Of a DNA stretch of 64,000 bases, positions 1 through 64,000 are shown one piece after another (positions within the stretch are counted from its first letter, which is position 1; the number at the start of each line of letters is the position of its first letter). Source of the stretch: Candidatus Zixiibacteriota bacterium (GTDB lineage: Bacteria; Zixibacteria; MSB-5A5; DSPP01). The notes beneath the pieces are model-generated. The model searched no databases and was not told where the DNA came from. It saw nothing but the letters and a program-made list of their open reading frames with translations. The DNA is taken from contig JAKEHY010000023.1 of NCBI GenBank assembly GCA_022614805.1, forward strand, positions 1 to 64,000, given 5' to 3'. The position numbers and the translations under genes are program-made.

Positions 1-100
1 CCGCACAGCGCGCTGGGGATGAAGTCTCCCACGCAGTTCTATGCCGATTGGTTGTCAAAAATCAAGAGAATGCCTGTCCAAAATTAGGTGGGGCAGTACA
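1..100 (+). mobile_element. Right end of an IS3-like insertion sequence (partial)
   Basis: Positions 1-87 read, in frame 1, as the C-terminus of an integrase-type transposase: Pro-His-Ser-Ala-Leu-Gly followed by Lys-Ser-Pro-Thr-Gln-Phe-Tyr, ending at TAG 85-87. This matches the familiar RPHSALGxxTPxEF ending of IS3-family OrfB (rve fold, DDE). The element appears to end at 100: on the minus strand its tip reads TGTACTGCCCCACC, like an IS3-type terminal inverted repeat. The rest of the element lies before the window, so the family assignment rests on this short C-terminus and the tip. Confidence 0.7.
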
Positions 101-619
101 TATAGCTGGGTCGGTTTGCAAAACCCCAAAGGTTTCTTCGATATTATTACTCAACTTTGTATTATGTAAGTAAAGGTTTAGCGTCGAATTGTCCCGTAAT
201 TCAATAATAGTCCCCTCGTTATTTTTGACCTCAATTCCAGTTTGTTTTTTAATAACCTCGATAGGTTTTTCTCCTTTTAAAAGATTTTTAAGTTTAAGGT
301 ATTCAATCAAACAACGTAGGATGGTGGGAATACTGGGTGGGCCAAGCGTAGATATTAGGGTGGAAAGGGTTTCCGGGGTAAGGAGTAAAAAAACATTAAA
401 GGTGCCCCCCTTTAAGGCGGTTACTTTTACATCAACTCTGCTTTTTGTAGTTTCCGCACTTATTTCTCCAATCGCCTGAATTATTCCACTTAAAGAGCGA
501 AGTAAGATATCTGCATCTATTTCGTTGGGTAAAACATCATATTTTAATTGAATCCGCCCCTCTAATTTTGATTTAGCCATAAAGGCCAATAACATAACCA
601 ATCTGGGACTAATTTTCAA
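62..619 (-). pseudogene. Hypothetical protein truncated at its 3' end by the IS
   Basis: A 185-residue reading frame with no family that I recognise. It is soluble and of mixed charge, with a Leu/Ile-rich middle. The TTG at 619 follows AGGGGG at good spacing; an ATG at 580 (Met14) is the alternative start. The last dozen residues are encoded by the terminal repeat and transposase end of the neighbouring IS (1-100), and the stop at 62-64 lies inside the element. The original C-terminus is therefore lost, and this is a broken gene that may still be expressed. Confidence 0.5.
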
Positions 620-676
620 TCCAGCCCCCTAAAAGGTCAAAATGCACCACCTACCCCCAAAAGAACCCTTTACCCA

Positions 677-1333
677 ATGGCGATATCGCTTGACAATCGT
701 GAACTCACGCCGCTTTATTTCCGGTACGTTGTTCATCTTATCCGTCCTTTTCCAAATTTCGACTTCTTTTTCATAAAAAGCCTGCGGCAAAAAGCCGTTA
801 AAATGCTGCAACTCAAGGCCGGGGACCGGGTTCTCGATACGGGTTGCGGACCCGGAGGGTGTTTCCCGTACTTGGTTGACGCGGTCGGACCTTCCGGCCT
901 TGTCGTTGGGATAGACATTAGCCCCGAGGTAACGATAAACGCAAGGAGAAGAATTGAAAAGAATGGCTGGAGCAACGTTCAGGTGATAGCGGCGGATGCC
1001 AGGACTGTTAAACTGCAAGGTGAGTTTGACGCCTTGCTTATGTTTGCCGCGGCCGACGTCTATGCTTCCCAACAAGCCCTGGACAATCTCTTTCCGTATT
1101 TGAAAAGGGATGCGCGCGTTTGCGCCTTCGGAGTCAAACTCTCCCGCCGTCGTTCAGGAAAATTGTTTAATTCATTTTTTCGCACAATGGTTTCGAAACT
1201 CTCGTTCCCTTCAACTTCCGATTTTTTGAACTACGAACCCTGGAATCTGTTTGAAAAACGTGTGGGTAAACTTACAGTAGAAGAATATTTCCTTGGTTCG
1301 TTTTTCCTTGCCTGGGGAACCAGCAAGAGTTAG
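677..1333 (+). CDS. Class I SAM-dependent methyltransferase
   Basis: A 218-residue protein with a Rossmann-type SAM site: motif I is Val-Leu-Asp-Thr-Gly-Cys-Gly-Pro-Gly-Gly near residues 51-60, followed by Val-Gly-Ile-Asp-Ile-Ser with the acidic residue that binds the SAM ribose, and an Ala-Asp-Ala motif near residue 115. It resembles UbiE/arsenite-type small-molecule methyltransferases, but the substrate cannot be read from the sequence. There is no clear ribosome-binding site before the ATG. It stands alone, divergent from the truncated gene upstream. Confidence 0.75.
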   Translation: MAISLDNRELTPLYFRYVVHLIRPFPNFDFFFIKSLRQKAVKMLQLKAGDRVLDTGCGPGGCFPYLVDAVGPSGLVVGIDISPEVTINARRRIEKNGWSNVQVIAADARTVKLQGEFDALLMFAAADVYASQQALDNLFPYLKRDARVCAFGVKLSRRRSGKLFNSFFRTMVSKLSFPSTSDFLNYEPWNLFEKRVGKLTVEEYFLGSFFLAWGTSKS

Positions 1334-1358
1334 CTTCACCGACTGACCAGCTTTCGGC

Positions 1359-1387
1359 TTGACAAGTTTTGGGGGATATGCTATAAA
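1359..1387 (+). promoter_or_regulatory. Sigma-70-type promoter of the SDR gene, leaderless
   Basis: TTGACA at 1359-1364, a 17-base spacer and TATAAA at 1382-1387. The first base of the ATG at 1395 lies 8 bases after the -10 box, so transcription should begin at or beside the start codon. The TTG at 1359, which opens a longer reading frame, is the -35 box and not a start codon. Confidence 0.8.
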
Positions 1388-1394
1388 ACTACCA

Positions 1395-2189
1395 ATGGCG
1401 GTACATACGGAAACGAAGCCGAAATCATCCGGCATTGGAGCCCGTTTTGCCGATAAAGTCGTTTTAATCACCGGCGGGACGCGCGGCATCGGCCGTGCGG
1501 TGGCCTTGAAAATGGCGGCGGAAGGGGCCCGGCTGGCCCTGGGCTTTTTCAAAAGCCGCCAGAAAGCGAAAGAGACCGAATCGGAAGTGAAAGCCCTCGG
1601 GGCCGAGTGCGTGATGGTGAGGGGCAATTTGGCCAATCCGGAATCGATACAAAAAATGTTCGGCGAAGTGCAGGAGGCCTACGGGCGGCTGGATATCTTC
1701 GTGGCTAACGCGGCGATGGCGATGTTCGGCCCCACCCTCGAAATGTCCTTGGAAGATTGGAAGCTGACCCTGGACGCCAATGTCACCGCCTTTTACCTCT
1801 GTTCCAAGGAGGCGGCCAAGATGATGGACGGGCACAAAGGGAAAATCGTCGCGCTCACCTCCTACGGCTCCAAGCGCTACATCCCCGGCTATGCCGCAAT
1901 GGGCACCAACAAGGCGGCCATCGAGGCCCTGGTGCGCTATCTGGCGGTGGATTTGGCTCCCAGGGGGATTACCGTCAACGCCGTCAACGGCGGGCCGGTG
2001 GATACGGAATCCTTGCGCATCATTCCCGGCAACGAGGAGATAGTGAAAGAATCGGTCAAACGGACGCCGGCGGGGCGCATCGGCCAGCCGGAGGATTTGG
2101 CCAACGTGGTCGCCTTTCTCGCCTCCGACGAGGCCGACTGGATAGTCGGCCAGACCATCATTGCCGACGGCGGCGTGTCGATATACTAA
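1395..2189 (+). CDS. Short-chain dehydrogenase, enoyl-ACP reductase (FabL-like)
   Basis: A 264-residue classical-length SDR. The NAD(P)-binding motif Thr-Gly-Gly-Thr-Arg-Gly-Ile-Gly lies near residue 25 and Asn-Ala-Ala near residue 104. The catalytic tyrosine sits in Tyr-Ala-Ala-Met-Gly-Thr-Asn-Lys, a Tyr-x6-Lys spacing typical of enoyl-ACP reductases (FabI/FabL) and not the Tyr-x3-Lys of ordinary SDRs. The following Ala-Ala-Ile-Glu-Ala-Leu-x-Arg-Tyr-Leu-Ala resembles Bacillus FabL. The likely role is reduction of the enoyl-ACP double bond in fatty-acid elongation. ATG 1395 is chosen because the upstream TTG is part of the promoter. Confidence 0.8.
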   Translation: MAVHTETKPKSSGIGARFADKVVLITGGTRGIGRAVALKMAAEGARLALGFFKSRQKAKETESEVKALGAECVMVRGNLANPESIQKMFGEVQEAYGRLDIFVANAAMAMFGPTLEMSLEDWKLTLDANVTAFYLCSKEAAKMMDGHKGKIVALTSYGSKRYIPGYAAMGTNKAAIEALVRYLAVDLAPRGITVNAVNGGPVDTESLRIIPGNEEIVKESVKRTPAGRIGQPEDLANVVAFLASDEADWIVGQTIIADGGVSIY

Positions 2190-2202
2190 GCTCTTGCGGT
2201 TC

Positions 2203-2254
2203 GTAGCCTCGACTTTAGTCGAGGGGAATAAACCGACACTGAAGTGTCGGCTAC
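2203..2254. repeat. Two-hairpin palindromic repeat (GTAGCC...GGCTAC)
   Basis: A 52-base intergenic element bounded by GTAGCC and GGCTAC. It contains two perfect short hairpins: CCTCGAC/GTCGAGG (2207-2213 and 2218-2224) and CCGACACT/AGTGTCGG (2233-2240 and 2243-2250). The architecture is like a bacterial interspersed mosaic element, two facing palindromes with inverted ends. Confidence 0.7.
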
Positions 2255-2382
2255 CGGACGTAAAACTTCCAAACCAGAGGGGATTGGCTGGGGCGCTTGA
2301 AGCGGGGCAACTCCTTGCTCTTTGGCCGTTTATATGAAACGGCTTGCAGGGAAAACAAGGCGTCTCCTTAGGTTGCCGTTAG

Positions 2383-2418
2383 AAACAGCTTTAATGTACT
2401 CACACAAGCTGTTTTTTT
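2383..2418 (+). terminator. Rho-independent terminator (weak stem)
   Basis: AAACAGCTT (2383-2391) pairs with AAGCTGTTT (2406-2414) around a 14-base loop, and a run of seven T follows (2412-2418). It lies in the 321-base gap after the SDR gene. That gap otherwise holds only the repeat at 2203-2254 and unremarkable sequence. Confidence 0.5.
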
Positions 2419-2510
2419 ACAACAGGTTACGGTCTTGAAAAAAAATTGGATTTTCGGCCCGAGAAACTTTCAAGCGGTATAGTCCTTGCGAAGTAGAGTT
2501 ATGGGGAACT

Positions 2511-3758
2511 ATGTCGGAGACCCTCTTTCGGAAAAAGTTTGAAATCCTTAAAACGCTTGCATTAGTCAAGGGGGAGTTCAAGCCGCTCGCCAGGGAAGTT
2601 CTGGCAGAAGTGGCTTCGCTTCTGGAACTGGAGGCCGTAAGTCTGCGCATCAATTTTTTAGGCGAAAAGGAAATCGTAATCGAATCCGGCCGGCGGGAGG
2701 CCTTGACTGCCCTGGCCGAACTGGACAAGGAAGTGCTGGCCGGTTTGCGCAAAAATTACGGCGTGGAGGGTTTTCACCTTTCGCTCAAACGCAACAATGT
2801 CCAAGCAATTTTCGGCATCCCGGTGGCGGGAAGTTTCGGTCCGCTCGGACTTTTGGAAGGCTTGGATGCGCAGGAGCGGAACTTCGGCGGGGAAGAGGAA
2901 TTTTTAACCGCGCTGGGCATTCAGTTCGGGCTGGCCTTCGAGCGGACGCTGTCGCAAAAACAAAAAGAGGCGGCCTTGGCGGTCTCCGGCGCCCGGCCGG
3001 CGGCCCCCCTTGAGCCGGGGGCGTTTCTTTTCTGGGCGAGGGAGTTTTTGAAAAAGGAGAATTTCAACCTTCTCGGCCTTTTGTTCGAAGACGAAAAAAT
3101 TTTCCGCGAATTTTTCCTCTCCGCCGGCGCCGCTGCCGCCGAAGAGCAAACCCACCCGGAGCTGGACCCGCATTCGGCTTTTGGAAAACTCTGGGGCAAG
3201 GATGAAATTCTGCTTTTGTCGCGTTTGGGTGCCGGGGAAGCCCGCTTCAAAGCGGCCGGCTCGAAATCGGCTTTGATTTTTCCCGTGAAAACGGGCGGGC
3301 GTTTTGGAGGGCTTTTTTACACCGGCAGTCCGGCCGCAATGGAAGAAGGGGAGAAAAACTTGTCCGCCCAAAAGCTCGTTCCGGTTTTGCTGGCGGCGGA
3401 AAATGTTTTGTCCTACCTGGAAATCCGCCGGGCCGTTCGGGCGCTTGCCCTTTCCCAATCGGAGGAAATCAAGAAAGAACGGCTCGCGGCCATCATCGAA
3501 ACCGCCATCGCCGTAAGCCACGAGGTCAACAATCCGCTCACCGCCGTTTTAGGCAACGCCCAGCTTTTGCGCCTGCGCACCAAAGACCTGCCCCCGGACG
3601 TGGAAGAAAAACTTAAAATCATCGAGGAAGCGGCCGGGCGCATTCAGGAAGTGACCGCCGCTTTGATGCGCATCACCGAGCCGGCCACGCTCGAATACAC
3701 CCCCGGCATCAAAATGCTGGACATCTTCGGCTCCGGCCAAAAAGAGCTGCCAAAGTAA
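2511..3758 (+). CDS. GAF-like sensor protein with a HisKA domain but no ATPase domain
   Basis: A 415-residue soluble protein. The first 310 residues look like two GAF-type sensory regions (Phe-Gly-Ile-Pro-Val, and Ala-Leu-Ile-Phe-Pro-Val with Gly-Gly-Leu-Phe-Tyr). Residues 325-395 are a HisKA dimerisation/phosphoacceptor helix hairpin with His337 in Ala-Val-Ser-His-Glu-Val-Asn-Asn-Pro-Leu. The protein then ends after about 20 more residues, with no N, G1 or G2 boxes of HATPase_c. The following DNA is a non-coding palindrome, so the ATPase is not simply in another frame. It may be phosphorylated in trans or act as a phosphotransfer or scaffold partner of the sigma-54 regulator encoded next. 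Confidence 0.75.
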   Translation: MSETLFRKKFEILKTLALVKGEFKPLAREVLAEVASLLELEAVSLRINFLGEKEIVIESGRREALTALAELDKEVLAGLRKNYGVEGFHLSLKRNNVQAIFGIPVAGSFGPLGLLEGLDAQERNFGGEEEFLTALGIQFGLAFERTLSQKQKEAALAVSGARPAAPLEPGAFLFWAREFLKKENFNLLGLLFEDEKIFREFFLSAGAAAAEEQTHPELDPHSAFGKLWGKDEILLLSRLGAGEARFKAAGSKSALIFPVKTGGRFGGLFYTGSPAAMEEGEKNLSAQKLVPVLLAAENVLSYLEIRRAVRALALSQSEEIKKERLAAIIETAIAVSHEVNNPLTAVLGNAQLLRLRTKDLPPDVEEKLKIIEEAAGRIQEVTAALMRITEPATLEYTPGIKMLDIFGSGQKELPK

Positions 3759-3772
3759 TTTCCGTGACGCCC

Positions 3773-3862
3773 GTGGCGCAGGATAAAAGTTCGCCAGAGG
3801 CGAACATATCCTGCGTGGTTTTTCTGGGAAACGCAGGTTAAATACGACCTAACCTGCGCCAC
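3773..3862. repeat. Cloverleaf-like palindromic element, copy 1
   Basis: A 90-base element bounded by GTGGCGCAGG (3773-3782) and its complement CCTGCGCCAC (3853-3862). Inside are two arms: CGCAGGATA/TATCCTGCG with an inner GTTCGCC/GGCGAAC hairpin (3789-3805), and CGCAGGTTA/TAACCTGCG (3832-3840 and 3850-3858). The whole can fold as a three-way junction. A second copy in the opposite orientation lies at 40930-41016. Confidence 0.8.
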
Positions 3863-3949
3863 AAAAAACTCTGCTTCCCTCTGAAAAATCCGGAAAAATT
3901 GCCGATAAATATAGGACAGGGGCTGAATGCCCAGCCCAAATGGGGGAGT

Positions 3950-5307
<1,358 letters not shown>

Positions 5308-5311
<4 letters not shown>

Positions 5312-7350
5312 AAAAAGCTCTGGGGCCGGCCTTTCTTTTCTTCTTTTTCTTTCTGGTCTATCTCGTTTCCGCCGCCCCTTCGGTTTTCTGGTGGGATTCG
5401 GGCGAGCTGGTCGCCAACGTGCGCACGCTCGGGGTGCCCCACCGCCCCGGCTTTCCGCTCTACGTTCTTTTGGCCAAAATCTTCAGCTATCTGCCGATAG
5501 GGAATTTCGTCTTCCAGCAGAATCTATTCTCCGGTTTCTGCGGGGCTTTGGCTTTGGTTTTCTTCCATCTCGCGCTGGTGCGGTTTCTGGGGCGCCAGAA
5601 TGACCTCTTGGGAGGCTCGGCGGCGAGGCGGAACTTGGTGGCCTTTTTCACCACCCTCGCGGTCGGTTTCACCTTCACTTTCTGGATACAGGCCGTCCGG
5701 GCGGAGGTGTATACTTTGGGGGCTTTTCTTTTCACCTTCTCGTTTTATTGTTTTATGCGGGCGACCTCGCCTTCCGCACCGACGCGACAAGGAGCGGGTG
5801 CGGGGTATTCATCGCTGCCTGAACCGTACGCCCGCATCAAGCAGGCCCTCACTTCCGATACAGAGGCGGGGAATGATTGGCCCGCCGTTATCACGGTCGG
5901 AAACCACCGGACCGCCCGCTGGTTCTGGCTCGGGATTTTTGCCGCGTTTTTGGGATTGGGAAACCATCACGTCACCTTGCTGGCGACCTTCCCATTTTTG
6001 TTCGCCGTCGCCGGGCCGGCCACTTTTGGCGGCTTGAGTTTAAAAAAGTGGGTGGGGGTATTCTTCCTCTTCCTTCTCGGAGTTTCCACCTATCTCTATT
6101 TGCCGGTGCGGGCCTGGTCGCAGCCCTTCTTCAATTGGGGCGGGCCGTCCGGTTTTTCTTCCACCGCCAATCTGGTTCTGGCCACCGATTCGTTTAAGAC
6201 CGTTTCCCTTTCCGTTACCGAAACCTTCTTCAAGATGCATCGGCTTTTGTCCTTGCTCTTCGACCAGCTGGGCATCGGGCTTTTCTTTTTCGCCTTTGGC
6301 GGGCTTTTGATTCTCCTGTTTGCCAACAAGAGCTGGTTCTGGAAAATGGCGCTTCTTTTGGTCGGGAACCTTCTGGTCACCTCTCTTCTGGCGGCGGAGG
6401 TCATTCCGGACAATCCGGATTTGCACGGCTATCTGGTCTTTTCTCTTTTCGCGCTGGGGCTTGGCATAGCCGTCACCATCGCCGCCTTCTTCGGCGTGGT
6501 GGAGCGGGCCGCCGGCGCCGTCTCCAACTTTCTGGTCGGTTTCGCCCGCGTCGGGCTGGCGGCCCTTTTCCTTTTGTTCAGCCTGATTCCCTGGACCTTC
6601 TCGCGCCCCTACTGCGACCTTTCCGAAAACCGCATCGCCTTGAAAATGGCCCAGGAGGCCCTTTCCCCCGTGCCGCCGGGCGGGGTGGTTTTTCTCGACT
6701 CCCCGGCGCTCGACTTTGTCCTGCGCGGCGTCCAGTACGGGGAACTCTGGCGGCGGGACGTCGTGGTGGTGAACCGGGCGTTTCTGGCAGCCGATTGGTA
6801 TCGCAAAAGTCTGGTTGAAAACTTCCCCCGGCTCGCCACGGTTTTTTCCTCTGTGCCTAAGAAAAAGGACCCGGATTCGTTTTTCCGGCTCTGGGCTTCC
6901 CGTCTAAAGCAAAAGAAGGTGCCCATATTCGTGGAGTTCACCGAGCGGGACCGTGAGTTGGTCGAGCGGCTGCAACCGACCGGCTTTTTGTTTCAGCTTA
7001 TAGACACGGCGTTCGTTCTGGATACGGTCGCCGTCGAGCAGCAGCTAATGTGGGAAGTGGCGAATTTGTGGACGGAAGACGACCGGGTGGTGCAAAACGA
7101 CCCGCAGGCGGTCAAGATGCTGGTTTTGTATCTCTACCGCTCCGGTTTGTACTACGAATGGCGCGGCGCCAAGAAGAAGGCCTTGAGCCGTTTTCAAAAG
7201 ACTGTTGCTTGGGGGGAGAAGGGGGAAGAGGTGCAAAAACGGATTCTAAAGCTGGAAAAAGAAATAACCCTTGCAGAACGCAAGAAAACCGGCTCGGTCC
7301 CAATAGCCGTTTCCGAGCCCAAGAAGAGCCGCGGGAAGCTAAGTCGTTGA
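5308..7350 (+). CDS. DUF2723 membrane glycosyltransferase-like protein (paralogue A)
   Basis: A 680-residue polytopic membrane protein. After the first membrane segment comes the DUF2723 hallmark Trp-Trp-Asp-Ser-Gly-Glu-Leu, then Leu-Gly-Val-Pro-His-Arg-Pro-Gly-Phe-Pro-Leu-Tyr, Gln-Ala-Val-Arg-Ala-Glu-Val-Tyr and Leu-Gly-Asn-His-His. The family includes human TMEM260, a protein O-mannosyltransferase, so a GT-C-type transfer of a lipid-linked sugar to an exported protein is plausible. Its start ATG overlaps the regulator's stop (ATGA), so the two are co-transcribed. About 45 residues near 155-200 look like a low-complexity insertion between membrane segments. The C-terminal 200 residues are soluble. 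Confidence 0.8.
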
Positions 7351-7380
7351 TACATAATGAGGGCCGATATTTTATCGATT

Positions 7381-7395
7381 TGGAACGGCGTTTGC
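7381..7395 (+). promoter_or_regulatory. Sigma-54 promoter of pilin gene 1
   Basis: TGGAAC-N5-TTGC, with the invariant GG and GC separated by exactly 10 bases as required for RpoN. The predicted start is near 7407, 13 bases before the ATG at 7420 and just before the GAGGGAT ribosome-binding site. PilR/sigma-54 control of pilA is the known arrangement in Pseudomonas and Geobacter. Confidence 0.75.
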
Positions 7396-7419
7396 CATTA
7401 AACGGGATGTGAGGGATGT

Positions 7420-7845
7420 ATGCATAAACCGATGAGACGGAACGGCGGTTTCACTTTAATCGAGTTGATGATCGTGGTGGTTATCATCGGCATTTTAGCG
7501 GCGATGGCCATTCCCCGCTTTTTCGCCACAACCGTAAAAGCCAAACAGTCAGAGGCAAGAACAATTTTGAAACAGGTTTATACCATGCAGTTACCTTATC
7601 GTCAGCAGTATGACACTTACTGGGGAAATGGTACAACCGCTTCCGCCGCCGCTCCAACCGGTTTCAGCGGGATAGGTGTGGACATTGAATCCAACTCGCG
7701 ATATACCTACACCATGGTTGCCGGCAGTCTCTCCTTTACCTGCACGGCAACTTGCGGAATTTTGGACGATGACGCCACGCCAGATGTCTGGCAAATTGAC
7801 AACTTCGGCGATTTAAAAGTCACCTCCGATGACGCTGCATCATAG
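7420..7845 (+). CDS. Type IV pilin (PilA-like), copy 1
   Basis: A 141-residue prepilin. A short basic leader ends in Gly-Gly, then the class III cleavage site Gly^Phe-Thr-Leu-Ile-Glu-Leu-Met-Ile-Val-Val-Val with Glu5 of the mature protein and an N-terminal hydrophobic helix. The globular part has a Thr-Ala-Thr-Cys segment and ends in Val-Thr-Ser-Asp-Asp-Ala. Only the PilA major-pilin style is present, with no type II secretion pseudopilin features. It has its own sigma-54 promoter and terminator, so it is a single-gene unit. Processing would be by the prepilin peptidase at 16087. The copy at 8914 is a close paralogue. Confidence 0.92.
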   Translation: MHKPMRRNGGFTLIELMIVVVIIGILAAMAIPRFFATTVKAKQSEARTILKQVYTMQLPYRQQYDTYWGNGTTASAAAPTGFSGIGVDIESNSRYTYTMVAGSLSFTCTATCGILDDDATPDVWQIDNFGDLKVTSDDAAS

Positions 7846-7872
7846 TTAAGAATCTTAAAAAACCTAATTTGG

Positions 7873-7897
7873 AGCCCCGCAAAAGCGGGGCTTTTTT
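7873..7897 (+). terminator. Rho-independent terminator after pilin 1
   Basis: AGCCCCGC (7873-7880), loop AAAA, GCGGGGCT (7885-7892) and then a T run. A strong GC stem with a tetraloop, 27 bases after the pilin stop codon. Confidence 0.92.
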
Positions 7898-7916
7898 GGT
7901 GCCCATTATCGACCGG

Positions 7917-8540
7917 TTAGGCCAATTCGCGCCAGAAGTTTTCTTTGACCCTTCGGGCATCTGGATGGGATAAGGTTGCCGGGTTTTCTATGTCCAGGTG
8001 CCAGTTCAATGGGTTGTCCATGATGTATTGCCGGATTTTGTTCAGGGATTTTTCGCTGCGGATGACGTGCTCGTAATAATTGCGCTGCCAGACCGGCAAG
8101 CCGGGGGTTCGGCAAAATTGATTGATTAATTTTGCCGTTTGATATTTGTAATAGGCCACGATTTTTCCCAACGTCGGTTTTGGTTTTTGTAGGGGCGGGG
8201 TTTCCCCGCCCATTTCCCTACCCACGGGCGAGGTGACCTCGCCCCTACAGGTGAATTCGTTGTGGTTTGCGGTTATAACGACAATTCCGTGCAGATGGTT
8301 CGGCATCACCACAAATTCATACAGTTGCACGTTCCCGAAATGTCTTGAAATCTCCAACCAATAATCCCGGACAATTTGTCCAACCTTTGATAATTCCATC
8401 GCTCCATTTCTAATTTCACCAAATAAACATTTCCTGTTCTTTGTGCAAATGGTGATAAAATAGGCCCCTTCGCCGGAATAATCGTATTCCCGTAGCCGTA
8501 TGGAGCGTCGTTGGGGTCTGGGTTGGTCCATTTTTGACAT
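7917..8540 (-). CDS. REP-associated tyrosine transposase (RAYT, Y1 family)
   Basis: A 207-residue Y1/IS200-like transposase of the RAYT group. It opens with Arg-Leu-Arg-Glu-Tyr-Asp-Tyr and Tyr-Phe-Ile-Thr-Ile-Cys-Thr. The metal-binding HUH-type motif is Met-Pro-Asn-His-Leu-His-Gly, and the catalytic tyrosine region is Trp-Gln-Arg-Asn-Tyr-Tyr-Glu-His-Val-Ile-Arg. Met at 8540 is chosen because the longer frame (to 8714) is only read-through of palindromic repeats. About 20 residues between the HUH motif and the tyrosine helix are encoded by a copy of the local palindrome (8189-8248), so the gene carries the repeat it presumably mobilises. RAYTs are domesticated enzymes that act on REP palindromes. 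Confidence 0.85.
   Translation of the reverse strand: MSKMDQPRPQRRSIRLREYDYSGEGAYFITICTKNRKCLFGEIRNGAMELSKVGQIVRDYWLEISRHFGNVQLYEFVVMPNHLHGIVVITANHNEFTCRGEVTSPVGREMGGETPPLQKPKPTLGKIVAYYKYQTAKLINQFCRTPGLPVWQRNYYEHVIRSEKSLNKIRQYIMDNPLNWHLDIENPATLSHPDARRVKENFWRELA
8189..8248. repeat. Double palindrome inside the RAYT gene (GTAGGGGCG family)
   Basis: A 60-base unit of two palindromes, GGGGCGGGG/CCCCGCCC and GGGCGAGGT/ACCTCGCCC, bounded by GTAGGGGCG and CGCCCCTAC. It is nearly identical, in reverse orientation, to 8624-8683. It lies in frame within the transposase coding sequence. Confidence 0.9.
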
Positions 8541-8623
8541 TCGGCCAAAAATGTAGAGGCGTCTCGGTTTGTCAACCGTAAAAGCGGGGTTTTCCTGGCC
8601 CGTCTGTAATGTGACCCCGGATT

Positions 8624-8683
8624 GTAGGGGCGAGGTAACCTCGCCCGGTGGTGGGGAAATGGGCGGGGAAACCCCGCCCCTAC
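8624..8683. repeat. Double palindrome upstream of RAYT (GTAGGGGCG family)
   Basis: A 60-base unit matching the reverse complement of 8189-8248 at nearly every position. With that copy it brackets the RAYT start, giving a REPtron-like arrangement: a transposase gene next to facing palindromes. Confidence 0.9.
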
Positions 8684-8745
8684 AAAAACCAATTTCATCA
8701 TTCGCATTTTGCAATAATATTGGCGGGTTACTTCTGGAAATGGGT

Positions 8746-8773
8746 GTAGGGGCGAGGCATGCCTCGCCCCTAC
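8746..8773. repeat. Single 28-base perfect palindrome (GTAGGGGCG family)
   Basis: A perfect inverted repeat, with GTAGGGGCGAGGCA on each strand. The 8541-8913 gap holds this, the 60-base unit at 8624-8683 and the sigma-54 promoter of pilin 2; I see no gene in it. Confidence 0.9.
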
Positions 8774-8848
8774 GGTCTAACCCACCCCGTAACCGATTGA
8801 AAACAAATCGGTTGCGGGGTCGAAAAAAGGATTGGTTTGAACCTCTTT

Positions 8849-8863
8849 TGGCATTGGGGTTGC
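8849..8863 (+). promoter_or_regulatory. Sigma-54 promoter of pilin gene 2
   Basis: TGGCAT-N5-TTGC with a 10-base GG-to-GC interval, closer to consensus than the pilin 1 promoter. The predicted start is near 8875, about 39 bases before the ATG at 8914. Confidence 0.8.
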
Positions 8864-8913
8864 GTTAAAGATAGCCGACGATTATGAAAACCAATAACCA
8901 AAGGGAGGAACAG

Positions 8914-9339
8914 ATGTTTAACAAGAAACACGGCCAGAAGGGTTTCACCCTTATCGAGCTGATGATTGTCGTGGTCATCATCGGTATTCTGGCGGCATTG
9001 GCGATTCCGCGTTTTATGCGGGCTACCACCAAGTCCAAACAGTCGGAAGCCAAGTCGATACTGAAGCAGGTTTATGTTATGCAGCAGGCCTACCGGCAGG
9101 AAAAAGACCTTTATTGGACCGGGGGGCCTGCTTCCGCGGCGGCTCCGAACGGTTTTAGCGGCATTGGCGTAGAAATCGGTCCGACCGCCCGGTATTCCTA
9201 TGTTTTGTCGGGCGTCACAAGCATTGCCTTTCTCTGCACGGCAACCGCTAGTAATTTAGACGATGACGCTGCGATTGACACCTGGACGATTAACGAAACC
9301 GGTCTTCTGGTGGTCACCTCCGACGACGCAACCCTGTAA
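8914..9339 (+). CDS. Type IV pilin (PilA-like), copy 2
   Basis: A 141-residue prepilin, with leader Met-Phe-Asn-Lys-Lys-His-Gly-Gln-Lys-Gly^Phe-Thr-Leu-Ile-Glu. It aligns with the copy at 7420 end to end, sharing the Gly-Phe-Ser-Gly-Ile-Gly-Val segment, the Cys-Thr-Ala-Thr motif and the Val-Thr-Ser-Asp-Asp-Ala ending. ATG 8914 is preceded by AGGGAGG at 6 bases and gives the normal short leader; an ATG at 8884 would add ten residues. It is monocistronic, with a sigma-54 promoter and a terminator. The duplicated pilins may be alternative major subunits. Confidence 0.93.
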   Translation: MFNKKHGQKGFTLIELMIVVVIIGILAALAIPRFMRATTKSKQSEAKSILKQVYVMQQAYRQEKDLYWTGGPASAAAPNGFSGIGVEIGPTARYSYVLSGVTSIAFLCTATASNLDDDAAIDTWTINETGLLVVTSDDATL

Positions 9340-9352
9340 AGCCACACCACGA

Positions 9353-9382
9353 AAAAGCCCCGCTTCGGCGGGGTTTTTTTTT
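9353..9382 (+). terminator. Rho-independent terminator after pilin 2
   Basis: CCCCGC (9358-9363), loop TTCG, GCGGGG (9368-9373), a run of nine T after it and an A run before it. Confidence 0.92.
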
Positions 9383-9388
9383 GTTTGA

Positions 9389-9433
9389 CCTCACCCCCTA
9401 ACCCCCTCTCCGATACGGAGAGGGGGAATGAGG
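9389..9433. repeat. CCCCTCTCC/GGAGAGGGG palindromic repeat (family 2)
   Basis: An inverted repeat around CCCCCTCTCC-gata-GGAGAGGGGG, flanked by CCTCACCCCCTAA and AATGAGG. Related units occur at 29079, 35175, 35434, 36412, 38939 and inside queA (44828). Confidence 0.75.
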
Positions 9434-9474
9434 TAACGGAAAAGGGGATTTCTTCCGAAAACAAGAAAGGGGAT

Positions 9475-11499
9475 ATGAATAACCGGTTGGAGCGTTTTTG
9501 TCTTTTGGCCTCGTTTGTTTTGCCCTTGGGGGTCTATTTCTACACAGCCGCTCCCGGGCCTTTCTGGGAGGACTCGGCCACCTTTTCTATGGCGGCGGCC
9601 ACGCTTTCCATTCCCCATTCTCCCGGGTTTCCGCTGTGGGTTCTGGTTGGGAAGTTGTTTACCTGGCTTGTTCCCCATAATCCGGCCCGGGCCACCAACT
9701 TAATGTGCGGGTTTTTTGGGGCGGGAGCGGTGGCGCTGTTTTATCTGTACGCGCATAAAACCTTGGCCAGGTTAAACGGGTCTTTTTTTGGAGAAGAAAA
9801 TCAGGGCAGAATATATTCTGCCCCTACGATTGCATTAACTGCGCTGGGAGCGGCCTTGGTTTTTGCCTTCAGCCAGACCGTTTGGCTGCAGGCTGTGCGG
9901 GCGGAGGTGTATTCCCTGCAACTGGTTTTAACTCTTTCCGCCTTGTTTATCGCGTTGTCCTTGGATGTGACCGAACGGCCGACCCGATATTTTCTTCTGG
10001 CCGCCTTTCTGTGGGGGCTTTCGGCAACCGTCCATCCTTTGCTTTCCGTTTCAGTTCTGCCGGGGTTTTTGATTATGGGCTGTTTTAAATCCGCAAACTG
10101 GAGAAAAGAAATATCCAAATGGGGGTGGGCAATTGGATTGATTATGCTGGCGGCCACGGTGTATTTGTTTTTACCCGTACGCTCGGCCCAGGACCCGTAT
10201 CTGAACTGGAATCAGCCGGACAACTGGGAGCGTTTTTGGGCAGCCGTCACTCGCTCCGGCAGCTGGCAGGCCTCGGTCGCCTCCACGTCGTCCAACCTTT
10301 CCTATCCCAATATGATGCGGTTGACCATTTTTATGCTTTTGGAATACTCTCTCGCCTTCTGGGGTCTGGTTGTTCTCGGAATCCTTGCCTTGGCGCATTA
10401 CCTGCCCCGAGTCGGGTTGGGAATTTTTGTGCTGTTGCTTTCGAATTTCCTGGTGACTTTGTGGGCGGCGGAATTCAGCCCTTGGAACCTCGATATTTTG
10501 GGTTACCTTTCTTTCGGGGCGGGGTTGGCCGTGTTATCGGCTGCGGTGGGTTTACTGCGCGCCTTCGTGTGGCTTTATGGCCGTTTGCCGCGGTTATCAC
10601 CAAAAGTCAGATGGGCAGTTCCAATCCTGACTCTGATTTTTGGCCTTTTTTGGGTCGAAAAAAATTGGGCCGGCGCCGATTTGCGCGAGAGCCGCTGGCC
10701 GCAAAAAATAGCCGGGGAAAGTCTCGCCTCCCTGCCTCCCAACGCCGTGGTAATTTATTCATCCGACCGGCTTTTAACTTCAGCTTTGTATCAGCAAGGG
10801 GCTTTGGGGCAGAGACCGGACGTGGCTATTTTGCTCACCAACGTTTTCATAGATTCATTACTGCGAGGGCGGGTTCGACGGCATTATCCAGATTTGGTGT
10901 TTGACTCCCTGCCGACAGGTAGATCTCAAAAGGCTCAAATCCGAAAAGGTTTTTCGAACTTTTGTCAACGGAATAAGCGCCCCATTTTTAGCCAGTTGGG
11001 TTTCCACATGGGAAACAGCAGGTATTTTTGGCCGGCCGGCTACCTCCTGCAATATCGACCGGAGCCGGCGGGGCCGGGGGTGCCGAAAGAGGTGATTGAT
11101 TTTGTGCGCAAGACCTTCACCGGAAGGCCGGACGTCCTTTCACGGGAGAGTCTGGTGTTGGAAATCTATAATTGGGGAGCCTATCTATCCATAATTGGCT
11201 CGCCGGCAAACGAGATTTTGCTCAAACTGGCGGCAGAATATGATGGGGAAAATCCGCGCACCTGGGTAACGCTGGGGAAGGCGTATCTTTTTTCCCGCCA
11301 GTTTCCCTTAGCCGAGACCTGCTTTAAGCTGGCGCTTTCCTATGACCCGTACTGGGGGGAGGCGTACTTTTTTTTGGCCACCGCCCTTCAGCAACAGGGA
11401 AAATTCGACGAAGCCAAAGAGGCCCGGGCGGAAGGTAACTGGCTGGTGCCGGACAAATTAAAACCGATGGGGCAGGAAGATGAAAAAACGCGTAGATAA
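9475..11499 (+). CDS. DUF2723 membrane glycosyltransferase-like protein with TPR tail (paralogue B)
   Basis: A 674-residue polytopic protein, paralogous to 5308-7350: Phe-Trp-Glu-Asp-Ser-Ala after the first membrane span (Asp-Ser kept), Ile-Pro-His-Ser-Pro-Gly-Phe-Pro-Leu-Trp, Gln-Ala-Val-Arg-Ala-Glu-Val-Tyr and Ser-Ala-Thr-Val-His. The last 100 residues look like two TPR units. ATG 9475 follows AAAGGGG; the longer frame starts in a repeat. A GTAGGGGCG-family palindrome (9802-9827) adds about nine residues in a loop between membrane segments. It heads an operon with overlapping genes through 16878. Expected role: transfer of a lipid-linked sugar to an exported acceptor, perhaps pilin. Confidence 0.78.
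   Translation: MNNRLERFCLLASFVLPLGVYFYTAAPGPFWEDSATFSMAAATLSIPHSPGFPLWVLVGKLFTWLVPHNPARATNLMCGFFGAGAVALFYLYAHKTLARLNGSFFGEENQGRIYSAPTIALTALGAALVFAFSQTVWLQAVRAEVYSLQLVLTLSALFIALSLDVTERPTRYFLLAAFLWGLSATVHPLLSVSVLPGFLIMGCFKSANWRKEISKWGWAIGLIMLAATVYLFLPVRSAQDPYLNWNQPDNWERFWAAVTRSGSWQASVASTSSNLSYPNMMRLTIFMLLEYSLAFWGLVVLGILALAHYLPRVGLGIFVLLLSNFLVTLWAAEFSPWNLDILGYLSFGAGLAVLSAAVGLLRAFVWLYGRLPRLSPKVRWAVPILTLIFGLFWVEKNWAGADLRESRWPQKIAGESLASLPPNAVVIYSSDRLLTSALYQQGALGQRPDVAILLTNVFIDSLLRGRVRRHYPDLVFDSLPTGRSQKAQIRKGFSNFCQRNKRPIFSQLGFHMGNSRYFWPAGYLLQYRPEPAGPGVPKEVIDFVRKTFTGRPDVLSRESLVLEIYNWGAYLSIIGSPANEILLKLAAEYDGENPRTWVTLGKAYLFSRQFPLAETCFKLALSYDPYWGEAYFFLATALQQQGKFDEAKEARAEGNWLVPDKLKPMGQEDEKTRR
9802..9827. 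repeat. In-frame palindrome inside the DUF2723 gene
   Basis: A perfect short palindrome, CAGGGCAGAATA facing TATTCTGCCCCTAC, lying within the coding sequence and read through without a stop. Confidence 0.8.
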
Positions 11500-12538
11500 C
11501 AGGACCTTGCATAAGCAATTGTACGGCGTGTCGGTGGTCGTGCCGATGTACAACGAGGAAAAAAACGTCTCTTCAACGCTCTCGCGCATCGCATCCGCCT
11601 TCCGGGCCGTCGGCGGGGATTGGGAAATCATCGCCGTGGATGACGGCTCCACCGACCGGACGGCGCTTTCGGTTTTGAGCTTCGCCGAGCAGGAGCCGCG
11701 CGTCCGGCTGGTCTCCTACTTCCCCAACCGCGGGCGGGGTTGGGCCCTGCGGCAGGGGTTCGCCGCCGCCACCAAGGAAATCATCATCACCGCCGACGCC
11801 GATTTGTCCTACAGCGAGGAATATCTTTTGGCGATGGCCCAAATCCTGCAGGCCCATCCGGAAGTGGATATCGTGGTCGCTTCCCCTTACACGAAAGGGG
11901 GCGGCGTAGAAAACGTCCCCCTTTGGCGGCTCTGGATTTCCAAACTGGGCAACAAGATTTTGGGTTTTGCGATGAAACGGGGGCTGGCGACGGTGACCGG
12001 AATGGTGCGGGGTTACCGCCGCAAGGTTCTGGAAGCTTTGGAACTGGAATCGGAAGGGAAGGAAATTCACCTCGAGATTTTGTCCCGCGCCCTGGGGATG
12101 GGGTACCGGGTGGTGGAGATGCCGGCGGTCTTGAAGGCCCGCAAGTTCGGCAAGTCGAAATTCAAATTCACCGCCACGGCGGTTTCGCACATCCTTTTCT
12201 CCTTCCACGAAAAGCCGGTTTTGCTTTTCGGCGCCGTCGGCTTGTTTCTGGTTCTGCTCTCCTTCGGCGGGGCCGGCTACATCTGGTATCTCTGGCAGGC
12301 AGGGAATCTGAACCCCACCCGGCCTCTGGTCACCCTCACCGTGCTGGCTTTTCTGGCCGGCCTGGCAACCCTGTTCTTCGGCTTTTTGGGAACCCAGCTG
12401 GTTCACCTGAAGCGGGAGATTTACCGAATCCAGAAGACGGCCAAGGAAATGTTTGCAAAAATGGAAGAGCTTTCCGGCGGCCGGGAGCGGTTCGACTTTC
12501 AGGTCCGGCCCGAAAGGAAGAAAAGGGAAAAGGCATGA
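11480..12538 (+). CDS. Glycosyltransferase family 2, polyprenol-phosphate mannose synthase-like
   Basis: A 352-residue GT-A enzyme. It has Val-Val-Val-Pro-Met-Tyr-Asn-Glu-Glu-Lys-Asn near residue 20, Val-Asp-Asp-Gly-Ser-Thr-Asp near 55, the metal-binding Asp-Ala-Asp near 100, and two C-terminal membrane spans (about 245-265 and 285-305), as in DPM1/GtrB-type enzymes that load a sugar onto a polyprenyl phosphate. The last 45 residues are basic and coiled. It overlaps the preceding DUF2723 gene by 20 bases. It would plausibly make the lipid-linked donor used by the DUF2723 proteins. Confidence 0.85.
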   Translation: MKKRVDNRTLHKQLYGVSVVVPMYNEEKNVSSTLSRIASAFRAVGGDWEIIAVDDGSTDRTALSVLSFAEQEPRVRLVSYFPNRGRGWALRQGFAAATKEIIITADADLSYSEEYLLAMAQILQAHPEVDIVVASPYTKGGGVENVPLWRLWISKLGNKILGFAMKRGLATVTGMVRGYRRKVLEALELESEGKEIHLEILSRALGMGYRVVEMPAVLKARKFGKSKFKFTATAVSHILFSFHEKPVLLFGAVGLFLVLLSFGGAGYIWYLWQAGNLNPTRPLVTLTVLAFLAGLATLFFGFLGTQLVHLKREIYRIQKTAKEMFAKMEELSGGRERFDFQVRPERKKREKA

Positions 12539-13689
12539 AACTGGGAATCATCACCAACCGTTACCCGGCCGGGCGGGAGGATACCGCCAGCCCGTTTGTC
12601 AAGGATTTCGTCCATGCGCTCCGGGAAAGGGGGATCAAGGTATCGGTTTTCACGCCGGAGTATGTCGTCGATGGACCGGACAACGACCCGAAGGTTTTCC
12701 GCTTTCCCTGGTCCGGTTCGGCCATTCCCATCGGCTCGCTGGATTACCGCAGCCCGGTAAACTGGCTCAAGCTGGCCAGTTTTTTGTACGGCGGCCGCAA
12801 AGCGGCGATGCCGTTTGTCATCACCCACGATGTCGATTATTTGCTGGCCCTCTGGGCGCTTCCTTCCGGCTATTTCGCCCGCTACATCAGCCAGCGCACG
12901 GGCGTTCCCTATTCGGTCTGGTGCCTCGGTTCGGACGTGTACAAGTGGTCGCAGCGCCCCTTTTTCGGCCATCTGACCCGGCAGGTGCTTCTGGGGGCCG
13001 ACCATCTTTTCGGGGACGGTTTCGACCTGTGCTGGAAAGTGGAGGAGCTTTCCGGCCGGGAATGCCGCTTTCTCCCCTCCGCCCGCCGGCGGGAGAAGCG
13101 GTCTATTCTGCCGAAAACCGGTTACAACCGTTTTTTTTACCTCGGCCGGCTGGAGAGGGAAAAAGGGGTGGAGGATATGCTTTTGGCTTTTTCGTACGTG
13201 TCGAAGAAAAAATCGGCCGTTCTGGAAATCGCCGGCTGGGGGAGTCTCGCTTCCGAGATTCCCCGGCGGATGGCCGAGCTGAAAATCGGGGAGAAGGCCA
13301 ACTTCCTGGGAAAAATTTCGGAAAAGGAGGCCTCGGAGCGCCTGCGGCGGGCTTCCTGCGTTTTGATTCCGAGCCATTCCGACTCGATTCCCCTCGTTTT
13401 GACCGAAGCGGTCGCCTCCGGGACGCCGGTGATTGCCACGGATGTAGGAGACCTGGGGTATCTGGTGCGAAAGTTCAACCTCGGCAAAGTGGTGCCGCCG
13501 CATGACCCCAAAAATTTGGCCCAGGCGATGTTTGATTTTATACAGGAGAAACGCAACTACGACCCGGCCGCCTCCGGGCTTCTCGATTTGCTGGACGTCA
13601 ATCGGGCGGCTGGCGATTTTTTGAAGGTTATCGCCGGCAAGCGGAGCGGGCCGCCCCTGCGAAGGCAGATGGCCAACCTTTTCGATTAA
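12535..13689 (+). CDS. Glycosyltransferase family 4 (GT-B)
   Basis: A 384-residue GT-B enzyme beginning Met-Lys-Leu-Gly-Ile-Ile-Thr-Asn-Arg-Tyr-Pro. The C-terminal domain has Tyr-Leu-Gly-Arg-Leu-Glu-Arg-Glu-Lys-Gly, Gly-Trp-Gly-Ser-Leu, and the donor-site segment Pro-Ser-His-Ser-Asp-Ser-Ile-Pro-Leu-Val-Leu-Thr-Glu-Ala followed by Gly-Thr-Pro-Val-Ile-Ala-Thr-Asp-Val-Gly. The start overlaps the GT2 stop (ATGA). The sugar specificity is not deducible. It is part of the envelope or pilin glycan operon. Confidence 0.85.
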   Translation: MKLGIITNRYPAGREDTASPFVKDFVHALRERGIKVSVFTPEYVVDGPDNDPKVFRFPWSGSAIPIGSLDYRSPVNWLKLASFLYGGRKAAMPFVITHDVDYLLALWALPSGYFARYISQRTGVPYSVWCLGSDVYKWSQRPFFGHLTRQVLLGADHLFGDGFDLCWKVEELSGRECRFLPSARRREKRSILPKTGYNRFFYLGRLEREKGVEDMLLAFSYVSKKKSAVLEIAGWGSLASEIPRRMAELKIGEKANFLGKISEKEASERLRRASCVLIPSHSDSIPLVLTEAVASGTPVIATDVGDLGYLVRKFNLGKVVPPHDPKNLAQAMFDFIQEKRNYDPAASGLLDLLDVNRAAGDFLKVIAGKRSGPPLRRQMANLFD

Positions 13690-13690
13690 G

Positions 13691-14398
13691 ATGATGACGG
13701 TAGAAGCCCCCGAACGCCAGACCGGTCTCTTTTTCGACCGTTTCTGGAAAAAACAGGAGCCGGAGCGGGTGGATAAACGCACCCTGCAGCGCTGGCGGTT
13801 TGTCGAAGCCAATTTAGGGCTCTTACCGGGGAAAAAGATTCTGGATGTGGGAGCCGGCCGGGGATTGACCACCCGGATGCTGGCTGAAAAGGGGTTGGAT
13901 GTTTCCGCCTGCGACGTCTCCTCCGATTCCGTCAATCTTTTGCGCCAAGAGGGGCTGGTCAGCTTCGTTTTCGACCTGGAGGAGGATGAGCTGGAGCAGA
14001 AATATGATTCGATTTTTTGCCTAGAGGTTTTGCAGTATTTGCGCCACCCGGAAAAGGGGGTCGCCAAATTGAAGGGGGCCTTGAATCCGGGAGGAAGCCT
14101 GGTTATCTCCGTCCCAAACGAATTTCACCTTCTCCGGCGGCTGGGAATTTTCTTCGGCCGCACCGGCTGGGCCGGCATTACAACCCCGCACCTGCGCTTT
14201 TTCGACCGCAAAACAGCCCTCGCTTTGTTTGCCCAATGCGGTTTGAGGGTAACCAAAATGATTCCGGTCACCCTCTGTCCGCCGGGATTTCCCGGGGAAA
14301 CTTTGGCCCAGCTTCTGGCCAGGTGGTTTCCGGGCTGGTTTTCCCTTTCGATAATTTTTTACCTGCGGAGCGCCGATGGGTCGGACGCCGCCGGTTGA
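13691..14398 (+). CDS. SAM-dependent methyltransferase (UbiG-like)
   Basis: A 235-residue class I methyltransferase: Ile-Leu-Asp-Val-Gly-Ala-Gly-Arg-Gly near residue 53, Cys-Asp-Val-Ser in strand 2, Phe-Cys-Leu-Glu-Val-Leu-Gln-Tyr in motif III and a C-terminal hydrophobic end. It starts 2 bases after the GT4 stop and overlaps the next gene by 23 bases. In this operon it probably methylates a sugar or lipid-linked intermediate. Confidence 0.8.
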   Translation: MMTVEAPERQTGLFFDRFWKKQEPERVDKRTLQRWRFVEANLGLLPGKKILDVGAGRGLTTRMLAEKGLDVSACDVSSDSVNLLRQEGLVSFVFDLEEDELEQKYDSIFCLEVLQYLRHPEKGVAKLKGALNPGGSLVISVPNEFHLLRRLGIFFGRTGWAGITTPHLRFFDRKTALALFAQCGLRVTKMIPVTLCPPGFPGETLAQLLARWFPGWFSLSIIFYLRSADGSDAAG

Positions 14399-15155
14399 TT
14401 TATCCATAGAGCGGCGCTGGGGCCCGGAAGGGACTTTTTCCGAGCGCTTCCCCATCCTTTTCCGGCAGGGGGAACGGAACCTGAAAGCGGAAAAGGTGAT
14501 TCGGGTTCTGGCCGATTTCGCGGGAGATTTGTCGAGCTTCACCTGCCTCGACTTGGGGGCTTCCACCTGCATTATGTCCCGTTATTTTGCGGAGCATTTC
14601 AAGACCGTTTTGGCCCTGGACAACGACAAAGTGGGGCTTGCCTACGGGAAGCAAATCGCCAATTCCAAATTGGTTCCCCTATGCGGCGACGGGACGCGGC
14701 TGCCTCTGCCCGACAACTCGGTGGACTGCATCATCTGCAACCAGGTGTACGAGCATATCGAAAACCAGACCGGCTTGGTTGCGGAGATGTACCGGGTCTT
14801 GAAGCCCTCCGGCTGCGTCTATTTCGGCGCCGGCAACCGTTACGTTTTGGTCGAAGCCCACTACAAGCTTCCCTTTTTGTCCTGGCTGCCCCGCCGGCCG
14901 GCCAACTGGTATATGCACATAACCGGACGGAAAATGGATTATGACGTCTTTCTGCTTTCCTGGCGGGCCTTGCGGAAGCTTCTTTTCCGCTTTGAAATCC
15001 GCGATTATACCTTCAAGGTTTTGGAAAACCCGGAGAAATTTTCGGCCACCGACGTGGTGCCGAAATGGATGAAATGGATAAAACCATCCCTGTTGAAACC
15101 GTTCAGGACCGCCCTGCCGGCCTGGATACTGGTGTTGACCAAAAAGCCGGTCTGA
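14376..15155 (+). CDS. SAM-dependent methyltransferase (Methyltransf_11 type)
   Basis: A 259-residue class I methyltransferase: Cys-Leu-Asp-Leu-Gly-Ala-Ser-Thr-Cys near residue 55, Leu-Ala-Leu-Asp-Asn-Asp in strand 2, Gly-Asp-Gly-Thr-Arg-Leu-Pro-Leu-Pro-Asp, and Val-Tyr-Glu-His-Ile-Glu in motif III. The motif I glycines are partly replaced (Gly-Ala-Ser-Thr), still compatible with SAM binding. It overlaps both neighbours, so expression is coupled within the glycosylation operon. The substrate is unknown. Confidence 0.78.
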   Translation: MGRTPPVDLSIERRWGPEGTFSERFPILFRQGERNLKAEKVIRVLADFAGDLSSFTCLDLGASTCIMSRYFAEHFKTVLALDNDKVGLAYGKQIANSKLVPLCGDGTRLPLPDNSVDCIICNQVYEHIENQTGLVAEMYRVLKPSGCVYFGAGNRYVLVEAHYKLPFLSWLPRRPANWYMHITGRKMDYDVFLLSWRALRKLLFRFEIRDYTFKVLENPEKFSATDVVPKWMKWIKPSLLKPFRTALPAWILVLTKKPV

Positions 15156-16090
15156 AGCGCTTCTGGTCGATTTTTTTCCCCATCCTGCAATATGCCGCCG
15201 CGGGCTGGTTTGTGTGGTTTTATTACCACACCATCCGCGCCGAATGGGGGGAAATCGTCCAGTACGGATTTCATCCCGACCGCCTGTTTTTCGGTTTGGG
15301 GGCTTTGTTGCTTTTTTTGGGGCACTCCTGGCAGCCGGCCGCCTTCTGGTTCAATTTCAAATTCACCGGCACCCGCGTTCCGCTCCGGGACAGCTACAAG
15401 ATTTACTGCATGGCGCACCTCGCCCATTACCTGCCGGGGCGCATCTGGTCCTATTTGAGCTTCGCCTATCTCGGCAAATTTTTGGGGGTCGCCCCAACCC
15501 GGCTTTTGGCGGCCTTGTATTTGGGTTTCGTCTCCTCCCTTCTTTCGGGGGCCGTGTTCACCATTTTCGCTTTGCCCCTGTTCAAGCAGCTGGGAATACC
15601 GTCGGCCGCCCTGGCCGCTTTGCTCGTTTTGCTTTTGGTTTTGTTTATCCCCAAGGTCTTTCACCATATCATAAAAACCTTCGGGCGGGTGGTGCGCACC
15701 CCCCTGGCGGAATTGCCGGAACCGTTTGACTGGCGCACCGTTTTGCTGTCGCCGTTGTACTACGGCTTCAGCTGGCTCTTAAATTCCGCCGGAGTGGTGT
15801 TTTTGGTTCTTTCGTTTCATCCCCTAAGTTTTCAACAAGTGCTTTTCAGTTTCTCTGCTTTTCCTTTGGCCTATCTGGCCGGGTATCTGGCTTTCTTCGC
15901 GGCGGGAGGGCTGGGGGTCCGGGAAGGGGTGATGCTGGCTTTGTTGTCCACTTTTTTGCCTGCCTACGCCGCCGCCACGGTGCCGATTTTCGCCCGGCTT
16001 TTGACTTTGACCTACGAAGGGGTCTGGTTTTTGGCGGCCTGGCGGCTCCCCTGGAAAAGCAGGGGAAGTGTCGGAAAACTTAAAATATGA
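15065..16090 (+). CDS. Polytopic membrane protein of the AglD/LPG-synthase flippase-like family
   Basis: A 341-residue protein with about eight membrane spans starting near residue 38. It carries the typical Tyr-Leu-Pro-Gly-Arg-Ile-Trp-Ser-Tyr segment (about 117-125) and Gly-Gly-Leu-Gly-Val-Arg-Glu-Gly near residue 281, features of the lysylphosphatidylglycerol synthase TM / UPF0104 family found in polysaccharide loci. The 91-base overlap with the preceding gene is long. No later ATG precedes the first span, so either ATG 15065/15074 or an unusual start is used. It probably acts on lipid-linked intermediates at the inner membrane. Confidence 0.7.
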   Translation: MDEMDKTIPVETVQDRPAGLDTGVDQKAGLKRFWSIFFPILQYAAAGWFVWFYYHTIRAEWGEIVQYGFHPDRLFFGLGALLLFLGHSWQPAAFWFNFKFTGTRVPLRDSYKIYCMAHLAHYLPGRIWSYLSFAYLGKFLGVAPTRLLAALYLGFVSSLLSGAVFTIFALPLFKQLGIPSAALAALLVLLLVLFIPKVFHHIIKTFGRVVRTPLAELPEPFDWRTVLLSPLYYGFSWLLNSAGVVFLVLSFHPLSFQQVLFSFSAFPLAYLAGYLAFFAAGGLGVREGVMLALLSTFLPAYAAATVPIFARLLTLTYEGVWFLAAWRLPWKSRGSVGKLKI

Positions 16091-16878
16091 TTATTCTGGA
16101 GTACGTCCCGATGGCGGTGGTTTTTGCGCTCGGCCTTATTTTCGGCAGCTTCGCCAACGTCGTCATCTACCGGCTGCCGCGCCGGCTTTCCATCATTCGG
16201 CCGCGGAGCTTCTGCCCCGCCTGTCAAAAAACCATCCCCTGGTGGGGAAACATTCCGCTTTTCAGCTATATTTTCCTGCGAGCCAGATGTGTTTTCTGCC
16301 GTTCTCCGATTTCCCCCCGCTACTTCTTTGTGGAGCTTTTTATGGCCGTTCTTTTTTTGGCCGCCTACCTGACGGTCGGATGGAGCTGGAAACTTTTGTT
16401 TCTTTTTTACCTGAACTTCGCTTTGGTTGCAATCTTCTTTATTGATATGGAGTTCCGCATCATCCCGGACTGGTTCACCCTGCCCGGGATTCTTTTCGGT
16501 CTGGCTTACGCTTTCCTGAATCCGGAGGTGGGCTGGAGGGACGGGCTTATCGGATTGGCGGCGGGGGGGGGCGGGCTTTTGCTCTTGGCCTATCTCGGTG
16601 AGTTCTTCTTCAAGAAGGAAAGTATGGGTGGAGGTGATGTTAAAATGGCGGCAATGTTGGGAGGTTTTTTAGGCTGGCAGAAACTGGTACTCCTGTTTTT
16701 TCTCGCTTCCCTGACTGCGGTTTTGACTTTTTTCGCCATCCGGCTTTTCCGGCCGAAGGCCTTGGCCGATCGCCTGATTCCCTTCGGCCCTTTTTTGGTT
16801 TTTGCCGCTTTGGTCGCATACTTTTGGGGCGGGCGGCTGATTTCCCTCTACACGGAACGATTCCTGGCCATCCGCTAA
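16087..16878 (+). CDS. pilD: Prepilin peptidase / N-methyltransferase
   Basis: A 263-residue polytopic aspartyl protease of the type IV prepilin peptidase family. The N-terminal cytoplasmic domain has Gly-Ser-Phe-Ala-Asn-Val-Val-Ile-Tyr-Arg-Leu-Pro and the zinc-type cysteine pairs Cys43/Cys46 and Cys68/Cys71, indicating the full bifunctional form. Catalytic aspartates are Asp120 (Phe-Ile-Asp-Met-Glu-Phe-Arg-Ile-Ile-Pro-Asp) and Asp184 in Gly-Gly-Gly-Asp-Val-Lys. It overlaps the flippase-like gene by ATGA, ending the operon. It would cleave and N-methylate the two pilins at 7420 and 8914. Confidence 0.93.
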   Translation: MIILEYVPMAVVFALGLIFGSFANVVIYRLPRRLSIIRPRSFCPACQKTIPWWGNIPLFSYIFLRARCVFCRSPISPRYFFVELFMAVLFLAAYLTVGWSWKLLFLFYLNFALVAIFFIDMEFRIIPDWFTLPGILFGLAYAFLNPEVGWRDGLIGLAAGGGGLLLLAYLGEFFFKKESMGGGDVKMAAMLGGFLGWQKLVLLFFLASLTAVLTFFAIRLFRPKALADRLIPFGPFLVFAALVAYFWGGRLISLYTERFLAIR

Positions 16879-16903
16879 CCGGTCAACTCTTAGGGAGCCG
16901 GTT

Positions 16904-17383
16904 TCAGCCCGTTTGCGGTTCTTTGGGGCGGGAAAAGATTTCCCCCAAAAGCTGCCTTACCCCTTTCCAGGCAAGGATAAACCAGAGCATCACCGGAACG
17001 GCGGAGTTGACCGAGACGGCCGGTATAAACAGCCGGTAAAACCGCCGGTCATGCCCCCAGAGGGTCTGGTAGTGGTTCAAAATGAGGCAGAAAAAAAGGT
17101 GCCAGCCGAAAAGAATCACCAGACCGGCTCCCAGTCCGATTATCGTTCTTTTCCAACCCAACCCCGGAGTCGCCAAAATCAGGGCCGTAAAGGGGATTAG
17201 GTTCATCAGGTGCCCCTTCACGACGAAGAGGTTCAACGTTTTCTCCCCGAGCGCCTTGGCCAGCGGGACAACCGCCGCCCCGAATATTTTTTGATAAATG
17301 GTCTGCCCCCCTTCCATCCAGAGATAGAAAAGGGGCAGGGAGAAGGCAATCAGCAAAAGAAAAAACTTAAGCAGCTTGGGCAT
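16904..17383 (-). CDS. Small membrane protein, probable exosortase partner
   Basis: A 159-residue protein with about four hydrophobic segments. ATG 17383 is preferred over a TTG at 17416, which would overlap the exosortase by 50 bases. I recognise no domain. The position directly after an exosortase gene resembles the small membrane proteins that accompany exosortase H genes, but that is an inference from context. It is convergent with pilD, with only 25 bases between them. Confidence 0.6.
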   Translation of the reverse strand: MPKLLKFFLLLIAFSLPLFYLWMEGGQTIYQKIFGAAVVPLAKALGEKTLNLFVVKGHLMNLIPFTALILATPGLGWKRTIIGLGAGLVILFGWHLFFCLILNHYQTLWGHDRRFYRLFIPAVSVNSAVPVMLWFILAWKGVRQLLGEIFSRPKEPQTG

Positions 17384-17891
17384 TCCGAAAGACCAAAAAT
17401 TTAATCCATAAGACAAACACCCCTAAAATCATCAGTATCAAACTCGCCTGCCAGAAGTAGATGTGCATAAAATCGAACAGGTTCCGGCTGCCGTGGGCCT
17501 GGACGAAAGCCAGAAGCAAAACCCGCAAAATATTGATGGCATAGAGGAGCGGCAGACCCAAAAGGATGCCCAAAAGCTTTTTTCTCCAACCGGCTGGAAA
17601 AGCCAAAAGGGCGGCGGCAAAAATAATCATTTCATACGCGCCCGTGCATTCTTCTATAACCTGCAGGGCCACCCCCGGCCCGGTGATAAGGTTGCCGGAA
17701 ACCGTGGTTGCGGCCCCGGCCAGAGAATAGCAGACCCCTACGATACGGGCCGTACAACCGGTGAGGCCTTCGCGGAAGGCATCGAAACGGCTGGAGACTT
17801 GGGAATAGAGGCCTCCCAAAAGAAGGAGAAAAAAAACGAACTTTCCCAAAAACCGAAAGACCGGGGATTTAAGAAAAACGGGGGAATTCAT
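17367..17891 (-). CDS. Exosortase/archaeosortase family transpeptidase
   Basis: A 174-residue membrane protein with the exosortase triad: Cys82 in Glu-Glu-Cys-Thr-Gly-Ala-Tyr-Glu, Arg123 in Asn-Ile-Leu-Arg, and His143 in Phe-Met-His-Ile-Tyr-Phe-Trp-Gln. The short length and motifs resemble XrtH-type enzymes. These cleave C-terminal PEP-CTERM or IPTL-CTERM-like signals on exported proteins and transfer them to an envelope acceptor. No target with such a tail is evident in this window; the secreted proteins seen here carry YPNPFNP-type tails. Start ATG 17891. Confidence 0.85.
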   Translation of the reverse strand: MNSPVFLKSPVFRFLGKFVFFLLLLGGLYSQVSSRFDAFREGLTGCTARIVGVCYSLAGAATTVSGNLITGPGVALQVIEECTGAYEMIIFAAALLAFPAGWRKKLLGILLGLPLLYAINILRVLLLAFVQAHGSRNLFDFMHIYFWQASLILMILGVFVLWIKFLVFRNAQAA

Positions 17892-18031
17892 TTTCTTTCG
17901 CGACCGCAGGCTTGGTTTTCATACCTCCAGTCATACAATAATAAACAAACGGAAGAATTGGTTGCGGTTTTTTTACGAGTGCGGGAAGCCGGTCGTCCTG
18001 ACCTCCCCGGCGGGGGGAGGCGGGACAGGGT

Positions 18032-19825
18032 TCAATGAAGTTTCTGCTTTTCTTGAGTTTTATCTTTTTGCGCCGGTTCCCGCAGCCGGACCGGCAGCCT
18101 TACCACGAACGAAGTTTTCCTGTTTTCGTTTCCCATTTGAATCTCCCCCTCCAAAAGGTGGACCGCTTTCTTGACCAGGGCCAGCCCCAACCCGGTCCCC
18201 TCCGGTCTGGTGGTGAAGAAAGGGGAAAAGATTTTTTTTCGGATTTCGGCGGGGATGCCCGGCCCGGAATCGGAGACCGTGATGCGCCACCCCTCCGGAG
18301 CCTCGGAGCTCTCCACCCGCGCCTCGACCCAGCCCCCCCCACCGGCGGCCTCGGCGCCGTTGCGGAGCAGGTTGGAAAAAATCTGTTTGAGGAGGGCCGC
18401 GTCCGACTGCCAGCCGGTTTTTTCCGGCGCGCTCACCCGAAACGCAACGGCGGGGAACTGGCTTTCAAGCGCGGCAACGGTCTCATCCAAGACTCCCCGC
18501 AAATTCAGCTTTTCCAAGAAGAGGGGACTCGGGCGGGCGTAATCCAAGAAGCGCTTCAAGGTCTCCTCGGCCGAGCGGGATTCCTTCAACAGCTCGGCGG
18601 CAGTATGGTGGGAAGGATGAGATTCACCAACCGCTTTGGCCAAAAGCTTGGTGTAGCCGACCATCACGGCCAAGGCGTTGCGCAGCTCGTGGGCCAGCCC
18701 GGCGGCGGTTTCCCCCAAAAAAGCCCAGTGCTCCTTTTCCTCGAGCTTTTTCTCCATCTCCTTGAATTCCGTCAGGTCCGACACCAAAAGGGCCTTCCCC
18801 AAAGCCTCCCCGTCCGGGTTGGAAATGGCGGAAACCGAGGCGGCCAGAATTTTTTTGGCCGGGCCCAGCTCCACCTCCAGCTCCACGCTTTCCGCCGGGC
18901 GTCCCGGCGCTACCCGGGCCAAAAGCTTTTGCCAGAGTGCGGGCGGGTTCAAGCCCTTCCGCAAGCCCAAGAGCTCTTGGGCGGCCGGATTGAAATCGAC
19001 GATTCTCCCGGCCGGGTCGAAAAGGATGATGCCGGAACCGAGGCTTTCAATCAAATGTTTGCTCAAGGAGGAATAGTGCACCGCCCTTTTTTCCGACTCC
19101 CGGTACAGCTCCGAAAGCTCGCGCTCCTTGGCTTGCAGCTCGGCAATGGCCCGCTCGAAGCTTTCAATCGTTTTGGCGGCCGGGTCGGCCTCCCGCCCCC
19201 CTCCGGTAAAGGAGAGGCGGGCTTCCGCCGCTTTCTTTTCGACCGTTTCGAAAGGAGCCAAAAGAAAGCGCCATAAGAGGCTGGCGGCGGCGGCCATCAG
19301 GGCAAAACCGATAATCCAGAAAAAAGTCTGTATCCGGAAGAGGCGCTCCAGCTCCCCCCAGGACTCGGCCCGGGCGATGACAAATCCGGCCGGTCGCGTT
19401 TTTCCCTTCCCCGTTGACGCCGGAAATGAATAGGTGCAGGTAAAGTGTCCGCCGAAGGGATTGGGGCCGGAAAGATTCGGGCTTTGCGCGGGATGATAAT
19501 CGGCCACAAAGGCGACTTCCGATTGCGGGTTGGTCCAAACGCTCGGAAGAGGGCCCTCTTCGAAAAAACCGCAGGCCAAAAGCCCCCCTTCCGCTAAAAA
19601 TTCCCGGGCCCGCTTGCGGGCTTCCATGCGGTCGGGAGCTTCGCTCACAATTTCGCCGAGGCGGGCGGCCGCACCTTCAAGTTTTGCTTTAATCTCGCTT
19701 TGCAAGGCGCTTTTGGCCTTATAGGAAAGCCACAAAAAAGAGAAGTTGCTTATGAGAAAAAAAAGGATGAGCGCAAGGGCCGAAAGCTTGAGGGTGGGAC
19801 TCCAGCGGGACAGTTGGCTCGGCAT
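18032..19825 (-). CDS. Membrane sensor histidine kinase with PAS domain
   Basis: A 597-residue kinase. Membrane spans near 13-35 and 167-190 flank a periplasmic sensor of about 130 residues. A HAMP-like linker and coiled region (200-245) and a PAS domain (about 250-355) follow. HisKA has His379 in Gly-Leu-Ala-His-Glu-Leu-Arg-Asn, and HATPase_c has Asn in Asn-Leu-Leu-Arg-Asn-Gly-Ala-Glu-Ala, Asp-Ser-Gly-Pro-Gly-Ile and Gly-Thr-Gly-Leu-Gly-Leu-Ala. This is the PilS/NtrB-type architecture. It is a candidate partner for the sigma-54 regulator at 3950, since no receiver gene adjoins it. Confidence 0.88.
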   Translation of the reverse strand: MPSQLSRWSPTLKLSALALILFFLISNFSFLWLSYKAKSALQSEIKAKLEGAAARLGEIVSEAPDRMEARKRAREFLAEGGLLACGFFEEGPLPSVWTNPQSEVAFVADYHPAQSPNLSGPNPFGGHFTCTYSFPASTGKGKTRPAGFVIARAESWGELERLFRIQTFFWIIGFALMAAAASLLWRFLLAPFETVEKKAAEARLSFTGGGREADPAAKTIESFERAIAELQAKERELSELYRESEKRAVHYSSLSKHLIESLGSGIILFDPAGRIVDFNPAAQELLGLRKGLNPPALWQKLLARVAPGRPAESVELEVELGPAKKILAASVSAISNPDGEALGKALLVSDLTEFKEMEKKLEEKEHWAFLGETAAGLAHELRNALAVMVGYTKLLAKAVGESHPSHHTAAELLKESRSAEETLKRFLDYARPSPLFLEKLNLRGVLDETVAALESQFPAVAFRVSAPEKTGWQSDAALLKQIFSNLLRNGAEAAGGGGWVEARVESSEAPEGWRITVSDSGPGIPAEIRKKIFSPFFTTRPEGTGLGLALVKKAVHLLEGEIQMGNENRKTSFVVRLPVRLREPAQKDKTQEKQKLH

Positions 19826-19840
19826 AGTTTTAGTATCGGC

Positions 19841-19910
19841 AAAAAAAGCCGCCAGGGAGGCCCCAGCGGGTCTGGGCCCTCTTCCGGGGGGTACGGAAGC
19901 TCCTGGCGGC
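19841..19910 (-). terminator. Branched terminator between the M6 protease and the kinase
   Basis: Read on the minus strand, GCCGCCAGG (19910-19902) pairs with CCTGGCGGC (19856-19848). Inside it are two further hairpins, CTTCCG/CGGAAG (19899-19881) and GGGCCC/GGGCCT-type (19879-19858). Seven T follow at once (19847-19841). A three-way junction ending in a T run is a terminator by position, after the protease stop at 19950 and before the kinase start at 19825. It could also be a regulated RNA element. Confidence 0.65.
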
Positions 19911-19949
19911 GGGGATTAATTTTTTTCGCCTGTAATCTTTTCGTCGAAT

Positions 19950-21653
19950 TTACCGGATAAGCATCATCTTTTTTGTCTCGGAGAAATTTTCAAACCGCAG
20001 CCGGTAGATATAAAGCCCGGAGGAAACCGGGCGGGTCTGCTCGTCGGCGCCGTCCCAGTTTTCCCGATGCGGGCCGGCTCTCCGCTCGTCGGAAACAAGC
20101 GTTCTGACCTTTTCCCCCAACAGGTTGAAAATCTCCAGCTCCACCCAGCCGCTTTTCTCAAGCGTATAGGAAATGGTGGTGGCCGGGTTGAACGGGTTGG
20201 GGTAATTCTGGGACAGTTGAAAGTTTTTCGGCCGGTTGAAAAAATCATCCACGCCGGTCGGCACCTGCACGTAAAAGTCCGCAAAGTCCGCCGTCATCAC
20301 ATCGCCGGAGTTGGAGATGTTTTCCACCCGCACCGGCGTGGCGCTGCCGGCATAACTGTTGGAATTCGGCCGGGTAGAGGAGTTGAAGGCCCGGTTTACC
20401 GTCGAGCCGGGAAAAGGGTCGCCGGAATTTCCACTGCTTTCGTTTTTTTCCAATTGCCATAGATTGTCGGCCTGAACCAGGGCCACTTTGTAATGCCCGG
20501 CGGAAGGGCTGTTCGGCGGGTACCAGGCCTGGTTGTTGGCGGTGGTGACGGCTTCGTCGATGTGCCAGATTAAAAGGCCGGAAGAAGGCAAGGCCGCGTC
20601 GTATCCAATTTTTTGGCGGTTTTCCGCCAAAAAATATTCCGGGTTGCCGGTGCCGTTGGTCCAAAGCCGGAAAATGCCGGCGGCGGATTGTTCGGCGTTT
20701 GGTATTCTTACTTCGGTTTGATTGTTCGGGACGTCATTGGCCGCGGCAAATCCGAGTTTGGTTTTGCACCAGGCGTCGAAATGGGCCGGGGCGGAGCCGG
20801 GCGGACTGCCGTTCCAAGAGCCAAACGACATCACGCTCCAGGAGCCAATCCCCCTTGAGCTGTAGTCCCTATCGTACAGGTCCGGAAGCCCAAAGGCATG
20901 TCCGAATTCGTGGCAAAAAACCCCGATGGTCATATCCCCCGGTGAATGCTGATATTCCGGTTCCATACTGTAGTTGAAAACGGAAACGCCATCGACCGGC
21001 TTGGGAGGATAAACGGCCCATTTGTGGGACCAGATGTCGTTGGCGTTGCCGGTGACTTCGGCTCCCGGGCCGGAATGAACCACCGCCAGCCCGTCCACGT
21101 AGCCGTCGCCGTTGTTGTCGTAGTCGGCGAAGTTGACGAGCGGGTCAACCAAATCGACGACGTCCTCCACCAGCTTCCGGGCGTTTTGGGGATAGGCGCC
21201 GTAAAGGCCGTACTGGTTGTTGGCGTACCAGTTCAACGTCTGCGGCGCCCGCCGCCAGCCGGAGGAAGAGGGATGGTTCACCGTCACCAAATCGAGTGTC
21301 CCGTACGAGTTTTCGGCGTAAAACCGGTTGACCGAGCTTTGGGTTTTGGCGAAGACCAACGAGTCGAAGAAGACCGGCGCCACTTGGGACGGTTTGTCTG
21401 AAAAGTCGACCAGCAGCACCAGCACCTTAAACGGGCCCTCCGCTTGGGGTCTGGCCAACGCATTTGGGTTGAACCGGGCCAGATTGACCCCGGTTTTGGC
21501 CAGCTCCTCTTCGCTTACGGTCAGGTTGCAGGTGGTCGGAAAGCTCAACTCCCTTTTTTGAATTTTTTCCAAAAGGGAAGGATGGGGGGGCATTCCCCAA
21601 ACCGCTCGCCCGTATATGAAAATCAGAGTAAAAGCGAGGCTTATTCTCCGCAT
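19950..21653 (-). CDS. Secreted M6-family metalloprotease with C-terminal sorting domain
   Basis: A 567-residue exported protein. Its signal peptide is residues 1-20. The M6 (immune inhibitor A-like) catalytic domain spans about 75-340, with the zinc motif His-Glu-Phe-Gly-His-Ala-Phe-Gly-Leu-Pro-Asp and the downstream Met-turn segment Ser-Val-Met-Ser-Phe-Gly-Ser-Trp. An EF-hand-like calcium loop, Asp-Tyr-Asp-Asn-Asn-Gly-Asp-Gly-Tyr-Val-Asp, lies near 180. The last 85 residues form the YPNPFNP-type sorting domain (Asn-Tyr-Pro-Asn-Pro-Phe-Asn-Pro, ending in Lys-Lys-Met-Met-Leu-Ile-Arg) known from T9SS-type FCB bacteria. A short upstream gene overlaps its start. Confidence 0.9.
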   Translation of the reverse strand: MRRISLAFTLIFIYGRAVWGMPPHPSLLEKIQKRELSFPTTCNLTVSEEELAKTGVNLARFNPNALARPQAEGPFKVLVLLVDFSDKPSQVAPVFFDSLVFAKTQSSVNRFYAENSYGTLDLVTVNHPSSSGWRRAPQTLNWYANNQYGLYGAYPQNARKLVEDVVDLVDPLVNFADYDNNGDGYVDGLAVVHSGPGAEVTGNANDIWSHKWAVYPPKPVDGVSVFNYSMEPEYQHSPGDMTIGVFCHEFGHAFGLPDLYDRDYSSRGIGSWSVMSFGSWNGSPPGSAPAHFDAWCKTKLGFAAANDVPNNQTEVRIPNAEQSAAGIFRLWTNGTGNPEYFLAENRQKIGYDAALPSSGLLIWHIDEAVTTANNQAWYPPNSPSAGHYKVALVQADNLWQLEKNESSGNSGDPFPGSTVNRAFNSSTRPNSNSYAGSATPVRVENISNSGDVMTADFADFYVQVPTGVDDFFNRPKNFQLSQNYPNPFNPATTISYTLEKSGWVELEIFNLLGEKVRTLVSDERRAGPHRENWDGADEQTRPVSSGLYIYRLRFENFSETKKMMLIR

Positions 21654-21862
21654 ACCTCCCCTTTCGGAAAAGACGCTCGCAGCAGGCTAAAGGGGCCATT
21701 CAAACCAGAAAGGTGGCTTATGGAGGCCGGCCTTCCACCGGGAGTGCCTAGGCCGGAGCATCCCAGCCAGGAGAGAATGAGAATGACCAGAATTATCCCT
21801 CCCAGAACGGCCAAAAGCCTCCCCAAAATGGTTGTCCAGATGGTTGCCCCTTCTTCTTGCAT
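21641..21862 (-). CDS. Small single-span membrane protein
   Basis: A 73-residue protein with one strongly hydrophobic segment (about residues 10-34, Ile-Leu-Val-Ile-Leu-Ile-Leu) and a Cys-Ser-Gly after it. I do not recognise a family. GAGGGGG precedes ATG 21862 at 4 bases, and its end overlaps the M6 protease start by 13 bases, suggesting translational coupling. The C-terminal 35 residues look unstructured, so it could be a chance frame, but the ribosome-binding site favours a real gene. The 282 bases between it and mutL hold one palindrome (22092-22116) and nothing else I can support. Confidence 0.45.
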   Translation of the reverse strand: MQEEGATIWTTILGRLLAVLGGIILVILILSWLGCSGLGTPGGRPASISHLSGLNGPFSLLRASFPKGEVCGE

Positions 21863-22091
21863 TTTCCCCCTCTTTTGTCCCCGCTATAACTTGGCAAGGG
21901 GTATGCCGGAAAGCGGAAATCGAAGGGACAATCGTAAGTTCAAGCAGGACTTGCGGCTTTTGGGCCGTTTCGCACAATGCAAACGCCTCTCGGGGAAGCC
22001 CTATTTTATTGTTTTAGAAAATTATAGGGGGAAAGCCAGAAAAAGTTGGGGAAGGGCGAATTAAAAGATGGGAATACTTAAAAAAATAACC

Positions 22092-22116
22092 GGGGCGGCT
22101 CGTGAACCGCCCTTAC
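22092..22116. repeat. GTAAGGGCG-type palindrome downstream of mutL
   Basis: Reverse complement GTAAGGGCGGTTCACG facing CCGCCCC: an intergenic member of the GTAGGGGCG family, 29 bases after the mutL stop. Confidence 0.75.
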
Positions 22117-22144
22117 GGAGATTATTGAAACGGTAGGAGAGAGG

Positions 22145-23941
22145 TCACCCCGGCCGTCCAAACCGCCGGTGAATTTCCGAGAGCGGCAGTTCGATAATCG
22201 TCGGGCGGCCGTGCGGACAGTTGTAGGGATTTTCGGCGGCAAAAAGCAGTTCAAAAAGATTCTCCATCTCCGCAATCGTCAGCTTCTCCCCGGCCCGCAC
22301 GGCGGAATGGCAGGCCAAAGACCGGGCCAGCCGCTGGGCCGGCTCCAAATCCTTTTTGCCGTTCTCCAAATCATCCAAAATTTCGCGCAAAAGTTTGGCC
22401 GGGTTTTTCTTCTGGGCCAAGGGCGGCGTTCCGCGAATAAGGATGGTGCGCTCGCCAAAAGGGGAAATATCGAAGCCGAAGGCCCCGAAGAACTGCTGGT
22501 GTTCCAAAAAGAGCTGGAGCTCGGTTGGGGAAAGCTCCACCGTTTCCGGAAACAAAAGCTCCTGCGATTCGGCCGAACGCTCCCCCAGGTTCTTCAGAAT
22601 TTGTTCAAACAAGACCCGTTCGTGGGCGGTATGCTGGTCGATTATCACCAGCTTTCCCTTCACCTGCGCCAGAATGTACACGTCCGCAAACTGCCAGAAA
22701 AGGGGGGGGGAAGTGGTGGGAGGCGGCGATGTTTCTCCGGGGGCTGTGGAGGTATCCGCTTGGGTCGAATGCGGAAAGGAAAAAACCTTTTGTTGAAAGG
22801 AGAGGTCCGGCGCCATCCCCCCTCCGGCGCGGCCTTGGCTTAACTCGGGATAGCGAGAGGCGGGGCTGCCTAAACTGCCCGAGGCGGGCGGGGCGGCGCC
22901 GGTCCAGACCGGCACCTGCCCGCGGTTGGAAAGGGCTTTGCGGATGGAATGATACACCCAGTCGTACAGGCCCCGCTCGTCGGCAAAGCGGACTTCCGCT
23001 TTGGCCGGATGGACGTTTGCGTCCACTTCGGAAAAGGGGAGAAAAAGATAAATCAAAGCATAGGGGGTCTTTCCCCGCTCCAGAAAATCCTGATAGGCGG
23101 AGACGACGGCGTGGTGCAAAAGCTTGCTTTGCACCGGCCGGCGGTTGACGAAAAAGAAAAGCTGCGGCCGGGTGGCGGTGATTTTTTCTGGTTTTTTTAA
23201 GAAAACAATCAGTTGGGAAGCTTCCTTCCGGCTTTCCAAAAGCTCCAAATCCCAATAGCGCTCCTCCCCGACCAGCTCGGACACCCGCTCAAAAAGATTC
23301 TGACCCGGGGTTTTGAGAATTTTTTTGCCGTCCATAATAAGCTCAAAGGCTATTTCTGGAAAGGCAAAGGCATACTGTTCCATAAGAGCGATTATCTGGC
23401 GGTTTTCGGAGACGGCCGATTTCTGGAATTTTCTGCGGGCGGGGGTGTTGAAAAAAAGCCGCTCCACCGTCACTTTCGTGCCATCCGCCGTTCCAGCCGG
23501 CTCGACTTTCAGGATTTTTCCGCTTTCCGCCGTAAGCCGGGTGCCGATGCGTTCACTTTTCGACTTGGTTTCCAGTTCGAAATGGGAAACGGAGGCGATG
23601 GAAGGGAGGGCCTCGCCCCGAAAGCCCAGAGTGGCAATTTTTTCCAAATCCTCCGGGCTTTTCAGCTTGCTGGTGGCGTGGCGCTCCAAAATCAAAGTCA
23701 CCTCCTCCGACGGGATGCCGGAGCCGTTGTCGCTGACGGTTATTTTGTGGTGCCCGGCGGCTTCAATTTCCACCACCACTTCGGCGGCGCCGGCGTCGAG
23801 GGCGTTTTCCACCAGTTCCTTGACCACCGAAGCGGGGCGCTCCACCACCTCGCCGGCGGCAATTTGGTTAATCAGCCCCTCCGGCAGTTTGGCGACTTTT
23901 CCGGCGGCGGTTGGATGAGGGGGGAGCGTCTTTATTTCCAA
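22145..23941 (-). CDS. mutL: DNA mismatch repair protein MutL (endonuclease type)
   Basis: A 598-residue MutL. The GHKL ATPase has Asn in Glu-Leu-Val-Glu-Asn-Ala-Leu-Asp-Ala-Gly, Asp-Asn-Gly-Ser-Gly-Ile and Gly-Phe-Arg-Gly-Glu-Ala-Leu. A Pro-rich linker (about 345-400) leads to a C-terminal domain with Asp-Gln-His-Thr-Ala-His-Glu-Arg-x3-Glu, Ala-Cys-His-Ser-Ala-Val-Arg-Ala-Gly and Cys-Pro-His-Gly-Arg-Pro. This is the metal-dependent nicking site of MutH-independent MutL, with Thr replacing the usual Ala of DQHA. It overlaps mutS by 10 bases at the end of the lapA operon. Confidence 0.95.
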   Translation of the reverse strand: MEIKTLPPHPTAAGKVAKLPEGLINQIAAGEVVERPASVVKELVENALDAGAAEVVVEIEAAGHHKITVSDNGSGIPSEEVTLILERHATSKLKSPEDLEKIATLGFRGEALPSIASVSHFELETKSKSERIGTRLTAESGKILKVEPAGTADGTKVTVERLFFNTPARRKFQKSAVSENRQIIALMEQYAFAFPEIAFELIMDGKKILKTPGQNLFERVSELVGEERYWDLELLESRKEASQLIVFLKKPEKITATRPQLFFFVNRRPVQSKLLHHAVVSAYQDFLERGKTPYALIYLFLPFSEVDANVHPAKAEVRFADERGLYDWVYHSIRKALSNRGQVPVWTGAAPPASGSLGSPASRYPELSQGRAGGGMAPDLSFQQKVFSFPHSTQADTSTAPGETSPPPTTSPPLFWQFADVYILAQVKGKLVIIDQHTAHERVLFEQILKNLGERSAESQELLFPETVELSPTELQLFLEHQQFFGAFGFDISPFGERTILIRGTPPLAQKKNPAKLLREILDDLENGKKDLEPAQRLARSLACHSAVRAGEKLTIAEMENLFELLFAAENPYNCPHGRPTIIELPLSEIHRRFGRPG

Positions 23942-26517
23942 CCGAACTCCCGGGTTAGTTTCCGGCTTTCTTTTTTCAGTTCGTCAAGCAAAAAAAGGGC
24001 TTCGAGCGGGGTCAGCCGGTCCGGCTCCAGTTTAAGGATTTTTTCAAAAAACAATCTGACGGCCGAAAGGTCGGTTTCGGAGGCCTGGTCGGAGGAAACA
24101 TTCAAAGAGATTCGCTCGCTCTCCAGTTCCTTCAAGAGCGCCCGGGCCCGCTCCACCAGTTTCATCGGGACGCCGGCCAGTTTCGCCACCTCGATGCCGA
24201 AGCTGCGGTCGCAGCCGCCGGGAATGATTTTATGCAGAAAAATCAACTGGTGCTCGAATTCCTTCGCCTCCACTTGAAGGTTTTTGACGCAGGGAAGCTT
24301 TCGTTCCAGCTCGACCAGTTCGTGGTAATGGGTCGCGAAGAGCGTGCGGGGCGGCCCTTGGGGGAGGGCGGCGAGATGTTCCACCAGGCTGTAGGCGATG
24401 GAAAGTCCGTCGTAGGTGGAGGTCCCCCGGCCGATTTCATCCAGCAAAATCAGGCTTTTGGAGGTGGCGTTGTTCAAAATGTTGGCCACCTCGCTCATTT
24501 CCACGAGAAAGGTGGAGCGGTGGCGCAGGATGTCGTCGGAAGCCCCCACCCGGGTGTAGATTTTATCGGCGACTTTGATGCGGGCCTTTCGGGCCGGAAC
24601 AAAGGAGCCGGCCTGGGCCAGTAAAAAGAGAAGACCGGTCTGGCGCAAATAGGTCGATTTGCCGGCCATATTCGGGCCCGTGAGAATGGCAATCGGCCGC
24701 TTCGGCTCGAAGGAAACGTCGTTCGGCACCAGCTTCCCCTTTGCCAAAACTTTTTCCAGAACGGGATGGCGGCCTTCCTCGATTATCGTTCCCCCGTCAT
24801 CGACCACTTCCGGGCGGATGTAGTTTTCCTCCACCGCCGCCGTCGCCAGCGCGCAGGCAACGTCGAGCAGAGCCGTCCCCTCGGCGGTTTCCAAGAGCCG
24901 GGGAATGAAGGCGCGGCTTTTTTCCTCCACTTCCCGGAAAAGCCGTTCCTCTAACGCAAAGATTTTCTCCTCGGCGGTAAGAATAAATTCCTCTTTCTCT
25001 TTCAATTCCTGGGTGATGTACCGTTCGGCGTTGACCAGCGTCTGCTTGCGGATATAATCGGCCGGCACTTTATCCTTATGGGGCGTTGTCACTTCGATGT
25101 AGTAGCCAAAAACCTTGTTATACCCCGCCTTCAGGGAGGGAATGCCGGTTCTTTGACGCTCGGAGGCCTGCAGCGTTGCAATCCATTTTTTCGCATCCGA
25201 GACTCCGGCCTGCAGACCGTCCAGCTCGGCGCTGTAGCCCGGCTTGACGATACCTCCCTGGTTGATGGCGAGAGGAACTTCCTCTTTCAAAGCATCTTCG
25301 AGCAGTTTGTGCAATTGACTCAAGTCAGGAAAATGAGTCCGCAGGTCGGAGAGCGGCGGGCCGGATTCTAAGAGCAAGGTGGCAATTTCCGGCAGAATCC
25401 CCAGCGAGTTTTTTACCGCCGCCAAATCCCGCGGCCCGGCTTTCCCCATTCCCAGCCGGGCGGAGAGTTTCTCCAAATCGGCCACCTCGCCAAGCAGGCT
25501 GGAAAGCTTCTTCCGCAAAAAATGGTCTTTGACCAGCGCTTCCACCCGGTCGAGTCTTTCGTTGATTTTCTCCGGATTGGTCAAAGGGGTCCGCAGCCAG
25601 CGGGCCAGGCGCCGGGAGCCTTGCGCCGTGGCGGTCCGGTCAAGATGAGCGAACAGGGTGTTCGTCCGCTCGCCCGAAGGGGTGCGGAAGACTTCGAGAT
25701 GTAGCAGGGTGGAAAAATCAAGCGTGGCCTCGTCCGAGCCGGAGAAGGGACGGATGACCCGCAAATGTTCCAGCCGCTCGATTTGGTTTTCGGAAAGGTA
25801 GCTCAAAACCCCGCCGGCGGCGGAGACCGCCAGCCTTTTATCCTCGACCCCGAATCCGGCCAGATTCAAAGTCCCCAGCTTCTCGGCCAGATTTTTCTGG
25901 GCCCAGTCGAAGTCGAACTTCCAATCCTCGAGGGGGGAAAGGGTTTTTCCGGCGGACAGCTCCGGGAAGCGGGAGAGGGCTTCCTTCTGGCTGCCGGGAA
26001 AAACTATCTCGGTCGGCTCCAGGGCCAAAAACAGCTCCGGCCAGTTTGCCTCCTCCGCTTCCCCGACGACGAACTCCCCGGTGGACAAATCGAGCCGGGC
26101 GAAGCCGGCTTTTTCCTTGTTGAAGACGACCCCCGCCAAAAAGTTGCCGGCTCCTTTTTCCGGCCGGTCGTACAAAGAGGTGCCGGGGGTGACGATTTCC
26201 ACCGCTTCCCGCCGGACCAGCCCCTTGGCTTTTTTGGGGTCTTCGGTCTGCTCGCAAATCACCACTTTGAAGCCGGCGTCCAAAAGCTTGGCCAGATACT
26301 TTTCGGCCTGGTGGTAGGGGACCCCCGCCAGGGGGACTTTTTCCCCCTTGCCGTGGGCCCGGGAGGTCAAGGCAATCCCCAGAACCGGGGCCGCCACCTC
26401 GGCATCCTGGCCGAACATCTCGTAAAAATCCCCCATCCGGAAAAAGAGGATTTTGTCCGGAAAGCGGTTTTTAATCTGGTAGTACTGCCTTAAAAGCGGG
26501 GTCAGGTTTTCGGTCAT
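23932..26517 (-). CDS. mutS: DNA mismatch recognition protein MutS
   Basis: An 861-residue MutS1. The mismatch-binding Phe-x-Glu lies in Phe-Tyr-Glu-Met-Phe near residue 35. There are connector, lever and clamp regions, Walker A Gly-Pro-Asn-Met-Ala-Gly-Lys-Ser-Thr, Walker B Ile-Leu-Leu-Asp-Glu-Ile-Gly-Arg-Gly-Thr, and Thr-His-Tyr-His-Glu-Leu. The frame extends upstream to 26613, but ATG 26517 gives the canonical N-terminus and makes an ATGA overlap with the SPOR gene. It binds mismatches and recruits the MutL encoded next. Confidence 0.97.
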   Translation of the reverse strand: MTENLTPLLRQYYQIKNRFPDKILFFRMGDFYEMFGQDAEVAAPVLGIALTSRAHGKGEKVPLAGVPYHQAEKYLAKLLDAGFKVVICEQTEDPKKAKGLVRREAVEIVTPGTSLYDRPEKGAGNFLAGVVFNKEKAGFARLDLSTGEFVVGEAEEANWPELFLALEPTEIVFPGSQKEALSRFPELSAGKTLSPLEDWKFDFDWAQKNLAEKLGTLNLAGFGVEDKRLAVSAAGGVLSYLSENQIERLEHLRVIRPFSGSDEATLDFSTLLHLEVFRTPSGERTNTLFAHLDRTATAQGSRRLARWLRTPLTNPEKINERLDRVEALVKDHFLRKKLSSLLGEVADLEKLSARLGMGKAGPRDLAAVKNSLGILPEIATLLLESGPPLSDLRTHFPDLSQLHKLLEDALKEEVPLAINQGGIVKPGYSAELDGLQAGVSDAKKWIATLQASERQRTGIPSLKAGYNKVFGYYIEVTTPHKDKVPADYIRKQTLVNAERYITQELKEKEEFILTAEEKIFALEERLFREVEEKSRAFIPRLLETAEGTALLDVACALATAAVEENYIRPEVVDDGGTIIEEGRHPVLEKVLAKGKLVPNDVSFEPKRPIAILTGPNMAGKSTYLRQTGLLFLLAQAGSFVPARKARIKVADKIYTRVGASDDILRHRSTFLVEMSEVANILNNATSKSLILLDEIGRGTSTYDGLSIAYSLVEHLAALPQGPPRTLFATHYHELVELERKLPCVKNLQVEAKEFEHQLIFLHKIIPGGCDRSFGIEVAKLAGVPMKLVERARALLKELESERISLNVSSDQASETDLSAVRLFFEKILKLEPDRLTPLEALFLLDELKKESRKLTREFGWK

Positions 26518-27482
26518 CCTTGCATTTCGATCACGCTGTAGGAGGCTTTGAGTATTTTTTCCAGTTCCTTTTTGGTTTTCCCCGCTTCGCTTTCGGAGGA
26601 AAAAACGCCCCAAAGGATGAAATAGTAGGTGCGGTTGTTGACGGGCCGGGAGGTGATTTCCGCCTCTTTGGAATTCCCCTTCAGTTTCAAAAAGGCGCGC
26701 TGGGCTTCCCCTTTGTTGCCGAAGGGGCCGATTTCTATCTGGTAGCGCTTCGGGGAAGCCTTGCCGTTTTCCCCGGAGAGCTTTCCCAACCCGTTGGGGA
26801 ACTTCTCTTGGTAGAGTCGGGCGTAAATTTTAGCTTTGTCGGAGGGCAGGTTTTTGGAAAGGAGTTCCAGGGCAATCGTCACCTCCGCGCTTCCCCCCCG
26901 GGCGACAACCTGGCGAAATTCGGCGACACCGTCGTCCGGTTTTTTGGCGGAAAGCAAAGAAAGCCCTTTCTCCAAGGCCGCCCAGCCCGAGACGGGATGG
27001 ACCGGGTAGGAGACCAGAATCTCTTCCGAGAATTTCAACCCCTCCTCCGGCCTTCCCAAAAGGCGGTACGCTTTGGCGAGGTAATAGGCCAGTTCCGGGT
27101 TGAACGATTGTTTTTCAAAGAAGGCGGGGAAACGGTCCCTTAATTGCAGGATGGCGGCATGGTTTTTGACCGCGAGGTGGTACTGGCACAGCTCCACCAG
27201 CGCGCGCCGAAAAAACTCCCCCCGGGCCGGGTCTTCCAGCGCTTTTTCCAAAAACTCGCGCGCCCGGCTGCCGTCCGGCTCCAGCTTGGCGGAAAGAATG
27301 TAAGCCTCCGCGGTCGCGGTATCGCGCATATAATCTTTCAGTCTGTCCGCAGCGCGCCCAAAGGCCCCTTTAAAATATTCCTGCCAGGCGGAGGTGAGGT
27401 TCGGTTTGGCCCCGAGGGGGGAAAACGGCACCCCAAGGGCTGCCGCAAGAAAAAGCAGTCCTTTCACAGTCTTTGTTTTCAT
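26514..27482 (-). CDS. Exported TPR-SPOR domain protein
   Basis: A 322-residue protein with a signal peptide (residues 1-25, Lys-Gly-Leu-Leu-Phe-Leu-Ala-Ala-Ala-Leu). A helical TPR-like region (about 30-225) is followed by a C-terminal SPOR domain (about 245-320), whose Arg-Tyr-Gln-Ile-Glu-Ile-Gly-Pro-Phe-Gly-Asn and Tyr-Phe-Ile-Leu-Trp-Gly-Val-Phe match its two repeats. SPOR domains bind denuded peptidoglycan glycans, usually at division sites. ATG 27482 is chosen because it opens the signal peptide; upstream codons overlap lapB. Confidence 0.75.
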   Translation of the reverse strand: MKTKTVKGLLFLAAALGVPFSPLGAKPNLTSAWQEYFKGAFGRAADRLKDYMRDTATAEAYILSAKLEPDGSRAREFLEKALEDPARGEFFRRALVELCQYHLAVKNHAAILQLRDRFPAFFEKQSFNPELAYYLAKAYRLLGRPEEGLKFSEEILVSYPVHPVSGWAALEKGLSLLSAKKPDDGVAEFRQVVARGGSAEVTIALELLSKNLPSDKAKIYARLYQEKFPNGLGKLSGENGKASPKRYQIEIGPFGNKGEAQRAFLKLKGNSKEAEITSRPVNNRTYYFILWGVFSSESEAGKTKKELEKILKASYSVIEMQG

Positions 27483-27484
27483 GC

Positions 27485-28678
27485 CTAATCGGGGGGGGGG
27501 GTGCCGGCTTTGCTGGGGACTTCCAGCCGGGCGGTGCGGAAAGCCCCGCAGGTTGCGCAAAGGAAAAAGTAATCGGCGCTCGTCCAGCCGCAGCGGGAGC
27601 AGGCAAAACGCTCCTGCAAAACCGCCAGGTTCTCCAGCAAAAATTCCGTTTCCCGCAGCGCCTCGGAAGGTCGTTTCTGCTCCAAGAGAAGCCGCGCGAC
27701 AGCCTGCCGGGCCGGGGCAAAGCCGGGGTCGTTTTCCAAAATGGAGGAATACTGTTCCAAGGCCTGGCCGGCGCGTCCCCGTTTTTCCAAAATGCGGGCC
27801 AGTCCCAAAAGAGCGTAGCTGTTTTTCGGGTCTTTCTGGAGCACCTCGCTGTACACCTCCGTTATCTCCCCGAATTTCCCCAGTTCAAAGTAGGCCCGTT
27901 CCAGTTTGGGGTAAACCAGAAAGCCGAGCTGGGGGGAAACGGCCAGAAACTTCTTCCAGAACTCGATGGCGTCCTCGGTCCTTCTTTCCGTCTGGTAGCT
28001 GTCGCCGATGCAAAGATGGGCGATGTCCAGCTTTTCGTCCAGGCCGAGCGCCTCTTTATACTCCAGCCGGGCTTTGTGGTACTCCTTTTTGTCGGCCCAG
28101 TCCCGGCCGGCCAAAAGATGAAATTTGGCCAGATAGGAAGTGTCTTTTTCCCCCTTCAGCTTCAAAAACTTGGCGCAGGCCCGGGCGGCCTCCTCCCAGT
28201 TTTTCTTTTTTTCGTTGGCCAACGAAAGTTTTTCCGCCGACCAGGCGTCGTGGCCAATCTGCCCGGAAAGCTCCTCCAGCGTTTTTATGGCCCGGTCCCA
28301 ATCCCCGGCGTGAAGGTAGTCCGCCGCCAGGCTCTTCAGAATCAGCCCCTTTTCCCCCTCGGCCAAATCGGGGCGCAAAAGCAGGTCCCGGTGAATCTGG
28401 ATGGCCCGCTCCAGCTGGTTGCGATGACGCAGGATGTCCCCCAGACGCAAATAGGCGTCCACGTTGCCGGAGTCGGAGGCCACCACCATCTTCAGCTTCT
28501 GGTAGGCCAGGCTTTCTTCGCCGGAAAGGAGGTTTTTCAAAGCGTCCAGATAGAGTGTGGGGGCCAGCATCTCCCGGCGCTTTCCCAACTTTTTCCAATA
28601 CCAAATCAAAAGATAGGCCACTCCGAGGGCCAGAAGGCCCAGAACGATTAGGTGCCATATGGAAAGGTCTATTTCCAT
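27485..28678 (-). CDS. lapB: LapB-like TPR protein with rubredoxin-type zinc finger
   Basis: A 397-residue protein with one N-terminal membrane anchor (about 7-28), eight to nine TPR repeats, and a C-terminal metal knuckle Cys-Ser-Arg-Cys-Gly-Trp-x9-Cys-Ala-Thr-Cys-Gly. This is the architecture of LapB/YciM, which controls LpxC turnover and lipopolysaccharide assembly in enterobacteria. lapA lies immediately upstream (TAATG overlap), as in E. coli. A run of G bases near the 3' end encodes the terminal prolines and could vary in length. An outer membrane with LPS is implied. Confidence 0.88.
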   Translation of the reverse strand: MEIDLSIWHLIVLGLLALGVAYLLIWYWKKLGKRREMLAPTLYLDALKNLLSGEESLAYQKLKMVVASDSGNVDAYLRLGDILRHRNQLERAIQIHRDLLLRPDLAEGEKGLILKSLAADYLHAGDWDRAIKTLEELSGQIGHDAWSAEKLSLANEKKKNWEEAARACAKFLKLKGEKDTSYLAKFHLLAGRDWADKKEYHKARLEYKEALGLDEKLDIAHLCIGDSYQTERRTEDAIEFWKKFLAVSPQLGFLVYPKLERAYFELGKFGEITEVYSEVLQKDPKNSYALLGLARILEKRGRAGQALEQYSSILENDPGFAPARQAVARLLLEQKRPSEALRETEFLLENLAVLQERFACSRCGWTSADYFFLCATCGAFRTARLEVPSKAGTPPPD

Positions 28679-28980
28679 TACACTTCCTCCGGCGTGTCAA
28701 TGGGGCGGTTGCGCAGGGCGGTCAGCTCCGCGCTCATCCGCTTGTTGTCCTTTTCCCGCTCGCGCATCTGGTTGGTGATGCGCAGGTAGTAGGCGATGCC
28801 CAAAAGAAAGGAAACCACCATCCCCAAAACAAAGGCCCAGTAGGTCACCACGATTAAGGGGACGTTTTCGTAGCGGGACACCACCAGGTGCACGGCCACC
28901 CGCTGGGCCGAGTTATAAATCGAAAAACCGACGATTAAAACGATGATGACCAGAAGCAAAAGCACGCGCATCGCCCACAT
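28678..28980 (-). CDS. lapA: LapA-like (DUF1049) inner-membrane protein
   Basis: A 100-residue protein with two membrane spans (about 4-22 and 45-68) and a charged coiled C-terminus, matching LapA/YciS. It is adjacent to lapB. Start: an in-frame TTG at 28989 overlaps the promoter's -10 box and so cannot be used. ATG 28980 lies 8 bases after the -10, giving a leaderless message; ATG 28971 is the alternative. Confidence 0.82.
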   Translation of the reverse strand: MWAMRVLLLLVIIVLIVGFSIYNSAQRVAVHLVVSRYENVPLIVVTYWAFVLGMVVSFLLGIAYYLRITNQMREREKDNKRMSAELTALRNRPIDTPEEV

Positions 28981-28988
28981 ATGCAGCA

Positions 28989-29017
28989 ATTTTACGCCCG
29001 AAAAACTTTTTTGTCAA
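28989..29017 (-). promoter_or_regulatory. Strong sigma-70 promoter of the lapA-lapB-SPOR-mutS-mutL operon
   Basis: On the minus strand: TTGACA (29017-29012), 17-base spacer, TAAAAT (28994-28989). The ATG at 28980 starts 9 bases after the last -10 base, so the transcript should begin within a few bases of the start codon. Confidence 0.88.
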
Positions 29018-29078
29018 ACCTTAAATTGCCAAAAGTGCTTTTCCATTGCCGGTCGTTTTCCAACCAGCGGCGTCGTTT

Positions 29079-29146
29079 CCCCTCCCTTGAAGGGAGAGCG
29101 CGAGGCCCCCGCCATAAGCGAGGACCGAGGGGTGGGGTCAACGACT
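29079..29146. repeat. Family-2 repeat (CCCTCCCTT/AAGGGAG)
   Basis: CCCCTCCCTTGAAGGGAG followed by a degenerate GAGGCCCCC...GGGGTGGGGTC stem. It fills most of the space between the divergent lapA and 29248 promoters. Confidence 0.65.
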
Positions 29147-29209
29147 GTTCGGCACTTGTTTAATCTATCCACATTTCTGACCATACATGTTACCCGTTTG
29201 CCAATGTTC

Positions 29210-29237
29210 TTGACAGTCGATGGGAAGCCCTTAACTT
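29210..29237 (+). promoter_or_regulatory. Sigma-70-type promoter before the gene at 29248
   Basis: TTGACA (29210-29215), 16-base spacer, TAACTT (29232-29237). The ATG at 29248 starts 10 bases beyond, consistent with a leaderless or near-leaderless transcript. Confidence 0.65.
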
Positions 29238-29247
29238 CCGCTTGCCG

Positions 29248-30090
29248 ATGTTCACCCAGCGCCTCTCCGAGGCCTTCGATTTGACCAACCGCCGATTGGC
29301 ATATCCGCTTTTGTTATTCTTTCTGGGTCTGCCGGCGGTCGGCTTGATGCTTTCCGCCGGGGAGCTGCAGGAACCCGCTTCGGCCGCCAATTTCGGGCTG
29401 GCGTTGAGGTTTTTCGGTTTCATTCTGCTGTATGCGCTTCTGGCTCTTTTCATTTGGCCGTTTGCCTACGGCGGGGTAATAGGAGGGCTGGCTCATTCTT
29501 CGGGCGGCGCGGCCAACTGGAGCCTCTTCAAAACCGCGGCGGTGAAAAACTACGGGCGGCTTCTGCTTTTCAACCTTCTGCTTTTCGTTTTGGCCGTCGC
29601 TCTGTTTTTTACTTTTGTCTTGATTGCCGCCTTCGGCATTCTCGCCTCCAGTCTCGGCTCCGGCGGTGACCTTTCCGCACTCCAAGAACAACTTTCCCAG
29701 CCGCCGGCTTCCTCCGGTCTGGGAACTTTCTTCGGCCAACTGGCGGGCACCCTTTTTGCCGAAGCGGCCCTTCTCGTCTGGGTAGCGGCGATGATTACTT
29801 TGGTTTTGAGCGAACGGGGCCTCTGGCGCTCCCTCGGGGCGGGTTTCAAAACTTTTTTCACCCGCCCGGTTTTCAAACTATACCTTTTGGCCTTCCTGGT
29901 TTTCCTTTTCCTGAATCTTTTGGGGGCTCTGATTTTCAACCGCCCCGGCATCCCGCGCCTGTTTTCCGGCGTTTATTTTGTGATAGTCGTGCTTTTGCAG
30001 GCCTATTTTTCCGTTTTCGCCATCGCCTTTTTGCTGCCCGCTTTCAAGCCGAAAGAGCCGCCCGACGTGTGGGTCGCTCCCACGGGGTAG
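29248..30090 (+). CDS. Polytopic membrane protein, unknown function
   Basis: A 280-residue protein with about six membrane spans (near 20-40, 55-80, 105-135, 170-195, 210-235 and 240-265) and a Pro-rich tail. The arrangement resembles DUF4013/glycerophosphoryl-phosphodiesterase-type membrane domains, but I cannot assign it. No ribosome-binding site precedes ATG 29248. A TTG two codons upstream is the alternative start. It is transcribed away from lapA and has no operon partner. Confidence 0.72.
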   Translation: MFTQRLSEAFDLTNRRLAYPLLLFFLGLPAVGLMLSAGELQEPASAANFGLALRFFGFILLYALLALFIWPFAYGGVIGGLAHSSGGAANWSLFKTAAVKNYGRLLLFNLLLFVLAVALFFTFVLIAAFGILASSLGSGGDLSALQEQLSQPPASSGLGTFFGQLAGTLFAEAALLVWVAAMITLVLSERGLWRSLGAGFKTFFTRPVFKLYLLAFLVFLFLNLLGALIFNRPGIPRLFSGVYFVIVVLLQAYFSVFAIAFLLPAFKPKEPPDVWVAPTG

Positions 30091-30124
30091 TTCAAGACCA
30101 ATTATTAAAAATATCTCCCCCCCT

Positions 30125-30178
30125 TGTCATTCCGTGCGTTTACCCCGAAGGAAGTCGAGGGGAAGTGAAGAATCTCTT
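30125..30178. repeat. GTCATTCCG-type interspersed repeat
   Basis: TTGTCATTCCGTGCG followed by CCCCGAAGGAAGTCGAGG and GAAGAATCTC: a recognisable member of the short GTCATTCCGAGC...GAATC repeats found in many bacterial genomes. A related unit is at 52495-52530. Confidence 0.55.
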
Positions 30179-30232
30179 CGGTTCAAAACGACTCCAAGCG
30201 TCAAATTCAAGGGGATTTCCTCCCGCCGGTAT

Positions 30233-30260
30233 TTGACAAACGCCCGTCCGCCGATAAATT
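30233..30260 (+). promoter_or_regulatory. Sigma-70-type promoter of the HNH gene
   Basis: TTGACA (30233-30238), 16-base spacer, TAAATT (30255-30260). Transcription should start near 30267, leaving a short leader with AAAGGTGAG before ATG 30287. Confidence 0.7.
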
Positions 30261-30286
30261 TATTAGACTGAAAGGTGAGCGAAACT

Positions 30287-30793
30287 ATGCTGACGGGGAA
30301 TGTATTGGTGTTGAACCAGAACTACGAGCCGCTTTCGGTCTGCTCGGTCCGGCGGGCCGTCGTTCTGGTTTTTCTGGGAAAGGCGGAAGTCGTGGAAACG
30401 GCCGACGGGTTGACCGTCCGCTCCGCCACCCGCTCCTTCCCGATTCCCTCCATCGTCCGGCTGGGGCTCTACATCCGCGTCCCGCAGAAGCGGATTCTCC
30501 TGACCCGCAAAAACGTCATCAAGCGGGACGGCCACACCTGCCAGTATTGCGCCGAGCGCCACGGCGAGATGACCGTCGACCACGTCATCCCCAAAATTTA
30601 CGGGGGGGCCGACAGCTGGGAGAATTTGGTCTGCGCCTGCACCCGCTGCAACAACCTGAAAGGGGACAAAACCCCCGAGCAGGCCGGCTTTCTTTTGTTG
30701 CGGCGGCCCCGCCGCCCCAACCAGATTACCTTCATCCAGCAGTTCGTGGGCATTTCCGATTCCCGCTGGCGCCAATACCTCTTTCTGGATTGA
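30287..30793 (+). CDS. HNH endonuclease family protein
   Basis: A 168-residue protein. The N-terminal half has Val-Leu-Asn-Gln-Asn-Tyr-Glu-Pro-Leu. The C-terminal half has an HNH nuclease core: Cys-Gln-Tyr-Cys, Val-Asp-His-Val-Ile-Pro, Trp-Glu-Asn-Leu-Val-Cys-Ala-Cys-x2-Cys-Asn-x2-Lys-Gly. These are the McrA-like ribbon cysteines, the catalytic His and the Asn. ATG 30287 is preferred over GTG 30275 because AAAGGTGAG lies 8 bases before it. This stand-alone family is widespread and is usually chromosomal, not part of a restriction system. Its role is uncertain. Confidence 0.85.
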   Translation: MLTGNVLVLNQNYEPLSVCSVRRAVVLVFLGKAEVVETADGLTVRSATRSFPIPSIVRLGLYIRVPQKRILLTRKNVIKRDGHTCQYCAERHGEMTVDHVIPKIYGGADSWENLVCACTRCNNLKGDKTPEQAGFLLLRRPRRPNQITFIQQFVGISDSRWRQYLFLD

Positions 30794-30797
30794 ACGT

Positions 30798-31577
30798 TTG
30801 AGCCGTCCCAATCCGGAAAAAAACAAGCGAAATTTTCGCTTTCGTTTTTCGGTCCTGTCGGTTGCTCTTTCGACCGCCGTTTCCCCGGCCTTTGCTCAGG
30901 TTTCCCCCCTCGCGGGTTTTTACGACATCAGCCCCCACAAAAGCCTGGCCATCGATTACGAAAGCCAGGGCGCGGTCCAGGGAAAGGTGCGGGTTTACAT
31001 CTCCGGCGACACGGCCGCAGCGATTCTGGACCAGTATGCCTACCGGCAGGGAGATTCCGCCCGCCTGCACTGGGTGGAAATCCACCTGCCGGAAGGAATT
31101 TACTCCTACGACCTCACCACCGGCGCGGGAAAAAGCGTGGACAACCGCCGCTGGCTTTTGAAAGAGAAGCTAAAAACCCTTTCCGCCGCCGACCGCCGGT
31201 ATTTCGAAACCAACAAGGAAAAAATCCGGGCCCATCTCGTTTCGAAGGCCATCGGGACGAAAGACCGGCCGGCTTCGGTCACCTTTCTGGGGCGCAAAGC
31301 CCTCCGCTACCGCCTCTCCACGGGCGCCTCCTTAACGTTCTGGAACGGAATTTTGATGCAGATGGACGCTCCGGCCTCCAACCTTCACATATCGGCCGTC
31401 AAACTGGACTTTAACTTTGCCGCGCCCGATTCGATTTTCAACCGGGTGCGCCGCACCCCCCTGCCGCGCGATTCGCTCGTTTCCGCGGCCTTCCGCAATC
31501 AAATCGAGGGGCTCCTCCAGGCCATCCGCACCCGCACGCTGGATAAGTTTTTGGCCCGCGGGGGGAGGGGAGGGTAG
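30798..31577 (+). CDS. Exported protein of unknown function
   Basis: A 259-residue protein with a basic N-terminus, a hydrophobic segment and Ala-Phe-Ala before a likely signal-peptidase site near residue 33. I recognise no family. The mature part is mixed alpha/beta with no cysteines evident. The TTG at 30798 is the only start that includes the whole signal peptide, but it lacks a good ribosome-binding site. The stop overlaps the trpS GTG by one base, so the gene belongs to the HNH-trpS-scpAB transcription unit. Confidence 0.65.
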   Translation: MSRPNPEKNKRNFRFRFSVLSVALSTAVSPAFAQVSPLAGFYDISPHKSLAIDYESQGAVQGKVRVYISGDTAAAILDQYAYRQGDSARLHWVEIHLPEGIYSYDLTTGAGKSVDNRRWLLKEKLKTLSAADRRYFETNKEKIRAHLVSKAIGTKDRPASVTFLGRKALRYRLSTGASLTFWNGILMQMDAPASNLHISAVKLDFNFAAPDSIFNRVRRTPLPRDSLVSAAFRNQIEGLLQAIRTRTLDKFLARGGRGG

Positions 31578-32551
31578 TGGCGCGGAAGGTGGTGCTCTCC
31601 GGAATGCAGCCGACCGGCCGGCTGCATTTGGGGAACTACGAAGGGGCTTTGAAAAACTGGGTGAAGTTGCAAGACCAGTACGAAGCGTATTATATGATTG
31701 TGGACTGGCATGCTCTGACCTCCGATTACCGAGAGACCGCCGAGCTGCCGGAGCGAATCCGCCAGATGGCCATCGATTTTCTGGCGGCCGGAGTGGACCC
31801 GGAAAAAGCCGCGGTTTTCGTCCAGTCGCAGGTAAAAGAACATGCCGAGCTTTTTTTGCTTTTTGCGATGATAATCCCCACCCCCTGGCTGGAGCGGGTG
31901 CCGAGTTACAAGGAGAAAAGCGAGGAAATGAAGCTGGACTCTTACGGCTTTCTGGGCTACCCGCTCCTGCAGGCGGCCGACATTCTGATTTACCGGGCCG
32001 ACCTCGTCCCGGTGGGGAAAGACCAGCTGCCGCATATCGAGCTAACGCGGGAGGTCTGCCGCCGCTTCAATTCCCTCTACGGGGAGGTTTTTCCCGAGCC
32101 GCAGGAGTTGTTGACGAAATTTCCGGTCATCCCCGGCACCGACGGCCGGAAAATGTCCAAATCGTACGGCAACGACATCACCCTGGCCGAGACGGCCGAG
32201 GAGACGGCCAAAAAAGTTTCCAGGATGTTCACCGACCCGAAGAAAATCCGGAAGGGGGACCCGGGCCGGCCGGAAATTTGCCCGGTTTATCACCTGCATC
32301 AAATATACACCCCCCGGGCCGAAGAGACGGTGGCGCCCCCCTGCCGGACGGGGGAGTTGGGGTGCGTCGATTGCAAGGCGAATCTGGCGAAAAACCTGAA
32401 CGCCGCCCTGGCCCCCCTTCGCGAAAAGCGGCGGGAGTTGGAAAAAAATCCGGCCCCGGTGGAAAAAATGCTTTCCTCCGGCGCCCTGCGGGCGCGGGCC
32501 CGGGCGGCCGAGACGATGAAGTTGGTCCGAAAGGGGATGCATCTTGGCTGA
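31577..32551 (+). CDS. trpS: Tryptophanyl-tRNA synthetase
   Basis: A 324-residue class I synthetase, the normal bacterial length. The HIGH-like motif is His-Leu-Gly-Asn-Tyr near residue 16, the Trp-binding Asp-Leu-Val-Pro-Val-Gly-Lys-Asp-Gln near 145, and Lys-Met-Ser-Lys-Ser near 195. It charges tRNA-Trp. GTG start overlapping the previous stop (TAGTG). The next gene overlaps its 3' end by 8 bases. Confidence 0.96.
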   Translation: MARKVVLSGMQPTGRLHLGNYEGALKNWVKLQDQYEAYYMIVDWHALTSDYRETAELPERIRQMAIDFLAAGVDPEKAAVFVQSQVKEHAELFLLFAMIIPTPWLERVPSYKEKSEEMKLDSYGFLGYPLLQAADILIYRADLVPVGKDQLPHIELTREVCRRFNSLYGEVFPEPQELLTKFPVIPGTDGRKMSKSYGNDITLAETAEETAKKVSRMFTDPKKIRKGDPGRPEICPVYHLHQIYTPRAEETVAPPCRTGELGCVDCKANLAKNLNAALAPLREKRRELEKNPAPVEKMLSSGALRARARAAETMKLVRKGMHLG

Positions 32552-33317
32552 CGGAAACGCAACCCACCTGTCCGTAAAACTGCCGGTTTTCGAAGGGCCG
32601 CTCGATTTGCTTTTGTATTTGGTGGAAAAAAACGAACTGAATATTTACGACATTCCCATCGCCGCCATCACCCACCAGTACCTCGAGTACCTCCAGTTTA
32701 TGGAGGAGTTGAATTTAGAAATCGCCGGCGAGTTCATCCTGATGGCGGCCTCTTTGATTCGGCTGAAAGCCCAGCTTCTTTTGCCCCGGCCGGAGTTGGA
32801 AGGGGAGGCGGTGGACCCCCGCAGCGAACTGGTGGAAGCGCTTTTGGAATATCAAAAATACAAACGAGCCTCCGAATTTTTGGCCCAAAAGGAGGAAGAG
32901 GAACGCAAAATCGCCACCCGGCAGGATTTCTCCTTCGTGGAACGCAAGGATGAGGTCATACTTGAAAAAACCGTCAACCTCTTCGATTTGGTCGCCGCCT
33001 TCCAGAAAATTCTGGGGCGCCTGCCGGCCGAGGGGGCCGCCTATGAGATCGACTATACCCAAGTCAGCCTGGAGGAGCGGGCGGCGGTGATTCGCAAACT
33101 TTTGACCCAAAAAACGGAAGTTGAATTCGGGGAATTGTTCGTCGATTTGCCCGTGCGCTTGATAATGGTGGTCACTTTTTTGGCCGTTTTGGAGTTGGCA
33201 AAAAGGCAGGAAATTTGTATACTTCAACCCGGCCCCTTCGGCCCGCTTCTGGTGCGGGCCGGAAGCCGGTTCGAGGCGGCACCTATGGAGGAGGGAAATG
33301 AACCAGCCGACCGATAA
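32544..33317 (+). CDS. scpA: Segregation and condensation protein A (kleisin)
   Basis: A 257-residue ScpA: N-terminal Phe-Glu-Gly-Pro-Leu-Asp-Leu-Leu-Leu-Tyr-Leu-Val-Glu near residue 16, then Leu-Asn-Ile-Tyr-Asp-Ile-Pro-Ile, and a C-terminal winged-helix region with Phe-Leu-Ala-Val-Leu-Glu-Leu. It bridges SMC heads together with ScpB. TTG start inside the trpS end. scpB overlaps its 3' end by 20 bases. No smc gene is in the window. Confidence 0.93.
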   Translation: MADGNATHLSVKLPVFEGPLDLLLYLVEKNELNIYDIPIAAITHQYLEYLQFMEELNLEIAGEFILMAASLIRLKAQLLLPRPELEGEAVDPRSELVEALLEYQKYKRASEFLAQKEEEERKIATRQDFSFVERKDEVILEKTVNLFDLVAAFQKILGRLPAEGAAYEIDYTQVSLEERAAVIRKLLTQKTEVEFGELFVDLPVRLIMVVTFLAVLELAKRQEICILQPGPFGPLLVRAGSRFEAAPMEEGNEPADR

Positions 33318-33885
33318 GCTTTCCGTTCTGGAGGCCTTGCTTTTTGCGGCGGAAGAGCCCCTGCCGGCCGACGATATTTTGACTCTTTGCGGAGATTTTT
33401 CCGGCGAAGAGGAGGTTGTGAAAGCGGTTTCGGCTTTGAACAAAAGTTATTCCGAAGCCGGCCGCGCGTTCAAAATCAGGACGGTCGCGGGCGGCTATCA
33501 GCTCTCCACCCTTCCGAAGTTTGCCCCCTACGTTTCCGCTCTGGTTTCCAAAACCCGCACGCAAAAACTCTCCCGGGCCGCCTTGGAAACGCTTTCCATC
33601 GTCGCTTACCGCCAGCCGGTCTCCAAGCCGGTGATTGAAAAATTGCGGGGGGTGGAGTCCTCCGGGGTTTTGTCCACCCTTTTGGAACGAAGGTTGGTCG
33701 CCATCGTCGGCCGGGAGGAGGGGCTGGGGCGCCCGCTTCTTTTCGGCACCACGCCGGAGTTTTTGAGCTATTTCGGCCTCTTGGACCTCGCCGCGCTTCC
33801 CAAGCCGGAGGAGATCGGGCCGCTTCCGAGCGCCGGGGCCGCCCGCCCGCCCGGGGGGGTTGTGCAGCCGGCCGGTGCGACTTAA
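33298..33885 (+). CDS. scpB: Segregation and condensation protein B
   Basis: A 195-residue ScpB with the tandem winged-helix pattern: Leu-Glu-Ala-Leu-Leu-Phe-Ala-Ala-Glu-Glu-Pro at the start and Leu-Ser-Arg-Ala-Ala-Leu-Glu-Thr-Leu-Ser-Ile-Val-Ala-Tyr-Arg-Gln-Pro near residue 87. The usual Thr-x-Glu-Phe-Leu-x-Tyr-Phe-Gly-Leu segment follows. The C-terminus is Pro/Gly-rich. It overlaps the pseudouridine synthase gene by 26 bases. Expression is coupled to scpA. Confidence 0.94.
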   Translation: MNQPTDKLSVLEALLFAAEEPLPADDILTLCGDFSGEEEVVKAVSALNKSYSEAGRAFKIRTVAGGYQLSTLPKFAPYVSALVSKTRTQKLSRAALETLSIVAYRQPVSKPVIEKLRGVESSGVLSTLLERRLVAIVGREEGLGRPLLFGTTPEFLSYFGLLDLAALPKPEEIGPLPSAGAARPPGGVVQPAGAT

Positions 33886-34621
33886 CAAATACCTTTCCGC
33901 CGCGGGGGTCGCTTCCCGCCGCTTGGCGGATGAACTGATTACCTCCGGCCGGGTGACCTTAAACGGCGAGGTGGTCGCCCGATTGGGGGTGGTGATTGAC
34001 GAGTCCAAGGACAAAATAACGGTCGACGGCCGCCCGGTGGTGCTCCCGCCGGGGCACGTCTACCTCGTTTTGAACAAACCGAGAGGGTATCTGGTTACGC
34101 TGAAAGACGACTTCGGCCGCCAGACCGTTTTGGATTTGCTGCGCGCTTGCCGGGAACGGGTGTTCCCCATAGGCCGTTTGGACAAGGACACGGAAGGAGT
34201 CTTGCTTTTGACCAACGACGGGGATTTGGGCTACCGGCTTGCGCATCCCAAATACGGGGTGGAAAAGGTGTACATCGCCACCATTGAGGGCCGGGTGAGT
34301 CCGGAGATGGTCGAAAGAATCGAGCAGGGGGTGGATATCGGCACGGGGGAGCTGGCAGTCGGCCAGGCCGAAATTGTCTCCGCCGCTTCGGCCAAATCAG
34401 TCGTCCAGTTGATTCTGAAAGAAGGGCGCAAGCGGGAGGTGAAGCGGATTTTCGAGGCGCTCGGATACCGGGCCACCCATTTGAAAAGAATCTCCTTCGC
34501 CGGCATTTCCGCCTCCGGCCTGCGGCTGGGGGACTTCCGCTACTTAAACGCCAAGGAAGTCAAAATCCTCAAGAAAAAAACCGGCCTTATCGGTTCGGAA
34601 GCCAAAGAAAACGGCCCGTAG
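33860..34621 (+). CDS. rluB: rRNA pseudouridine synthase (RluB/RsuA family)
   Basis: A 253-residue protein. An S4 RNA-binding domain (about 6-65, Arg-Leu-Asn-Lys-Tyr-Leu-Ser-Ala-Ala-Gly-Val-Ala-Ser-Arg-Arg) is followed by a catalytic domain with the motif Gly-Arg-Leu-Asp-Lys-Asp-Thr-Glu-Gly-Leu/Val-Leu and catalytic Asp near residue 97. It also has Lys-Glu-Gly-Arg-Lys-Arg-Glu-Val-Lys-Arg. It isomerises a uridine in rRNA; an scpA-scpB-rluB order is common in bacteria and supports RluB over RsuA or RluE. Confidence 0.9.
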   Translation: MCSRPVRLNKYLSAAGVASRRLADELITSGRVTLNGEVVARLGVVIDESKDKITVDGRPVVLPPGHVYLVLNKPRGYLVTLKDDFGRQTVLDLLRACRERVFPIGRLDKDTEGVLLLTNDGDLGYRLAHPKYGVEKVYIATIEGRVSPEMVERIEQGVDIGTGELAVGQAEIVSAASAKSVVQLILKEGRKREVKRIFEALGYRATHLKRISFAGISASGLRLGDFRYLNAKEVKILKKKTGLIGSEAKENGP

Positions 34622-34686
34622 GTTTGCGGGCGGTTATAACGTAGCGGAGGACGTGCCGCGCCCTTGCAGATTGAATCGGCCTCAGA

Positions 34687-35088
34687 TTGCATTTGAAAAA
34701 GAAACCCAAACAAACCCCCTTCGATTCCGAACGGGCCTTTTTGTTTGCCGTTTTGCGCAAAAAACTTTTGACTCTGGGCGGAGTCGAAGAGAAAATGACC
34801 TTTGAGCGGGGCAAACCGACCCCGGCCTTCTATGTGGGAAACCGCCAGCTTTGCCACAGCCACCTGGAAGAAACCCGTTTTGGGGTCACCTTCTCCCTCT
34901 CCGCCCAAAAGGACTTTCCGAATGTTCGGACCGATGAGAAAATCAGCCCGGGCCTGAAAAGAAAAATCAAATCGTCCAAGTCCCTCCGCGGCACTCACTG
35001 GGTCTGGCTCGAAATCAAAGCCGAAAAAGATATCGAGAAAATCCTGCCGGTCTTGAGATTAAAACATGCCCGCATAATAGCAGCATAA
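34687..35088 (+). CDS. Small protein resembling the luciferase-domain (DUF5519) family
   Basis: A 133-residue soluble protein. The order of segments (Pro-Ala-Phe-Tyr-Val-Gly-Asn-Arg-Gln-Leu-Cys-His-Ser-His-Leu, a basic middle, His-Trp-Val-Trp-Leu-Glu-Ile, and Val-Leu-Arg-Leu-Lys-His-Ala-Arg at the end) resembles DUF5519/luciferase-like domains of unknown function. This is from memory of the pattern and is uncertain. Start TTG 34687 or TTG 34693; no ATG fits. The sequence before it shows no clear promoter. Confidence 0.5.
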   Translation: MHLKKKPKQTPFDSERAFLFAVLRKKLLTLGGVEEKMTFERGKPTPAFYVGNRQLCHSHLEETRFGVTFSLSAQKDFPNVRTDEKISPGLKRKIKSSKSLRGTHWVWLEIKAEKDIEKILPVLRLKHARIIAA

Positions 35089-35174
35089 CTTTTTGAAATG
35101 TTAAACTCCGGTAACTTGTTTTACCCCTCTTAACGGATTTCATTGCACCGATTCTTAGTCCCCTTCGTTTTTGT

Positions 35175-35207
35175 CCCCTCCTTACGAAGGAGGGGATTGA
35201 GGGGAGG
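35175..35207. repeat. Family-2 repeat upstream of tRNA
   Basis: CCCCTCCTT-acg-AAGGAGGGG followed by ATTGAGGGGAGG, lying 73 bases before the tRNA at 35280. Confidence 0.7.
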
Positions 35208-35241
35208 TTTCTATCGTTGGGAGGGAACTTTGCTCCCGACC

Positions 35242-35270
35242 TTGCCCATCACCTTTCGTTTACTTATCCT
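35242..35270 (+). promoter_or_regulatory. Promoter of the CAT-anticodon tRNA
   Basis: TTGCCC (35242-35247), 17-base spacer, TATCCT (35265-35270), with the predicted start about 3 bases before the tRNA. Confidence 0.6.
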
Positions 35271-35279
35271 ATCCTTCAC

Positions 35280-35353
35280 GGGCCCATAGCTCAGCCGGTT
35301 AGAGCAGCTGACTCATAATCAGCGGGTCGCAGGTTCGAATCCTGCTGGGCCCA
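35280..35353 (+). tRNA. tRNA with CAT anticodon (elongator Met or Ile2)
   Basis: A complete 74-base cloverleaf: acceptor GGGCCCA/TGGGCCC (35280-35286 and 35346-35352), D-arm GCTC...GAGC, anticodon stem GCTGA/TCAGC with loop CTCATAA, T-arm GCAGG-TTCGAAT-CCTGC, discriminator A. No CCA is encoded. A CAT anticodon means elongator methionine, or isoleucine if C34 is changed to lysidine by TilS. An initiator is excluded because the first acceptor pair is matched. I cannot separate Met from Ile2 by eye. Confidence 0.95.
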
Positions 35354-35433
35354 TTAAAGACAGAGATTAGTGAATAGAGATTAGAGATTGGTAAAAACTT
35401 TTCTTCAATTTGTGAATTGAAGATAAAGAGACA

Positions 35434-35478
35434 TTTCCCTCCCCTGGAGGGGAGGGGTAGGGGTGGGGTCAAAGGCTG
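35434..35478. repeat. Family-2 repeat forming the 3' end of the next gene
   Basis: CCCTCCCC-tg-GAGGGGAGGGG followed by TAGGGGTGGGGTCAAAGGCTG. It overlaps the last codons and stop of the minus-strand gene at 35469-35864. Confidence 0.7.
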
Positions 35479-35864
35479 CTCGAAGGAGCCGCGGCTTTAA
35501 AATTCAATCGTTTCCAAGCCCACTGCCCGATACGAAACAGCGCGAACCAGATAGTGAAATAGATGGCGGCGAAAAGCCAGCCAAAGAGAAGTGTAAAAAC
35601 ATTAGCAGCTCCATCGGATTGCATGCGGTCACGCAGTTCATCAGAAGGGTTTGGCGTAGCGCCCACTTGTAGGAACAGACTCTCATAATACAAATGATGG
35701 GAAACGTTCAGTAATAACCACCCCAGAACGATGAAACCCAAAAAAAGAAAAACCGGGTGCCATCGCGGTTTCCAACGATAATGCACAAATAGAAAAGTCG
35801 GTGGCATGATTAGAAAAAGACCGAGGGCCACTTGGCTTAGGATATCAAAAACCACGTAGCTCAT
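35469..35864 (-). CDS. Small multi-span membrane protein, unknown function
   Basis: A 131-residue protein with three hydrophobic segments (about 8-28, 37-55 and 88-112) and conserved-looking aromatic and His residues (Val-Ser-His-His-Leu-Tyr-Tyr). I recognise no family. Its C-terminal Ser-rich residues and stop codon come from the edge of a family-2 repeat, so the original C-terminus may have been altered by repeat insertion. It lies between the two tRNA genes, on the opposite strand. Confidence 0.6.
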   Translation of the reverse strand: MSYVVFDILSQVALGLFLIMPPTFLFVHYRWKPRWHPVFLFLGFIVLGWLLLNVSHHLYYESLFLQVGATPNPSDELRDRMQSDGAANVFTLLFGWLFAAIYFTIWFALFRIGQWAWKRLNFKAAAPSSSL

Positions 35865-35921
35865 TTCGAATTATCGCCCTATTTTCGCGCCCAATATAAC
35901 AGGAGTCGACAAGCCGTTTAG

Positions 35922-36176
35922 TTACCACTTGTCGGCTTTGGGAGGTCTCGTAAGCAGCTCGGTAAGCTTGGCCGAATACCGTTCTATGTCTTCCTGAACA
36001 GCCCGGATTACGCTTTTCCAAATAACCCGGCTGTGATTGGCGGGCAGGGATTCCAGGGTGGCTGCCGCGGAGTCTAAAAAGACGGCGGCCGCGCGCAAAT
36101 CCTCCTGAATCTTCCCCAAATTTGGCACGGGGAGACCGGCGTTCGGATTTTTTTCGGCTGCCTGCTTTTCCTTCAC
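35922..36176 (-). CDS. Small helical protein, unknown function
   Basis: An 84-residue charged, mostly helical protein with no cysteines or membrane spans. GTG 36176 is preceded by GAGGGG at 6 bases, supporting translation. It lies just before the tRNA-Val promoter region, on the opposite strand. No family recognised. Confidence 0.5.
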   Translation of the reverse strand: MKEKQAAEKNPNAGLPVPNLGKIQEDLRAAAVFLDSAAATLESLPANHSRVIWKSVIRAVQEDIERYSAKLTELLTRPPKADKW

Positions 36177-36231
36177 GATTACCCCTCTCCCTGTATAGGT
36201 CGGCAGGGAAGGGAGCTTTGATTAGTCGGGG

Positions 36232-36260
36232 TTGACAGGTTCTAAAAAAAAATCTACCTT
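36232..36260 (+). promoter_or_regulatory. Promoter of tRNA-Val
   Basis: TTGACA (36232-36237), 17-base spacer, TACCTT (36255-36260), leaving a 5' leader of about 22 bases before the tRNA at 36290. Confidence 0.75.
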
Positions 36261-36289
36261 CGATAACGTCCCGCAACTTAGGGACTTTT

Positions 36290-36363
36290 GGGCGATTAGC
36301 TCAGTTGGTTAGAGCGTTCGGTTCACATCCGAAAGGTCGCAGGTTCGAGTCCTGCATTGCCCA
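36290..36363 (+). tRNA. tRNA-Val (CAC anticodon)
   Basis: A complete 74-base cloverleaf: acceptor GGGCGAT/ATTGCCC with one G-T pair, D-arm GCTC...GAGC, anticodon stem TTCGG/CCGAA with loop TTCACAT, T-arm GCAGG-TTCGAGT-CCTGC, discriminator A at 36363, CCA not encoded. Confidence 0.96.
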
Positions 36364-36411
36364 GATGTGAAATTAGCAAGGCATTCCCGGGGAGTGCCGA
36401 ACCTCTTTTAA

Positions 36412-36448
36412 CTCCCTCCCCTCGTATGGAGGGCAGGGGAGAGGTTAC
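36412..36448. repeat. Family-2 repeat downstream of tRNA-Val
   Basis: CTCCCTCCCCTCGTATGGAG followed by GGCAGGGGAGAGGTTAC; an imperfect member of the CCCTCCCC/GGGGAGGG family. Confidence 0.6.
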
Positions 36449-36538
36449 AAAAGGAACAAAGACGAAGGAGTTTGGGTTCTTTCTAATGCAAGTGGTGGTA
36501 AAAAAGGAACAGTTTGGGCCCGCCCTCCGACAGAGTTC

Positions 36539-36590
36539 GAGGTGGGCAAAGACCGGCACCTCTGGGAAACCCCCGGAGGTGTTTTTTTTT
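36539..36590 (+). terminator. Terminator with a competing upstream stem (possible attenuator)
   Basis: CACCTC (36557-36562) pairs with GAGGTG (36576-36581) around a GGG-aaa-CCC inner stem and is followed by a run of ten T. A second GAGGTG at 36539-36544 could pair with the same CACCTC and prevent the terminator. The next gene starts only 18 bases on, so this could be an attenuation leader instead of a plain terminator. Confidence 0.6.
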
Positions 36591-36607
36591 AGGGAAGGAA
36601 GGATGGT

Positions 36608-37405
36608 ATGCCGGAAGAAGTCGCGCAAAAGGAGCTTTCCTGCCGGCCCGATGCGGCCGGGCGAATCGAAAGACGGGGGGCCTCGGGCTTGAACAAAGAC
36701 GCCGAACACTTGCTGGAACTGCAGGAGGTGGATTTCGTTCTTTTGGAACTGGAACAGTCCAAAACCTACCTGCCGGAAATGATTGCCCAGAAGGAAAAGG
36801 AAATCGGAATTCTGGAGAGCGACCTGAAAGCCCGGCAGGAAACGCTCACCGCCAAGACCCTTGAAATCAAACGGCTGGAGCTGGACGTTTCCAAATTTCA
36901 AACCGAACTCGCGAACCTCCAAAAAAGGATGCGGGACATAAAAACCAACAAGGAATACGACGCTTTGGTAAAGGAAATCGACGTCCGCAAAGCCGCCGTT
37001 TCCCAGACGGAGGAAAAGACCCTCCAGCTGATGTCCGAAAGCGAGGATTTGAAAAAGGAAATCGAGGCATTGAAGGAGAAGCTGGAGACTGTGAAAAAAC
37101 ACAGCGCCGCCGAGCTGGAAAGTTTGCGCCGGGAGCTGGAGGCCATCGGCGTCAAGGTGCGCGCCAAACTGGACGAGCGGAAAGTGAAAGCCGCCCGCCT
37201 GGACCGGCAGGCTTTGACGATTTACGAGCGGGTGCGCAAGGGAAGGGGGGGGCACGCCGTGGTGCGGGTGACCCAGAGCCGCCCGGCCTGCGGCGGCTGC
37301 TTCAAGACCCTCCCCCCGCAAAGGATTCAGGAACTGAAGCGGGGGGACCAGGTCATCACCTGCCAGAACTGCGGACGCATACTCATCTGGGTGCCGGAGG
37401 ATTGA
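36608..37405 (+). CDS. Coiled-coil protein with C4 zinc ribbon (DUF164/CT398 type)
   Basis: A 265-residue protein. A long antiparallel coiled coil (about 35-200) includes Met-Arg-Asp-Ile-Lys-Thr-Asn-Lys-Glu-Tyr-Asp-Ala-Leu, followed by a zinc ribbon with Cys-Gly-Gly-Cys-Phe-x-Thr-Leu-Pro-Pro-Gln and Cys-Gln-Asn-Cys-Gly-Arg-Ile. This conserved family is linked to nucleic-acid or secretion functions in different species; its function is not settled. ATG 36608 follows GGAAGGAAGG. The first 27 residues are atypical, and a TTG at 36689 gives the usual family start. guaB begins directly after its stop. Confidence 0.85.
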   Translation: MPEEVAQKELSCRPDAAGRIERRGASGLNKDAEHLLELQEVDFVLLELEQSKTYLPEMIAQKEKEIGILESDLKARQETLTAKTLEIKRLELDVSKFQTELANLQKRMRDIKTNKEYDALVKEIDVRKAAVSQTEEKTLQLMSESEDLKKEIEALKEKLETVKKHSAAELESLRRELEAIGVKVRAKLDERKVKAARLDRQALTIYERVRKGRGGHAVVRVTQSRPACGGCFKTLPPQRIQELKRGDQVITCQNCGRILIWVPED

Positions 37406-38872
<1,467 letters not shown>

Positions 38873-38938
38873 TTTTTTCTAAAGTTTAGTCCCACGGCTT
38901 CCGCCGGGGGGATTCGCATCATAATCCTCGTTTTCTTT

Positions 38939-38983
38939 TCCCTCCCCTTGAGGGGAGGGATTAAGGGAGGGGTCAAAGACTGC
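38939..38983. repeat. Family-2 repeat between guaB and yebC
   Basis: CCCTCCCC-tt-GAGGGGAGGG followed by ATTAAGGGAGGGGTCAAAGAC, the clearest copy of this family. Confidence 0.75.
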
Positions 38984-38998
38984 AACAACTCAAAGCTG

Positions 38999-39027
38999 TT
39001 GCTTAAAAAGACAATATTTCGTTAATT
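38999..39027 (+). promoter_or_regulatory. Promoter of yebC-ruvC-ruvA, leaderless
   Basis: TTGCTT (38999-39004), 17-base spacer, TTAATT (39022-39027). The ATG at 39037 starts 10 bases after the -10, with no ribosome-binding site between them. Confidence 0.6.
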
Positions 39028-39036
39028 TCCCCCGCT

Positions 39037-39789
39037 ATGTCCGGTCACAGCAAATGGTCCACCATCAAGCGGAAAAAGGAGAAGATAGACGCCGCCCGCG
39101 GAAAAGTTTTCACCCGTTTAATCCGCGAAATCACCGTCTCGGCCCGCCAGGGGGGCGGCAACCCGGACGCCAACCCGCGCCTGCGCACCGCCATCGCCGC
39201 CGCCAAAGAGGCCTCCATGCCGGCCGACAACATCAAACGCGCCATAATGAAAGGGACCGGCGAACTCCCCGGCACCATCGTCGAAGAAATCACCTACGAA
39301 GGCTACGGCCCCGGCGGCGCGGCCGTTTTGGTGGAAGTCGTCACCGACAACAAAAACCGGGTGGTTTCGGAAATCCGCCATATCTTCGACCGTTTCAGCG
39401 GCAACCTGGGGGCTTCCGGCTCGGTCGCCTGGATTTTTTCCAAGCAGGGGTATTTCACGGTCGAGAAAAATAAAATCGGAGAGGACGACCTTTTGGGTAT
39501 CATCTTGGATGCTGGCGCAACTGATTTGCAAACCTCCGGTGATGAATACGAAATTTACACCCCCTTCCATTCCTTCGAGGCCGTGCGGCAGGCATTGGAA
39601 AAAAACAAAATCCCATACAAGCAGGCCGAAGTTACGATGACCCCTTCCACCACCGTGCGGCTGGAGGGGAGGGAGGCCGAGCATATGCTCAAGCTGATGG
39701 AAGCCCTGGAGGAGCACGACGACGTGCAGAAGGTTTATTCCAATTTCGACATCGACGAAGCGGTGATGGAGCGAATTTCCGCCGGCTGA
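39037..39789 (+). CDS. yebC: YebC/PmpR family translation or transcription factor (DUF28)
   Basis: A 250-residue protein starting Met-Ser-Gly-His-Ser-Lys-Trp-Ser-Thr-Ile-Lys, with Pro-Ala-Asp-Asn-Ile-Lys-Arg-Ala-Ile and Glu-Gly-Tyr-Gly-Pro-Gly-Gly, all signatures of the family. Members act as DNA-binding regulators or as ribosome-associated factors that relieve stalling. The yebC-ruvC-ruvA order is conserved in many bacteria. It ends 2 bases before ruvC. Confidence 0.95.
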   Translation: MSGHSKWSTIKRKKEKIDAARGKVFTRLIREITVSARQGGGNPDANPRLRTAIAAAKEASMPADNIKRAIMKGTGELPGTIVEEITYEGYGPGGAAVLVEVVTDNKNRVVSEIRHIFDRFSGNLGASGSVAWIFSKQGYFTVEKNKIGEDDLLGIILDAGATDLQTSGDEYEIYTPFHSFEAVRQALEKNKIPYKQAEVTMTPSTTVRLEGREAEHMLKLMEALEEHDDVQKVYSNFDIDEAVMERISAG

Positions 39790-39791
39790 TA

Positions 39792-40325
39792 ATGGAAGGC
39801 GCGGACGTTTTAGGGATTGATCCCGGCATCGGAGCCACCGGCTACGGCCTTGTTCGGTTTGTAGGGGCGCATCGCGATGCGCCCTTTTTGCTTGAATGCG
39901 GTGTTTTAAAAACCTCCCCCAAGAAAAAAACCCCCGAACGCCTGCGCGAAATTTACGATTTGGTTCTGGGGTTGATTCAAAAACACTCTCCACGAGCATT
40001 AGTTGTTGAGAAGGCGTTTTACGGCAAGAGCGTTTCGGTCGCTATGACCATCGGGCAGGCCCGCGGCGCGGCGATTTTGGCCGCCGCCAATCTGGGACTG
40101 CCGGTCTATGAATTCTCCGCCCGCGAGGTCAAGCAGGCCGTCACCGGCAACGGCGCGGCGGACAAAACCCAGGTTCAATATATGATTGGACAACTTTTGA
40201 GTTTAAAAAGCCCGCCCGACTCCCCCGACGCCTGCGACGCTCTGGCCGTGGCCTTAACCTATCATTTCCGTTCAAAAGTACCCGTAGGGGCGGGCCTTGT
40301 GTCCGCCCGTTCGACAAAATTATGA
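39792..40325 (+). CDS. ruvC: Holliday junction resolvase RuvC with two palindrome insertions
   Basis: A 177-residue RuvC: Gly-Ile-Asp-Pro-Gly near residue 8 with the first catalytic Asp, Val-Val-Glu-Lys-Ala-Phe with the catalytic Glu, and Asp-Ala-x2-Asp-Ala-Leu-Ala near the end. It cuts four-way junctions together with RuvAB. Two copies of the GTAGGGGCG palindrome are read in frame. One (39861-39884) adds Val-Gly-Ala-His-Arg-Asp-Ala-Pro in a surface strand after Leu-Val-Arg-Phe; the other (40284-40309) encodes the C-terminal Val-Gly-Ala-Gly-Leu-Val-Ser-Ala and has replaced or extended the native end. All catalytic carboxylates remain, so activity is likely kept. Confidence 0.93.
   Translation: MEGADVLGIDPGIGATGYGLVRFVGAHRDAPFLLECGVLKTSPKKKTPERLREIYDLVLGLIQKHSPRALVVEKAFYGKSVSVAMTIGQARGAAILAAANLGLPVYEFSAREVKQAVTGNGAADKTQVQYMIGQLLSLKSPPDSPDACDALAVALTYHFRSKVPVGAGLVSARSTKL
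39861..39884. repeat. In-frame palindrome in ruvC, copy 1
   Basis: A 24-base unit, GTAGGGGCGCATCG facing CGATGCGCCC, exactly 8 codons, read Val-Gly-Ala first. Confidence 0.9.
40284..40309. repeat. In-frame palindrome at the ruvC 3' end
   Basis: GTAGGGGCGGGCC...GTCCGCCCGTTC, read Val-Gly-Ala. It lies 13 bases before the ruvA start codon. Confidence 0.75.
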
Positions 40326-40915
40326 TTGCCCACCTCTCCGGCCGCATCGCCGAAAAAACGCCGACGTCCGTCGTTTTGGATGTCTCCGGCGTCGGCTACA
40401 TTTGCGAAATTCCGGTCTCCAGTTTTAAACAGCTTCCCGCCGTCGGCGAGTCGGTCAAATTGTTGACCCATTTTCACGTCACCGCCGATGCGCACAAGCT
40501 TTTCGGCTTCTACACGCCGGAAGAGCGGGAGCTTTTCACCCATTTGATTTCGGTCTCCGGCGTCGGGCCGAAGATGGCCTTGACTTTGCTTTCCGGCGCA
40601 ACGGTCGCCGAAATCGCCGACTGGATTCGCAAAGGTAAAACCGAGCTTTTGACCCGCGTCCCCGGCATCGGCCCAAAAACCGCCTCCCGATTGATAGTCG
40701 AATTGAAGGACAAGCTGGAAAAAATGAAAATCACCGCCGTTCCCGGCGCGGTTCGGGTCGAGAGCACCTTTGAAGATGAGGCCACAATGGCTTTGGTCAC
40801 CCTCGGCTACGGCCGCCTGGAGGCCAAACGGGCAATCGAAAAAGCGCTGTCCACCAACGGCCACCCCAAAAACGTGGAGGAACTGATACGCCAGGCCTTG
40901 CGCGTAGCCCAATAA
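40322..40915 (+). CDS. ruvA: Holliday junction branch migration protein RuvA
   Basis: A 197-residue RuvA of normal size. An OB-fold domain (about 1-65, Gly-Val-Gly-Tyr) and helix-hairpin-helix motifs (Val-Ser-Gly-Val-Gly-Pro-Lys near 80; Val-Pro-Gly-Ile-Gly-Pro-Lys-Thr-Ala near 117) are followed by an acidic-linked C-terminal domain that contacts RuvB. Its ATG overlaps the ruvC stop (ATGA). No palindrome insertion is present here, unlike in its neighbours. Confidence 0.96.
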   Translation: MIAHLSGRIAEKTPTSVVLDVSGVGYICEIPVSSFKQLPAVGESVKLLTHFHVTADAHKLFGFYTPEERELFTHLISVSGVGPKMALTLLSGATVAEIADWIRKGKTELLTRVPGIGPKTASRLIVELKDKLEKMKITAVPGAVRVESTFEDEATMALVTLGYGRLEAKRAIEKALSTNGHPKNVEELIRQALRVAQ

Positions 40916-40929
40916 CTAATTTTTGCCTT

Positions 40930-41016
40930 GTGGCGCAGGTTTGGCATTATCTAACCTGCGTGTTGCCCGAAACCGCAGGATACGTCCTGTTAGAATGGGA
41001 CTTTATCCTGCGCCAC
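40930..41016. repeat. Cloverleaf-like palindromic element, copy 2 (inverted)
   Basis: Bounded by GTGGCGCAGG (40930-40939) and CCTGCGCCAC (41007-41016). Inner arms are CGCAGGTTT/TAACCTGCG and CGCAGGATA/TTATCCTGCG. The order of the arms is reversed relative to 3773-3862, so it is the same element on the other strand, with diverged loops. It lies between ruvA and ruvB. Confidence 0.8.
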
Positions 41017-41040
41017 AAATAAATGCTATATTGACGGCCA

Positions 41041-42267
41041 ATGACCGACCTTAAACCGCACGACCGCTACACCACCCCCTCCGCTTTGCCGGGCGAACGT
41101 GATTTCGACGAATCCCTGCGCCCCTCCCGCTTTGCCGATTTCGTGGGACAGGGGAAAACCATCGAAAATCTAAAGGTCTTCATCGCCGCCGCCCAAAAAC
41201 GGGGAGAAGCGCTCGACCACTGCCTTTTCTACGGCCCGCCGGGTTTGGGCAAAACGACTCTGGCCCGCATCGTCGCCGCCGAACTGGGCGTCGGCTTCAA
41301 AAGCACCTCCGGCCCGGTTATGGAACGGGCGGCCGATTTGGCCGGCATTTTGACCAATCTGAACGAGCGGGAGGTTCTCTTCATAGACGAAATCCACCGC
41401 TTGAATCATGTGGTCGAAGAATATCTCTACTCGGCAATGGAAGATTATTCACTCGACATCATAATCGATAAAGGCCCCGCCGCCCGCTCGGTCAAGCTCC
41501 CGCTCAAGCGCTTCACTTTAATCGGCGCCACCACCCGTGCCGGGCTTTTGACTTCCCCTCTGCGGGCCCGTTTCGGCGTGGTCGGCCGGCTGGATTATTA
41601 CACGAGCGAGGATTTAATCCGCATTCTGGAGCGCTCCGCCCGCATTTTGAAAATCGAGCTGACCGCCGAAGGCGCCGAAGAAATCGCCCGCCGTTCCCGC
41701 GGCACCCCCCGTATCGTCAACCGCCTCCTCCGCCGCGTCCGCGATTTCGCCGACGTAGGGGCGATTCACGAATCCCCCGCGTCAGATTCACGTTTAGCCC
41801 CCCAGCCACAGGGTTCTTCTCGGGTAACCCCCCAGCCCCCGCTGGGGGGAAAATTCGTAGGTGCGATTCACGAATCCCCCTCATCCAACCCCGTAGGGGC
41901 GACCGGCGGGTCGCCCACTTCCAAATCCGTAGGGGCACGGCACGCCGTGCCCGCGCCCCTGCCCATCGACAAAGACCTCGCCCTTCACGCCCTTCAACGC
42001 CTGGACGTGGACGAACGCGGCCTGGATGAAATGGACAAAAAAATAATGGAAGTGGTCATCGGCAAATTCAAAGGCGGCCCGGTCGGCATCTCGGCATTGG
42101 CCGTGGCGGTCGGCGAGGAAGAAGACACCATCGAGGAAATCTACGAACCGTTCTTGATTCAAGAGGGCTTTTTGGACCGTACCCCCCGCGGTAGAATGGC
42201 CACCTCCAACGCCTACAAGCACCTCGGCCTCAAAGCCCCGGAGCTTTCGCAGAAGGAGCTATTTTAG
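41041..42267 (+). CDS. ruvB: Holliday junction helicase RuvB with a 70-residue repeat-derived insertion
   Basis: A 408-residue RuvB (usual length about 340). AAA+ motifs are intact: Walker A Gly-Pro-Pro-Gly-Leu-Gly-Lys-Thr-Thr near residue 65, Walker B Phe-Ile-Asp-Glu-Ile-His, and the sensor/Arg segment Gly-Ala-Thr-Thr-Arg-Ala-Gly-Leu. After Arg-Arg-Val-Arg-Asp-Phe-Ala-Asp, about residues 239-308 are encoded by four 24-base palindromes and intervening repeat DNA. The protein then resumes with Asp-Lys-Asp-Leu-Ala-Leu and a normal winged-helix domain. The insertion sits in the linker between domains 2 and 3 and is rich in Gly, Pro and Ser. TATATT at 41027-41032 is a likely -10, 8 bases before ATG. 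Confidence 0.95.
41755..41952. repeat. Cluster of four in-frame palindromes in ruvB
   Basis: Units of exactly 24 bases at 41755-41778, 41857-41880, 41893-41916 and 41929-41952. Each begins GTAGG(G/T)GC and is read Val-Gly-Ala. Between the first two lies a different repeat with CCCCCCAGC/GCTGGGGGG inverted arms (41828-41849). Confidence 0.93.
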
Positions 42268-42290
42268 TATATTTGTAAAAGGAAATTTGT

Positions 42291-44381
42291 ATGCTCAAAA
42301 AATTTTGGGTCTTTACTTCACTGGCTCTGTCCCTCTCCTCAGCAATCGCCCAAGATTTTTGGCAGCAATCTAATGGCTCCTATGGCGGGGCTGTATATTC
42401 TTTTGCCTTCAATGCGAGCGGAGATGTTTTAGTTGGCACTTCTCACGGCGGCGTTTTCCGCTCCACCGATAATGGTGCCAATTGGATGCAAATTAACTCT
42501 GGTTTAACGTATACTTACGTAAGGGCCTTAGCCATCAAATCGAACGGGGATGTTTTTGTCGGGACTGGTGGTAGCGGCATTTTTCGCTCCACTGATAACG
42601 GGACCAACTGGATTCCCACTCGTTTGACAAATGCTTATGATTTGTCTCTTGCTATCAATTCGAGTGGACACATCTTTGCCGGAACAAGTGGCGGCGTCCT
42701 TCGCTCTACGGATGACGGGGCAAACTGGACTCAAACCAACGCCGGCTTGACGAATGGTGCTGTGGGAGCTTTGGCCATCAATGCAAGCGGACAAATCTTT
42801 GCGGGGACTTATGGCGGGGGAGTTTTTCGCTCCACAGATAATGGTTCTAACTGGACGCAGATCAACAGTGGGTTGACGGCTACTTATGCTTGGTCTTTAG
42901 CCATTAATTCGAGTGGAGTTGTTTTTGCCGGAACTGATGGCGGGGTATTTCGTTCCTCCGACAATGGTGACAACTGGATACAAACCAGCTTGTCAAACAT
43001 TTATGTTCGGGGCATAACCACCAATTCAACAAATGGATATGTCTTTGCCGGCACTGATGGCAGCGGTATTTTCCGCTCCACTGATAATGGTGCTACTTGG
43101 CAACAGGTGAATACCGGCTTGACGAATCTTTATATTCTGTCTCTGGGTACCAACTCCATCGGGCATATCTATGCAGGCACTCTTTTTGGCAATATCTATC
43201 GTTCGGTTGATAACGGTGCCAATTGGCAGCAGGTGAATAGCGGCGTGACAAATCTTGATGTCCTATCACTGGCCGCCAATTCGAGTGGGTATATCTTTGC
43301 CGGAACCCTTAGCGGCATTTTTCGCTCCACCGATAACGGTAATAGTTGGGCCCAATCCGGTTTTCCGGGTGCTTATGTGCATGAACTTGCCACCGGTTCA
43401 GGAGGAGACCTATTTGCTGGATTTTATGGTGGCGGCGTTGTTCGTTCCAGTAATGACGGCGCTAACTGGGAAGTCCTCGACTCCGGTTTGACAAACCTCA
43501 ATATCACTTCCCTTGGTATTGATTCAAACGGGGAAATCTTTGCTGGAACTTATGGAGGGGGTGTCTTTCGTTCCACTGATAATGGTACCTCCTGGAATCA
43601 GACCAGCTTGACAAATGTTTACATCTATTCCCTCGCTCTTAATTCGAGTGGTCATATTTTTGTCGGGACTGCGGGCGATGGCATTTTTCGCTCTACAGAC
43701 GATGGCTCAACTTGGGAAAACATCAGTACTGGCTTGACAGATTCATTTGTTTATTCCCTTGCCGCCAGCCCTACCGGCGAAATTTTTGCCGGAACTTATG
43801 GCGTTTTTCGCTCCATAGATAATGGCGATACTTGGGTACCGACTGGTTTAAGATATTCTAGTGTCAATTCTTTTCTCATAACTTCTGATGGGCATATCTT
43901 TGCTGGAACCTACAGCGGGGCTTTTCACTCAAGTGATAATGGCGTTAGCTGGACAGAGATTAGCTCTGGACTGACACGCCGAGATGTACGGGCTATTATC
44001 GTTGATTCGGACGGTTATCTCTTTGCAGCAACTTATGGCGGAGGTGTCTTCCGCAGTGTGCAGATAGCTACGTCAGTAGAAGAGAGATCTGGTTCAATAC
44101 CCAAATCGTACACGCTTTCCCAGAACTATCCAAATCCGTTTAATCCAGTAACAACCATTCGATATATTTTGCCTAAACGTGATAAGGTGTTGATTGAAAT
44201 TTTCAATCTGGTTGGACAGCGGGTTAAGGTTTTGGCTGAAGGGGAACAGACCGCCGGCGAACATACCCTTAGCTGGGATGGAACGGATGAAAAAGGAAAA
44301 GTAATGCCGAGCGGGCTTTATTTCTATCGCTTGAAAGGCAGAGATTTTTCCGAAACCAAGAAAATGATTTTTTTGAAATAA
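42291..44381 (+). CDS. Secreted beta-propeller (BNR-like) protein with C-terminal sorting domain
   Basis: A 696-residue exported protein. Its signal peptide ends near residue 21 (Ser-Ala-Ile-Ala-Gln). It has about thirteen repeats of roughly 42 residues, each with Gly-x-Phe-Arg-Ser-Thr-Asp-Asn-Gly-x2-Trp, plus a degenerate last one; this is the Asp-box/BNR pattern of sialidase-like and photosynthesis-system Ycf48-like propellers. The last 90 residues form a YPNPFNP-type sorting domain ending Lys-Lys-Met-Ile-Phe-Leu-Lys, as in the M6 protease. The repeats imply two propellers. The repeats are similar at the DNA level, so copy number may vary. The partner or substrate is unknown. Confidence 0.88.
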   Translation: MLKKFWVFTSLALSLSSAIAQDFWQQSNGSYGGAVYSFAFNASGDVLVGTSHGGVFRSTDNGANWMQINSGLTYTYVRALAIKSNGDVFVGTGGSGIFRSTDNGTNWIPTRLTNAYDLSLAINSSGHIFAGTSGGVLRSTDDGANWTQTNAGLTNGAVGALAINASGQIFAGTYGGGVFRSTDNGSNWTQINSGLTATYAWSLAINSSGVVFAGTDGGVFRSSDNGDNWIQTSLSNIYVRGITTNSTNGYVFAGTDGSGIFRSTDNGATWQQVNTGLTNLYILSLGTNSIGHIYAGTLFGNIYRSVDNGANWQQVNSGVTNLDVLSLAANSSGYIFAGTLSGIFRSTDNGNSWAQSGFPGAYVHELATGSGGDLFAGFYGGGVVRSSNDGANWEVLDSGLTNLNITSLGIDSNGEIFAGTYGGGVFRSTDNGTSWNQTSLTNVYIYSLALNSSGHIFVGTAGDGIFRSTDDGSTWENISTGLTDSFVYSLAASPTGEIFAGTYGVFRSIDNGDTWVPTGLRYSSVNSFLITSDGHIFAGTYSGAFHSSDNGVSWTEISSGLTRRDVRAIIVDSDGYLFAATYGGGVFRSVQIATSVEERSGSIPKSYTLSQNYPNPFNPVTTIRYILPKRDKVLIEIFNLVGQRVKVLAEGEQTAGEHTLSWDGTDEKGKVMPSGLYFYRLKGRDFSETKKMIFLK

Positions 44382-44402
44382 ATATTTGTATTTTGGGTTC
44401 AA

Positions 44403-45587
44403 ATGAACCTCTCTGAATTCGACTTTTCAGTCCCGGCCGAGCTTATCGCCAAGCACCCCTTGAAAAATCGGGATGGGTGCCGGCTTTTGGCTTTGGAAAA
44501 AACGACCGGCCAAATGGCGCACCGCCAATTTTCGGATGTTCTCGAATATCTCCAGCCCGGCGACGTTCTGGTTCTAAACGACGCCAAGGTGAACAAATCC
44601 CGCTTCTTCGCCACCCGCCTCACCGGTGGCAAGGTGGAGGTGCTTCTCTGCCGCCCCATTTCCCCACCCCAGGGCGAATGCCATTCGCCCTTACGAAAAA
44701 ACAATTCTCCAGGTTCCGTAGGGGTGACCGGCGGTCGCCCTTTGAAAGAGTTTTGGGAGGCGATTATTTCCCATTCCTCTCGCGTGAAGGAAGGGGAATT
44801 TTTAACCCTGAACGGAAATGGTTCTTGTTCCCCTCCCCGTGTCGGGGAGGGGTTATGGGAGAGGTCCGGTTTTCGCATCCTCTTCAAACAAGAAGGCCGC
44901 GCCATCGTGGAAATCGTAGGGGCGAACGGCGTTCGCCCAATTTCCGACATCTTTGAAAAATACGGCACCGTCCCAATCCCGCCCTATCTCGAACGCCCCG
45001 CCGAAAAAGAAGACGAAGAAGATTACCAAACCGTTTTCGCCAAAACTCCCGGTGCTTCCGCCGCCCCAACCGCCGGTCTGCATTTCACGCCCGAACTCTT
45101 GGATAAAATCAAGACCAAAGGGGTGGAAATTGTTTATTTGTCGCTTTTGGTCGGCCCTGGCACGTTTGAACCGATTCGCACGGAGGATATTTCCCAACAC
45201 AAAATGCACAAAGAATACTTCGAAATCGGAGAGGAAACCTGCGCCAAAATCAACGCCGCCAAAAAATCCGGCAAAAAAATCTGGGCCGTCGGCACCACCG
45301 TCGTCAAAGCCCTCGAAACAGCATGTAGGGGTTTGATTAATCAAACCCCTACCGTAGGGGCGAACGGCGTTCGCCCCTTCTCCGGCGATTCCGACCTCTT
45401 CATCCACCCCCCCTTCGATTTCAAAATCGTCGATGGCCTAATCACCAATTTCCACTGGCCCCGCTCCAGTTTGATTCTTTTGGTCGCCGCCTTCGCCGGC
45501 AAAGACCAAATCCTATCCGCCTATAACGAAGCCATCGCCCAGCGCTACCGCTTCTTTTCCTACGGCGACGCAATGCTGATTTATTGA
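44403..45587 (+). CDS. queA: S-adenosylmethionine:tRNA ribosyltransferase-isomerase with palindrome insertions
   Basis: A 394-residue QueA (E. coli 356). The family signatures are intact: Val-Leu-Asn-Asp-Ala-Lys-Val near residue 57, Tyr-Gln-Thr-Val-Phe-Ala, Ala-Ala-Pro-Thr-Ala-Gly-Leu-His-Phe near 220, and Ile-Thr-Asn-Phe-His-Trp-Pro near the end. It builds epoxyqueuosine on tRNA. Extra segments correspond to repeat units at 44670-44695, 44718-44740, 44828-44863, 44916-44938, 45325-45352 and 45354-45377, all read in frame. Two of them encode the identical string Val-Gly-Ala-Asn-Gly-Val-Arg-Pro. First gene of an eight-gene run through cysS. Confidence 0.93.
   Translation: MNLSEFDFSVPAELIAKHPLKNRDGCRLLALEKTTGQMAHRQFSDVLEYLQPGDVLVLNDAKVNKSRFFATRLTGGKVEVLLCRPISPPQGECHSPLRKNNSPGSVGVTGGRPLKEFWEAIISHSSRVKEGEFLTLNGNGSCSPPRVGEGLWERSGFRILFKQEGRAIVEIVGANGVRPISDIFEKYGTVPIPPYLERPAEKEDEEDYQTVFAKTPGASAAPTAGLHFTPELLDKIKTKGVEIVYLSLLVGPGTFEPIRTEDISQHKMHKEYFEIGEETCAKINAAKKSGKKIWAVGTTVVKALETACRGLINQTPTVGANGVRPFSGDSDLFIHPPFDFKIVDGLITNFHWPRSSLILLVAAFAGKDQILSAYNEAIAQRYRFFSYGDAMLIY
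44670..44938. repeat. Four in-frame repeat insertions in the N-terminal half of queA
   Basis: 44670-44695 (CAGGGCGAATG/CATTCGCCC), 44718-44740 (GTAGGGGTGACC/GGTCGCCC), 44828-44863 (family 2, CCCCTCCCC/GGGGAGGGG) and 44916-44938 (GTAGGGGCGAAC/GTTCGCCC). No frame disruption or stop results. Confidence 0.88.
45325..45377. repeat. Two adjacent in-frame palindromes in queA
   Basis: 45325-45352 is a perfect 28-base palindrome (GTAGGGGTTTGATT on each strand). 45354-45377 is a 24-base GTAGGGGCGAAC/GTTCGCCCC unit. Together they add about 18 residues between the conserved Leu-Glu-Thr-Ala and the final domain. Confidence 0.9.
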
Positions 45588-46270
45588 TGACGCTCGGTTT
45601 AATCCTGGTCGCCGCCGGGGAAGGAAAACGCGCCGGCGGAAACACGCCCAAACAATTCATCAAAATCCACGGCAAACTGCTTCTGGCCCATTCCCTTGAA
45701 AGGTTTGCCAAGGTCAAAGGCATCGCCGAAGTTGTAATTGCCGTCCCGTCCGGTAAAGAAAAATGGGCAGCCAAGATTTTAGCTCCCGCGCTGAAGAAAT
45801 TTCGCAAGGTGGAATTCGTCGCCGGCGGCGAAACGAGGCAGGAATCGGTCTTCAACGCCCTCCAAAGCTTGTCCGATTCCATCACCCACGTCCTTGTTCA
45901 CGACGGCGTCCGGCCATTCGTAAATCTCAAAAAGGTGGTTGAACTAATCAGAATGCTGAAAACCAAAGACGCCGTAATTCTCGTTTCCCCGGCCACCGAT
46001 ACCGTCAAACGGGCCGCCTCAAACGTTGTCGCCGAAACGCTCGACCGCCGCCAAATCTTTCTGGCAGAAACCCCGCAGGGGTTCAAAAAAGAGGTCTTGC
46101 TGCAAGCCCATCTCGAAGCCCGAAAAAAGGGCTTTACTTTTTCGGACGATTCTGCTTTAGTAGAGGTCTTGGGAAGGAGGGTAGCGATATGCCCGAGCGA
46201 CGGAAAAAATCCAAAAATAACAAGCCCCGAAGACTTGGCGCTGGCTCGTCTTCTTCTGCCAAAGCGCTGA
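45587..46270 (+). CDS. ispD: 2-C-methyl-D-erythritol 4-phosphate cytidylyltransferase
   Basis: A 227-residue IspD: Leu-Val-Ala-Ala-Gly-Glu-Gly-Lys-Arg-Ala-Gly at the CTP-binding loop, Pro-Lys-Gln-Phe, Gly-Gly-Glu-Thr-Arg-Gln-Glu-Ser-Val near 87, His-Asp-Gly-Val-Arg-Pro-Phe near 105, and Gln-Thr/Thr-Pro-Gln-Gly-Phe. It transfers CMP to methylerythritol phosphate in the MEP pathway. The ATG overlaps the queA stop by one base (TGATG). ispF follows with overlap. Confidence 0.94.
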   Translation: MTLGLILVAAGEGKRAGGNTPKQFIKIHGKLLLAHSLERFAKVKGIAEVVIAVPSGKEKWAAKILAPALKKFRKVEFVAGGETRQESVFNALQSLSDSITHVLVHDGVRPFVNLKKVVELIRMLKTKDAVILVSPATDTVKRAASNVVAETLDRRQIFLAETPQGFKKEVLLQAHLEARKKGFTFSDDSALVEVLGRRVAICPSDGKNPKITSPEDLALARLLLPKR

Positions 46271-46749
46271 AGCTCCGCTGGGTGGTCGGCCTGGGCTACG
46301 ACGTCCACCGGCTGGTCAAAGGAAGGCGCCTCGTTCTGGGCGGGGTCGAAATCCCTTCCAGCGTCGGTCTGTACGGTCACTCGGACGCTGACGTCCTCTG
46401 CCACGCCGTGGCGGACGCCTGCCTGGGCGCCTTCGGATTGGGGGACATCGGCGAGCATTTTCCCCCCTCCCAGCCGAAATGGAAAAACATTTCCTCCCTT
46501 CTGCTTCTGGACTGGGTGCGGGTGTCGGTGGAAAAGAAGAAGGGGAAGATTATGCACATCGACGCCACCGTCATCGCCCAGGAGCCGAAAATCGCCCCCT
46601 ACCGGATGCGGATGAAGGCCCAGCTGGCCGCGGCCCTGCGGCTGCCGCCGGAACGGGTCTCGGTCAAAGCCACCACCCCGGAAACGCTGGGAGCTTTGGG
46701 CCGCCGGGAAGGTATCGCCGCCATGGCGGTCGCCCTCGGCCAGTATTAA
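46189..46749 (+). CDS. ispF: 2-C-methyl-D-erythritol 2,4-cyclodiphosphate synthase
   Basis: A 186-residue IspF: Gly-Tyr-Asp-Val-His-Arg near residue 37 and Gly-His-Ser-Asp-Ala-Asp-Val near 63 supply the zinc ligands, then Gly-Asp-Ile-Gly-Glu-His-Phe-Pro, and Lys-Ala-Thr-Thr-Pro-Glu near 160. ATG 46189 has an excellent AAGGAGG site 8 bases before it but lies 82 bases inside ispD and gives a basic 31-residue N-terminal extension. GTG 46282, just after the ispD stop, would give the usual 155-residue protein. Either start is possible. Confidence 0.93.
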   Translation: MPERRKKSKNNKPRRLGAGSSSSAKALKLRWVVGLGYDVHRLVKGRRLVLGGVEIPSSVGLYGHSDADVLCHAVADACLGAFGLGDIGEHFPPSQPKWKNISSLLLLDWVRVSVEKKKGKIMHIDATVIAQEPKIAPYRMRMKAQLAAALRLPPERVSVKATTPETLGALGRREGIAAMAVALGQY

Positions 46750-47381
46750 TGGACCCCGTCTGGGGGCAGGTCAATTCCTTTTTTGAGTGGGCCATCACAC
46801 ACGGCGCCTTTTGGATTTACAGTTTCCTTTTCCTCTCCGCCATAGTTGAAAACATTTTTCCCCCCTATCCCGGTGATGCGGTAATCTTCGCGGGCGGCTA
46901 TCTGGCCTCATCCGGTCATTTGAACTGGCTTTTGGTTTTTGTCAGCACCGCCGCCGGCAGCTGGGCGGGACTTTTGATTTTGTTCTGGCTCGGACGCGCC
47001 AAGGGGCGGGCTTTGTTGATGCGCAAGGAGGGGCGCTGGCTTAGCCACGAAAACTTCCTTCGCTTTGAAAACTGGTTTTCCCGCTGGGGGGTCGCCGCGA
47101 TTATCTTCGGCCGCTTTCTGGCCGGCATCCGCTCCGGCGTGGCTTTGGCCGCCGGAATCGCCGGGGTCTCCTGGAAAAAAATTCTGATATTCGGTTTGCT
47201 TTCGGTTTTAATCTGGAACGGCATTCTAATCTCGCTGGCCCGTTTGGTCGAAAATAACTGGGAGGGGCTGTACCACTGGTTCGGACTGTACAACCGGCTG
47301 GTCTTGGCGGCTCTCGCAACGGTGCTTATATTGTGGGTTTTGCGGTTCTGGAGGAGGAAGAAACGTGCAGCAAAAACTTAG
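46749..47381 (+). CDS. DedA/VTT-family membrane protein
   Basis: A 210-residue protein with five to six hydrophobic segments. It carries the VTT-domain features Glu-Asn-x2-Pro-Pro-Tyr-Pro-Gly-Asp near residue 38 and Phe-Gly-Arg-Phe-Leu-Ala-Gly-Ile-Arg-Ser-Gly-Val-Ala-Leu-Ala-Ala-Gly near 120, with re-entrant loops. DedA proteins are needed for polyprenyl-phosphate or phospholipid recycling and envelope integrity. The ATG overlaps the ispF stop (TAATG). It sits beside isoprenoid genes and ddl, fitting a role in undecaprenyl-phosphate supply. Confidence 0.88.
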   Translation: MDPVWGQVNSFFEWAITHGAFWIYSFLFLSAIVENIFPPYPGDAVIFAGGYLASSGHLNWLLVFVSTAAGSWAGLLILFWLGRAKGRALLMRKEGRWLSHENFLRFENWFSRWGVAAIIFGRFLAGIRSGVALAAGIAGVSWKKILIFGLLSVLIWNGILISLARLVENNWEGLYHWFGLYNRLVLAALATVLILWVLRFWRRKKRAAKT

Positions 47382-48408
47382 GGTTCTGCTTTTGGCCGGC
47401 GGCGATTCGCCCGAGCGGGAGGTCTCTCTGGCCTCCGGTCGGGCGGTGGCGGAGGCGGTTGGCAAACTTGGGCATTCCCTTTTGGCCATAGACCCGGCCA
47501 CGGGGAAAAGCTTGCTGGGTCCGAACGGAAAATTTCTGGCCGACGGCGTCCACGAACTGCCCCCCGATTCCAAATCCCTGGCGGTCATCCGCCAAAAAGG
47601 GGCCATCCGCACGGTGGAAAAGTTTGATTTCTCGGCCGTGGACGTGATTTTCAACATCCTGCACGGCGGCCGGGGGGAGGATGGGACCATCCAGGCCCTT
47701 CTGGACCTCGCGGAAAAGCCTTACACCGGCTCCGGTGTTCTGGCCTCCGCTCTGGCGATGAACAAGCATGCCTCCAAAAAGCTTTTCCAAGCGGAGGGAA
47801 TTCCGACTCCCGATTGGGAGCTTTTTATGCTTAAGGGGCCCCGGCTTTTGCCGGCAGAAAAGGAAAAACTGAAGCGCTTCGGCTATCCATTTGTCATCAA
47901 ACCGAACGACGCCGGCTCCACGGTCGGCTTGACCGTTGTCCACAACCCCGGTGAGTTGGACGGTGCCGTTACGGCCGCCTTCGAGTACTCCAATCAGGTG
48001 ATGGCGGAACAATTTATCGCCGGACGGGAGCTGACGGTCGGCGTTTTGGGACAAACCCCTCTGCCGGTGGTGGAAATCATCCCCAAGCACGAAATTTACG
48101 ACTACACCTGCAAGTACACTTCCGGAATGACCGAATACATCTGTCCGGCCCGGCTTTCGGAGGCCGAAACAGGCCGGGTGCAGGAGTTGGGGCTGAAGGC
48201 CTTTTTGATACTCGGCTGCGAAGGGTTCGCCCGCACCGATTTTCGGATGGGGAAGGACGGCGTTTTCTACTGCCTCGAAGTCAACACCCTGCCCGGAATG
48301 ACCAATTTGAGCCTCGTTCCCAAGGCGGCGGATGCCTCGGGACTTTCCTTTGGAAAGCTAATTCAGAAAATCATCGACCTGGCTCTGGAGCGGAAAAGTG
48401 GCGGCTGA
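47365..48408 (+). CDS. ddl: D-alanine--D-alanine ligase
   Basis: A 347-residue ATP-grasp enzyme: Gly-Gly-Asp-Ser-Pro-Glu-Arg-Glu-Val-Ser near residue 12, Leu-His-Gly-Gly-Arg-Gly-Glu-Asp-Gly near 98, Tyr-Thr-Gly-Ser-Gly-Val-Leu-Ala-Ser-Ala, Lys-Pro-Asn-Asp-Ala-Gly-Ser-Thr-Val-Gly, and Glu-Val-Asn-Thr-Leu-Pro-Gly-Met-Thr. It makes the D-Ala-D-Ala dipeptide of peptidoglycan. GTG start inside the dedA end. Confidence 0.95.
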   Translation: MQQKLRVLLLAGGDSPEREVSLASGRAVAEAVGKLGHSLLAIDPATGKSLLGPNGKFLADGVHELPPDSKSLAVIRQKGAIRTVEKFDFSAVDVIFNILHGGRGEDGTIQALLDLAEKPYTGSGVLASALAMNKHASKKLFQAEGIPTPDWELFMLKGPRLLPAEKEKLKRFGYPFVIKPNDAGSTVGLTVVHNPGELDGAVTAAFEYSNQVMAEQFIAGRELTVGVLGQTPLPVVEIIPKHEIYDYTCKYTSGMTEYICPARLSEAETGRVQELGLKAFLILGCEGFARTDFRMGKDGVFYCLEVNTLPGMTNLSLVPKAADASGLSFGKLIQKIIDLALERKSGG

Positions 48409-49141
48409 CGGAAAAATCAAAGGAATCCTCTTCGATATGGGTTCGACTCTTCTCGAGTTCGAAAACCACTCTTGGGATGAACTGGACGGCCGCTCCATCT
48501 CTGCCGCTTTTGAATTCCTGAAGAAATCCGGCGAAAAATTGCCGGAGTTTGCCCGCTTCGAAAAAAGCTTCCGTCAGGTTCTGGCCGAATACTGGATTTC
48601 CACCGACCAGACGCTCGAAGAAAAACCGCTCGTCCATCTGCTCGAACTCGGGCTTCTGCGCGCCGGTTTTGAGCGCAACGGACTGAATATGGAAGAACTC
48701 GGCCGGGTTTTTTACCAGCCGATTCGAAATCAAATTTCGGAGTACGACGACGCCCTCGAAGTTTTGGAGCGGCTGCAAGGAAAGAAGCTGGTTCTGGCGG
48801 TCGTCTCCAATTCCATTTTCCCCCGCGAGTACCATCTTGAAGATTTGCAAACCTTCGGCCTGGCGCCCTTTTTCCGGACGGCCCTCTTTTCTTCCGAGGT
48901 CGGCCGCCGCAAGCCCCATCCGGAAATCTTCCAGCGGGCCCTTTCTGCCCTTTCGCTCCGGCCGGAAGAGGTTATATTCATCGGAGACCGGATGCGGGAG
49001 GACGTTTTGGGCCCGCAAAAGCTGGGCATCCGCGCCGTTTTGAAATATCACCCCAAACGGGACTACTCGTTGGGGGCGAAAACCTTGGCACAGGTTTCCT
49101 GTTTGAGGGAGCTTTTGCCGGTGGTGGAAAAGCATATTTAA
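48398..49141 (+). CDS. HAD-superfamily hydrolase
   Basis: A 247-residue haloacid-dehalogenase phosphatase. Motif I is Phe-Asp-Met-Gly-Ser-Thr-Leu near residue 13 (nucleophile Asp, with the second Asp of DxD replaced by Gly-Ser). Motif II is Val-Val-Ser-Asn-Ser, motif III Lys in Gly-Arg-Arg-Lys-Pro-His-Pro-Glu-Ile-Phe, and motif IV Ile-Gly-Asp-Arg-x3-Asp. The second acid of motif I being absent is notable and may change the reaction type (the dehalogenase branch also lacks it). GTG start overlapping ddl by 11 bases. Confidence 0.85.
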   Translation: MAADGKIKGILFDMGSTLLEFENHSWDELDGRSISAAFEFLKKSGEKLPEFARFEKSFRQVLAEYWISTDQTLEEKPLVHLLELGLLRAGFERNGLNMEELGRVFYQPIRNQISEYDDALEVLERLQGKKLVLAVVSNSIFPREYHLEDLQTFGLAPFFRTALFSSEVGRRKPHPEIFQRALSALSLRPEEVIFIGDRMREDVLGPQKLGIRAVLKYHPKRDYSLGAKTLAQVSCLRELLPVVEKHI

Positions 49142-49174
49142 TCCCGTCCGTACGGACGGATTTTAGGAGGATTT

Positions 49175-50245
49175 GTGGATTGGTCTGAAACTTTATTGAA
49201 GGATTTGACTGAGGCGCCGGGCGTCCCGGGACAGGAGGATGAAGTCGCTCGGGTAATGGAGCGCTATCTCAAACCGATTGCCGAGCTTTCCTACGACCGG
49301 CTGGGGAGCCTGATTGCCAAAAAGAAAGGCGGCAAGGACACCCCCAAGGTTATGATTGCCGGCCATATGGATGAAGTCGGCTTTATGGTCAAGGAAGTTA
49401 CCAAGGACGGCTACGTCAAATTTTTGCCCCTTGGGGGCTGGTGGGGGCATGTGGCCTTGTCTCAACGGATGAGAATCTACACCAAAAAAGGGCCGGTTCT
49501 CGGAGTCACCGGGGCCAAACCGCCCCACATTTTACCGGAAGAGGAACGCAAAAAAGTTCTGGATATCAAGGATATGTTCATCGACGTCGGCGTGGTCAAA
49601 GGGGGAGACGGTTTTAAGAAATTGGGCATCACCCCCGGTGACCCCATCGTGCCGGACAGCTCCTTCACCGTTTTGGCCAACAAGCGGATGTATCTCGCCA
49701 AGGCGCTCGACAACCGTTTCGGCTGCGCCGGCGTGGTCGAAGTGCTGCAGCGTTTCACCAAAATCCCTCATCCCAACACCCTTTATGGTGTCGGTTCGGT
49801 GCAGGAAGAAGTCGGCTGCCGGGGCGCCGCCACCGCCGCCAATACCATTCAGCCGGACGTGGCCTTGATTCTGGACGTCGGCATTGCCCAGGACACCCCC
49901 GGAATGGAGCCGGACAAATCGGAAAAAATGGGAGGGGGGGTCACCATTCTGGCCTACGATGGCGGGATGATTCCCTCCAAAAAACTCCTGGATTTGACCA
50001 TCGAAACCTGCGAGAAGGAAAAAATCAAATATCACTTGGCGGCCATGGAGAAGGGGACCACGGACGGCGCCAAGGTGCACGTCTCCCATTCCGGCGTCCC
50101 CACCATCGCCTTGGGCGCCCCGACCCGTTACATCCACACCCATCAGGCGATGCTCTTGCGGGATGATTACGACGCGGCCGTCAAGCTCGTGGTGGCGCTG
50201 GTGAAAAAGCTGGATGCCAAAATGGTCTCCGGCCTTTACAAGTAA
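49175..50245 (+). CDS. M42-family metallopeptidase
   Basis: A 356-residue dinuclear-metal aminopeptidase of the M42 (glutamyl aminopeptidase/DAPase) family. It has Gly-His-Met-Asp-Glu-Val-Gly-Phe near residue 65, Lys-Ala-Leu-Asp-Asn-Arg-Phe-Gly-Cys near 180, the catalytic Gln-Glu-Glu-Val-Gly-x-Arg-Gly-Ala near 212, Asp-Val-Gly-Ile-Ala near 238, and a C-terminal Pro-Thr-Arg-Tyr-Ile-His-Thr-His. Members form large tetrahedral particles that trim peptides in the cytoplasm. A strong AGGAGG precedes GTG 49175. cysS starts on its stop codon. Confidence 0.93.
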   Translation: MDWSETLLKDLTEAPGVPGQEDEVARVMERYLKPIAELSYDRLGSLIAKKKGGKDTPKVMIAGHMDEVGFMVKEVTKDGYVKFLPLGGWWGHVALSQRMRIYTKKGPVLGVTGAKPPHILPEEERKKVLDIKDMFIDVGVVKGGDGFKKLGITPGDPIVPDSSFTVLANKRMYLAKALDNRFGCAGVVEVLQRFTKIPHPNTLYGVGSVQEEVGCRGAATAANTIQPDVALILDVGIAQDTPGMEPDKSEKMGGGVTILAYDGGMIPSKKLLDLTIETCEKEKIKYHLAAMEKGTTDGAKVHVSHSGVPTIALGAPTRYIHTHQAMLLRDDYDAAVKLVVALVKKLDAKMVSGLYK

Positions 50246-51642
50246 TGGGGCTGGTTTTTCTAAACACCTTCACCCGCAAAAAGGAAGCGTTCGCCCCCCT
50301 CGAGCCGGGTAAAGTGGAGCTCTACACCTGCGGCCCCACGGTTTACGATTTCCCCCACATCGGCAACTACCGCACCTTTTTGTTCGAGGACTTGCTCCGC
50401 CGTTATTTGAAATACAAGGGATTTTCGGTCGTTCAGGTGATGAACTTAACCGACGTCGATGACCGCACCATCGCCGCTTCGCGCAAGGAGGGTATTCCTC
50501 TTTCCGAATACACCGCCCGCTATTCCAAAGCCTTTTTCGAGGACTTGAAAACCTTGAACTTCGATTTGGCCGAGCATTATCCCGCCGCCACCGAGCACGT
50601 GGGCGAAATGGTGGAAATCATCCAAAAACTTTTGAAGGATGGCTACGCCTATGAATCGGGCGGTTCCATCTACTACAAAATCTCCGCCTTCCCCGGCTAC
50701 GGCACCCTGCCGCATTTCAAGCCGGACGAGCTGAAAGCCGGCGCCCGGGTGGCGGCGGACAGCTACGAAAAGGAAGAAGTCGGCGACTTTGCCCTCTGGA
50801 AGGCCTGGGATGAAAAGGACGGCGACGTTTTCTGGGAAACTCCTTTGGGAAAAGGCCGCCCCGGCTGGCACATCGAGTGCAGCGCAATGAGCATGAAATA
50901 TCTGGGCGACCGTTTCGACATTCACACCGGCGGCGTGGACAACATTTTTCCCCACCACGAAAACGAGCGGGCCCAGTCGGATGCCTTTGCCGGGCACCCG
51001 GTCGTCAAATATTGGCTGCATTCGGAACATTTGCTGGTGGAAGGGAAAAAGATGTCCAAATCCCTCGGGAATTTTTACACGTTGCGCGACCTCTTGACCA
51101 AAGGGTTCGCCCCTCCGGCCATCCGCTACGCCTTAATTTCCGTCCATTACCGGCTGCCTTTGAACTTTACCTTCGAGGGGATGACCGCCGCCCGAGGCGC
51201 CTTGGAGCGGCTCTACGATTTCCAGCGCAGCGTCAAAAACGCCAAGGAGGCGCGCGAGGGAGTGGAAGTCGGCCACGCCATCCATAAAGCCCGCGAGACC
51301 TTTGAACAAGAGATGGACGACGATTTGAACATCTCCGGCGCGCTCGCCGCCCTCTTCGATTTCGTCCGGGAAACCAACCGGCTCATCATCTCCTATGGCC
51401 TTTCCCCCAAAGACAAAGAAAAAATCGGCGAGTTCTTGTGCAAACTCGATTCGGTTTTGGGATTCTTGAAAGAGCCGTCCGTCTCCATCGACCTTCAGGT
51501 CGAAAAGCTCATCGCCCAGCGCAACGATGCCCGCAGCCAAAAAGATTTCGCCCGCTCCGACCAGCTCCGTCTGGAACTGGAAAAAATGGGCATCATCCTC
51601 GAAGACACCCCGCAGGGGACGAAGTGGAAGAAACGCCTTTAG
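50245..51642 (+). CDS. cysS: Cysteinyl-tRNA synthetase
   Basis: A 465-residue class I synthetase. It has [15 protein letters not shown] (zinc Cys and HIGH motif), Trp-His-Ile-Glu-Cys-Ser-Ala-Met, His-His-Glu-Asn-Glu-x-Ala-Gln, and Lys-Met-Ser-Lys-Ser-Leu-Gly-Asn. The C-terminal Arg-Ser-Asp-Gln-Leu-Arg-x-Glu-Leu motif is the part repeated at 52384-52480. It charges tRNA-Cys. Last gene of the queA operon, and at its end the sequence character changes to accessory DNA. Confidence 0.97.
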
Positions 51643-51786
51643 AAATTCTGCAACATCGTGTATGCGAGAAGATCGAGGGCAAGTGATATTATCTGGAAAC
51701 TGTATAAACAATAGTTCTGCGGACAAAGACGAGCGTCCTTCGCCTCCGGCCATCGGTGAACTCGGAAAGCGAAGGTCAGCAAAACC

Positions 51787-52347
51787 ATGAAGACATTGCT
51801 CGTGCGGACACTTGAACAGTGGCGTGACTGGCTCACCGGGCACCATTCATCAGAGTCAGAGGTCTGGCTGATCTTCCACAAGCGACATACTGGCGTTGCG
51901 TCAATCGCCTACAAGGACGCGCGTGACGAAGCGCTGTGCTTTGGCTGGGTGGACAGTCTCGTCAAGCGCCTGGATGACCGGCGGTACGCACTAAAGTTCA
52001 CACCGCGGAGAGCGGACAGCCGATGGTCGGCCGTGAATCGGAAGCGTTACGCCGAGCTCAAAGCCGCCGGGCGATTGAAACCGGCAGGAATCGAACGCCC
52101 CCCTACCGACCGCGGCTATGGTCCTCGGCCACCCCGGCTTCCGATGCCCGCAAAGCTTCCGGCGTACATCCAGGCCGCACTCCGGAATCACCCGAGAGCC
52201 TTGCGCCACTTCGAAGTGCTGGCCCCCGAGCAACGCCGGCGGTATATCGCCTGGATTGAGTCCGCCAAGCGCGAGGAAACGAAACTCAGGCGCCTGAAGG
52301 AGGCGGTTCGCCTCTTGGCCAGCGGCAAAGTCCTGGGACTGAAATGA
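51787..52347 (+). CDS. YdeI/OmpD-associated family protein
   Basis: A 186-residue protein with an N-terminal DUF1905-free YdeI domain (Ser-Glu-Val-Trp-Leu-Ile-Phe-His-Lys-Arg, Asp-Glu-Ala-Leu-Cys-Phe-Gly-Trp-Val-Asp-Ser, Lys-Phe-Thr-Pro-Arg-Arg-x3-Ser-x-Trp-Ser) and the usual C-terminal helical tail with Ile-Glu-Ser-Ala-Lys-Arg-Glu-Glu-Thr. Family members are linked to cell-surface or antimicrobial-peptide phenotypes but lack a defined reaction. The gene lies between two copies of the cysS 3' end and so was probably brought in with that DNA. Confidence 0.85.
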   Translation: MKTLLVRTLEQWRDWLTGHHSSESEVWLIFHKRHTGVASIAYKDARDEALCFGWVDSLVKRLDDRRYALKFTPRRADSRWSAVNRKRYAELKAAGRLKPAGIERPPTDRGYGPRPPRLPMPAKLPAYIQAALRNHPRALRHFEVLAPEQRRRYIAWIESAKREETKLRRLKEAVRLLASGKVLGLK

Positions 52348-52383
52348 CAAGCCGCAAAAACCGCCAAGTTCAGTCGTAAACAT

Positions 52384-52480
52384 TTTGCCCGCTCCGACCA
52401 ATTGCGTATGGAACTGGAAAAAATGGGCATCATCTTCGAAGACACCCCCCAAGGGACGAAGTGGAAGAAAAAACTCTGAT
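52384..52480 (+). pseudogene. Second copy of the cysS 3' end
   Basis: The frame reads [18 protein letters not shown] and runs to Trp-Lys-Lys-Lys-Leu-stop, the last 32 residues of CysS. It differs from the resident cysS end (51546-51642) mainly at third positions (CAG/CAA, CTC/TTG) and conservative codons. It was therefore a working cysS of a relative and not a fresh copy of the local gene. It marks an insertion boundary. The 380-base gap 52348-52727 holds this, a repeat, and nothing else that I can support. Confidence 0.85.
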
Positions 52481-52494
52481 GGCATTCGATGCCG

Positions 52495-52530
52495 CTGCCA
52501 TTGTCATTCCGAGCGTAGCGAGGAATCCGG
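52495..52530. repeat. GTCATTCCGAGC-type interspersed repeat
   Basis: TTGTCATTCCGAGCGTAGCG followed by AGGAATCCGGG, the common short repeat family, related to 30125-30178. Just after it, AGGTCTTC/GAAGACCT-like arms (52551-52566) form another small palindrome. Confidence 0.6.
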
Positions 52531-52727
52531 GTTGGGGGAGGGTGGCGTAGCGGAGGTCTTCAGACCTCCAGATTTTTGCTTGCGCCTGCAACAGATTGAC
52601 AATATGTCTGTCGCAGATAATTTTGGGGTCCGGTTATGTGGAAAAAGCACGAGTATGTGGTGTCAGCTGGAAATCACATAAAGAGAAGTTAGCCGAATAT
52701 CAGGTCTTAGGCGCAGAACGGGTTCAC

Positions 52728-53537
52728 ATGCCAGAACGCTTCGATTTCTATGATAGCACGTATGGTCACTTCACCGAGCACGTTTTCGACATCATCCGAA
52801 AAGAGACTTTTGGCGTAGATATCGGTCAGGACAACTGGCTGACGGTTGATGAATATGAACGTTTTCTTTCCTGGCTTGGACCTGCCCCTGAACATCACGT
52901 GCTGGATGTTGCCTGCGGTTCCGGCGGCCCGGCCCTCTACCTTGCCAAAACAGCCGGTTGCCGCATGACCGGGATGGATGCGAACGAGAAGGGGGTGGCT
53001 GCGGCTACGCAAATGGCGGTCAGGGCCAACCAGACCGGCCGAGTACGCTTCACCGTAGGGAACGCGAGTTCCCGCTTACCCTTTGACGACAACACTTTTC
53101 ACGCCCTTCTCTGCATAGATTCAATGAATCATTTTCCCGATCGGCTCGCCGTGTTCCGGGAATGGCACCGTGTCCTTTGCGCCGGTCACCGGGCCATTTT
53201 TACCGATCCGGTCGTGATCACGGGGCCGGTGACTAATGACGAACTGGCCATACGCAGTTCCATTGGCCTTTTTCTTTTCGTGCCGCCAGGAGTCAATGAG
53301 CGGCTCATCGAAGAGGCGGGCTTTCTGCTCGTGCGGCAGGAGGATGTCAGCAACAATGCCGCTCTGGTTTCTGGCCGCTGGCATGAATCGCGGCAACGGC
53401 ACAAAAATGAGTTGCTCGAAATCGAAGGGGAAAACCGCTTCGAAGGGTTGCAACGGTTTTTTGCATCGGTGCATCAGCTCACGACGGAACGACGGCTGTC
53501 AAGAATTGTGTATTTGGCCGAGAAACGGGCTGGCTAA
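52728..53537 (+). CDS. SAM-dependent methyltransferase (UbiE-like)
   Basis: A 269-residue class I methyltransferase: Val-Leu-Asp-Val-Ala-Cys-Gly-Ser-Gly-Gly near residue 62, Thr-Gly-Met-Asp-Ala-Asn in strand 2, Leu-Pro-Phe-Asp-Asp-Asn-Thr-Phe, and Cys-Ile-Asp-Ser-Met-Asn-His-Phe-Pro-Asp. It resembles sterol/methoxybenzoquinol-type small-molecule methyltransferases. ATG 52728 opens the family-like N-terminus; the upstream frame from 52596 has no support. It is the first of a co-directional accessory pair with 53603. Confidence 0.8.
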   Translation: MPERFDFYDSTYGHFTEHVFDIIRKETFGVDIGQDNWLTVDEYERFLSWLGPAPEHHVLDVACGSGGPALYLAKTAGCRMTGMDANEKGVAAATQMAVRANQTGRVRFTVGNASSRLPFDDNTFHALLCIDSMNHFPDRLAVFREWHRVLCAGHRAIFTDPVVITGPVTNDELAIRSSIGLFLFVPPGVNERLIEEAGFLLVRQEDVSNNAALVSGRWHESRQRHKNELLEIEGENRFEGLQRFFASVHQLTTERRLSRIVYLAEKRAG

Positions 53538-53602
53538 CTCGTACGGTGGCCGACCGTCCCTTGCTGCGTGGCTCAAGGCGGCTGTCAAAGAGGAGGTCTT
53601 TT

Positions 53603-54628
53603 ATGGACGCACAAACAGCAGAGTCGCTTTTGAACTTCGCGGAAGAAGCCGGCCCGAGCTTGCGGGGTCCGGAGTCCAAGGCCCTATTCGAACAGTTCGA
53701 CCAGAAGTACGGCGATTTACAATCGGCGTTGCAGTGGTACATCGACGAGGAGCGCGCCACCGAGTCGTTCCGGCTTGCGAGCGCGCTTGTTGCTTTCTGG
53801 ATGGCGACGAAGCGGATGGAGGAGGGCTGCGTCTGGTTCGATCGGGCCCTTGCGTTGCCTGGCGGCGAGGATGTCCAGCGCGGGCGGGCTTCGTTCGATG
53901 CCGGGTACCTGACGTTCTGGAGGGGTGACTACGAGCGCTCGTGGCTACTCCAGAATCGGGCCCTCGAACTCGGCCGTCGGACGAACAATCCCACGGTCAC
54001 AGCCCTGGCGCTGGTTGGCTTGGCGCGCATTGCTCTTTTTACGGACGTCGAGGAGGCGCGGAAGCTCTGTCGCGAGGCCATCGCGGTCACCGAAGGGACG
54101 GCCGACCGGGCGGGGCGCTCCAGCGCGATGCATGTGCTCGGGGCCGCGGCGCAGATGGCAGGGGACTTCCTCGAAGCACGCGATATAATGAGCCAGCGAA
54201 TCGCCCTTGGGCGGGAAATGGGCAACCTCGCCATCGTCAGTATAGAATGCAACAATCTCAGCATGGTCGAGCGCCAGCTTGGAAACCTCGATCGGGCCGA
54301 GGCGCTGGCGCGTGAAGCGCTGGAGATCGACTACCAACGCGGGAACGCCCAGTCCATTCCGTGGATGGTCAATGGGCTTGCAGCTGTCGCGAGGGATCGT
54401 GGCGAGTTCAAGCATGCGGCGACGCTCATCGGTATCGCCGATGCCGCCATGGAGGCAGCTGGCGGCGCCTGGCCGCCGGACGAACTGGTTCACTACCAGC
54501 GAACCGTGGCCACTATCACCGAAGCGATGGGTTCGGCGCAATTCGAGCGGGCGCGCGCCGCGGGTCGTTCAATGACGCTGCCCAAGGCCGTCAACTTTGC
54601 TCTCGGAACTCGCTCGGCCGGCTCTTGA
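53603..54628 (+). CDS. TPR-rich remnant of a large LuxR/AfsR-type ATPase
   Basis: A 341-residue helical TPR protein. Its N-terminus (Ala-Glu-Glu-Ala-Gly-Pro-Ser-Leu-Arg-Gly-Pro-Glu-Ser-Lys, then Asp-Leu-Gln-Ser-Ala-Leu-Gln-Trp) matches the segment just after the NB-ARC ATPase in SARP/LuxR-like regulators. Its end (Phe-Glu-Arg-Ala-Arg-Ala-Ala-Gly-Arg-x-Met-Thr-Leu-x-x-Ala-Val) matches the usual end of such proteins before a LuxR domain. The ATPase and DNA-binding parts are missing. AGAGGAGGT precedes ATG 53603, so this shortened form is translated. Its base composition differs from the core genes, consistent with transfer. Confidence 0.65.
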   Translation: MDAQTAESLLNFAEEAGPSLRGPESKALFEQFDQKYGDLQSALQWYIDEERATESFRLASALVAFWMATKRMEEGCVWFDRALALPGGEDVQRGRASFDAGYLTFWRGDYERSWLLQNRALELGRRTNNPTVTALALVGLARIALFTDVEEARKLCREAIAVTEGTADRAGRSSAMHVLGAAAQMAGDFLEARDIMSQRIALGREMGNLAIVSIECNNLSMVERQLGNLDRAEALAREALEIDYQRGNAQSIPWMVNGLAAVARDRGEFKHAATLIGIADAAMEAAGGAWPPDELVHYQRTVATITEAMGSAQFERARAAGRSMTLPKAVNFALGTRSAGS

Positions 54629-54735
54629 CGGCCGGTGCCTGACAAGCATTTGTCGCCGAATGGCCGGACGTGAAACGCCACCTCGAACTCCGCCTCGCGC
54701 GGCATGCGAAAAAATAGTAACCGGATGAATACACA

Positions 54736-55224
54736 ATGGCCGTTCTAATACGCACCCTTGTTTACGCCACGCTCTTCATCGGCTTCGTCTTGGTCTATCT
54801 CCCGGCGCAAGTCTTGTCTTCCGCCGGAATCGGAAAACCGGAACGTCTCGGAGTCGTTCAGTTCGCCGGGATGTTCATTTGCGCCGTCGGCGCGGTCATC
54901 GCCGTCTGGTGCATTCTCGCTTTCGCTTTGGAAGGCCGCGGCACGCCCGCGCCGTTCGACCCGCCCCGAAAACTGGTGATGCGCGGGCCGTATCGCTTTG
55001 TACGCAACCCAATGTACTTAGGCGCGGGACTGGCCCTCGCCGGGGCGGCGCTCTTCTACGAATCCGCCTCCCTATTGGCCTACACCGCCGGATTTCTTTT
55101 GCTGATGCACCTTTTCGTTGTGTTATACGAGGAGCCGGCTTTGCGCCGAAGCTTTGGAGAGGAATACGAAAACTACTGCCGCCGGGTGCGCCGCTGGCTG
55201 CCGAAGGTGAGACGGGGGAATTGA
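54736..55224 (+). CDS. Isoprenylcysteine methyltransferase-like (ICMT/PEMT) membrane protein
   Basis: A 162-residue protein with four hydrophobic segments and the family's cytoplasmic motif Gly-Pro-Tyr-Arg-Phe-Val-Arg-Asn-Pro-Met-Tyr-Leu-Gly near residue 83. It also has Glu-Glu-Pro-x-Leu-Arg-Arg-x-Phe-Gly-Glu-Glu-Tyr-x-x-Tyr near 133, which binds SAM and the lipid substrate in this fold. The bacterial roles are varied and mostly unknown. It stands alone in the accessory region. Confidence 0.82.
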   Translation: MAVLIRTLVYATLFIGFVLVYLPAQVLSSAGIGKPERLGVVQFAGMFICAVGAVIAVWCILAFALEGRGTPAPFDPPRKLVMRGPYRFVRNPMYLGAGLALAGAALFYESASLLAYTAGFLLLMHLFVVLYEEPALRRSFGEEYENYCRRVRRWLPKVRRGN

Positions 55225-55231
55225 GGGCTTG

Positions 55232-55366
55232 ATGCCCAAACCGAATCGCGGCGGATGGAGGACCTGTTCGCGCGGACACAAATACCGCGGCTTTTCCTTC
55301 TGCCCCACCTGAATGCCCGGCCGCGCCCGGCGGGTCGCCGCGGCTCGAAAAAAAAGAAATAAGTCC
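55232..55366 (+). pseudogene. Tiny zinc-knuckle protein interrupted by TGA
   Basis: ATG 55232 opens Met-Pro-Lys-Pro-Asn-Arg-Gly-Gly-Trp-Arg-Thr-Cys-Ser-Arg-Gly-His-Lys-Tyr-Arg-Gly, continues to Phe-Cys-Pro-Thr and stops at TGA 55310-55312. The same frame then reads Met-Pro-Gly-Arg-Ala-Arg-Arg and a basic tail to TAA. It resembles small proteins with a Cys-x3-His...Cys-Pro-x-Cys-Trp-Pro-Gly pattern, in which the TGA sits where the last cysteine (TGC/TGT) would be. The simplest reading is a nonsense mutation. Confidence 0.35.
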
Positions 55367-55418
55367 CGCCCGCGTCGTAGCCGCTGAAAGCGGAGAATCC
55401 CCTATTCCTTTTTCCCCC

Positions 55419-55447
55419 TTGGCATTGGGCTTTCCAACCGATACATT
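55419..55447 (+). promoter_or_regulatory. Promoter of the broken tRNA-Thr
   Basis: TTGGCA (55419-55424), 17-base spacer, TACATT (55442-55447), 13 bases before the tRNA 5' end. Its presence shows the tRNA locus was once functional. Confidence 0.6.
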
Positions 55448-55460
55448 TAACACCGAGCGC

Positions 55461-55506
55461 GCTGGCATAGCTCAGTTGGTAGAGCAGCGGTTTTGTAAAC
55501 CGAAAC
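55461..55506 (+). pseudogene. 5' part of a tRNA-Thr (TGT) gene, 3' part lost
   Basis: Acceptor GCTGGCA, D-arm GCTC-AGTTGGTA-GAGC and anticodon arm with loop TTTGTAA (anticodon TGT) are intact. The sequence then departs from tRNA: no variable loop and no GGTTCRA T-arm. A TGCCAG at 55513-55518 might be a remnant of the 3' acceptor strand. tRNA genes are common integration sites, and the defence island begins just downstream. The 500-base stretch 55225-55724 holds this, the mini-ORF and no other gene that I can see. Confidence 0.7.
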
Positions 55507-55724
55507 AGTGTTGCCAGGCCCTTTCGTCCTGGCCCGTTGAATCACAAGATTTTAGCTGAAAGGTCGTTGGGAAGCAAAAAGTTACGCCGCTTTATCGGGT
55601 TTCCATCTATTACTATCCATTACGATGGAGTGCGATATGGTGGGATGTAATAGAGGGGTTGAGCCGTAGCAAAAGTCGTAGCAGCTAAAACACTCGTGCA
55701 AAAAAGGCGGGCGGCTTTGCCATC

Positions 55725-56168
55725 CTAAAGATGAATAATCTCGAGGTCTGGCCGAACGGATTTCAGGTATTCGGCAACCAATCGCCTATGGCATTCTTCC
55801 GGGGTCGCTTCGGCGCAAAGTAGGCAAATTCTGTTGCAATCAGCGGTGATTTGGTCGAAGATTTCAGGGATTGGTCTGCTTCTCAACAACAGCGTATATT
55901 CCTGCACGTAGCCAGTCCAATCCGAGGTCTGTCTGAAGTTTCTTCGGATTTTGCTTGTTGGGGCGAATTCCTTGATTTGCTGATACTCAATCCCGAGTTT
56001 TTCTTCCACGATGGGTCTAAGCTTTGATGCCCTATATTCGCCCGAACCGATAAAGTTCGGGTTTTGCCTCGTGTCGATTATTTTGCGGATGCCATTGCCT
56101 TGAATGATGGTACAGAAGAGGTCGAGAGGCTTTTTACCGTAACCGATCGTAAACAGTTTAATAGACAT
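55725..56168 (-). CDS. DUF488 family protein
   Basis: A 147-residue protein with the DUF488 pattern: Phe-Thr-Ile-Gly-Tyr-Gly at the N-terminus, Ile-Ile-Asp-Thr-Arg near residue 31, and Cys-Leu-Leu-Cys-Ala-Glu-x4-Glu-Cys-His-Arg-Arg-Leu-Val near 115-130. The Cys-x-Glu...Cys-His-Arg segment is the family hallmark. Function unknown, though members occur often in defence and mobile loci. It starts 25 bases after the nuclease gene stop and is probably co-transcribed with it. Confidence 0.88.
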   Translation of the reverse strand: MSIKLFTIGYGKKPLDLFCTIIQGNGIRKIIDTRQNPNFIGSGEYRASKLRPIVEEKLGIEYQQIKEFAPTSKIRRNFRQTSDWTGYVQEYTLLLRSRPIPEIFDQITADCNRICLLCAEATPEECHRRLVAEYLKSVRPDLEIIHL

Positions 56169-56193
56169 ACTTCATGACATCGGCCTGAGTTTC

Positions 56194-56835
56194 CTATTGG
56201 TTAGCCACCTCGCGGCTCCATTTACAAAACTCGCAGCTCCCGTTAAAGTCCGGCAGGGCGCCTTCCAGACACCGCTTCGCCTGCTGGTACAATTCGAATG
56301 CCCTTTCTGGACGAGTCTTTAACTGGTGGACTTCGACTTCGAACGGAACGCCTTTATGCAATTCTCCCGTAGCCGGGCTGTAGTAAATGATACAGGCCTC
56401 ATCGGTCGTTTTGTGGCCGGTCTTCTGAAGCAGTAGCGTATAGGTATCCATTTGGGTCTGGTAATACCTCGCGCTGTAGCTCGTGTCGCCGGGCAGCGAA
56501 GCTCTGGTCTTGTGGTCTAATGGAATCAGCGAACCGTCCGGTAGCTGAAGGCAGTCATCCAGCTTTCCGGTGATTTTGAGGTCTATATCCGGCACTTCGA
56601 ACTTTAGGTTTAGGGATATGGCGGCCAGCTTCCCCTTCACCTTGCCATCAATCAGGGGCGGCAGCTTGCCATCCTTCCTATAGCGATTGAAGTATTCCTT
56701 GATTACCAAATCCATTCCACCCGGCAACGAGGGAAAAATTCCCCTGGGCCTGGCAATCTTCTTATTGAACTGAATCCAGAAGCAGCGCGGGCACTCGATG
56801 AAGAGGCTTAGGGTGGAGTTGGAAAGGGAGATCAT
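56194..56835 (-). CDS. PD-(D/E)XK nuclease, Cas4/RecB-like
   Basis: A 213-residue nuclease. Ser-Asn-Ser-Thr-Leu-Ser-Leu-Phe-Ile-Glu-Cys-Pro-Arg-Cys-Phe-Trp (6-20) is the usual start of Cas4/PDDEXK_1 proteins. Asp93 in Gly-Lys-Leu-Asp-Asp, Asp107-His-Lys109, and Gln-Met-Asp-Thr-Tyr near 128 form the RecB-type active site. Cys15/Cys18 with Cys201/Cys204 could hold an iron-sulfur or zinc site, as in Cas4. No cas genes or CRISPR array are present. It is divergently transcribed from the Argonaute fusion across 151 bases, suggesting a functional pairing as an accessory nuclease. Confidence 0.85.
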   Translation of the reverse strand: MISLSNSTLSLFIECPRCFWIQFNKKIARPRGIFPSLPGGMDLVIKEYFNRYRKDGKLPPLIDGKVKGKLAAISLNLKFEVPDIDLKITGKLDDCLQLPDGSLIPLDHKTRASLPGDTSYSARYYQTQMDTYTLLLQKTGHKTTDEACIIYYSPATGELHKGVPFEVEVHQLKTRPERAFELYQQAKRCLEGALPDFNGSCEFCKWSREVANQ

Positions 56836-56986
56836 ATAAAACCGGCCAATTTTTCCTTACCATTTCCTAATTTGCTGCAGTTCACTGCGCCGGAAATCCG
56901 TAAGGCCGTGAAATCCCTTTTCCATTATATTGCTCCAGTGAGCGAATATATAAAACATTTGAAACTAAAAGTAGTCTGAGATTCCC

Positions 56987-59900
56987 ATGTTGCCAAGAGA
57001 GCTATTCGACAAACCTGACGTAGCGAAATTTGCGGACCGATATTTTGAGTCGCAGGTTTTTGAAAGAAAACGGGGTTTCACCGCGGAAAGGACAGCCGCG
57101 ACAATTTCCGCCTTTGCAAACGTTAATCCAGATGGCGGTTTAATCGTCATGGGAATTGAGGATGACGGCCGCGTATCGGGGATTTTCCAGTTCGGCCGGG
57201 GGTGGGTGAGTCACGTTCAAAAAAGCCTGAACGGAATAATACCTGTAGCAAATATTTCCGTTAAAACCACTCCTTGCTTGAATGCTGGAGGTGCCCCTGA
57301 TGAAATTCTTTTAATCCACGCAGCCTTTTCGTCAAGCAGGGTTGTGGAAGTTTCAGACGGTCGAGCTTTCAAGAGAATTGGAGAAGAAACCATTGAGCTC
57401 TCAGAGGACGAGAAACGAGAGCTAAGGATTTCCAAAGGTGAGTTGGAGTATGAAAGAGAACCGGTCACCGAATATAATCCTGAACTTTTGGACTCGCACC
57501 TAGTGGACGATTTTCTCCACCGAATTAAAGCCAGAGATTCTTTAAGCTTGGAGGTTTCCGCAGAGGACGTCCTTTTGAACAGAAGGTTGATTACGAGAAG
57601 AGAGGGTAAACTTTGGATTACTATTGCGGGGGCACTTCTATTTTATAAAGACCCCTGCAATATTATTCCCGGTGCAAGGGTGCGCTTTCTAAGATTTCAA
57701 GGGACCGAAGAGCTATTTGGTTCGGAATCAAATATTATTAAGGACTCTTACTTTGAAGGCCCACTGGCACGGCAGATCGCTAAACTGCAGGAGTTTTTAC
57801 GGACTCAGATTCGAGAATTTAGCTATCTAAACGAGGATGGCAGATTCGTCACAGAGGCAGAATACCCTGAATTCGCTTGGCTAGAAGCCCTTGTAAACGC
57901 TATTGCTCATCGGTCATATAATTTAAAATACGCTAACATTTTTGTGAAAATGTTCGATGACAAACTGGTAATAGAGAGTCCGGGTAGCTTTCCTGGAGTA
58001 GTTAGTGCATCAAATCTCATCCATTATCCGCGCAATCCGGTCATAATGGATGCGCTTCGCTATATGGGCTACGTAAAGGCCGCGAGGGAAGGAACCCGGA
58101 GGATGTACCAAGAAATGGAAAGAATGGAGCTTCCTCCTCCAGAGTTTAAAGGGGAGTCAAGTCAGGTTGTCGTGATTTTGTACAACAACATGGCGGAACG
58201 GGAAAAGAAAAGGAGTAAGACAAAAGAACCAATATCCTACGAGGTTGGGAATCTATTCCGTATGCAAATTGACGAGTCGAAGGGCACACTAGACGAAACA
58301 GAAAGCAAAATTCGCGAAGAATTTATCAAAAAACTAATGGCTAACGGTTGGGTACTAAGCCCTTTCAGGACATCGGCTCATTCTATAAAGAAAGAGCTAA
58401 AAGCAATCGAAGTTAAAGGCACGCTTGTATGCAGTATTCGCAAAGGATTTCGATTTTCATTCAAACGCTATAAGGATACACTGTTTCTCGCGATTGACCC
58501 CAAGGTTCAATTAGTTAACCATTTAACTCTGAAACAAATATTGGAAATTGTTCCAGATATTCGCTCGGTGCTTCCACGATATAAAATTCAGGCATTCGAC
58601 GTCGATAAAGATGCGCATTTAACCATATTGGGCTTAAAGAATGATAAAATGGCCAAGGTCACCATTGACCAGAAAGTATTTGAATTCCCGACTGACGAAC
58701 TCGTACCAGCCCTACCTGCCGATTTAACCCAACTCGTTCTTAAAGAGGCCTCGTCCACCGTGGATATCCGGAAAGAAATTGCGAGATATGCGAATTTGAC
58801 AGTTACAGACGCACCTCGGAAGAGGTTTACAGACACCATAGAACTTGCGAATGAACTCGCCGCGAAGATATTTCCCCTCAAGATAGATGGTACAACAATT
58901 TACATGAAGCCCGAACCCGCAAACCTAACCTTACCGGTCTTTTATGTAAACAGAGATCTCCGCGAGCCGGCTGCCACCTTTGACCCCCAGGGAACTAAAA
59001 AGGAAAGAGAAATTCTGAGCGGCCTTGTTAAGTTTGGCTCTTATGAAAAGCCCGATGCGACCATCTCTCTAATATCACTGGTAACCCCAAGCCAATCTAA
59101 GAATATGAATAGGCTTGTTGGCCAGATTGTAAAAGGTAGCTTCAAATTTGCCGGTATGGAGCGTGCTTTCAGTACCAAGATTACGGCCGAGAAAGTCATC
59201 ACTACAAAATCTCCCGATGATTACCTTGCAGCGTGCAAAGGAGAAGTGCCGCGATTGGATGAAAACAAAATCTATATGTTCCTGGCGTATTGCCCTGAGG
59301 GTACCTATTCACGAGAAGACTACTCGGCACCTTATTATACCGTTAAGAAATTTCTTTTGGAGAATGGCATTCTTTCCCAGATGGTGGATGAAGATACTCT
59401 AAATAATCCGAAATTCAAAGACTTCAATTTGGCCTTAGACATATTTGCAAAGAGCGGGTTTATCCCATGGGTCTTGGCGGACGGTTTGCCGGACGTAGAC
59501 CTAATTGTAGGGCTTTCATATTCGTCAATATCGGGAATAGAAAAACCTAACAGGGTAATCGGGTATGTTAACGTGTTCGACCCTTTCGGGAGGTGGCAGT
59601 TTTACAGAGGGAGTTCAAAAGCGTTTTCCTATGAAGAAAGAAAGAAATACTTTAGCAAATTAGTTGTAGAAACCGTGGAGGAAATTCAAAAAGATAGAAA
59701 TATCAAGAAAGTACATATCCATGTTTCCTTTAAACTCAGCAGAGAGATTAAGGAAGAAATTTATAACCAGCTCGCAGCTATTATACCTGGTATTTCAATT
59801 CATTTTGTTTGGATTAATCAAGGCCATACGATAAGGTTTTTTGACACGAATCCAACGGGAACTGGAAGCTTTCAGCGTGGATTATATGTTGTCACGTCTA

Positions 59901-60205
59901 AAGACCAGTTTTTCATCGCCACGACCGGAGAAAACGAGTTAAACCAGCAAAGTCTTGGCACTCCAAAACTTCTTGAAGTTAATGTTTCCTCACTTCCCAG
60001 GGAACGTTATCCAGACCTGAAAACTATAGCCTTTCACGTCCTAAGCCTTACTAAACTCAACTGGGCATCGACCAAGTCGTTCTGCAGAGAACCCATTACA
60101 ATCAAATTTGCGTCTGATATCGCTTACTTAATGAATGCCTTCCTAATGTCATCCGAAAGCTTTGTGTTAAACAAAAAGCTTGAAAAAAAGCCGTGGTTTT
60201 TATGA
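56987..60205 (+). CDS. AlbA_2-HATPase-Argonaute fusion protein (predicted defence)
   Basis: A 1072-residue single reading frame with two modules. Residues 1-400 resemble the Schlafen AlbA_2 / HATPase_c_4 family: Phe-Glu-Arg-Lys at 25-28, Ala-Phe-Ala-Asn-x5-Gly-Gly-Leu-Ile-Val-Met-Gly-Ile-Glu-Asp-Asp-Gly (42-61), then Trp-Leu-Glu-Ala-Leu-Val-Asn-Ala-Ile-Ala-His-Arg (298-309), Asp-Asp-Lys-Leu-Val-Ile-Glu-Ser-Pro-Gly and Arg-Asn-Pro-Val-Ile. Residues 420-1072 match a long prokaryotic Argonaute: a PAZ/linker-like region (Phe-Leu-Ala-Ile-Asp near 505), MID with Tyr783-Tyr784, Lys787/788, Gly-Ile-Leu-Ser-Gln798 and Lys822 in Ala-Lys-Ser-Gly, and PIWI with Gly-Leu-Ser-Tyr-Ser at 842-846 and Leu-Thr-Lys-Leu-Asn-Trp at 1021-1026. 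Catalytic aspartates are replaced (Ser844, Ser914), so it should bind but not cut. hsdM follows 79 bases later. Confidence 0.85.
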   Translation: MLPRELFDKPDVAKFADRYFESQVFERKRGFTAERTAATISAFANVNPDGGLIVMGIEDDGRVSGIFQFGRGWVSHVQKSLNGIIPVANISVKTTPCLNAGGAPDEILLIHAAFSSSRVVEVSDGRAFKRIGEETIELSEDEKRELRISKGELEYEREPVTEYNPELLDSHLVDDFLHRIKARDSLSLEVSAEDVLLNRRLITRREGKLWITIAGALLFYKDPCNIIPGARVRFLRFQGTEELFGSESNIIKDSYFEGPLARQIAKLQEFLRTQIREFSYLNEDGRFVTEAEYPEFAWLEALVNAIAHRSYNLKYANIFVKMFDDKLVIESPGSFPGVVSASNLIHYPRNPVIMDALRYMGYVKAAREGTRRMYQEMERMELPPPEFKGESSQVVVILYNNMAEREKKRSKTKEPISYEVGNLFRMQIDESKGTLDETESKIREEFIKKLMANGWVLSPFRTSAHSIKKELKAIEVKGTLVCSIRKGFRFSFKRYKDTLFLAIDPKVQLVNHLTLKQILEIVPDIRSVLPRYKIQAFDVDKDAHLTILGLKNDKMAKVTIDQKVFEFPTDELVPALPADLTQLVLKEASSTVDIRKEIARYANLTVTDAPRKRFTDTIELANELAAKIFPLKIDGTTIYMKPEPANLTLPVFYVNRDLREPAATFDPQGTKKEREILSGLVKFGSYEKPDATISLISLVTPSQSKNMNRLVGQIVKGSFKFAGMERAFSTKITAEKVITTKSPDDYLAACKGEVPRLDENKIYMFLAYCPEGTYSREDYSAPYYTVKKFLLENGILSQMVDEDTLNNPKFKDFNLALDIFAKSGFIPWVLADGLPDVDLIVGLSYSSISGIEKPNRVIGYVNVFDPFGRWQFYRGSSKAFSYEERKKYFSKLVVETVEEIQKDRNIKKVHIHVSFKLSREIKEEIYNQLAAIIPGISIHFVWINQGHTIRFFDTNPTGTGSFQRGLYVVTSKDQFFIATTGENELNQQSLGTPKLLEVNVSSLPRERYPDLKTIAFHVLSLTKLNWASTKSFCREPITIKFASDIAYLMNAFLMSSESFVLNKKLEKKPWFL

Positions 60206-60284
60206 CACATTTAAAGTTCCGAGGCCACATTATAACAACGCCCTGTGGGGCAATTAACCTGGGTAGAGTAGATGGGGTGACAAA

Positions 60285-61799
60285 ATGTTAGACATCAAAA
60301 CGCTTGAAAATTGGCTCTGGGAGGCGGCATGCAAAATCCGGGGAGAAATTGAAGCGCCAAAATATAAGGATTACATCCTCCCTTTGATTTTCTTGAAGCG
60401 ACTCTCTGACGTTTACGATGATGAGGTTTCGAATTTAGCCGCCGAGTACGGCGACAAAAAGATTGTTCATCAGCTCATTGAAGAAGATCATAGCCTGGTC
60501 TGGTTCTTCCTCCCGGAAAAAGTGCGGTGGAACGGCATAATAAAGCAAAGCACCCGGCTCGGCGAGTACCTAACTGATGCGGTTCGGGCCATAGCCAGGG
60601 AAAATCCTAAGCTCCAGGGTGTGATTGACATCGTGGATTTCAATGCTGCTACGGCCGGGCAGCGTGTGATTAGCGACGAGAAATTGAAACTACTCGTTGA
60701 CACTCTGAATAAGCACCGGCTTGGCCTAAAGGACGTCGAACCCGACATTTTGGGTAGGGCCTACGAGTACTTGCTTAGAAAATTTGCCGAAGGCTCAGGC
60801 CAGAGTGCCGGGGAGTTTTACACGCCGAGAGAAGTCGCAATTTTAATGAGCCAAATTGTGGACCCCAAAGAAGGGGAAGAGGTCTACGATCCTTGTCTTG
60901 GTTCTGGTGGTCTGATAATTAAGTGCTACCTGCGATTTAAGGAGAAATTTGGAGACAATGCGAAAATAAAGCCTCTAAAGTTTTACGGCCAGGAAAATGT
61001 CCATAGCACCTACGCCATGGCAAAAATGAATGCCTTCATCCATAGAATGGAAGCAGAAATTGCCTTAGGCGATACGATGAACCGGCCGGCATTCACCGCC
61101 TCCGAGGGTTCGCTGAGAAAATTCGACATCGTAGTTGCTAATCCAATGTGGAACCAGGATTTCGTTCAAAGCACGTATGAAAATGATGGTTTCAATAGGT
61201 TCGTTTACGGATATCCGCCTTCTTCTTCTGCCGATTGGGGTTGGATTCAGCATATGTTTGCTTCTCTAAAACATCAAGGAAGACTGGCGGTAGTGATTGA
61301 TACTGGTGCCATTTCCAGAGGCTCGAGGAATGCGGGGTCAAACAGAGAGAAAAGCATACGGAAGGCATTTCTTGAAAATGACCTAATCGAGGCCGTTGTT
61401 TTATTGCCGGAAAATCTTTTTTATAATAATACTGCTCCAGGTGTGATAGTAATTCTCACCAAAAACAAGAAACATAAGAGTGAAGTTCTAATTATCAATG
61501 CTTCTAAGCTATTTGAAAAAGGAAGACCAAAGAATTTTCTACCTGAAAAAAGCATTAAAACCATAGTCGACCTATTTCACAAGTGGAAGGGAGAAAAAGG
61601 CTTGAGTAAGATTATTACAAAGGAAGAGGTGTCTGCAAATGACTATAATCTTAGTCCTTCAAGTTATATCTCACAAAATGGTGGAGAAGAGGTGCTGGAT
61701 TTGGACGATGCCATAGTGCAAGTTAAGGACGCGGAAGAAGAAAGAAAGCTCGCAGATTATAAACTAAAAAAAGTTTTGGAAGAATTAGGGTTTGAGTGA
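60285..61799 (+). CDS. hsdM: Type I restriction-modification DNA methyltransferase subunit
   Basis: A 504-residue HsdM. An N-terminal helical domain (Trp-Glu-Ala-Ala-Cys-Lys-Ile-Arg-Gly) precedes SAM motif I Asp202-Pro-Cys-Leu-Gly-Ser-Gly-Gly. The catalytic motif IV is Asn286-Pro-Met-Trp, a variant of the usual Asn-Pro-Pro-Phe/Tyr in which the second Pro is Met. Ala-Gly-Glu-Phe-Tyr-Thr-Pro-Arg-Glu-Val is typical of the family. It N6-methylates adenine in a bipartite target chosen by HsdS. The start is supported by GGGGTGAC before the ATG. It overlaps hsdS by 8 bases. Confidence 0.93.
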   Translation: MLDIKTLENWLWEAACKIRGEIEAPKYKDYILPLIFLKRLSDVYDDEVSNLAAEYGDKKIVHQLIEEDHSLVWFFLPEKVRWNGIIKQSTRLGEYLTDAVRAIARENPKLQGVIDIVDFNAATAGQRVISDEKLKLLVDTLNKHRLGLKDVEPDILGRAYEYLLRKFAEGSGQSAGEFYTPREVAILMSQIVDPKEGEEVYDPCLGSGGLIIKCYLRFKEKFGDNAKIKPLKFYGQENVHSTYAMAKMNAFIHRMEAEIALGDTMNRPAFTASEGSLRKFDIVVANPMWNQDFVQSTYENDGFNRFVYGYPPSSSADWGWIQHMFASLKHQGRLAVVIDTGAISRGSRNAGSNREKSIRKAFLENDLIEAVVLLPENLFYNNTAPGVIVILTKNKKHKSEVLIINASKLFEKGRPKNFLPEKSIKTIVDLFHKWKGEKGLSKIITKEEVSANDYNLSPSSYISQNGGEEVLDLDDAIVQVKDAEEERKLADYKLKKVLEELGFE

Positions 61800-63063
61800 T
61801 ATCGTGGTGCGAAAAGAAAATCCCCGAACAATAAAGGCTGACCAATTACAGCCTGGTGACCAACCCTTTGGCTGGCGGATTGAAACTGTAATCGGCTGCA
61901 CCTTGAATAAGCGAGCATCAGTTGGAAAGGTTAAACAGCAACGCTATAAAAAGCAAGGTAAGTATCCTATTGTGGATCAAAGTCAAAAGCTAATTGCAGG
62001 TTTTTGGGACCAGGAAGAAGACGTATATAAAGGGAATCTTCCTGTGGTCGTATTCGGAGACCATACTAGGATTGTTAAGTATATCGACTTTCCATTCGTG
62101 TGTGGAGCTGACGGTACGAGAATTCTGATTCCTGATACCCAGATTGTATTTCCTCTTTTTCTTTACTATTCCCTCTTATTTATAGATATACCGAGCAGGG
62201 GATATAACAGACACTACTCGTTACTAAAAGATAGGGCTTTGCGGTTACCGCCTTTGCCTGAACAAAAGAGTATTGCCGTCGTACTGTCCGCCATTCAAGA
62301 ATCAAAAGAAAGGACAAAGCAGGTCATTGGTGCTTTGCGAGAGCTAAAAACATCTCTAATGAAGCATCTGTTCGATTTTGGGCCCGTAAGGTTGGAGGAA
62401 ATCGGCAAGGTAAATCGTAGAGAAACCGAGGTCGGGCTGATTCCTAAAACATGGAAAATTACAAAAATATCGGATGTTGTAGAAAACACACCCTACGTAA
62501 ACGCCAGACGCCCCCTTAGTATGAAATTTAGATATGTGGATGTGTCTAGCGTTAACAATGTCTCTCTTAAAATTGAATTAACAGCTACTTACGAAGGCCG
62601 GAAGGCTCCCAGCAGGGCGCGGAAATGGATTAAGAATGGCGACGTAATAATTGCTACAGTGAGGCCAACTCTGAAAAGAATTGCCCTGATAGGCCCAGAC
62701 TTAGACGGTCAAATTTGTTCTACCGCATTCTGCGTTTTGAGGGCAAATAGCGGTGCGATGGATAATAAATACCTCTTTTATGCTATCCAGAGAGATGCCT
62801 TCATCGAAAATCTTGGAAAACTACAAAGGGGCGCAAGCTATCCTGCCGTTACTGACAAGGATGTAAAGAGTCAAAAGATACCGCTCCCGGATCCGAGCGA
62901 TCAACTACAGATTTCCCTCATCCTGTCTGCGCTTGATGAAAGAATAGCTCAAGAAGAAAAAAAGGCGGAAACGTTGGCACAATTATTTCAGTCGATGCTT
63001 CATTACCTAATGACCGGTATAGTGAGGGTCAACCATTTGAAGTTAGAGGTTGGGCATGGCTAA
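61792..63063 (+). CDS. hsdS: Type I restriction-modification specificity subunit
   Basis: A 423-residue HsdS with two target-recognition domains (about 20-165 and 215-370). Each is followed by a conserved helix: Leu-Pro-Pro-Leu-Pro-Glu-Gln-Lys-Ser-Ile-Ala-Val-Val-Leu-Ser-Ala near 160 and Ile-Pro-Leu-Pro-Asp-Pro-Ser-Asp-Gln near 365. Asp/Glu-rich coiled helices act as the spacer ruler. It reads the two halves of the recognition site. Start TTG 61792 overlaps hsdM; GTG 61804 is the alternative. hsdR begins inside its end. Confidence 0.9.
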   Translation: MSDIVVRKENPRTIKADQLQPGDQPFGWRIETVIGCTLNKRASVGKVKQQRYKKQGKYPIVDQSQKLIAGFWDQEEDVYKGNLPVVVFGDHTRIVKYIDFPFVCGADGTRILIPDTQIVFPLFLYYSLLFIDIPSRGYNRHYSLLKDRALRLPPLPEQKSIAVVLSAIQESKERTKQVIGALRELKTSLMKHLFDFGPVRLEEIGKVNRRETEVGLIPKTWKITKISDVVENTPYVNARRPLSMKFRYVDVSSVNNVSLKIELTATYEGRKAPSRARKWIKNGDVIIATVRPTLKRIALIGPDLDGQICSTAFCVLRANSGAMDNKYLFYAIQRDAFIENLGKLQRGASYPAVTDKDVKSQKIPLPDPSDQLQISLILSALDERIAQEEKKAETLAQLFQSMLHYLMTGIVRVNHLKLEVGHG

Positions 63064-64000
63064 GCTTGGGGTTGAAAGGACTGCAGTGCAGGCTCCACTA
63101 GTCCAATATGCATGCGAAATAGGATGGGAATACGTTGGGCAAGAAGAAGCTCTAAGGCTTAGGGGAGGGAAGACCGGCCTGCTCTTTAAAGAGGTTTTTA
63201 CCGATCAAATACTCAAACTCAACTCCGACTTTATTGACCACCTAATGATTGAGGAAATCATAAAGAAACTTGAGAGATTACCTGCCAGGATTGAAGGCAA
63301 TCTACAGGCCTGGGAATACCTGCGGGGACTTAAAACCGTGTTCGTGCCTGACGAAAAGAGAGAAAGAAACGTCAAATTCATTGATGAGGACATCAAGAGC
63401 AATGGTTTTCACGTGACGGACGAATTTGAGTTTACGAATGGAACTCATACGAATCGGTATGACGTTGTCTTTTTGATTAACGGCGTGCCCGTTTTCTTCG
63501 TAGAGACCAAGGCTGCTCACAAACTGGAAGGCATTCAGGAGGGCCTTGACCAAGTCAGAAGGTACCACAGAGAAACTCCGGAGGCCATGACGCTGTTTCA
63601 GATTTACACCCTGACTCACATCATACAATTTTTTTACTCAGCCACTTGGAATTACTCGCACAAAACCTTGTTTAACTGGAAAAGGGAAAGCCAGGAAAAG
63701 GACTTTGAGAATTTGGTAAAGGCTTTCTTCGACCGAAAGGCCGTGGTCGGTACGCTCCTGAAATACATCCTGTTTACAAGGCAGGATGACGAACTAAAAA
63801 AGGTAATTCTAAGGCCTCATCAGATGAGAGCAGTCGAGAAAATTGTAGAAAGGGCCGCCCATAAAATCAAACACAAGGGCCTAATTTGGCACACGCAAGG
63901 AAGTGGAAAAACGTACACAATGATTGTGGCGGCACAGGCCATCTTAGAGAATCCCTTGTTTGAAAATCCCACCGTCATTCTGCTTGTGGATAGAAACGAG
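63056..64000 (+). CDS. hsdR: Type I restriction endonuclease subunit, N-terminal 315 residues (runs off the window)
   Basis: Open to the window edge. ATG 63056 overlaps the hsdS stop by 8 bases. The N-terminal nuclease domain has Asn-Arg-Tyr-Asp136-Val-Val-Phe and Val-Phe-Phe-Val-Glu150-Thr-Lys152, the PD-(D/E)XK site, then Gln-Val-Arg-Arg-Tyr. The motor domain begins with Arg-Pro-His-Gln-Met-Arg-Ala and Walker A His-Thr-Gln-Gly282-Ser-Gly-Lys285-Thr, followed by Val-Ile-Leu-Leu-Val-Asp-Arg. It translocates DNA and cuts unmodified DNA. No frame disruption is visible, so the system looks intact as far as it can be seen. Confidence 0.93.
   Translation, partial: MAKLGVERTAVQAPLVQYACEIGWEYVGQEEALRLRGGKTGLLFKEVFTDQILKLNSDFIDHLMIEEIIKKLERLPARIEGNLQAWEYLRGLKTVFVPDEKRERNVKFIDEDIKSNGFHVTDEFEFTNGTHTNRYDVVFLINGVPVFFVETKAAHKLEGIQEGLDQVRRYHRETPEAMTLFQIYTLTHIIQFFYSATWNYSHKTLFNWKRESQEKDFENLVKAFFDRKAVVGTLLKYILFTRQDDELKKVILRPHQMRAVEKIVERAAHKIKHKGLIWHTQGSGKTYTMIVAAQAILENPLFENPTVILLVDRNE

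Follow-up and report, generated by a model that had tools for sequence, protein, structure and literature searches.

In-frame GTAG-tagged REP palindromes in the lid loop of RuvB from a Candidatus Zixiibacteriota bacterium

In the window, i.e., the whole stretch of 64,000 nucleotides that was analysed, ruvB occupies positions 41041..42267 on the forward strand and encodes 408 amino acids in a single frame that is open throughout. A first-pass annotation of this DNA had reported four 24-base palindromes within the gene, all read in the same phase as Val-Gly-Ala, plus another inverted repeat. We found all four palindromes at the place described, each 24 nt long and starting with GTAGG[G/T]GC, and located the additional inverted repeat between copies 1 and 2. 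The features of the gene are as follows.

41041..42267, + strand: ruvB with a 69-residue segment (residues 240-308), from Pfam matches, the alignment of relatives and Foldseek
41755..41778, + strand: GTAG REP copy 1 (GTAGGGGCGATTCACGAATCCCCC), read VGAIHESP; near twin with an intact palindrome at G000:C19:50161
41828..41849, no strand assigned: C-rich palindrome without GTAG, CCCCCCAGC-CCCC-GCTGGGGGG, an inverted repeat within the insert
41857..41880, + strand: GTAG REP copy 2 (GTAGGTGCGATTCACGAATCCCCC), read VGAIHESP; near twin with an intact palindrome at G000:C19:50161
41893..41916, + strand: GTAG REP copy 3, with a different stem, read VGATGGSP; near twin at G000:C19:72777
41929..41952, + strand: GTAG REP copy 4, with a third type of stem, read VGARHAVP; identical 24-nt copy at G000:C13:108851

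Neither the four REPs nor the C-rich inverted repeat brings a stop into the translation, and the start-to-start spacings of the REPs (102, 36 and 36 nt) are all multiples of three, in agreement with the annotated lack of frameshifts and stops. The description of the repeats as tandem did not hold: the four copies have three kinds of stem, similarity is confined to copies 1 and 2 (90%, with a mispair in each), and Tandem Repeats Finder reported no array in ruvB. A tandem array of one unit was therefore rejected, although local duplication may be the source of copies 1 and 2. The part of the insert at 41779-41856 is not GTAG-REP. Further copies of REP 4 with one to three mismatches occur in the genome, and palindromes similar to the C-rich one are few elsewhere. 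Under a Markov model, about 3.5 occurrences of GTAGGNGC were expected per 64-kb window on both strands, whereas four were observed within 200 nt of ruvB; the cluster is thus not a product of chance.

Pfam matches on the encoded protein comprised RuvB_N (residues 26-184), AAA_lid_4 (187-241, model positions 1-55 of 74) and RuvB_C (325-395). The insert had been placed in the linker between domains 2 and 3, but the AAA_lid_4 match reaching residue 241 puts it inside the lid domain, which it splits at a loop joining two of the lid helices. When RuvB was aligned with its relatives from other genomes (n = 29), 28 of them had five residues between a conserved Val and Ile, where this protein has 69 (Val239 to Ile309), and the GTA of REP 1 is the codon of the conserved Val239 itself. 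At the same place, the congener G001, the only one available for comparison, has 14 residues starting with GACGTAGGGGC. The annotation had given about 70 residues encoded by the repeats; the net gain is about 64 residues relative to most relatives and about 55 relative to G001. A non-repeat version of the segment in a closely related genome had been named as evidence against the insertion; in this closest relative, most of the repeats are absent, and its short insert, judged by eye, resembles a decayed REP, so that the comparison spoke for the insertion. The DNA 5' of the site is about 88% identical between the two genomes. Occupation before the split from G001, or else two hits, is therefore the probable history of the site.

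Apart from the insert, RuvB is intact, as the annotation had stated, with matches to all three Pfam domains. Comparison of the ruvB core with that of G001 gave a dN of 0.027 and a dS of 0.505 (dN/dS of about 0.05), a ratio that points to strong purifying selection. In the AlphaFold model, the RuvB domains are confident, the flanks of the insert have pLDDT values mostly above 85, and residues 242-300 fall below 50 and are without secondary structure; the insert is thus predicted to be a disordered surface loop. The top Foldseek matches were RuvB structures with target TM-scores of up to 0.97, and, judging from sequence and model, RuvB apparently still works despite the insert. One full-length match to ruvB was found in the bacterium's own genome, the other match shown being weak, and a search of genome contigs with ruvB gave best segments of 50-55% identity, mostly from Bacteroidota and Ignavibacteria. 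The helicase had also been called essential; this is the lone full-length ruvB of the genome, yet ruvB is dispensable in Escherichia coli, and the term goes too far.

GTAG-tagged REPs have been described as an unpaired GTAG head followed by a palindrome of 20-40 nt, mostly intergenic and occurring singly, as dimers or in groups (Di Nocera et al. 2013, PMC3733652). The four 24-nt units in ruvB each have an unpaired GTAG 5' of an imperfect palindrome in this size range, many copies are dispersed through the genome, mainly between genes, and the ruvB palindromes are GTAG-tagged REPs. In 0.85 Mb of the genome, GTAG was followed by a hairpin in 4.07% of cases compared with 0.24% overall, which is 17 times the mean and rank 1 among the 256 tetranucleotides. 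REPs of the main families numbered 188 in 1.24 Mb, 150 of them outside genes as predicted by a simple, home-made finder, although 84.5% of the sequence is coding. About half of the genome, itself an incomplete assembly, was sampled in 20-kb stretches that were partly picked for matches to GTAGGGGC, and densities were therefore taken from genome-wide pattern searches. The count of the repeat family proposed in the annotation gave 105 matches to GTAGGGGC-N5-12-GCCC in the bacterium's own genome compared with 9 in a reversed control; G001 is similarly rich, and other members of the class range from none to about 190. Two other patterns were discarded: a first, CCTAC-closed palindrome pattern was too strict and its matches were almost all due to chance, and exact GTAGGGGC alone was nearly as frequent in the reversed control (217) as in the genome (237), so that it is the hairpin requirement that separates signal from background. 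Among the reading phases of the REPs, the one containing TAG was never open, while the other five were open in 65-93% of REPs, a property by which these palindromes are helped to survive in frame.

The dispersal of the family bears on how the insert was built. It could have grown from one REP by local slippage or tandem duplication, without repeated transposition, and the mispaired base shared by copies 1 and 2 together with the recurring 36-nt spacing would fit such growth. Copies 3 and 4, however, differ in their stems, and each is matched by an exact or near twin at another place in the genome; the spacers between the copies are unrelated to each other; we regard local growth as an unlikely account of the insert.

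A putative source of mobility lies in the same window.

7917..8540, - strand: RAYT gene with two REPs arranged head to head (8189-8211, +; 8226-8248, -), a dimer that follows the HUH motif directly and in frame

Four genes of the genome passed the cut-off of the NCBIfam model NF047646 (REP-associated tyrosine transposase) with 151, 137, 126 and 90 bits, and counting the window gene there are at least five RAYTs. The window gene fell short of the cut-off (62 versus 80), apparently because the REP dimer splits the match. More REPs lie beside it at 8624, 8683, 8746 and 8773. In the congener, a RAYT gene (L167, ~5150-5745) has a REP dimer at the equivalent position, where the stems are different ones; in each species the internal stems resemble those of the REPs beside the same RAYT. 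With GTAGGGGC REPs both inside and beside it, the window RAYT appears to be the best candidate for the cognate enzyme of the GTAGGGGC family. On contig C4, another RAYT gene (L006, ~1250-2035) is flanked on both sides by several GTAG palindromes with GTAGGCGGCATTTTAATGCCGC and GTAGGCCGGGTTT, a family unlike the REPs of ruvB.

In-frame repeats were also found in two genes close to ruvB.

39861..39884, + strand: GTAG REP inside ruvC, read VGAHRDAP, three residues more than in other families (alignment)
40284..40308, + strand: C-terminal GTAG REP of ruvC, read VGAGLVSA, at a position common to the congener
44403..45587, + strand: queA, with repeats in four loops (alignment of relatives, DNA, REP scan)
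44671-44694 (inverted, GTAA variant) and 44718-44740: repeats of queA loop 1
44830-44852: repeat of queA loop 2, a CCCCTCCCC palindrome
44916-44938: repeat of queA loop 3
45325-45352 and 45354-45376: repeats of queA loop 4

The palindromic repeats of queA are of at least three kinds, and two of the four loops hold different repeats in G001. Several of the loops with in-frame REPs thus carry other REPs in the congener, so that they look like landing sites that are repeatedly used and tolerated. The 24-nt ruvC REP at 39861-39884 is identical in the congener, although the DNA around it shows 87% identity; this may be due to constraint, to conversion or to chance. One palindrome, GTAGGGGTTTGATTAATCAAACCCCTAC, is read in frame as GLINQTP in the genes for a SpoU rRNA methylase (L153, 849-876) and an alcohol dehydrogenase (L194, 15062-15085) as well as in queA (45325-45352). 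A gene for a TMEM260-like protein also bears REPs. A specific bias toward nucleic-acid genes was considered, but we make no such claim, as ruvC, ruvB and queA are located near one another and the alcohol dehydrogenase and TMEM260-like genes carry REPs too.

These genes raise the question of whether the REP-encoded loop is functional, tuning the activity of RuvB or the binding of partners in line with the speculation of Di Nocera et al. The REP-tagged genes sampled include ruvB, ruvC, queA, rRNA methylase and RAYT genes, a bias to repair genes was noted earlier (PMC3733652), and the unchanged ruvC REP would agree with selection. Against this, the insert of RuvB is not conserved between the congeners (14 versus 69 residues), the REPs that fill the loops of queA and of the RAYT differ between the two species, an alcohol dehydrogenase gene bears a REP as well, and the loop in RuvB is predicted to be disordered; a functional loop therefore seems quite improbable. 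Still further from what we would expect is a broader version, in which loops of nucleic-acid enzymes are preferred REP sites and the REP loops of RuvB, RuvC, QueA and RAYT alter the action of these enzymes and perhaps couple the processing of Holliday junctions to the movement of REPs. That the insert is an assembly artefact or chimera is scarcely credible: short repeats can be misassembled, but the frame is open through all four elements, and in the independent congener genome the beginning of a REP falls on the identical base and REPs occupy the corresponding sites of ruvC, queA and RAYT.

We thus favour, with a probability of roughly 86%, the reading that a cluster of GTAG-tagged REPs landed in the lid loop of RuvB, probably moved by RAYTs, and is tolerated and translated as about 64 extra disordered residues. 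The idea of the first-pass annotation that selfish palindromes sit in frame in a conserved gene is well supported by the near-empty site in relatives, the dispersed copies, the constrained host gene and the disordered insert. RAYTs, which are single-strand, IS200/IS605-like HUH enzymes, would probably move REPs to many places, and most insertions in genes would be lost by selection. REPs would survive where they keep the frame in tolerant, flexible loops, and loops once occupied may become lasting safe sites in which REPs are gained, lost and exchanged over time. Under this scheme, we infer that movement of the ruvB cluster was driven by RAYTs, that the insert is translated and that it is neutral for RuvB.

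In-frame insertion of REPs is already known, and ruvB is a large, well-documented case of it. Intragenic REPs of the GTAG and CGTC types, some of them in frame, have been reported, including grouped inserts encoding 43-82 amino acids; they are biased to replication, repair and tRNA-modification genes, and flexible loops were suggested as tolerated sites, with speculation on function (PMC3733652). The main text of that paper makes no mention of RuvB or RuvC. The REPs described here share with that set the head, the palindrome, the intergenic majority and the in-frame cases in DNA-repair genes, and differ in that two congeners were compared and found to hold different REPs in corresponding loops. 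In the RAYT/REPtron system, Y1 HUH transposase genes are accompanied by REPs, and the REPs and the RAYT coevolve (Nunvar et al. 2010, PMC2817692). REPs accompany RAYT genes here too, but the window RAYT additionally bears a dimer of REPs within its reading frame, with species-specific stems like those of the REPs beside it. The parallel with Rickettsia palindromic elements drawn in the annotation stands as an analogy, since both are mobile palindromes found in frame in conserved genes and compatible with protein function. It does not extend to the elements themselves: those of Rickettsia are units of about 150 bp with a conserved peptide, whereas the ruvB units are GTAG-headed REPs that measure 24 nt and vary in both stem and peptide, and their genome also encodes RAYTs.

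The present case contributes the comparison of corresponding loops in two congeners and a RAYT with REPs in its own coding sequence. The insert in ruvB illustrates clearly how selfish DNA can turn into part of a protein, here a conserved motor of DNA repair. The different REPs of the congeners allow a direct test of a question dating from 2013, namely whether repair genes tagged with REPs have survived by chance or have been selected, and the RAYT with REPs in its own frame offers a useful system for studying the coevolution of REPs and their transposase.

Follow-up and report, generated by a model that had tools for sequence, protein, structure and literature searches.

A rare gene fusing a putative Schlafen-type ribonuclease and a GHKL ATPase module to a predicted long-B Argonaute in a Zixibacterial genomic island

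Introduction

What might a prokaryotic Argonaute (pAgo) accomplish when it is built into the same polypeptide as an AlbA_2 domain and a histidine-kinase-type ATPase? Systems built on pAgos are known to cut their targets, deplete NAD, degrade DNA or damage membranes. The question is raised by a gene in a 64,000-nucleotide stretch of DNA from a Candidatus Zixiibacteriota bacterium (hereafter the window; contig JAKEHY010000023.1, positions 1 to 64,000). From the sequence of the window, an original prediction had proposed that this gene encodes an inactive Argonaute whose N-terminal module stands in the effector position, with RNA cleavage among its plausible outputs.

Long-B pAgos are led to DNA by RNA guides, and they then activate an effector by which the cell is killed or its growth arrested (PMC10620215). 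Furthermore, the survey by Ryazansky et al. (2018; PMC6299218) lists several long-B pAgos to which AlbA_2 (PF04326) is fused and counts this domain as DNA-binding. As in the present protein, AlbA_2 there forms the N-terminal part of a long-B pAgo, although the passages on these fusions make no mention of a GHKL domain or of an RNase identity, both of which we assign here. Our literature search found no functional study of an AlbA_2-pAgo fusion, which agrees with the original prediction that no system of this kind is known to have been characterised.

Results

A single frame encodes three modules

The fusion gene (56987..60205, + strand) translates as one intact frame of 1072 codons with no internal stop, as had been proposed, and it is single-copy in its genome. 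Its product begins with a Schlafen AlbA_2 and GHKL ATPase module (residues 1-406, hereafter the N-module), which is followed by the pAgo. Pfam places SLFN_AlbA_2 (PF04326) at residues 21-137 (E 9e-10) and HATPase_c_4 at residues 317-398 (E 3.9e-17). Both matches pass the curated thresholds and bear out the predicted composition of the N-terminal half. The PADLOC pAgo profile PDLC02394 covers residues 27-1072 (E 1e-233), and independent PADLOC pAgo profiles cover residues 431-1072 with E values down to 1e-70.

The same order of parts, from AlbA_2 through the ATPase to the pAgo, is present in protein WP_200805567 (1138 aa) of Rubrobacter radiotolerans plasmid 3 (NZ_CP007517). This orthologue aligns to residues 3-1072 of the Zixibacterial fusion at 32% identity, and the conserved positions include N400, N401, A403-E406 and N422-F424 at the junction. 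Since an independent, complete plasmid carries the same architecture, the join between the N-module and the pAgo is real. Given also that GC and GC3 are alike on both sides of the join, we rule out an assembly chimera or a frameshift between the modules.

The Rubrobacter protein differs from its Zixibacterial counterpart in being plasmid-borne, in lacking an adjoining restriction operon and in having a diverged N-module. It matches PDLC02394 with 1973 bits over the full 1121 positions, and this profile was probably built on the Rubrobacter protein or its close kin. The architecture itself is therefore not new, being represented both in this profile and in the 2018 report (PMC6299218), and on this point the original prediction was put too strongly. 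Our literature search found no papers on the Rubrobacter protein.

The fusion is nonetheless rare. Among 72,556 plasmids searched, only that of Rubrobacter carries it, and no further example appeared among 50,697 phage records, in the viral contigs searched, or in genome sets representing the same phylum, 'relatives' and five other phyla (with some genomes counted twice). A single scan of genome contigs returned stand-alone N-modules and no fusion. The Rubrobacter N-module is nearest to that of the Zixibacterial fusion, but on a long branch. A separate origin of the two fusions was also considered, and placing them in one clade was not rejected (p-AU 0.19).

The Argonaute half carries the long-B signature

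The best solved relatives of the MID-PIWI half are EcAgo (E 4.8e-13) and RsAgo (E 9e-9), both of the long-B type, and the matches strengthen to E 2e-26 and E 7e-22, respectively, with a three-sequence profile. These matches, together with the pAgo profiles, uphold the MID and PIWI portions of the predicted Argonaute, whereas the PAZ-like portion received no match to a PAZ profile in the Pfam search. The N/PAZ/linker region (residues ~420-663; 58244..58975, +) is covered by full-length pAgo profiles only, and the stretch from linker to MID comprises only ~240 residues. A full-length AlphaFold2 model, made from a four-row alignment, reached a pLDDT of 48 and was unusable.

Alignments with RsAgo and EcAgo delimit the MID domain with its guide 5'-phosphate pocket (residues ~664-832; 58976..59482, +). 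Residues Y783, K787, Q798 and K822 fall on the motif of the RsAgo guide 5'-end pocket, which is of the YK type, and by this alignment the pocket is intact. The PIWI domain (residues ~833-1072; 59483..60202, +) was aligned with AaAgo and with a pAgo from a gut phage record that keeps the VGLD, HRDG and YADK motifs. In both alignments, S844, S914 and S1043 occupy the three catalytic aspartate positions, and on these grounds an active slicer is ruled out. The Rubrobacter orthologue has the same loss of PIWI aspartates and the same MID motif. According to the 2018 survey, long-B pAgos almost always have a YK pocket, and such a pocket together with a lost slicer tetrad is their pattern (PMC6299218). 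Because the YK pocket is intact and the DEDX aspartates are lost, the Argonaute half, as judged from its residues, probably belongs to the long-B group. The proposal of an inactive PIWI domain with the N-module in the effector position is supported.

The nearest pAgo relative without AlbA_2 is encoded on a plasmid of Adhaeribacter radiodurans (7470-11302) and has an N-terminal topoisomerase-type zinc ribbon. A frame of 504 aa that matches nothing in Pfam or PADLOC overlaps this gene and is a candidate effector.

The N-terminal domain resembles Schlafen ribonucleases

The AlbA_2 domain (residues 1-153; 56987..57445, +) was defined from the PF04326 match and from an AlphaFold2 model of the N-module aligned to Schlafen lobes. 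This model, built from ten sequences, has a pLDDT of 88. Residues 1-153 match the active lobes of SLFN14, SLFN5, SLFN11, SLFN12 and SLFN13 with Z scores of 9.4-10.5 and the SAMD9 tRNase with a Z score of 10.2, and the whole N-module matches 3LMM (Z 23). An N-module profile also matches SLFN11, SLFN14 and SLFN12 (E 3e-6 to 5e-4).

Profile alignment to the SLFN11 motif ESQSIEFK places E21-x4-E26-x-K28 (57047..57070, +) on the catalytic glutamate pair of SLFN11 and SLFN13. In SLFN13 this pair, E205/E210, is essential and an aspartate contributes (PMC5862951). The place of this third Schlafen carboxylate is taken by an acidic stretch, E58-D59-D60 (57158..57166, +), in which E58-D59 aligns to GVDD of SLFN11; counting the residue spacing in SLFN11 and SLFN13 puts E58 on Asp248 of SLFN13. 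Residues E21, E26 and K28 are invariant in the fusion and three close stand-alone relatives, and E21 is kept in more than 90% of the wider set. The third acid, a glutamate instead of an aspartate in the fusion, varies across relatives, and the Rubrobacter protein lacks it and has D in place of E26.

Given that both the fold and the catalytic glutamates match those of the human RNases SLFN11, SLFN13 and SLFN14 and of SAMD9, RNA cleavage is a plausible output of the N-module, in keeping with the original prediction. The modelled domain is thus plausibly a Schlafen-type RNase with E21 and E26 as its catalytic glutamates. AlbA_2 domains carry DNA-binding annotations as well, and a shared Schlafen fold is not proof of RNase activity. 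The variable E58, the changes in Rubrobacter and the degenerate ATP lid described below count against the RNase reading, and the comparison covers two fusion proteins, a thin sample for co-conservation.

The ATPase domain may bind nucleotide

Pfam and structure alignment identify a GHKL/histidine-kinase-type ATPase domain at residues 229-406 (57671..58204, +), encompassing the HATPase_c_4 match. The model of these residues matches the catalytic ATPase domains of histidine kinases with Z scores of about 8.4-9.1. Of the GHKL motifs, the N-box is retained (E300, N304), whereas the ATP lid reads SPG instead of DxGxG in nearly all relatives, so ATP binding appears plausible from these motifs and hydrolysis uncertain. 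Nucleotide gating through the fused domain is likewise plausible.

When residues encoded by 56987-58204 were compared with PADLOC, a piece of the ATPase region (residues 135-335) matched PDLC02402 and PDLC02418, which are profiles of SIR2-'kinase'-APAZ partners of pAgos. From these matches, kinase-like modules appear to recur in pAgo systems. However, the SIR2-'kinase'-APAZ proteins partner short pAgos, whereas the pAgo of the fusion is of the long-B type, and Pfam finds no SIR2 match in the fusion protein.

The Argonaute stands where relatives have a winged helix

The nearest stand-alone proteins of the Schlafen-ATPase-winged-helix type are 39-44% identical to the N-module and occur in several phyla as well as on virus contigs. 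They carry an extra tail of ~85 residues that is winged-helix-like, and in one of them the tail has Pfam matches to MarR/DUF977. The pAgo of the fusion starts where this tail would start, which suggests that the pAgo replaces the winged helix of the stand-alone architecture. A 2026 survey of BREX systems describes proteins with a Schlafen RNase, a minimal histidine kinase and a wHTH as a backup suicidal effector beside BREX in at least 1017 taxa (PMC12839542), and cites a preprint on anti-phage bacterial Schlafens. These 3LMM-fold proteins share the AlbA_2-then-GHKL N-module but end in a winged helix, where the fusion has a 660-residue pAgo. One distant relative sits within a Vibrio BREX locus. 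Stand-alone Schlafen-ATPase-wHTH genes were also seen near the integrase gene of temperate Gordonia and Mycobacterium phages, annotated as a RecG-like helicase or a hypothetical protein.

The fusion gene lies at the edge of a genomic island

A truncated 5' part of a tRNA-Thr gene (55460..55502, +) forms a 43-bp direct repeat with the intact copy (contig 110125-110166), and these two copies bound an island of ~54.7 kb with the fusion gene at its edge, the truncated copy marking the left border. The intact tRNA-Thr gene (contig 110125-110197) and the end of an integrase-like frame (108977-110146) overlap. In a genome of the same genus, the left flank runs straight into an intact tRNA-Thr gene, the arrangement that an unoccupied site should show, although the right flank is not syntenic. 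The fusion gene lies just inside a low-GC part of the window (0.43-0.47 vs 0.56 before it). An AT-rich, promoter-like stretch raised the idea of an archaeal origin, which was rejected because a 16S fragment proved to be of bacterial type. Three genes at contig 82279-84559 within the island have a chromosome-like GC content of 65-68%, and given this return of GC at 82.3-84.6 kb the island may be composite or nested. A Pfam-confirmed phage integrase is present at contig 73988-75214.

On the 5' side of the fusion gene lies a divergent gene for a 213-aa PD-(D/E)XK protein (RecB/Cas4-like; 56194..56835, -), identified by Pfam and PADLOC. A DUF488 gene adjoins it on the same strand (together 55725-56835), and the DUF488 protein matches the PADLOC candidate defence profile PDC-M45C. 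On the 3' side, hsdM (type I DNA methyltransferase; 60285..61799, +) is followed by hsdS (specificity subunit; 61792..63063, +), both recognized by Pfam and PADLOC, and by hsdR (63050..64000 in the window, +; Pfam), which continues to contig position 65953. A YgjP-like gene lies near this operon. Neither a type I restriction operon nor a PD-(D/E)XK gene is found beside the Rubrobacter orthologue, and the restriction operon therefore probably adjoins the fusion gene without being its partner. A comparison of the two neighbourhoods found no conserved effector gene adjacent to the fusions, which fits an effector carried within the protein itself.

Discussion

We consider it about an even proposition that the fusion constitutes a single-polypeptide abortive-infection system in which guide-directed target recognition switches on a Schlafen-type RNase. 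The long-B pAgo half would bind a small 5'-phosphorylated guide without being able to cut, and by analogy with EcAgo and RsAgo this guide would be an RNA that finds complementary DNA. The RNase would be held in check by the GHKL ATPase domain. Upon target recognition, a change in the shape of the pAgo could be relayed via the ATPase domain to the Schlafen domain, which would then be free to cleave RNA, by analogy tRNA or rRNA, and the growth of the infected cell would stop. The fusion would thus have swapped a fixed sensor or targeting domain, the winged helix, for a guide-programmed one. More tentatively, the protein can be viewed as a guide-programmed Schlafen ribonuclease in which the cutting-dead Argonaute is a replaceable address reader for invader DNA, substituted for the winged helix that a widespread anti-phage effector carries, and in which tRNA or rRNA is cleaved by way of an ATP-binding hinge.

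The BPAN, BPAS and BPAM systems (PMC10620215) likewise couple an inactive long-B pAgo to an effector. In those systems, however, the effector is a separate downstream gene encoding a nuclease, a SIR2 protein or a membrane protein, whereas here it is fused and of the Schlafen type. No og_15, og_44 or og_100 effector gene lies directly downstream of the fusion gene, where hsdM-hsdS-hsdR is found instead.

Other explanations of the architecture must be weighed against that of a guide-activated RNase. The AlbA_2-ATPase module might be a nucleic-acid-binding accessory that helps the pAgo hold its target or guide, with silencing achieved by binding alone. The grouping of AlbA_2 with DNA-binding domains in the 2018 survey (PMC6299218) favours such a role, as do the poorly conserved third carboxylate and the second glutamate altered in Rubrobacter, but the invariance of E21, E26 and K28 in close relatives, the wide retention of E21 and the finding that no solved folds come closer than Schlafen RNase lobes and the SAMD9 tRNase lead us to regard it as unlikely. 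Another use of an RNase-like domain in the same chain as a pAgo would be to make guides, by chopping RNA into 5'-phosphorylated pieces that are then loaded, and EcAgo is known to carry small 5'-phosphorylated RNAs derived from the transcriptome (PMC10620215). This is quite improbable, given that long-B pAgos elsewhere acquire their guides in the absence of any such domain and that inactive pAgos need an effector, a role for which the two fusions have no other conserved gene beside them.

It is less probable again that the real effector is a neighbour. Although hsdM begins only 80 bases 3' of the fusion gene on the same strand, and BPAN systems employ PD-(D/E)XK nucleases as their effectors (PMC10620215), neither gene accompanies the Rubrobacter orthologue, restriction operons are common in defence islands, and the PD-(D/E)XK gene is oriented divergently and has another GC content (0.53 vs 0.43). 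Least probable in our estimation is a guide-directed transcriptional or nucleotide-signalling regulator that operates without RNA cleavage. The GHKL fold and the winged-helix relatives are compatible with regulation of this kind, but the catalytic glutamates and the Schlafen lobe have been retained, and no kinase phospho-acceptor domain is seen in the fusion protein.

Our analysis adds to the known architecture the putative Schlafen RNase identity of the N-terminal domain with its catalytic residues, the histidine-kinase-type fold of the ATPase, the replacement of a winged helix by a pAgo and a second, distant member. The single chain makes expression and testing easy. If the proposal of a guide-activated RNase is true, a Schlafen output would add guide-directed RNA (translation) shutdown to the outputs of pAgos, contained in one polypeptide, and the protein would exemplify an effector in which an Argonaute has replaced the sensor domain. 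The vertebrate antiviral Schlafen and SAMD9 tRNases would also gain a link to an RNA-guided sensor in bacteria.

Follow-up and report, generated by a model that had tools for sequence, protein, structure and literature searches.

A protein of 1,072 residues, encoded by a single uninterrupted frame (56987-60205, plus strand), joins an N-terminal Schlafen (AlbA_2) and ATPase module to a long prokaryotic Argonaute (pAgo) in the window, i.e., the whole 64,000-nucleotide stretch of DNA analysed here. Judged from its sequence, this fusion has an intact guide pocket, has lost the four slicer positions of its PIWI domain and carries a Schlafen acidic triad. We give about an even chance (roughly 0.5) to the reading that it acts as a one-protein guide-directed alarm, in which sensing by the Argonaute would switch on a Schlafen RNase in cis and lead to growth arrest. 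The Schlafen-ATPase-Argonaute combination is already on record, since several long-B pAgos fused to Schlafen AlbA_2 were described in 2018 (Ryazansky et al., PMC6299218), and the window protein is a new deep-branching copy of it. No experimental study of any AlbA_2-fused Argonaute was found in the searchable open literature.

In Pfam, SLFN_AlbA_2 matches residues 21-137 (E=9e-10, 39.6 bits against a cut-off of 25.3) and HATPase_c_4 residues 317-398 (E=3.9e-17, above cut-off), nothing else along the protein being significant. In PADLOC, PDLC02394, a model of the full-length pAgo, matches residues 27-1072 (E=1e-233) with the same domain order, and a PDB sequence search with the C-terminal part returned EcAgo as the best match (E=5e-13), together with RsAgo (E=9e-9), AqAgo, CpAgo, AfAgo and short pAgos; by these comparisons the match to pAgos lies far beyond chance. 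The ATPase region matched 3LMM, an uncharacterised protein. The domain order, full-length profile match, lost slicer residues and YK pocket are all shared with the AlbA_2-fused long-B pAgos (PMC6299218; PDLC02394). The fusion is the sole match of its kind in its own genome. Its predicted structure is of moderate confidence (mean pLDDT 64); the Argonaute part folded alone gave a poorer model (pLDDT 54), which was left out of the analysis.

Table 1. Features of the fusion gene and its neighbours, in window coordinates
Feature	Position	Strand	Basis or remark
DUF488 protein beside the PD-(D/E)XK gene	55725-56168	-	matches PADLOC candidate-defence models PDC-M45C and PDC-M19A
PD-(D/E)XK (RecB/Cas4-like) nuclease, divergent	56194..56835	-	PDDEXK_1 2.5e-9, Cas4 6e-6; context, possible alternative effector
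SLFN_AlbA_2 - HATPase_c_4 - long pAgo fusion, 1072 aa	56987..60205	+	ORF; Pfam; PADLOC PDLC02394
N-terminal module, residues 1-405: Schlafen/AlbA_2 (21-137) and GHKL-like HATPase_c_4 (317-398)	56987..58201	+	Pfam; fold prediction
Schlafen motif E21-x4-E26-x-K28, first two acids of putative RNase triad and lysine	57047..57070	+	profile alignment to SLFN11/12/13/14 structures
D59, putative third acid	57161..57163	+	aligned to rSLFN13 D248; lost in the 7 other fusions
ATPase N-box E300-x3-N304-x3-H308	57884..57910	+	invariant in 38/38 module sequences compared
Putative N, L1, reduced PAZ-like small barrel, L2 (~residues 421-680)	58247..59026	+	RsAgo structural alignment; secondary structure
MID domain (~residues 682-830)	59030..59476	+	AGO MID domain matches, Z ~12, rmsd ~3
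PIWI domain (~residues 831-1072), ends WFL	59477..60202	+	PDB search, MAFFT alignment, structure comparison
Y783 and K787, 5'-phosphate pocket	59333..59347	+	alignment
Q798, 5'-phosphate pocket	59378..59380	+	alignment
K822, 5'-phosphate pocket	59450..59452	+	alignment
S844, first catalytic Asp position	59516..59518	+	aligns with D of AqAgo 'GIDIS', TtAgo 'GFDAG'
Y882, glutamate finger position	59630..59632	+	aligned to AqAgo E541 and TtAgo; least certain of the four columns
S914, second catalytic Asp (third DEDX position)	59726..59728	+	aligns with D of 'HRDGR'/'LRDGR'
S1043, fourth catalytic position	60113..60115	+	AqAgo 'HYSDKI', TtAgo 'HLADRL' against KFASDI
hsdM of type I R-M operon	60285..61799	+	Pfam; context
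hsdS	61792..63063	+	Pfam; context
hsdR	63050..64000	+	runs beyond window end; 967 aa in contig; context

Guide pocket and slicer positions of the Argonaute half

The stretch 59333-60118, in which the initial annotation had read a guide-binding MID and a PIWI domain without catalytic residues, corresponds exactly to residues 783-1044 of the fusion, within its C-terminal part, and every residue named in that annotation is there. Y783, K787, Q798 and K822 align with Y463, K467, Q478 and K506 of RsAgo, which we take, in numbering and role, to form its 5'-phosphate pocket. The residues are the same as in RsAgo and identical in 8/8 fusion proteins, and the MID domain presents the canonical YK motif for the guide 5'-end. 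The proposed Tyr-Lys...Gln...Lys pocket is borne out by this alignment, which also settles the alternatives given for its first two members, Y783 and K787 being the pocket residues and Y784 and K788 mere neighbours. The Argonaute half can probably still hold a guide.

The catalytic columns were placed in two ways, which agree: with HMMER against the active slicer AqAgo, and with MAFFT on a set that included TtAgo, RsAgo and other pAgos. In line with the earlier reading, serines stand at two of the DEDX aspartates, S844 at the first position and S914 at the third, and both are conserved in 8/8 fusions. The glutamate finger, to which the initial annotation assigned no residue, falls on Y882. D1044, by comparison, had been counted as a retained catalytic residue through a misalignment of one residue: the Asp of AqAgo and TtAgo meets S1043, a position occupied by G or K in the relatives, whereas D1044, conserved in seven of the eight fusions (N in one cyanobacterial copy), lies one residue off the catalytic site. 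That the fourth position is S1043 and not D1044 strengthens the conclusion of lost slicing. Alignment to AqAgo and TtAgo finds an acidic residue at none of the four positions (S844, Y882, S914 and S1043), and by this alignment the tetrad is lost. The assignment is based on these two active Argonautes at the level of sequence, the pLDDT of the model being below 50 over residues 1022-1072. The initial annotation therefore holds for the lost slicing and the kept pocket and fails for D1044; of the non-slicing, guide-directed sensor that it proposed, a guide-binding, non-slicing and long-B-like Argonaute half is supported by alignment, tree and profile matches.

Beyond the module, RsAgo residues 24-738 align along model residues 421-1037 with an rmsd of 27 (lobes displaced, low model confidence), and a small barrel is predicted, with low confidence, at about residues 532-568. 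A Tudor domain in place of PAZ was considered and rejected: the Pfam TUDOR profile reached only E=0.017, below cut-off, in one member and gave nothing in five, and this reading is further weakened by the alignment of a similar small region in other long-B proteins. RsAgo and EcAgo (long-B, BPAN) resemble the window protein in guide pocket, lost tetrad and, apparently, tree neighbourhood and reduced PAZ region, but their nuclease is separately encoded, whereas the candidate effector of the window protein is fused at its N-terminus. In the SIR2-, TIR- and nuclease-APAZ short pAgo systems, too, an inactive PIWI serves as the sensor for a toxic effector that is fused to it or paired with it; unlike them, the window protein is a long pAgo with putative N, L1 and L2, and no APAZ, SIR2 or TIR domain was found in it.

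The Schlafen-ATPase module as candidate effector

The predicted fold of residues 1-405 resembles 3LMM (Z 22.9, 334 residues aligned, rmsd 12.0). SLFN11, SLFN12, SLFN14 and the 5yd0 Schlafen, presumably SLFN13 (deposited as Schlafen 8), are recovered by a profile built on roughly the first 150 residues, with the E-x4-E-x-K motif aligned. In rat SLFN13, E205, E210 and D248 form the RNase site; a change of either Glu abolishes the activity, and a change of any of the three diminishes it (PMC5862951). When the residue spacing of rSLFN13 (PMC5862951) is counted along the 5yd0 alignment, this three-carboxylate site is matched in the window protein by E21, E26 and D59. One Schlafen lobe with aligned catalytic acids is common to the fusion and the mammalian SLFN11/12/13/14 RNases, but the latter are two-lobed, have other C-terminal parts and are very distant from the window protein. 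Pfam detects a single AlbA_2 stretch in the fusion and no second lobe, in place of the two-lobed pseudodimeric core of SLFN13, and we do not claim a mammalian-type Schlafen.

The same E-x4-E-x-K...D pattern and N-box occur in free-standing Schlafen - minimal histidine kinase ATPase - wHTH proteins (phage, plasmid and BREX-linked), which have been described as defence-linked RNases (PMC12839542). These end in a short wHTH-like region, whereas the window protein continues into Argonaute. Free-standing versions of the module, with a helix-turn-helix-like region at the C-terminus, were found in Gordonia and Mycobacterium phages, a human gut phage contig, plasmids and alphaproteobacteria. We equate the N-terminal module with the BREX-linked Schlafen-kinase-wHTH RNases, an identification that is our own.

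The third acid is kept in the window protein and in most free-standing modules; in 7/7 other fusions, and in one module nested among them, it is replaced by A, S, T or K, and the second acid is D instead of E. The window protein is the only one of the eight fusions examined with the full E21/E26/D59 triad. The state of the sister proteins speaks against an RNase acting in cis, as RNase activity may not be the function of the family, and it favours the main rival, a non-cutting, nucleic-acid-binding role of the module. The AlbA_2/HATPase module would then serve as a clamp under ATP control, reinforcing or extending the binding at the target and stopping replication or transcription, while no part of the protein cleaves. 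Consistent with such a silencer, the seven sisters kept the ATPase N-box and the guide pocket while losing the third acid and sit on a long branch, the 2018 survey (PMC6299218) lists AlbA_2 as a DNA-binding domain, and some free-standing modules are located in phage integration or regulation regions. We consider it unlikely, though the strongest of the competing explanations, given that the window protein itself retains the complete E/E/D triad with K28, and that in PMC10620215 the long-B pAgos tested to date work through toxic effectors.

In long-B pAgos of the BPAN type, RNA-guided DNA recognition activates an effector (PMC10620215). By analogy with these systems and with Schlafens, the Argonaute half of the window protein would bind a short 5'-phosphorylated guide, probably RNA, and detect, but not cut, invader nucleic acid that matches it, probably DNA. 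The signal could be relayed via N/L1 to the neighbouring HATPase-Schlafen module, whose Schlafen domain (E21, E26 and D59, with K28) would be switched on as an RNase, most likely against tRNA or other RNA, with growth arrest or abortive infection as the outcome. The part of ATP and a role in defence are likewise presumed. The more specific version of the alarm reading, a single-polypeptide Schlafen RNase under guide direction with ATPase-gated cutting of tRNA or RNA in cis, of which the window protein would be the deep branch that keeps the full catalytic triad and the sister fusions the copies that lost or remodelled the effector, is put forward tentatively, at somewhat less than even odds.

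Distribution and origin of the fusion

Besides the window protein, seven other full-length fusions were found, in a Rubrobacter radiotolerans plasmid (L017), Symploca, Stenomitos, one more cyanobacterial genome, a Hyphomonadaceae bacterium, a gammaproteobacterium and Candidatus Dadabacteria. Across the 132 genomes of the host phylum that were searched, no fusion other than the window protein was detected. Fusions occur in 2/386 cyanobacterial genomes, one of the two being the genome used as search centre, and in 1/57 genomes of a Dadabacteria set, 1/289 of an alphaproteobacterial set and 1/194 of a gammaproteobacterial order, each time in the search-centre genome itself. They are rare and scattered.

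The MID-PIWI tree places the window protein on a deep branch as sister to the other seven fusions (99/98), to which it is ~41% identical in MID-PIWI. The fusions and the RsAgo-type pAgos group at 89/84, an unstarred value obtained with few references. The next branch after the fusions is a pAgo from an Adhaeribacter plasmid (L018:5470-7797), the nearest non-fused relative, in which a C4 zinc-finger N-terminus replaces the Schlafen module; where the fusions have S in place of the second catalytic Asp it has N, and the alignment shows no YK motif in its MID. A further PIWI-like match, 25.6% identical to residues 762-1072, lies in a human faecal contig recorded as phage (MT835890.1, 10591-11490).

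The N-terminal module of the window protein is 37-43% identical to free-standing modules of alphaproteobacteria and related phages and ~30-31% identical to those of the other fusions, whose insertions it lacks. An independent second fusion or an exchange of the module, suggested by this closeness, found no support in the module tree, where the window protein, the other fusions and the free-standing modules form an unresolved trichotomy (window protein with fusions 48/19; alternative AU p 0.567) and the fusion clade sits on a long branch of 1.79. A single fusion event is the simplest reading, on a tree that cannot decide between it and a second fusion.

Nested in the fusion clade is a cyanobacterial module gene without detectable Argonaute (L028:7974-9644), which we read as a secondary loss or split. 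Such a gene lends some credit to the idea that the module acts alone and that the Argonaute part is left as a remnant, either decaying or structural. We regard this idea as very improbable: the frame of the window protein is intact across 1072 codons, and strict conservation from phylum to phylum is seen in the pocket residues, in the C-terminal WF(I/L) and at many positions of PIWI.

Gene neighbourhood

An all-against-all comparison of neighbours within 8 kb found no gene common to all fusion loci. The fusion therefore appears to be a one-gene system, for which an effector in cis is expected. The gammaproteobacterial and Dadabacteria MAGs have a large P-loop protein in common near the fusion gene (L022:65-1390 and L027:2322-6386, 47% over 410 aa).

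In the window, unlike the loci of the other AlbA_2-pAgo fusions, the gene adjoins a type I R-M operon. The hsdM gene starts 80 bp downstream on the same strand, and hsdR is followed by a YgjP-like peptidase and later by a helicase, a DUF6094 methyltransferase and a tyrosine integrase, the integrase ~14 kb downstream. These last three (L072:14177-18804; G000:C21, ~70-75 kb) suggest a mobile island, and the locus looks like a defence island. In another genome of the same class (L014, G131), a pAgo split into N-L1-L2-like and MID-PIWI ORFs directly follows hsdM, a second association of a pAgo with type I R-M in that class.

This setting bears on a third explanation, in which target recognition would recruit the adjacent PD-(D/E)XK nuclease, or the protein would work with the downstream type I R-M system, much as other long-B pAgos work with nuclease partners. 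Both HsdS and PD-(D/E)XK (Cas4-related) nucleases are repeatedly encoded next to pAgos (PMC2743648, PMC6299218), and the position of hsdM, in the window as in L014, fits this arrangement. The nuclease gene is divergent, however, and it aligns neither with the partner-position gene of the long-B locus L048 nor with the PDDEXK gene near the Adhaeribacter pAgo, so that a BPAN-type PD-(D/E)XK partner (bAgaN) is not recognised here; nor is any such neighbour common to all the other fusion loci, a single weak match (27%) being that to a PD-(D/E)XK gene beside a helicase in L071. We therefore rate an effector in trans as distinctly improbable. The lack of a shared neighbour and the intact acidic triad of the Schlafen-like module make plausible the earlier statement that any effect has to come from the N-terminal module; the adjoining PD-(D/E)XK gene and the type I R-M operon downstream leave it short of proof.

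If the alarm reading is true, a single protein would couple sensing guided by small nucleic acids to the arm of immunity in which Schlafens cut tRNA. The window protein with its full triad, set against seven sisters without the third acid, offers a clean contrast for testing it.
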